Assembly: GCA_030180075.1 (NCBI GenBank)
Contig: JASNJN010000429.1
Coordinates: forward strand, 1-20,671
DNA from: Mikrocytos mackini
Taxonomy: Eukaryota > Endomyxa > Ascetosporea > Mikrocytida > Mikrocytiidae
Reading direction: 5' to 3'
Length of the DNA: 20,671 nt
In this document: positions 1 to 20,671 of the stretch, in pieces
How the letters are laid out: every line of letters starts with the position of its first letter
Position numbering within the stretch: the first letter of the stretch is position 1
The notes under the pieces: generated by a model
The model's input: only the letters and a program-made list of their open reading frames with translations
The model's database searches: none
What the model was told of the DNA's origin: nothing
Program-made: the position numbers and the translations under genes

Positions 1-756
1 GCAAACTATGTGTTGGTCGTAATATTCTGTTATATCTGCGCCTTTTAGAAATGCTACTATTTGTGTTGTGAACCAATGTTCATTGAGTTCTTCTCGACAG
101 CACAAATTAGAAACTTTAGATATTGTATCGCTTAAAAGTTTAAAGAACAAAGCCCAATTATCACTTTTTAATGAACTTCTCAATAACTCTCTGTTTTCTT
201 TCCCTAATTTTTCTGCTGTTTCTTTCATTGTTTGTTGTGCCATCATTCTAAAAAGCTGTTTAATTTCATAGTTTGGTATTTCAAGGTCGAAAGTGTCAGT
301 TGTTTTATTGTAACTCTTTATAGATAGAATTCCGGTTTGATATGCAGTAGTTATTCCTATATTGTATTCACCATTTAAAAACCCCGGGCTTCCTAACAAT
401 ACTTCTTTGTTGACGTTTGAAACTTTTCCTGTTTTGAAAAATTCTTTTAAAGCTTCCGAACAGCTTAAAACTAGATTCCAATAATAGGTAGTTCGCCCTC
501 CTTTCTTCCAGTATATATCTATAGATAAATGTCTAAAACAGTTTAAAATGGAAATGAAATTAAAAACGTAAAGTTCTTTGTTTGTGAATCTAAATCCACC
601 ATACATTGTTTTTAATTGTTCGATTACTTTCTTCTTTACTTCTTCTATATTATTGTAAGTTATGTCATTTACTTTGCGTTTCAACATTTTAGCATAAATA
701 TACTCAAAGTAATCGTCAGTGTAATAAGACAAAATTTCTTTTTCTNTATATTCATC
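1..756 (-). pseudogene. AAA-ATPase-like / PD-(D/E)XK family protein, 5'-broken fragment, runs off left edge
   Basis: The minus strand is open from a TAA at 757-759 to the window edge, about 252 codons; the base at 746 is undetermined. No ATG lies near the 5' end; the first in-frame ATG is at 687-685. The translation contains LYVFNFISILNCF, then IYWKKGG, then TAYQTGILSIKSY followed by FDLEIPNYEIKQLF. This order (YNPxSIxNF, YW, LxxxGYLTIK, LxIPNxEVxxxF) is the pattern of the region linking the N-terminal AAA-ATPase-like domain to the C-terminal PD-(D/E)XK domain in a family common in bacteria and scattered in fungi. The ATPase half is missing upstream, where the DNA is non-coding in appearance. 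The nuclease half would lie beyond position 1. Family assignment is from recalled motifs. It is a truncated gene, or a gene disrupted at the ambiguous base. Function is unknown; a mobile or laterally acquired origin is inference. Confidence 0.55.
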
Positions 757-1144
757 TTAAATTTTCATTATATGCGCTAATTATGTTATAATAATGCTAT
801 TATAAATTATTTTGAATAATATGTATATCTCTGTTGATCTTCGATGTTATCATGTTTAGATAAGAGTTGTTGTCTTTTATATATCGTTTATAGGTTTAAA
901 ATAATTAAACCTGTATTCTAATTATGTAAATATGCCAGAAGCTTATATTAACAGAAATATCTACTTGTTGTAATTTCTTTATGGACAATTTTTTTACTTA
1001 GTAAAATCCCATCTTTATAGAGTCTTGTTTGTTTCTCTTGTTCATTATAATGGTTCATAAAGCTATATTAGACTATCAAGACCATAATTCGATGTTTAGA
1101 TTCTCCTTTGTATCATCATGACGGTTTGAATTAAGGAACGATAG
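757..1144. other. AT-rich non-coding stretch
   Basis: I see no coding signal or clear repeat here. It directly adjoins the broken 5' end of the AAA-ATPase-like fragment and carries no recognisable ATPase sequence. Confidence 0.5.
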
Positions 1145-1330
1145 TCTAATGTAAAACAGCATTCATACTCTGATAAATGAGTTAATCATTGCAGTATAGA
1201 ACTCTAATGTAAAACAGCATCCATACTATGGTAAATGAGTTCATCATTGAAGTATAGAACTCTAATGTAAAACAGCGTCCATACTCTGGTAAATGAGTTC
1301 ATCATTGGGGTATAGAATTCTAATGGTAAC
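1145..1330. repeat. 58-bp tandem repeat, three full units plus a partial fourth
   Basis: Units begin at 1145, 1203 and 1261 with TCTAATGTAAAACAGC, and a diverged fourth start (TCTAATGGTAAC) lies at 1319. The period is exactly 58 bp each time. Units differ by a few substitutions and no indels, for example CATTCAT, CATCCAT and CGTCCAT. No ORF spans the array. It is a small minisatellite of unknown role. Confidence 0.9.
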
Positions 1331-2330
1331 ATCTGTCCTATGTTAATATCTTACGATCGCTCATGGTGTTTTTTGTTTCCAAATTTTAAATTTTCAAAAA
1401 AAAATTTTTTAACAATACAATCGTTACTTATATGTCCTTTAATACGACCTAAACTAAAAGGTTGTTCTATTATCTTTTTATATCTAAAAATTATCCATTA
1501 AACCCATTTCCGTTCAAAATGTATACAAAATAACAATACTCCATAAATACGGCTCGTATAAACAGGCGAGAATATTAAAAGCTTTATTATGATTACAAGA
1601 ACCCAGTTAATGATTTTATAATGATATAAATAGGGCGTTAAAATCTTAATTTGGGGTGAGTTTAGCCATAACCACTTTTTGACAAATTTTTACAAACGAG
1701 TATTTATACACGAAGTCCCTCTTTTGTATTCTCCTTCGAAGAATATTATTGCAGTGGGTCGACCTTTGTTTGTGTTGATTATATTGGTTAGAGTTGTTGT
1801 AGTTCCTCATGGTAAAAGTTAATCTAGTTTATGTTTTAACACTTTCTGTACGGAACGCTTTTTTATATATTGTTAACGTATGATGTTTATATATAAAAAA
1901 CATATATTTGGTTGTCTTAAAACTGACTTTATCAAAAATAATCCTAGCAAATTTTGTAAATTTTTAATTTTTCAAAATTTTGTTAATTTCAAAAACATAA
2001 TTGTGTTATATGTTAATTTGTTGTTATACACTAATTTTTGATGAGTAAAAATACCTGTAAGTTCCATTATTTTTTAAATCTTATAGTGGGGAAATAACTT
2101 TTGAAAATACAAACTTATGTTTTTGAGAAAAGCTGAGGGGGTTATGACGACTAAAACTGAACATGATTCAATCTAATAGTGTTTAATCGATGTTTCTAAA
2201 TTTTATGTCGATTCTAATAGATGTTGCAAATTTTGGTATAAAATGCAGAAAATTTAGCAAAAACCATCCTACATGTCGGTAATTTCTTTATAATTTATAA
2301 AATGACACTTTAATACACACTTGTAATAGA
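1331..2330. other. AT-rich non-coding stretch, probably includes the outer LTR part
   Basis: No gene is visible. The LTR starting at 2442 on the minus strand should extend leftwards into this region, but I could not place its far end or a target-site duplication because no second LTR copy is in the window. Confidence 0.4.
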
Positions 2331-2442
2331 TAATTAATTATTGGTTCGTTCTATGGCGATTATTCACGAGGCCTCTATAGAGGCCCTCCTGTTGTAGTTT
2401 AAGTACGTAGTTTTCAAAAGTTCATTATATTCCATCACAACA
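2331..2442 (-). repeat. start of the 3' LTR of a Ty3/gypsy element (outer end not located)
   Basis: On the minus strand, TGTTGTGATGG begins two bases after a purine tract AAAGGGGGG. This is the expected junction between polypurine tract and LTR, with the LTR starting at TG. About 60 bp inside lies a perfect 16-bp palindrome, GGCCTCTATAGAGGCC at 2370-2385, centred on TATA. An ACAACA at about 50 bp mirrors the TGTTGT start, but a 53-bp LTR would be unusually short, so the true end is left open. Confidence 0.6.
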
Positions 2443-2444
2443 TT

Positions 2445-2453
2445 CCCCCCTTT
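2445..2453 (-). other. polypurine tract of the Ty3/gypsy element
   Basis: The minus strand reads AAAGGGGGG, directly before the inferred LTR start at 2442 and overlapping the last pol stop codon (TAA, plus 2454-2452). In LTR retrotransposons such a tract primes plus-strand DNA synthesis. Confidence 0.7.
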
Positions 2454-3437
2454 AAACTCTTGGCTGGGGTGATAACCGTCGTTTTGACCAAACATACTTT
2501 TTACCAACCCAAACCGATGAGTCGCTGGCATTAACTACTTTCTTTATATCCGACCATCTGTTGTTGCCTTCTTTAATTCTTACTTTGTCTCCCGGTGTAT
2601 ATACTCTGTTTTAGCCTTCCTTCTCTCATCTGAACATTTCTTTATTTTCTTCTTCTTTTCATTTATTCTGGCTTGATCTATTACCTTGGAAGGCAACTCT
2701 TCTTCCCCATATAATTCGGTCAACTCTGTTCTATTCTTCTTCCCCCATATGGCCTCGAAAGGTGAAACTTTAGTTAGAGAATGAGGAGTATTATTATAAG
2801 CGTTCACAAACTCCTCCAAATACTTCATAACCTTCCACTCTCTGTCCTCCGCCTCATGTATCTTCTCTTTAAGACATCTGTTGAAACGCTCGATTTGTCC
2901 ATTGCCTTGTGGTGCGTATAATTGGCTTGGGGTGCACTTGATCTTCATTTTCCTATAAAATGCTATCATTTGTTTCGAAACTAGTTGTGTACCATTATCT
3001 GTTTTAATCTCATGGGGGCTTCCCACCCTATCAAAAACGTGTAACAATTCCCTGATTATGTCGTTACTTTTGGTTCCCTCCATCGGAATCACTTCTACCC
3101 ACTTGCTATGGTAGTCTTGTAAGGAAAGCAAGTATTTAAATTCCCCATGAAAAAATTTCCCAACTAAATCCATGGCTATCTTTATCCATGGCTTTCGAGG
3201 GATTGGTTCGTATTCAATAGGCACCTCCCTCAACTGTGTAGTTCTATCACTCCTACAACATAACTCGCATTGAGAGTGGAGAAAATTGGGCTGGAAAAAA
3301 TGGGCTGTATTTTCTAGCCCAAAAAAATTTTGGGCTGCATTTTTCCAGCCCAATTTTTGACACCCACCATGGATATACTTATGATTAATTGTGTTGCAAA
3401 TGTGCAAATAACAATAATTAATTTTTTTAATTCTCAA
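2452..3437 (-). pseudogene. Ty3/gypsy integrase (3' end of pol), frameshifted
   Basis: The main open stretch is 3437-2580. It shows an HKYIH...CELC pattern compatible with the integrase HHCC zinc finger, then the DDE core: PWIKIAMDLVGKF (first Asp), EIKTDNGTQLVS (second Asp) and QGNGQIERFNRCL (Glu), then NNTPHSLTKVSPFEAIWG. The frame closes at 2580 (HRETK stop). The usual C-terminal GDKVRI-type segment continues in another frame from about 2605 down to a stop at 2454-2452, so there is one frameshift near 2600. Reverse transcriptase and RNase H are absent upstream. A 76-bp palindrome interrupts the zinc-finger region (separate entry). The integrase inserts cDNA into the genome; this copy is a dead 3' remnant. 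Confidence 0.85.
3282..3357. repeat. nested palindrome inside the integrase zinc-finger region
   Basis: The outer arms TTGGGCTGGAAAAAATG (from 3286) and CATTTTTCCAGCCCAA (to 3353) are complementary apart from one extra A, and pairing extends into flanking AAAATT/AATTTT. Inside are further GGGCT/AGCCC blocks, including AGCCCAAA facing TTTGGGCT, giving alternative hairpins. The pol frame stays open through it. It is either a tiny foldback insertion or local palindrome growth. Confidence 0.75.
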
Positions 3438-3620
3438 ATATTATCTCAAAAACAAAGATGTTCGGCTAACTTTTGAAACGTGTAATATCGGAATCAAATT
3501 TTGTCTTGGAAAATTTCAACAAATTATTTGACTTTCAAAGTCTCGATCTAAATTGAGATGATTATCAAGAATTTTGTAATTTTTATTTCAGATATCGAAA
3601 TGAGGTGGTTTTCGATATAA
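3358..3620. other. AT-rich stretch between integrase remnant and MITE
   Basis: Nothing is recognisable past the integrase fragment. It holds simple AT-rich DNA with no conserved coding signal. Confidence 0.4.
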
Positions 3621-4158
3621 AGTAAACTCTGAAACATTGGCCAATTTCTAGACTTAGGCACCTAAATCTTAGTCGATTTGTAGGAAGTTTGGTCAAATTT
3701 AATTAAAAGTATTTTATTGTTTAAATGTTTTTGGGGCTCTAAAAATGATACAATATTATGAAAATATTGAATTTACCCCAAATCAATCGTCTATACATTG
3801 TTTTATGAAGTTATTTAGATGAGCAACATTTTAATGTTAGTCAAATTATGTCATACTTTGGAAAGACATGGGAAATGTGTTTAACACCATTATTTAATAG
3901 AACCCTGTGTTTAAACGTTTTCCTGTAATTTAGTTCAATTTTAAATTCACTATTCATGCTTTCAAGAGAAATATACATTATTATAGGTTTTGTATGATTT
4001 TTTGTATGGATTTTAAAACCATAGGGCCCCCTTGGGGAAACAACCAATTGAGATTTTAGTTCCAAAATTTATAAGGAGTATTTAAATGTCTTAGTCACTC
4101 TAATCTTGGCCAATCTAAGGTATTTTCCAAAAACCGGCTAAACCTTCGGGGGTTTACT
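3621..4158 (+). mobile_element. MITE copy A (about 540-bp family, imperfect terminal inverted repeats)
   Basis: The left end AGTAAACTCTGAAACATTGG is mirrored at the right end by CCGGCTAAACCTTCG...GTTTACT. The flanks carry ATATAA on both sides (3615-3620 and 4159-4164), a possible 6-bp target duplication. The same sequence recurs in reverse orientation at 11193-11738, including internal landmarks: GGGGCTCTAAAAATGATAC, a block near AATTTACCCCAAATC, and a GGGCCCCCTTGGGG-like palindrome at about 4023. It has no transposase, so it is non-autonomous. The superfamily is unknown. Confidence 0.8.
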
Positions 4159-4379
4159 ATATAATAAAACGGAAACTATGATGGTAAAGTCCTTTAAAAT
4201 AAAACATATTGACTAGGGTTTAGAAATGGCGAGTCACGAGTAATGGCATTAATTAACCAATATACAAAACAGCAACTAATAAACTTCCCTAAAAATAATT
4301 TTACGTACGTATTTAACATCACTGTATACTTTATGTCAATTTATCTGAAAATTAATAAAAAAATTCATGACATTTCGAC

Positions 4380-4480
4380 TAGAGTTTCCATTTCCAGGAA
4401 CGGATTTTTCGAAAACCGGGAAACTATATTTTACGTTTCCCGAAAATACCTAAATAAAAACCCGGGAAATCAAAACTTGG
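4380..4480 (+). mobile_element. degenerate hAT-type MITE, left part only
   Basis: It starts TAGAGTTTCCATTTCC and can be followed base by base against the intact element at 8579-8758 (GGAAcgGATTTtTCGAA, CCGGGAA, TTTTACGT) with small indels. No matching right terminus or target duplication is seen, so this is an old or truncated copy. Confidence 0.55.
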
Positions 4481-5590
4481 AAAATAAGGCGTGATTTCTT
4501 ATAATTTTGACTTTAAGAATAGAATATAATAATAAACGTGTGTGTTGGTCCAAATAAAATAAATTTCTGAATACTAATATGAGTAAATTTCGGTTTTAAA
4601 TTTTTACCCGTAATTCGAATATTTGAGTTTGAATAAATTATAGTGAAAAAATAATTTTTTATTCCCGAGGTTTCAAATTTCCACGTTTTTAATTTTTTTC
4701 CGATAAAACCATTTTCAATTGCCCGGGTAACGGGTAACTGATTTTTTGCTGAGTGAGGGGTATTACATCAAACAAAATTGCGCAAATTGATATTTAGAAA
4801 AAATTGAGGTTTCCATCTAAATTTAAAGATTTTTTTATTGTAATAAACCTATAAAAATACATTTTATAATTTTTTTATTATCCGCAATTTTAAACCCCTG
4901 CTATTAGAGATTGGACATACGAATATTCGTTTTGAACATTTTGAAGATTCACAAAAAATCGAATTTGGGATATCAGTTTTCCGAATATTTTTAAAAATAA
5001 TTTCAAATTTTTTAAAATTTGAAAAAAAATTCAAATATTCTTTGATTTTTGGCGTGAAAAAATTAATTGTTGGAATTGAATAATAAAATTCATATAAAAT
5101 TTAGTTAAAAACCAAGATGACGATATTAATATTAGAAATAAATTTATTTTCGAATATTCGCACATTTTGCAAGTGTCCAATCCCTACCTACTATAGACGT
5201 CATGGAGATTTTAACCTTTCAAAAATATTCTTTATACATTCGAGTACATGTCTGCAATTAATAATCTATACTTTAGCAAACCCATGGAAATTTGGTTGGA
5301 TTTTTGAAAATTTTCATGTATCTGGTAATTACAAATAATGACGATATTTCGAAAAATGTGTTGGAAAATAGCCTAGAGATCATGTAGAATATTTGAAAAC
5401 CCACAAATCGTGCCAGTCACGCTTTTTGATATATCAATTCATAAAATTTTGATCATATTTTAAATGTCTTGCCCGGACAAAAGTTAATCAACAACCTCAC
5501 GTATTTTATAGGAAATTACATATTATTAAAAATGTTATATCAGGAAATACTAACTAAAATAAACATCATTCTATGTATCTGAAGCCGAGG
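4481..5590. other. AT-rich non-coding stretch
   Basis: No convincing gene is present; short open frames here have no recognisable motif and AT-driven composition. A CCCGGGTAACGGGTAACTG segment near 4720 recalls the CCCGGG-rich hAT-type MITEs but cannot be assigned. Confidence 0.4.
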
Positions 5591-6023
5591 TTTTCACAAC
5601 GGTGTTAGATGTGGATTTAGAGTAATATATGGGAAGAATTTGACAAAATATGATGGCACAAAATGGTTGAGCCAATTAAAATTCTATTTTATTAAAATCC
5701 TAATGAAAACTCATAATTTCAGAGTCATAAATATGTTACTATCGCCAAAACGACATATATCATTTTCAGCCATTCTAATGAAAAAATATCAATGTTATTT
5801 CCTATCAAATATGATATTAGTCATGCTCAAAGAGTCTGGCAGGATCCCCTGGAAAATATCCAATGGGAGGGTCCATACCACACCTGAATGCGGTGGTCTG
5901 GGAATTCCTAACTTCAGAGATGAGTACTGGCTCGAAACTTTAGCAATAGCAAAGTATATCGGGGCAGTGCATGTTTACGAGGAAGAATTTAATTCCGGTA
6001 GTACGATCCATGGCCGACTGGCA
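5591..6023 (+). pseudogene. possible LINE-like reverse transcriptase tail (relic)
   Basis: An open frame (ATG at 5640, open a little further upstream) reads GKNLTKYDGTKWLSQLKFY, and later VHTTPECGGLGIPNFRDEYW followed by LETLAIAKYIG. The PxxGGLGIPN motif is typical of the region just after the reverse transcriptase domain in non-LTR retrotransposons. Catalytic RT motifs (YxDD) are not visible. The frame is cut at 6024, where the foldback begins, and the last residues before the stop at 6065 are foldback sequence. The call rests on one motif. Confidence 0.4.
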
Positions 6024-7280
6024 GGACCTCAACTTCATTTTCCTGAAAAAGTTGCATTTTCCTGAAATTCTTACAATTTCCCTAAAATTATGTTGTTTTG
6101 AATAACTAATTACAGAATTTTACATGTTGTGATTTGAAATTTATACCATATATGTGCAGGATGATTATTTAACTGAAAATATAGTTTTTTCTTGGAATTT
6201 CTGTTTATTCTTGCACCAATTTATAAAGTAATGAAAATATCTAGACCTGATTTTGTCAAATTGTTGTTTGTAATTTTTGAAAAACCATCATAATTCATCT
6301 AAAATTAAATATAATTGAATTACCGGATAAATTTAATTTTAAAATTTTGTTAATATAATTTATAAAATTAAAAAACGGCAAAAAATCATGAAAGGTGTAA
6401 GAATTTCAGGAAAAATGCAACTTTTTCAGGCAAAATGAATTTCAATCTCTGCCGTTGAATAGATGCGATATAAGCTGAAACAAAATTGGAACAATATAAA
6501 TTAAATTTTTCGTAAATTATTAAACATATAACTATTTTCATTCAACTATAGAAAATTTTTCAAACCAAAAAGTGATGTTAATCGAAAACATTCCTTTCTT
6601 AAATCAATATTTTTAGAAAATTCGCATATTGTTATTGACTATAAATAAAATTTGTNNACTAGTCAATAACAATATGCGAATTTTCTAAAAATATTGATTT
6701 AAGAAAGGAATGTTTTCGATTAACATCACTTTTTGGTTTGAAAAATTTTCTATAGTTGAATGAAAATAGTTATATGTTTAATAATTTACGAAAAATTTAA
6801 TTTATATTGTTCCAATTTTGTTTCAGCTTATATCGCATCTATTCAACGGCAGAGATTGAAATTCATTTTGCCTGAAAAAGTTGCATTTTTCCTGAAATTC
6901 TTACACCTTTCATGATTTTTTGCCGTTTTTTAATTTTATAAATTATATTAACAAAATTTTAAAATTAAATTTATCCGGTAATTCAATTATATTTAATTTT
7001 AGATGAATTATGATGGTTTTTCAAAAATTACAAACAACAATTTGACAAAATCAGGTCTAGATATTTTCATTACTTTATAAATTGGTGCAAAAAACAAACA
7101 GAAGTTCCAAGAAAAAACTATATTTTCAGTTAAATAATCATCCTGCACATATATGGTATAAATTTCAAATCACAACATGTAAAATTTTGTAATTAGTTAT
7201 TCGAAACAAAATAATTTTAGGGTAATTGTAAGAATTTCAGGAAAAATGCAACTTTTTCAGGGAAAATGGAGTTGAGGTCC
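6024..7280. mobile_element. 1.26-kb foldback element (long inverted repeat)
   Basis: The left end GGACCTCAAC (6024) is mirrored by GTTGAGGTCC (ending 7280), and pairing continues inwards to GTTATTGACT (6631-6640) against AGTCAATAAC (6661-6670). That gives arms of about 615 bp around a 20-base loop containing two undetermined bases (6656-6657). Each arm holds a roughly 406-bp unit with its own ~42-bp inverted ends (6034-6074 with 6397-6439; 6862-6904 with 7228-7269), built on TTTTCCTGAAAAAGTTGCAT and CCTGAAATTCTTAC. The inner 6440-6861 is palindromic too. The arms differ at scattered positions (for example GAATTTCTGTTTATTC against GAACTTCTGTTTGTTT), so they have diverged independently. No transposase is present. 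Confidence 0.85.
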
Positions 7281-8360
7281 AACGGCAGATATTGCTGTGT
7301 TGCGTTGTATATAACAGTTTTATACAATATTGTACGATTAAAGTGTTAAGCGTGACAAATTGTTGATCAGAATAATTTAAAATAGGTCCATTTATTCAAT
7401 AAAGTTGGTTTTTTAATTACATCTACTCAATGTTGGTGTATTTCGTTTAGTCCGACTGAAATTTGTCTCAAAAGTATGTAAATTGAACAAAAATGGCATA
7501 ATTTCAAAATTATATACGAAAGAAATCCGTTTACGACAAATATAAACTCTATATCAAATGTAAAAATAGTCCAAAACTTTGTTTAATAATAACATAGACA
7601 AACACCAAATTAAAATAAAATTTTAAAGATAAATTTTGATTAAAAAAAGTTTTTTACGAAGTGCTTAAAAAATGTTTTGTAGTCAACCTACTATAATTTT
7701 AATTAAATCATACAACTTCCCAAAAAACAGAGGAATTGTTTTGACATTTTATTTTGCTTAAAATCGTTCGAAAAATATATATGTTGTTTCTCGTCAGATT
7801 TTAACATAAATGGCTAGTTGAAAATAATAATTTTTTATTTACCCGAAATAAACATTATTTTTTAATGAATGAGTTTAAAATCTATAGATAGAGATATATT
7901 AACATCTAGAATAATTCAAATAAATTCTTATAAAAATTTTAATTCCTGTATTTTTTGTAAAATGCTCATACATAGACAATTTTATATTATTATGTGATGC
8001 TTTTAAGGCGTATTATGTAAATTTATAGAAAATTATGAACTCATTCAAAAAATAATTTTTCAAAATGGGTGATTTTATACATATTTGGTCTGTTTTTTGG
8101 TGATTATAAGCGTAGTTTCTTATAAAAACATGACTATATCCAGGTTTGATTGTAGTGAAGAAATCATTTCACGATTCAAGAAAATTAAGAAATGTATTCC
8201 TGTGTCCTAGGGGTTGCAAATCTCCCAGGAAATTGGAAACTCTACAGACAGGTAACCATTTTTGAAGTAATTTAAAGAGTTGCCTATAATACCAGCTCAA
8301 TTTATCATATAAATACATTGTATGTTATTGATGCAATATTAGGATTTAACATAGACGCTT
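7281..8360. other. AT-rich non-coding stretch
   Basis: No gene or named repeat is supported. Composition is strongly AT-rich, with homopolymer runs and stops in all frames. Confidence 0.4.
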
Positions 8361-8525
8361 ATCGATCTTTATAGGCCGTCACATAAAGAATATGCAACTA
8401 GAGTTTTGAATGTGGCAGAATGCGGGCAAAATATAGGCAGCATGGCTACTAAACATTTGGGAGGAGAAAAAATCATTACTGACAATAGCTACAAAAATAT
8501 TGTAAAGAATTTAAACAGAAAATAA
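8361..8525 (+). pseudogene. 54-codon coding relic, unidentified
   Basis: A stop-free frame ends in TAA at 8523-8525 and has protein-like composition unlike the flanking AT-rich DNA: YRPSHKEYATRVLNVAECG, then GSMATKHLGGEKIITDN. There is no start codon, and a TAG lies directly upstream in the same frame. It is probably the C-terminal end of a dead gene or transposon protein. I do not recognise the family. Confidence 0.3.
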
Positions 8526-8578
8526 AGATTACAGGACTTTAATGTCGCAAATGATAAATAATTAATTAGTTCATTGAT

Positions 8579-8758
8579 TAGAGTTCCTAATTCCCGGGAA
8601 TCGATTTCTCGAATCCCGGGAACTGGACTTTTTACGTCTAAAATTCTCGAAAATTTTCGAGAATTTCGAGAATTTTTTCTCATTTCCCGGGAAATATGGC
8701 CATAAATCCGTTTTTCGATTCTCGATAAATTTTAGGTTCGAGAATTTTGGGAACACTA
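8579..8758 (+). mobile_element. hAT-type MITE, 180 bp, with perfect 8-bp target duplication
   Basis: The element begins TAGAGTTCC and ends GGGAACACTA, giving TAGnGTTCC terminal inverted repeats as in hAT transposons. It is flanked on both sides by TCATTGAT (8571-8578 and 8759-8766), a perfect 8-bp duplication, which is the hAT hallmark. Inside are CCCGGGA repeats and a perfect 20-bp palindrome, TTCTCGAAAATTTTCGAGAA. It has no coding capacity and would need a hAT transposase in trans. Confidence 0.88.
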
Positions 8759-8766
8759 TCATTGAT

Positions 8767-10050
8767 TATCCTTTGTTTATTTTATTGTATTTGTTTATTT
8801 AAAAATTCCTTTGGTTTATTAAACATATTTATTATTGTTTTTATTTATAATTTAATGGTTTTGTTCAGAATTCAAATTTGGTCTGTCCAATATAAATTGA
8901 AAACGCCGATTAAATACAGATAATTGTTGTGTTAGTAGCTGAATAAATGAAAGTAACTGCTTATATAAGAAGTCTTTTATAATAAATTTGATCTATTATA
9001 TTGTTTCTATATCAAATTATATCAAATATTGAGTAAACGCCTGTTTTAAAGCAACATAGTTGATGGAATGTCATGTTGTCAAGGAAAGTATTATTGTTAA
9101 TCTGATATTACTGTAAAAGGTCTTTAATTGCTCCATACAAAGGCTTTATGTCGATTTGGGCGAAGGAAAAATCTGTTATGAAAGCCATATGAATAAAACT
9201 CAATGAATAGAAGATATATGGCTTCAAATAAATAGAGATCCGTTTTAATAAATCTTTTAGTCTATGTATGTAAGAGTAAAAAATCGACTGAGAAATGAAC
9301 TAATAATAAATAAAAATTTTACATAATTACATGCTTTATTTTCGGATTAGCCATCTTTTAACTTTATTATATCAAATATACTTGTTTTTTATTCATTTAT
9401 GTAATTATCATCAATCAATGGCGTTCACATAATACGTTTTTATAATACCATTTAATTCTAATATAAAAGTGATTTTGGGAATAATCAGTTAAAAAAGTTT
9501 TTTTTAAATCAGATGATTTAAGTTTATACGCAAACCAAATATATATAATGACTAGAAACAAACTACAATAATGAAATGTCGTTTATGTCCATTTCTAACA
9601 TTTCATCTGTTTTGTTTCAAAAAATTTTAATTAAAGAGAGTCGCCTTGAGCACAGTACTTTTCAAAAATATGCAACATTATACGCTAAAGTTGTAAGAAG
9701 TTGTTGTACTAATCTCGTATAAATAGTTAAACTAAAAATCCCTGGTTCAAAATCGATATTGGTCTATATACAAGCTTACGCGCTCCACTTTATTATTGTT
9801 TAAAATGTCTATTATGTATATATTCATTTATTACTAGTTTATTGCTCATTTTTTAAATAATATTCTTATTAAAATTATTTTAAGAATATAAATCTAATAA
9901 TTTTGTTTATATTGTTTAAGTAAATGTTTTGATACGAAATTTAACATAAATTTTAATTTTAATCGTGCGAGTTAAAATTCACGATTGTTTATATTTTGCT
10001 GTCATTCATGGTTTGAAAATTTATTTTTAAAAACTTAAAATTTTAAAACG
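8767..10050. other. AT-rich non-coding stretch
   Basis: I see no gene. A short inverted pair (GCCATATG near 9187 and ATATGGC near 9218) is the only local structure noticed. Confidence 0.4.
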
Positions 10051-10173
10051 ATAGGAAAACTCACAAAACTTGACACACTTATTGAGTACTTCAATACATA
10101 CACCCGGGAATATAACAAAGGGAAGCAGAAATGGGAGTTTACGTTTGATTTTCTACATAATTATTTCGAATAG
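10051..10173 (+). pseudogene. 40-codon coding relic, unidentified
   Basis: An open frame ending in TAG at 10171-10173 reads IEYFNTYTREYNKGKQKWEF and FDFLHNYFE, with more balanced base composition than its flanks. It has no start codon. It lies a few hundred bases upstream of the dead Merlin-like transposase on the same strand but is not clearly part of it; a retroelement gag remnant is another possibility. Confidence 0.25.
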
Positions 10174-10521
10174 AGGACTTACGTTTCTTAATAAGGCTTC
10201 CCGACATGATGTTTTGGGAATTCTTGTACTCTATTAATTTGATCTTAACCGGTGCAATTATTTAAAACTACATTTGCGCATGGTAGGGGTCAGTTACCCA
10301 AACAGGACGTCTCATTTCTACGGATGTGGTAACAAAAGCTACGGAAGAAAAAATAAGCTGTTTGAAAAATACTTTATTTGCATGCAGTAAACATAAGCCT
10401 CAAAGAAAATATCAACTAGTCTTTTATTTTATTGTAGAAGAGTGCAGTCTGATGCCGAACAGATCTTGTGATTAGGAGATGAAACAGTAAGAACAATTAA
10501 AAGTTTCTTCGTTCTACTCTT

Positions 10522-10920
10522 TTCTTTTGGCTATATAGAGGCAACACTAAGCTAGGAGTTTCAGGAAAAGTTGTACAAATCGACGGAACTCCGATAACAC
10601 GGTACCATGGTGACCAAGGACGTACATCAGCTTCTAATACTATGCGAGTCATAGACGCGTGAATATCATTTGAAGAACATCCACATTAGAATTCTTGCCT
10701 AGTAAGGAGCACAGTTACGTGTTACCTTTTATAGTTTGCTGGATCGAAAGAGAAACTCTTGTTCATATTGACTCCTTGAACATTTATGATATCTTGTCTA
10801 AATATGAACGACAAGCATGTTAAGATCAACCATTCTAGAAACTTGGGTGATCCTGACCCGGGTTCGGTGAATTCCGTGTTCTGTAACGGATCGATTCCGT
10901 GGTTTGTTCCATCTTTAATT
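10522..10920 (+). pseudogene. Merlin/ISXO2-like DDE transposase, dead copy
   Basis: One frame (first base 10522) reads YRGNTKLGVSGKVVQIDGTP, then GDQGR, matching the conserved GxxVEIDExxxxxRKxxxGR start of the ISXO2-like catalytic domain. From 10801 the same frame reads KHVKINHSRNLGDPDPGSVN, matching the VNHSxNFxDPxTGxxTNxIEGxW block. Between them are stops, the first a TGA at about 10660, and the stretch that should hold the second Asp is scrambled. The first catalytic Asp is present; the acidic residue that follows it in active members (IDE) is Gly here. Terminal inverted repeats were not located. Confidence 0.65.
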
Positions 10921-11192
10921 TTTAATGGTTTAATCTTTAAAAATAAGATTTTTCAAATAAAATGAAAAGTAGGGATTGTTTGGGGACCAACAAAATGTTT
11001 TCAAAAATATCATGAGTAGTAAAAAACCCAAAAAATTAAAATTGTTGCGAAAATGTTCAAAAATGACATATGTTGAAGATCTGAGTCTCTATATAAAATA
11101 ATTTTCAAAATACTCACATGTAAGATTTCTGAACCGCATAATTTTTGAAAAGTTTGATGCAAAATATAGAAAAATGTAAAGTTAATTACCAA

Positions 11193-11738
11193 AGTAAACT
11201 CTGAAGGTTTGACCGGTTTTTGTCCCAAAATGCCTCGGACTGGCTAAGATTAGCACGACTAAGACAGCTAAATTTCTCTTTATATATTTTGGTAACAAAA
11301 TCTCAATTTGTTGCTCCCCCAAGGGGGGCCCTTGGTTTTATCATCCATCCAAAAATATCATACGAACCCTATTGATAATGTCTATTTTCATCTATAAAAC
11401 ATGAATAGTGAATTTTTAATATAAATAAAACCATGGGAAAACGTTTTAATAACAAAGTTCTATCAAATAATGGTGATAAACACAATTTTCAGGTATTTCA
11501 AAATTATTTTGTAATTTGACTAACATTACAATGTTGCCCATCTAAAGAGCTTAATAAAACAATGTATAAACGTTTGATTTGGGGTAAATTCAATATTTTC
11601 ATGATCCTGTATCATTTTCAGAGCCCCAGAAGCACTTAAACAGTAAAATATTTTTAATTAAATTGGACCAAACCCATAAAAATCGGCTAGGAATGGAGTG
11701 ATTGCGTCTTAAAATTGGCTAAACCTTCGTAGTTTACT
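11193..11738 (-). mobile_element. MITE copy B (same ~540-bp family as 3621-4158, inverted)
   Basis: The termini AGTAAACTCTGAAGGTTTG (left) and GGCTAAACCTTCGTAGTTTACT (right, to 11738) match those of copy A. The interior aligns in reverse orientation, including the CCCCCAAGGGGGGCCC palindrome near 11316, TGGGGTAAATTCAATATTTTC near 11580, and CAGAGCCCC. It is diverged from copy A by substitutions and small indels. No target duplication is apparent and no protein is encoded. Confidence 0.8.
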
Positions 11739-11893
11739 GTATTTATATACATTACGTTTGTAATATGATTAATCCCATAGGTATATGTTTAGATTCACAT
11801 TGGAAGCGATTAATAGGAAAGATATTTTGGTGTATTATTTACTCTAATAAATAACAAATGATTTCAGAGAGCAATAATTACAATAATAAATAA

Positions 11894-12459
11894 TTAACCC
11901 TTTGACTGCGATGAGGTGTGTATATGACACCTCACTACTTTGCCTCTGACTGCGGTAAGGTACGTATATAACACCTCACTACTTTGCCTCTGACTGCGGT
12001 GAGGTGCGTATATGACACCTCGCCCATTAATGTATAATTTTAAATATTTTAAGGTTTTCGCAGTTGTTTAACAGCTTTCAAGCAAATAATTATTCATTTG
12101 CCTTTATAACAATATTATACACAATATACTTGAAGATTTGGGAAATTGGACTCTCCTATTTGTTTTAAAATTGATTTTACATATTATATTTTATCAAACT
12201 ACTTAAATACAGATTTATTTAATTTAACAAACATATGGGTTGTTATTTATTTCATATTAAATATAAATCCAAAGTTAGGAATAAATAAAGTGTTGACAAA
12301 ATGAAGAAAAATTAAATTTTGAAAAATGAAAACTCAGGTAACACCATTTAAAAACTTATTCCTAAAGTGACACACAATACCTCTTTTAAAGTAATAAACC
12401 TCTACAATTTATAGTACTTAATAAAAATTCTTCGTATGCCCACGCAGTCAAAGGGTTAA
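11894..12459. mobile_element. piggyBac-type MITE, 558 bp, flanked by TTAA
   Basis: Perfect 13-bp terminal inverted repeats CCCTTTGACTGCG (11898-11910) and CGCAGTCAAAGGG (12443-12455) are flanked by TTAA on both sides (11894-11897, 12456-12459). A TTAA target and ends starting CCC are diagnostic of the piggyBac superfamily. The interior is AT-rich and non-coding, with a short tandem repeat near the left end. It ends about 100 bp before the small ORF at 12558 and about 310 bp before the GT60 gene, so it may sit in that gene's promoter region. Confidence 0.9.
11903..12019. repeat. 44-bp tandem repeat with hairpins, inside the piggyBac-type MITE
   Basis: TGACTGCG recurs at 11903, 11947 and 11991, giving two full 44-bp units and a partial third. 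The unit starts with the inner part of the transposon's own terminal repeat. Each unit also carries a GAGGTG...CACCTC-type inverted pair around GTATATGA (imperfect in the second unit), giving a small hairpin. Confidence 0.88.
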
Positions 12460-12557
12460 CTATTAATTTTGCGAAAATCGTTAATTCACAATTTTCTAAT
12501 ACACATGTTAGAAACAGCCTCTTTATCTTGATAGCTTGATAACAAAACGGCATAAAT

Positions 12558-12710
12558 ATGAGTTTAAATTTAAAAACTATTTTTCAATCTCTAAAACATA
12601 GCCCATTAATATTTACTGAATTCGCACAGAATGTTAGAATAATAATTTCCTTTGAAAACAACCAAATAGAATTTTCTTTGTCAAAAATTATTTTTAAAAG
12701 GAGTAAATAA
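12558..12710 (+). CDS. small hypothetical protein, 50 aa
   Basis: ATG at 12558 to TAA at 12708, with an in-frame stop upstream. The protein begins MSLNLKTIFQSLKHSPLIF and ends SKIIFKRSK, with mixed charged and hydrophobic content. I do not recognise it. It lies 61 bp upstream of the GT60 gene on the same strand and just right of the piggyBac-type MITE. It could be a small gene, an upstream ORF or chance. Confidence 0.25.
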   Translation: MSLNLKTIFQSLKHSPLIFTEFAQNVRIIISFENNQIEFSLSKIIFKRSK

Positions 12711-12771
12711 TTGAATGGAAAGTATTAAAAATTTTTTTATTCAATAATATTTTTGATATCATCCAACCAAA

Positions 12772-13884
12772 ATGTTATTCAATTTTATTTTGCCAATCCT
12801 CTTGACAACAGCACACTGTGTGTTCAACCGTCAAAATGCAGATTTATCCTCAATTATGGTTGTGTTTGCGAATTATAGAGACGTTTATTGCTACAAGACA
12901 CTACACAATTTATTTATCAAGGCACACAACCCTGCGCGTATTTTCGTGGCATTGACACAAGAGTTAACATTTGGTGACGACAATTGTTTTACTGAAGCTT
13001 TGTCCGAGCCCTACATATCTCAACAAGAGAAGAACTGGCTTCTTAACAATGTAAAGGTCATAACGAAGCCCTTAAAAGCATCAAAAGGACTGCACCTCAA
13101 TGTTTACATTTCACAGATGTTCATTGGGTCCCACGGCTTTGCTCTGAAGATAGACACGCATTCCGATTTTAAATTTTTTTATGACAAAGAACTAATCGAA
13201 CTTTACAACCGTGTGGGAGACCAAAAGGCAGTCTTCAGCGGATTCTCTTTACCTATTCAGTACCAATACTACCCCCGAAAAGCTAGCGGGCTACCTCAGT
13301 TCACTGGGAATATTTGCTTTGTTCGAGTTTGGAGAAACGGTGTACTTCTGATCCACTCGTACGACATTATAAATCCCAGCCTATTCAGGTGTTTTTCCAA
13401 GAAGGGTTATTGCAAGGGTGTGTTTGTGACGGGCGCCTTCCAGTTCGGGCGCGCCCAGTTTATGAAAGATGTCATGTACGACAAACACATGGACTTCTTA
13501 TTCTTCGGAGAAGAAACCTTATACACGCTGCGTCTGTTCACACACGGGTACAATGTGTACATACCAACCGAGACGTACGTTTTCCACAAGCAGGAGTTCA
13601 ACAAGCTCAGAAGGTTCAAGTTTTATACGCCCAAGCCATTTGATGTTACGTCGTACAATGCAAGCATAGAAAGATACAGATACTTAATGGGGCTGAATTA
13701 CAACAGAAAGAAAGCTAATATGAAGGAAGTTGATAGGTTTGGATTAGGGAAGAAAAGAAGTTTGCAAGAATGGTACGAATATATTGGGCTGCCCACTTTC
13801 CAGAAATTCTTTTTTAATATTCAAATGCTGGACTACTTCTTTAGGGAACCGTGTGTTATGTTCAGAAAACATAACAACGAATAA
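12772..13884 (+). CDS. GT60-family polypeptide GlcNAc-transferase (Skp1/mucin type)
   Basis: A 370-residue protein. Residues 1-18 form a hydrophobic signal peptide or anchor (MLFNFILPILLTTAHC). IFVALTQE follows at about 57-64, then the DxH metal/UDP-sugar motif in FALKIDTHSDF (123-133; D128, H130), where the family usually has QIDSHMRF. The C-terminal hallmark is at about 220-272: TGAFQFGRAQFMKDVMYD, DFLFFGEE (246-248 GEE), LRLFTHGYNVYIPT and VFH. This order is that of the GT60/GlcNAc family, which transfers GlcNAc from UDP-GlcNAc to hydroxyproline of Skp1 in Dictyostelium or to Thr of mucins in trypanosomes. The N-terminal leader points to the secretory pathway, so secreted proteins are the likelier substrate (inference). 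Codon use is richer in GC than the flanks, indicating a maintained gene. The ATG follows ATCCAACCAAA. Confidence 0.85.
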   Translation: MLFNFILPILLTTAHCVFNRQNADLSSIMVVFANYRDVYCYKTLHNLFIKAHNPARIFVALTQELTFGDDNCFTEALSEPYISQQEKNWLLNNVKVITKPLKASKGLHLNVYISQMFIGSHGFALKIDTHSDFKFFYDKELIELYNRVGDQKAVFSGFSLPIQYQYYPRKASGLPQFTGNICFVRVWRNGVLLIHSYDIINPSLFRCFSKKGYCKGVFVTGAFQFGRAQFMKDVMYDKHMDFLFFGEETLYTLRLFTHGYNVYIPTETYVFHKQEFNKLRRFKFYTPKPFDVTSYNASIERYRYLMGLNYNRKKANMKEVDRFGLGKKRSLQEWYEYIGLPTFQKFFFNIQMLDYFFREPCVMFRKHNNE

Positions 13885-14198
13885 ATAAGATATGGATATA
13901 CATCAAACATCAAACCAATATGCGATACTTTACCAATCCATCCATAAATAAACAAGTTGTAATATCGAATATATATTGCATTCTTTAACACTCTATAAAT
14001 GTTATCATAATTATTTTTATAATTATTTTTAATGGTTTCTTTATACGATAAAGTGTTATTCAATTAAGTGGAATATAAACAGTTATTTTCATATAAATCA
14101 AGTATCTGTTTGTCTTGTACAGTGATACTCAATATGAATAAACAAATTTCTGAGTGTTGATTGATTATTGTACGATATAAAGAGATCCTGTGATTAAT
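13885..14198. other. intergenic, AT-rich
   Basis: This is the 3' side of the GT60 gene. ATAAATAAG-type tails and AATAAA-like strings occur (near 13883 and 14137), but AT-richness makes them weak evidence for polyadenylation signals. No gene is seen. Confidence 0.4.
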
Positions 14199-14354
14199 AT
14201 GATATTTTCAAGTTTTTCATGCTTGAAGATGAATAAATTACTCCAAATTAAGTCTGTTGGGCTGTTGCTTCCCACCATACAAGTACCGGGATTTATAGCT
14301 ATGGCTAGTATCGTAAGATTGAAAGAATTCGCGTTTAATTGTTTTGAAAAGTAA
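14199..14354 (+). CDS. small hypothetical protein, 51 aa (41 aa from second ATG)
   Basis: ATG at 14199 (alternative ATG 14229) to TAA at 14352. It reads MNKLLQIKSVGLLLPTIQVP then GFIAMASIVRLKEF from the second ATG, with better protein-like composition than its surroundings. The stop lies 38 bp before the DENR-like start. No family is recognised. It may be a small gene, an upstream ORF or chance. Confidence 0.22.
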   Translation: MIFSSFSCLKMNKLLQIKSVGLLLPTIQVPGFIAMASIVRLKEFAFNCFEK

Positions 14355-14392
14355 ATTTCTCAGATTACAAAGAAACATTGAAACTTACACAA

Positions 14393-14777
14393 ATGGCATT
14401 AATCACCGTTGCATATTGCACAAGTATTTTATTTTAAAGATTGTACATTCCCAGAGGAATATTGCAAACTTTTTGAGTGTCCAAAACAAAAAACCAAAGA
14501 ACAGGGTGTTCCAAAGCGAACAAAGCTTCGTATAGTCAAGAGAAAAAAGAAAGGACACGATTTTAAGGAGATATTTGGACTCATTGAGACCCCACAGGTG
14601 CAGGAATTCGGAGAAAAGAAGTTGTTGGGCATTTTGAAGAAGCACTTCGCTTGTTCGGTCAAGATTAACCTCGATCCAAACGTAAAACAAAAAGTGCTAA
14701 CTATCCAAGGTGTGTTTGAGAACCTGGAAATAACAGCGTATCTGAGCGAGATAATGGAGCATAAGTTCTACAATTGA
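14393..14777 (+). CDS. TMA22: DENR/Tma22-like translation factor, two exons split by a 16-nt intron
   Basis: Exons 14393-14423 and 14440-14777 give 122 residues. Read straight through, the ATG frame stops at codon 15 and the conserved downstream frame has only a TTG start. Removing 16 nt yields MALITVAYCTNCTFPEEYC, the exact YCxxCxxPxEYC zinc motif that opens DENR/Tma22 proteins; C24 may be the fourth ligand, at a shortened spacing. The rest is a SUI1 domain (about 43-118): LRIVKRKKKGHDF, FGLIETPQVQEFGEKKLLG, KHFACSVKINLD and VLTIQGVFENLEI. DENR pairs with MCT-1/Tma20 to recycle 40S subunits and support reinitiation in the cytoplasm. At 122 aa it lacks most of the linker between zinc finger and SUI1 found in relatives (about 200 aa). 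Its stop is 12 nt from that of the convergent ArfGAP. Confidence 0.8.
14424..14439 (+). other. 16-nt GT-AG intron in the DENR-like gene
   Basis: GTATTTTATTTTAAAG interrupts codon 11 (phase 1: ACA A / AT TGT). Its removal clears a TAA stop, joins two frames and restores motif spacing exactly. It lies near the gene's 5' end, as microsporidian introns usually do, and is almost identical to the ArfGAP intron at 15196-15211. There is room only for a donor GTATTT and a fused branch/acceptor TTTTAAAG. A deletion-type sequence error is unlikely to create GT-AG ends. Confidence 0.75.
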
Positions 14778-14789
14778 ATTATTAGATAG

Positions 14790-15355
14790 TTACTTGAACG
14801 GGTCCCAGTCGTCTTCCTCTTCGCTGGGCTCGTTTTTGTTCTTATTAATTAAATCAAAAAATACATCTGTGCTTTTAGTCTTTTCGGGCTTCTTCTGTTT
14901 GTTTAGAATCTTTTCTGTTTCGGAGTCGGAGTCCGTGTCAACTGTATGCTTCAACGCCTCGAGTTCCTGTATCTTCTTGTCCACAAGCTCCTTTTCACTT
15001 TCTATAAACACTTTGTAAATGTATTTCTTTATGTCGTTAGGCCGAGAGATCTTCGGGGTGTCATCTATGCTGAACTTGCCTGTTAGGTACTTCTCTGCGG
15101 CTTTAATGTTTCCTCCCTTCTTCATGATATCGTCAATTTGTTCGTCAGGTATGATATTCATTGTGAGTGACTTTACAACAAGTCCTAGGCTTCTGCTTTA
15201 AAAGTAAATACTGCATTCCTGCGCATTCTTTGCACACAAATGTTAAATAATTTGTACAGATATACTGAGGAATCTTTGAAGGTAAATACAGGTGTTTTGC
15301 AAATAAAGCATGTCTTATTTCCCTTCTGGAATGAGAATTTTCGTAGTTTGTCCAT
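14790..15355 (-). CDS. ArfGAP, three exons split by two 16-nt intervening sequences
   Basis: Exons 15355-15258, 15241-15212 and 15195-14790 give 177 residues. ATG at 15355 has an in-frame TAA two codons upstream. Exon 1 reads KFSFQKGNKTCFICKTPVF; exon 2 carries FVCKECAG; exon 3 starts at RSLGLVVKSLTM and continues DDIMKKGGNIKAAEKYL. After splicing the zinc finger is C16-x2-C19-x16-C36-x2-C39, the canonical ArfGAP spacing, and AGMHRSLG supplies the catalytic arginine finger (R of HRSLG). The loop after LG is three residues shorter than usual. The C-terminal tail is acidic (SEEEDDWDPF), perhaps a trafficking motif. ArfGAPs trigger GTP hydrolysis on Arf to uncoat COPI vesicles at the Golgi. Without splicing only a 123-aa C-terminal frame from 15161 remains. 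Confidence 0.8.
15196..15211 (-). other. 16-nt GT-AG intron (second) in the ArfGAP gene
   Basis: On the minus strand GTATTTACTTTTAAAG splits the codon for the His of HRSLG (CA / C AGA). It differs from the DENR intron at only two internal positions. Its removal moves the reading frame from FVCKECAGM to RSLGLVVKS with no residue lost or gained against the family. Confidence 0.75.
15242..15257 (-). other. 16-nt GT...AC intervening sequence (first) in the ArfGAP gene
   Basis: On the minus strand GTACAAATTATTTAAC separates SSVY-CT from A-TTTGTGTGC. Removing it gives SSVYLFVCKEC and the exact 16-residue spacing between zinc-ligand pairs. It begins GT but ends AC, and no AG lies in range that would keep FVCKEC. 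It shares the length and the TTATTTAA core of the other two. Other 16-nt placements, such as starting at GTATATCT, also fix the frame but fit the family less well (SYLTFVC). Confidence 0.5.
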
Positions 15356-15615
15356 ATGAATTTAAATTTTCAAAATTTATTGAAACCTTTTTGTATTTTA
15401 TGGGCTACAGAAGGGTGTTTAACTTGCAATATTAAATGTAATTGGTGTTAGTGGTATATTTCAAAAATTACTGCTAACTGTATCTCCGTCTAATCCATTT
15501 ACAAATTGAATTTCATATTAAGGACGACAACAAAGCAAAAAATAGTGGTTTTTTAATACAAAAGCTAAGTACTGAATTCAATGTGTTTAAAAACTTAAAT
15601 CGTATATTTACCCAG
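15356..15615. other. intergenic between ArfGAP and membrane protein gene
   Basis: 260 bp of AT-rich sequence hold the ArfGAP promoter side. No motif can be singled out with confidence. Confidence 0.4.
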
Positions 15616-16818
15616 TCAATGCGTTAAATCAAACGCGCTCATATTCGAAAATAACACTAAGCATTCATCCTCTGTCTTTTTGAGTCCTTTAATAAATTCT
15701 TCGCTTGTAACAAAATTATCCATTTCATCGGTTTTAATTTCATCAAATATTTTAAACACATTTTTGCATCCTTCCTTTATATCAACGAGCGTTCCATGCA
15801 CTAAATTTAACTCATCTACTATAACTTCTTTGTCTTCATCCTCTTCGGAGTTCGGGAAGTAAAATTTCTTCACATCTTTCTTAAACCCTACGACGAACCC
15901 ACTTTCATCTAAAGTGAAAACTGTGAAATAAATCAAGAAAGAATTTATAGCTAAAAACTCTCTTAATTCTTTTATTCCTTTGAAAACGTACTCGAGTTTG
16001 TCATAATCTTTTAATAAGTTATCGTATTCCTTCGCGTTCTTTTTAACAAACGTGTTGTTGAATAACTTTTTGTAGATGAAGATAAACTTCGAGAGGTAAC
16101 CTTTCGTGTGTTTGTTGTTCTTTATTTCTGTTAATAAGTCATTTGTCTTGTGCTCGAACTTTGTTAAGAAATCATTAAAAAGCCCAAGTGATTCTCCCCG
16201 TGTACTTGTCTGTAAAAAAAGATTCAAAAAGAAGGTGTATTCTGAATTGAGATTTAGATTGTCGTTGCTTTCAAAACAGGATACTATAAATTCGCTTCTT
16301 AAGGTTTCCAGAACTTGGTTTAGAAGGTCCGCAAATTTAAAAACTATCTCTGTTATGTTTGTATAAAAAGAAGGCTGTGATCTAGAATGTAGGTCTGAGA
16401 TGTAGTTGCTAATCTCGTCCATAGGATGAAAAAGCAAACATATAGAATCGCATATCTTTTCGTATGTTCTTTTGTTGTCTGCCCATGATTGTGGCCCGAG
16501 TAATTCTGTCCCTGGTACAATTTCTGAACTATAAATCTCTATAACCCGGGTCATTGATCTTAGAACATCTGCGATACCTATGTCACTGTGGTCAGTTATA
16601 ACTACAATAGTCTTCTGAGAGACTGGGGGTTCAGTCTCTGGTACTGGGGTATATTCTTGTTTTTTGGATTGAAAAATTTTTTCTTTTAGCAGAAATATTA
16701 AAACAACTGTTATAATCATAGAAAGTACTAAAGAGGCCATCACTGTTTTGCGGTAATTATGTTTGTTTTGTTTGGAAGATTTTGGCTTTTGTGTGGTGTT
16801 GATTTGTTGAAACTTCAT
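15616..16818 (-). CDS. hypothetical single-pass membrane protein, 400 aa
   Basis: ATG at 16818, stop at 15616. A basic N-terminus of about 25 residues (QKPKSSKQNKHNYRK) is followed by one hydrophobic segment, ASLVLSMIITVVLIFLL (about 28-44). This predicts a type II membrane protein with a large lumenal or extracellular C-terminal domain. A short Pro/Thr-rich stalk (YTPVPETEPPVSQK) leads into a mainly helical domain, rich in Phe, Leu, Lys and Glu, with few cysteines. An acidic patch (NSEEDEDKEV) lies at about 323-332. I do not recognise the family; lineage-specific membrane proteins of this form are common in microsporidia. It is divergent from the Qa-SNARE gene across 195 bp, which must hold both promoters. 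The full-length frame and balanced composition indicate a real gene. Confidence 0.8.
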   Translation of the reverse strand: MKFQQINTTQKPKSSKQNKHNYRKTVMASLVLSMIITVVLIFLLKEKIFQSKKQEYTPVPETEPPVSQKTIVVITDHSDIGIADVLRSMTRVIEIYSSEIVPGTELLGPQSWADNKRTYEKICDSICLLFHPMDEISNYISDLHSRSQPSFYTNITEIVFKFADLLNQVLETLRSEFIVSCFESNDNLNLNSEYTFFLNLFLQTSTRGESLGLFNDFLTKFEHKTNDLLTEIKNNKHTKGYLSKFIFIYKKLFNNTFVKKNAKEYDNLLKDYDKLEYVFKGIKELREFLAINSFLIYFTVFTLDESGFVVGFKKDVKKFYFPNSEEDEDKEVIVDELNLVHGTLVDIKEGCKNVFKIFDEIKTDEMDNFVTSEEFIKGLKKTEDECLVLFSNMSAFDLTH

Positions 16819-17013
16819 ATTTTGATAAAATTTAAAATTCGGAAAAATTAATCTATGATATGAGCATCAAAAGTTACTAATTTTAACAATTTTGATGGTT
16901 ATCTATTAGAGTCTGTAGTGAAGGTTCATATATGGATTAGACAACCCCTTGAACAGTTTTGTAAAATTTGCAATTTTGGGTTTTTCAAATTTAACTTTTA
17001 GTTTTCTGACTAC

Positions 17014-17916
17014 ATGAGATATGCCATCGACAAAACCCAATTCATGTACAATCTCCTCCTAAAACATGAAAAGTCCATATTACATCCCGGTAGTGCACGG
17101 CGACCGGCTCCTCGAATAGTCATAACTTCATCCAAATCAGAAATCCCACCGACACCGGCCACAGGGTCGTTATCAAAGATAATAGAAAATCTATATTTGT
17201 ACATCACGGATATATCGACCAAGGTGTTTCTGTTCTCTGAAAGCCTTGACCAGACCCACTCCAGGGACCTCATTAACATCTCCGACAACATATCTGGCGA
17301 CATTCAGATTATAAAGAAACACTTCCAAATTCTTGAGAATGTAATAAAAGTGTACGCAGCACAGAGCACCAACAGAAGCCTTCTGAGCAGTCGCATACAG
17401 CGTGTCAACTTCCTAAAGAAGAAATTTCTGTTCCTTTCCCGGAACTACTCAGAGGGTCTAAAGAAACTAAACGACATGAAAGACATACTCGAGGACGACA
17501 CTGTTGAAAAGCCCTCTTCCATAAAAGCTGCCGAAAACCTACAAAGGAGTTCCATAAAGCAAAACAACACCCTCCTGACTGAGTACAACGAGTCCCTCCA
17601 ACATGAGCAAAACGACCTTGCACTCAAGATGGAGATGCCCACTGAAACCACAAACACACAAAGCATAAAGAAGATACAGAAGTCCATCTCCCAAATAAAC
17701 GAGCTGTACGGGAAGCTAGCCGAAATAGTTGCACTCCAGAATGACCATTTTGATAGAATAGACGAAAACATTGACCTGGCCATTGAAGACACAAAGGCGG
17801 CGCATTTCGACGTGGAGCAGATATACAAGAACATCCGAAATAACAAAAGCTTCGTTGTAAAGATGGCTGTGGGAGCGAGCGTGTTGGGAGGAATGATTTG
17901 GCTGTTTGTAAAATAA
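17014..17916 (+). CDS. Qa-SNARE, syntaxin-5/Sed5-like
   Basis: A 300-residue tail-anchored protein. The C-terminus carries a SNARE motif (about 216-275), ELYGKLAEIVALQNDHFDRI then DENIDLA, matching the syntaxin pattern LFxDLAxLVxxQxxxIDRIExN, with the zero-layer glutamine at Q242. One membrane anchor follows (about 280-298, VVKMAVGASVLGGMIWLF) with almost no lumenal tail, as in syntaxins. The N-terminus DKTQF resembles the DRTxEF peptide of Sed5/syntaxin-5, which binds the Sly1-type SM protein. Residues about 53-160 are helical, compatible with an Habc bundle. Qa-SNAREs form the core of the fusion complex; a Sed5 type would act in ER-Golgi traffic. Membership of the Qa class is solid; the Sed5 subtype is tentative. 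The stop is 24 nt from that of the convergent gene at 17941. Confidence 0.85.
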   Translation: MRYAIDKTQFMYNLLLKHEKSILHPGSARRPAPRIVITSSKSEIPPTPATGSLSKIIENLYLYITDISTKVFLFSESLDQTHSRDLINISDNISGDIQIIKKHFQILENVIKVYAAQSTNRSLLSSRIQRVNFLKKKFLFLSRNYSEGLKKLNDMKDILEDDTVEKPSSIKAAENLQRSSIKQNNTLLTEYNESLQHEQNDLALKMEMPTETTNTQSIKKIQKSISQINELYGKLAEIVALQNDHFDRIDENIDLAIEDTKAAHFDVEQIYKNIRNNKSFVVKMAVGASVLGGMIWLFVK

Positions 17917-17940
17917 GATTGTATAAATTAGAATATCGTG

Positions 17941-18579
17941 CTAATTATTTACATTTACGTGGTATGTTTGTAAATGGGATATATAGTTTGTTCTGTCTGT
18001 GAACTTGTCCTCGCATAAATCGCAACACCAAATGCTCATTTGTCGCTTTATTATCCTCGTGTAGCTGTTTTCCGGAAGATAGTTGGGTGTTTCAGAATTG
18101 AAAGCTCTCTCGATCTCCTTGGTGGCTTTAATATAGACATGAGACCCCACCTTTGGTATTTGTACGAATGGAATGAAAGATCTGGGAGGTGTGTCTCCTA
18201 AACTAAGCGATCTGTGGCTTTCTTCTATCTTGGCCTTCTTTCTAACGTCCCCTCTCTTTTGTTTAGTTGGTTTAAAGTTGTTTGTTATTGTAAAATCGCG
18301 CTGGACTACTTCGTGTTCTTTCTTTGCATTCAAAATCCCCTTTTTTGTCTTGACCAGTATAATACAATGTTTAAGGCATTCGTTCATCAAATATACAACA
18401 TTCTCTATCTGTGCCTTTAACTTCATTACCTGATTGATCATTACAGCTGTGCATTCCTTCAACCGCCGACACAGGTCTCCGATCTTAATTTTAAGTGTCT
18501 GTATGATTTCTTGGAGTTGCTTTAGAGTGCATAGAATGGAAAAATGCTCGAATTTACCCAAATCGAGTTTTGCCAGCAT
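17941..18579 (-). CDS. hypothetical protein with N-terminal coiled coil and C-terminal C2H2 zinc finger, 212 aa
   Basis: ATG at 18579, stop at 17941. Residues about 15-75 are amphipathic helix (LKQLQEIIQTLKIKIGDLCR and onwards), likely coiled coil. A basic stretch follows (KPTKQKRGDVRKKAK, about 103-117), which could serve nuclear import. The C-terminus has a classical zinc finger, WCCDLCEDKFTDRTNYISHL then QTYH: C-x2-C-x12-H-x4-H with the usual hydrophobic positions. VGSHVYIKAT in the middle is the only other notable segment. One C2H2 finger plus coiled coil suggests a nuclear DNA-, RNA- or protein-binding role, perhaps as a complex subunit, but no family is recognised. It is convergent with the Qa-SNARE gene and lies just downstream of a retroelement on the same strand. 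Confidence 0.75.
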   Translation of the reverse strand: MLAKLDLGKFEHFSILCTLKQLQEIIQTLKIKIGDLCRRLKECTAVMINQVMKLKAQIENVVYLMNECLKHCIILVKTKKGILNAKKEHEVVQRDFTITNNFKPTKQKRGDVRKKAKIEESHRSLSLGDTPPRSFIPFVQIPKVGSHVYIKATKEIERAFNSETPNYLPENSYTRIIKRQMSIWCCDLCEDKFTDRTNYISHLQTYHVNVNN

Positions 18580-18879
18580 CGAAGTACTTTTAACTTTTAA
18601 AAGTGGAGAATTGTATTCAAAGATTTGAATGTAAATGAACCATTGATTGTGGTTACCAGAGGAAGTTTGTCAAGCGAGTTGGAATGAAGTTAGATTTATG
18701 TACATAAAATTCTTTAAAATATTCAAAAGAAAAAATCCTTATTTTATTCCCAGTTCGTACAATCAAATAATATTTTTAAAACTGTCAGGACCTTCCTGGT
18801 TTAGAAGTTTATTAAAAAGAGATTTTGTCATGGAAAATAATATTTATATTTATTTAAGTTTCGTTTAAATTTAAACGTA
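18580..18879. other. intergenic / 3' end of the Ty3/gypsy element, no LTR located
   Basis: It should hold the 3' LTR of the downstream pol on the minus strand, plus the promoter of the zinc-finger gene. I see no polypurine tract comparable with the one at 2445-2453 and cannot define an LTR. A perfect 16-bp palindrome CGTTTAAATTTAAACG lies at 18862-18877, just past the pol stop. Confidence 0.45.
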
Positions 18880-20671
18880 TTATTTAAATTTAAATTCATT
18901 CTTAAATCCTGTGGTCACGATATCCTGCTCCCTCTTTAGAAACGGCTTGAGATTTTTAATATTTTCGATAACACTTCTATTTTCTTCTTTTACTTTCACT
19001 CTGTTATCTTCCAGAACCTTTTCAATTAGATAAGGGCCTTTCCAGGGATCTTCTATCTTGTCCCTAAACTGTCTCTTTCTAAAGACCATTGTCCCTTCTT
19101 TAAACTCGAATTGTACTCTTCCTTTGTTTGTTTTGTCTTGATTTCTGGCAGCATTAATTCTTTCTTTAGTTTTTTCTTCTTGTATCCTTTCAATCAAGTT
19201 CCTTTTAGTAGGGTCAAAACAAGAGAAGTAATGTCTTTTCTCAAAAGGAGATAATCCACTAACTGTGTTCGCAGTTAGATTGAGTCTTGTTTTTATCTGC
19301 TCCTTCAATTTATCTAAGTCGTTTCCTCTTTGTACCCGTAAGACCTGTGCAATAGTGGCATTTATTCTTTCAGTTGGGGAATTGCAGGTCGGGTTGTAAC
19401 TAGAACAGTAGATTGGTTTTACGCAGTTCTCCTTGCATAGGTCCCTCCAATCTCTCGATATATACTGTCGTCCCTGATCGGACAATATGGTTTTTGGTAT
19501 AGGGAAGTTTGCTATCCAATTCTTCTCAAAAGCTTCACAGATGTCTTTCCCACGAATAGAGAATAATACTTATACTTCTACCCATCTAGTGCATAAATCC
19601 ATAAACGTAATGAAATAAAAGTTGTCTTCCGTTGCGCTTGTGTCGAAATGGTAGGTTTTGATGGGACCAAATAGATCAGTAGAAATGTATTCGTTTGGAA
19701 GTTCCTTTACTAGATTTCCTGTAACTTTCCCATACTTCGTGTTAGTCTTTTTCGTCTTCTGGCATGTTTCACATTCTTTGTTAATTCTCTCAATCCTACT
19801 CTTAACTTGAGGAATCAATAAGTATTCCTTTATAGTTCCATAAAGGGCTCGCTCGCCAGGATGTTGCAAGAAGGTGTGTAGCTCCGTCAATAGGGATGTA
19901 GCTAAGGAGGCTGGAATAACTAATCGCTCATCGGATGTAAAGAGTAGTTCATTCCCTTCTATGCTCTTAATTTGTAGTTTGCTGTTTGTACTTCCATCTT
20001 TATTGTTCTTGTCGTCGGCCATATATTTGGCTAGTAATTGGTAATCGTACTTAAATGGAGTTTCTTCTGTTCCTATCCCAAAGAGTCGCGAAAGTGTATC
20101 AGCTTTGTTATTGTCCTTCCCGGAAATGTGCCTTAAATTAAGGTTATATTCTTCAAGCTGCAGCTTCCATCTTTCGCAGCGCTTCGTAAGTTCTTTCTGA
20201 TAAAGTAAGTTTTTGTTGTCTGAGAAGACCGTTACTTTGCTAGAGAAGATTATAGTTTTGAAATGTTCTACGGCTCTGAGAATGGCCAATACTTCGCGTT
20301 CGACTATACTGTAATTCTCTTCTACAGTCGAAAGCTTCCGTGAAAACAGTCCAATCACCTTATCATTCTGATACAAGACTCCTCCTATTCCTGTGTCGCT
20401 TGCATCGACTTCTAAAAGGAATGGTAAATCGAAATTTGGGTAGTGTAGTAGCGTTTGGGCCTTGACTTCCTCAATTAGACCTAAAAGCTTTTTATTCTTT
20501 TCTTCGTCCCATGTTAGGGGTTTCCTGTCTTTTGTCATTTCTGTAAGGAATTCTATCTTTTGGCTAAGTTGTTCAATGAAGGGGCGGTACCACTGAAGAA
20601 GCCCTATTATACGTCGCAATTGTTTCTTAGACGTAGGCGCTTTTACTTCCAGTGTTCCTATTCTTTGTGTG
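18880..20671 (-). pseudogene. Ty3/gypsy pol (reverse transcriptase tail, RNase H, integrase), one internal stop, cut by window edge
   Basis: The frame is open from the right edge. It starts within the RT connection (PTSKKQLRRIIGLLQWYRPF), then RNase H (FLLEVDASDTGIGGVLYQ with its first Asp; YSIVEREVLAIL with Glu; VFSDNKNL with Asp; DNNKADTLSR). Integrase follows: HTFLQHPG...CETCQK (HHCC zinc finger), YISTDLFGPI (first core Asp), TILSDQGRQYIS (second Asp) and NSPTERINAT (Glu), then a basic C-terminal domain ending at 18880. A single TAA at 19572-19570, between the first two core Asp residues, interrupts an otherwise continuous frame, so the copy is recently inactivated or the stop is an error. 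It is a different lineage from the copy at 2452-3437 (SDQGRQ against TDNGTQ, different C-terminus). Confidence 0.9.

What the first reader, a model, noticed from the sequence alone, without database searches (positions are those of the whole stretch)
14790..15355. The neighbouring ArfGAP is rebuilt by two further 16-nt removals, one nearly identical to the DENR intron
The annotatable frame (15161-14790) lacks the zinc finger and arginine finger. These lie upstream in two other frames. Taking out 16 nt twice gives C-x2-C-x16-C-x2-C, then HRSLG, then VKSLTM and KKGGN in order, and total exon length is a multiple of three. The second removed segment, GTATTTACTTTTAAAG, differs from the DENR intron at only two bases. 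Three gaps of identical length in two genes argue for a mechanism with a fixed intron size rather than random frameshift decay. Standard gene finders would miss such introns and report truncated proteins or pseudogenes.
Basis: partly seen in the sequence, partly recalled or inferred. Interest (0 to 1): 0.92.

Follow-up and report, generated by a model that had tools for sequence, protein, structure and literature searches.

The report
Known 16-base introns of Mikrocytos mackini
A gene that looks broken is interrupted by two 16-base introns that the cell cuts out, a known oddity of a tiny oyster parasite, and its splicing RNA seems to have changed to fit them.

Summary
The ArfGAP gene (15355-14790, minus strand) is interrupted by two 16-nt introns. 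GAHX01 is the Mikrocytos mackini transcriptome, so the window is M. mackini or a very close relative. Its 16-nt introns (217 of 224 are 16 bp) were published in 2023 (PMC10245619).

In the window's own genome the 16-nt motif occurs 124 times against 17 for its reversed control; pooled lengths 13-15 and 17-20 show no excess. Two things I did not find in print: U6 carries AAAGAGA where ACAGAGA is usual, which pairs with the fixed GTATTT 5' splice site, where T replaces the usual +5 G; and a UBC9 intron has no A at positions 4-12, so its branch adenosine must lie in the terminal AAAG. The class is ordinary; the U6 and branch-site details are testable extras.

The parts
15290..15355 (-). ArfGAP exon 1 (66 nt, starts at ATG, ends KTP)
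   Evidence: matches P0001
15274..15289 (-).
   Evidence: Pfam 71.7 against 58.8 bits; transcript-derived protein lacks it
15212..15273 (-). ArfGAP exon 2 (62 nt; IPQYICTNYLTFVCKECAGM plus two bases of the His codon)
   Evidence: identical in P0001
15196..15211 (-).
   Evidence: absent from P0001
14790..15195 (-). ArfGAP exon 3 (406 nt with stop; contains the 123-aa frame listed)
14393..14423 (+). DENR exon 1 (31 nt)
   Evidence: no transcript found
14424..14439 (+). DENR candidate intron, 16 nt, GTATTTTATTTTAAAG, phase 1
   Evidence: Pfam DENR_N match spans the junction but is below cut-off
14440..14777 (+). DENR exon 2 (338 nt with stop), convergent with ArfGAP, 12 nt between the two genes

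Best explanation
The 16-mers are spliceosomal introns of the mikrocytid parasite Mikrocytos mackini (Rhizaria). They are GT-AG introns with almost fixed length and sequence, GTATTTNNNTTNAAAG. Shown: the ArfGAP mRNA lacks both. Inferred: a reduced spliceosome recognises GUAUUU by pairing +4 to +6 (UUU) with a changed U6 box (AUAAAGAGA in place of AUACAGAGA). U2, whose GUAGUA element is unchanged, selects a branch adenosine inside the terminal AAAG, so branch site and 3' splice site are fused. The intron then holds little beyond its two recognition elements, which would explain the uniform length.
For: Transcript: P0001 (eukprot GAHX01000697.1.p1) equals the spliced product at 176 of 177 residues, one D/N difference. 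GAHX01 is the M. mackini transcriptome in Table 1 of PMC9998036. PMC10245619 reports 224 introns in 179 genes, 217 of 16 bp and 7 of 17 bp, in M. mackini, with U2, U4 and U6 found.
Length: 16-nt motif 124 against 17 reversed; 17-20 nt together 87 against 124; 13-15 nt together 69 against 85.
Donor: non-T at +5, 11 against 19; at +6, 22 against 25; at +4, 20 against 71.
Frame: at 31 sites (the first 28 in the list plus the window's 3), removal of a length of class 1 mod 3 leaves at least 30 open codons on both sides in 17 of 31, against 6 of 31 (class 0) and 5 of 31 (class 2); random positions in the same stretches give 16%, 32% and 11%.
U6 and U2: one U6 and one U2 above Rfam's cut-off (48 and 46 candidates scored).
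Branch: the UBC9 gene (L055) with GTATTTCTTTTTAAAG removed aligns to solved UBC9s without a gap at the junction (best E 1.3e-35).
Against: Only the ArfGAP has transcript support here. The DENR search found none. The UBC9 search, with a partial protein and a strict cut-off of 1e-30, scored none of 3 candidates. The crude frame test does not favour class 1 at two of the window's three sites and barely does at the third (25/33/31, 24/26/26, 52/50/16 codons for classes 1/2/0). Of 24 A-less motifs (24 against 1 reversed), 14 were examined. Class 1 is the best class in two (L035 at 37 codons, L054) and ties in L055 at 53 codons, which rests on homology. In the other 11 it is not the best class (7 are longest unspliced, 3 with class 2, 1 tie of those), so most examined A-less matches are not supported as introns. 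U1 and U5 gave no Rfam hit, but those searches had no positive control. Pooled length counts could hide a few 17-nt introns. The U6 and branch-site roles are inferred from sequence only.
Confidence: 0.95

Rival explanations
1. One reading: the first ArfGAP intron is 15257-15242, GTACAAATTATTTAAC.
For: Gives the same total length, x16 finger spacing and a full-length frame, and an ArfGap match of 58.8 bits.
Against: Ends in AC; 12.9 bits lower than the alternative; matches the transcript-derived protein at 165 of 177 against 176 of 177; does not fit the genome-wide motif.
Confidence: 0.01
2. Frameshift decay: ArfGAP and DENR are pseudogenes or carry assembly errors.
For: M. mackini has many transposable elements and divergent genes according to PMC10245619, and the frames are broken as read.
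Against: A transcript-derived protein carries the exact spliced product. Random decay would not give one length and one motif.
Confidence: 0.02
3. The segments are removed by something other than the spliceosome, for instance a protein that excises fixed-length RNA, or DNA elimination before transcription.
For: Length is almost invariant and the motif extends over most of the element. The protein match alone cannot tell RNA from DNA removal.
Against: GT-AG ends, U2 and U6 present, a reduced spliceosome reported in print, and a U6 box that fits the donor. PMC10245619 mapped RNA reads, counted intron-spanning ones and estimated splicing efficiency, with 16-bp introns spliced more often than 17-bp ones (63% against 37%).
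Confidence: 0.03

Closest known systems
16/17-bp introns of Mikrocytos mackini and Paramikrocytos canceri (PMC10245619)
   Same: Length, strong sequence conservation, organism. PMC10245619 reports 217 of 224 at 16 bp.
   Different: Nothing shown to differ. Its Figure 3 logo could not be seen, so the motif was not compared letter by letter. In its Results and discussion, read whole, I saw no statement on the U6 box or the branch point.
15/16-nt introns of heterotrich ciliates (Stentor coeruleus, PMC9505925, passages)
   Same: Near-minimal fixed-length GT-AG introns.
   Different: Stentor is 15 nt mainly, keeps U6 ACAGAGA and U1, and its branch A is mostly at position 10 or 11 with a 5-nt tail. 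Here U6 reads AAAGAGA and the branch A must be at 13 or 14 in at least the UBC9 intron.
18-21 bp introns of the chlorarachniophyte nucleomorph (as described in PMC10245619)
   Same: Short, narrow size range in a reduced genome.
   Different: Longer and more variable.
Introns with fused branch site and 3' splice site (Giardia, Trichomonas, some microsporidia; recalled)
   Same: Branch site next to the 3' splice site.
   Different: Longer introns; recalled, not tested here.

Membership tests
Mikrocytid 16/17-nt spliceosomal introns | Length 16 (rarely 17) nt | tested here: met
   Both ArfGAP introns are 16 nt; motif excess at 16, none in pooled 13-15 or 17-20
Mikrocytid 16/17-nt spliceosomal introns | Strongly conserved sequence with GT-AG ends | tested here: met
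   GTATTT...AAAG in all three window introns; +4, +5, +6 show no excess of non-T
Mikrocytid 16/17-nt spliceosomal introns | Absent from mRNA | tested here: met
   Met for ArfGAP by a transcript-derived protein; not shown for DENR
Mikrocytid 16/17-nt spliceosomal introns | Host organism is a mikrocytid | tested here: met
   176 of 177 residues shared with GAHX01000697.1, M. mackini transcriptome. One gene only; the rRNA search did not complete
Mikrocytid 16/17-nt spliceosomal introns | Removed by a reduced spliceosome | tested here: inconclusive
   U2 and U6 found; U1, U5 no hit without positive control; U4 and spliceosomal proteins not searched here
Heterotrich-ciliate tiny introns | Branch A at position 10 or 11 | tested here: not met
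   UBC9 intron GTATTTCTTTTTAAAG has no A at positions 4-12; one intron, supported by homology
Heterotrich-ciliate tiny introns | Canonical U6 ACAGAGA box | tested here: not met
   AAAGAGA at G000:C124:5457-5555

The most novel reading that the evidence does not exclude
In M. mackini the donor and U6 have changed together. The 5' splice site is fixed as GUAUUU, with U where +5 is usually G, and U6 has AAAGAGA in place of ACAGAGA, which restores three pairs at +4 to +6. At the other end the branch adenosine lies within the terminal AAAG, leaving a 13- or 14-nt lariat loop and a tail of 2 or 3 nt. This would be a natural compensatory change in one of the most conserved snRNA boxes, tied to one of the smallest intron classes.
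Probability: 0.6. Interest if true: 0.6.

Novelty: already known. Interest (0 to 1): 0.38.

Why it matters
The finding itself is a largely correct rediscovery, from sequence alone, of a published extreme of intron reduction, and it shows how gene finders truncate such genes. The added value is a concrete model for how so short an intron is read: donor fixed to match a changed U6 box, and branch site merged with acceptor. Both can be tested with existing reads from the two mikrocytids.

Tried and rejected
Microsporidia were my first guess for the organism, from recall; dropped. A predicted-duplex calculation of donor with U6 chose a pairing register unrelated to the known one and was discarded; in that register the changed U6 box scored worse, not better. 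The +4 to +6 pairing is read by hand from the letters. The A-less count of 24 against 1 is not taken at face value: 11 of the 14 examined are not supported as introns by frame, so the branch argument rests on the UBC9 gene. rRNA identification was not obtained. ARAGORN found no tRNA in the window nor in the U6 and U2 loci. Rfam at gathering cut-offs found nothing in the window.

Full report
What is there. On the minus strand from 15355 an ATG opens a frame whose continuation changes frame twice before the listed frame 15161-14790. Two different choices of a first 16-nt removal give a 534-nt frame with the same second removal. The better choice is 15289-15274, GTATTTACCTTCAAAG, which begins GT, ends AG and resembles the other two window introns. 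Against solved structures it aligns best with an ArfGAP, 3sub, without gaps over the finger (E 3.9e-11).

Transcript proof. A search of about 5.8 billion proteins returned one hit at E up to 0.001, P0001, E 8.4e-112, with the whole query covered. Table 1 of PMC9998036 (section read) names GAHX01000001.1 as the Mikrocytos mackini transcriptome. So both ArfGAP introns are absent from an assembled mRNA, and the window comes from M. mackini or a very close relative. G000 has 13.6 Mb in 733 contigs, and the 20 contigs sampled are all at least 10 kb; this may be a part of the published 49.7-Mb assembly, which I could not check.

Literature. PMC10245619 (abstract and the whole of Results and discussion read, other parts as passages) reports that M. 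mackini has 224 predicted introns in 179 genes, 217 of 16 bp and 7 of 17 bp, highly conserved, with splicing estimated from RNA reads (16-bp introns spliced about twice as often as 17-bp ones, 63% against 37%), and that P. canceri has the same kind. PMC11069148 (passages) reports few and very short introns in both. PMC9998036 says that no obvious spliceosomal introns were seen in P. canceri (passage), which shows how easily they are missed.

All pattern counts are over the whole of G000, both strands, against the same pattern read backwards. GTATTTNNNTTNAAAG: 124 against 17. The same ends with one to four more inner bases (lengths 17-20 pooled): 87 against 124. With one to three fewer (13-15 pooled): 69 against 85. 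So the one peak is at 16; a few 17-nt introns could hide in the pool. The first 28 places in the list plus the window's three were tested for reading frame. Removing a length of class 1 modulo 3 leaves at least 30 open codons on both sides in 17 of 31; classes 0 and 2 give 6 and 5. Random positions in the same stretches give 16% for class 1, 32% for class 0 and 11% for class 2. Some of the 124 are therefore not introns, and repeat copies are among them. The window's own sites are not favoured in this crude test (25, 24 and 52 codons for class 1; class 1 is best only in the last, and by two codons); their exons are short.

Conserved genes with the same kind of gap. A ubiquitin-conjugating enzyme (L003): the piece after the motif matches UQ_con at 127.2 bits, the 43-residue piece before it matches nothing on its own, and the joined product aligns over the junction with 2pwq at E 2.3e-41. 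A ferredoxin (L046): the piece after the motif matches Fer2 (24.2 bits, cut-off 21); the piece before it has no Fer2 hit but ends in GIEIE, which with one split codon leads into ACEGSCACSTC. A UBC9 (L055): see below. Three genes that look like Tc1/mariner transposases (L002, L007, L054) carry the motif near the same place, with phases 2, 1 and 0. Pfam supports L007 (HTH_Tnp_Tc3_2 before, DDE_3 after). L002 is by eye, and L054's 50-residue pieces gave no Pfam hit. Pieces of L048 gave only one sub-threshold hit and of L037 none.

Donor and U6. At +5 a non-T is found 11 times against 19, at +6 22 against 25, at +4 20 against 71. So GTATTT shows no excess of any alternative at +4 to +6. A single U6 gene passes Rfam's cut-off among 48 candidates scored (65.8 bits). 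Its box reads AUAAAGAGA, where the Rfam consensus reads AUACAGAGA; that is the only changed base in the stretch from GGAACGAU to CUGCG. By established pairing (recalled), +4 to +6 of the donor face the first three bases of ACAGAGA; UUU and AAA are fully complementary, whereas UUU and ACA are not at +5. U2 keeps GUGUAGUAUCUGUUC.

Branch site. The UBC9 gene in L055 has the motif GTATTTCTTTTTAAAG between HPI and GFFAKP. The joined product aligns without a gap there to 3rcz (E 1.3e-35) and to 5f6d, the two alignments shown. This intron has adenosines only at 3, 13, 14 and 15. If it is spliced by branching on an adenosine before the AG, that must be 13 or 14. In Stentor the branch adenosine is mostly at 10 or 11 (passages). 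The UBC9 intron has no transcript support here (strict cut-off 1e-30, partial protein). A-less motifs are 24 against 1 genome-wide, but of 14 examined class 1 is the best class in two (L035, L054) and ties in L055.

What I did not find in print. Searches for U6 snRNA with Mikrocytos (one paper, PMC10245619), ACAGAGA with AAAGAGA and U6 snRNA (none), AAAGAGA with spliceosom (two listings, unrelated by title), and the text of PMC10245619 for branch point, branchpoint and splice site (the only hit is a reference title). Broader searches gave 54 and 45 papers, of which 10 each were listed and, from these, only PMC9505925 was opened. Subscription papers and supplementary files were not searched, and figures could not be seen.

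Verdict. Real, corrected in one coordinate pair, and already known as a class. The U6 box and the fused branch site are the parts worth a specialist's time.

Noticed in passing
L002 (C4), L007 (C19), L054 (C162; L005 on C17 is a similar copy), at the motif: Three Tc1/mariner-like transposase genes seem to carry 16-nt host-type introns within a few codons of the same place, in phases 2, 1 and 0; this suggests intron gain or sliding in mobile elements (only L007 is supported by Pfam).
   Followed up: partly
L009 1422-1500: A tRNA-like sequence ends exactly where the U6 gene begins (Rfam tRNA-Sec 20.8 bits, below its cut-off of 47, E 0.07; ARAGORN reports none).
   Followed up: partly
window 12772-13884 +: Open frame of 370 aa matching GlcNAc glycosyltransferase (PF11397, 165.5 bits).
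   Followed up: no
window 2580-3437 - and 18880-20619 -: Frames that look by eye like retroelement integrase and RNase H/integrase pieces; not scanned.
   Followed up: no
window 1145-1325 and 11899-12021: Tandem arrays with 58- and 44-base units, about three copies each.
   Followed up: no
window 14777-14790: DENR and ArfGAP are convergent with 12 bases between them.
   Followed up: no
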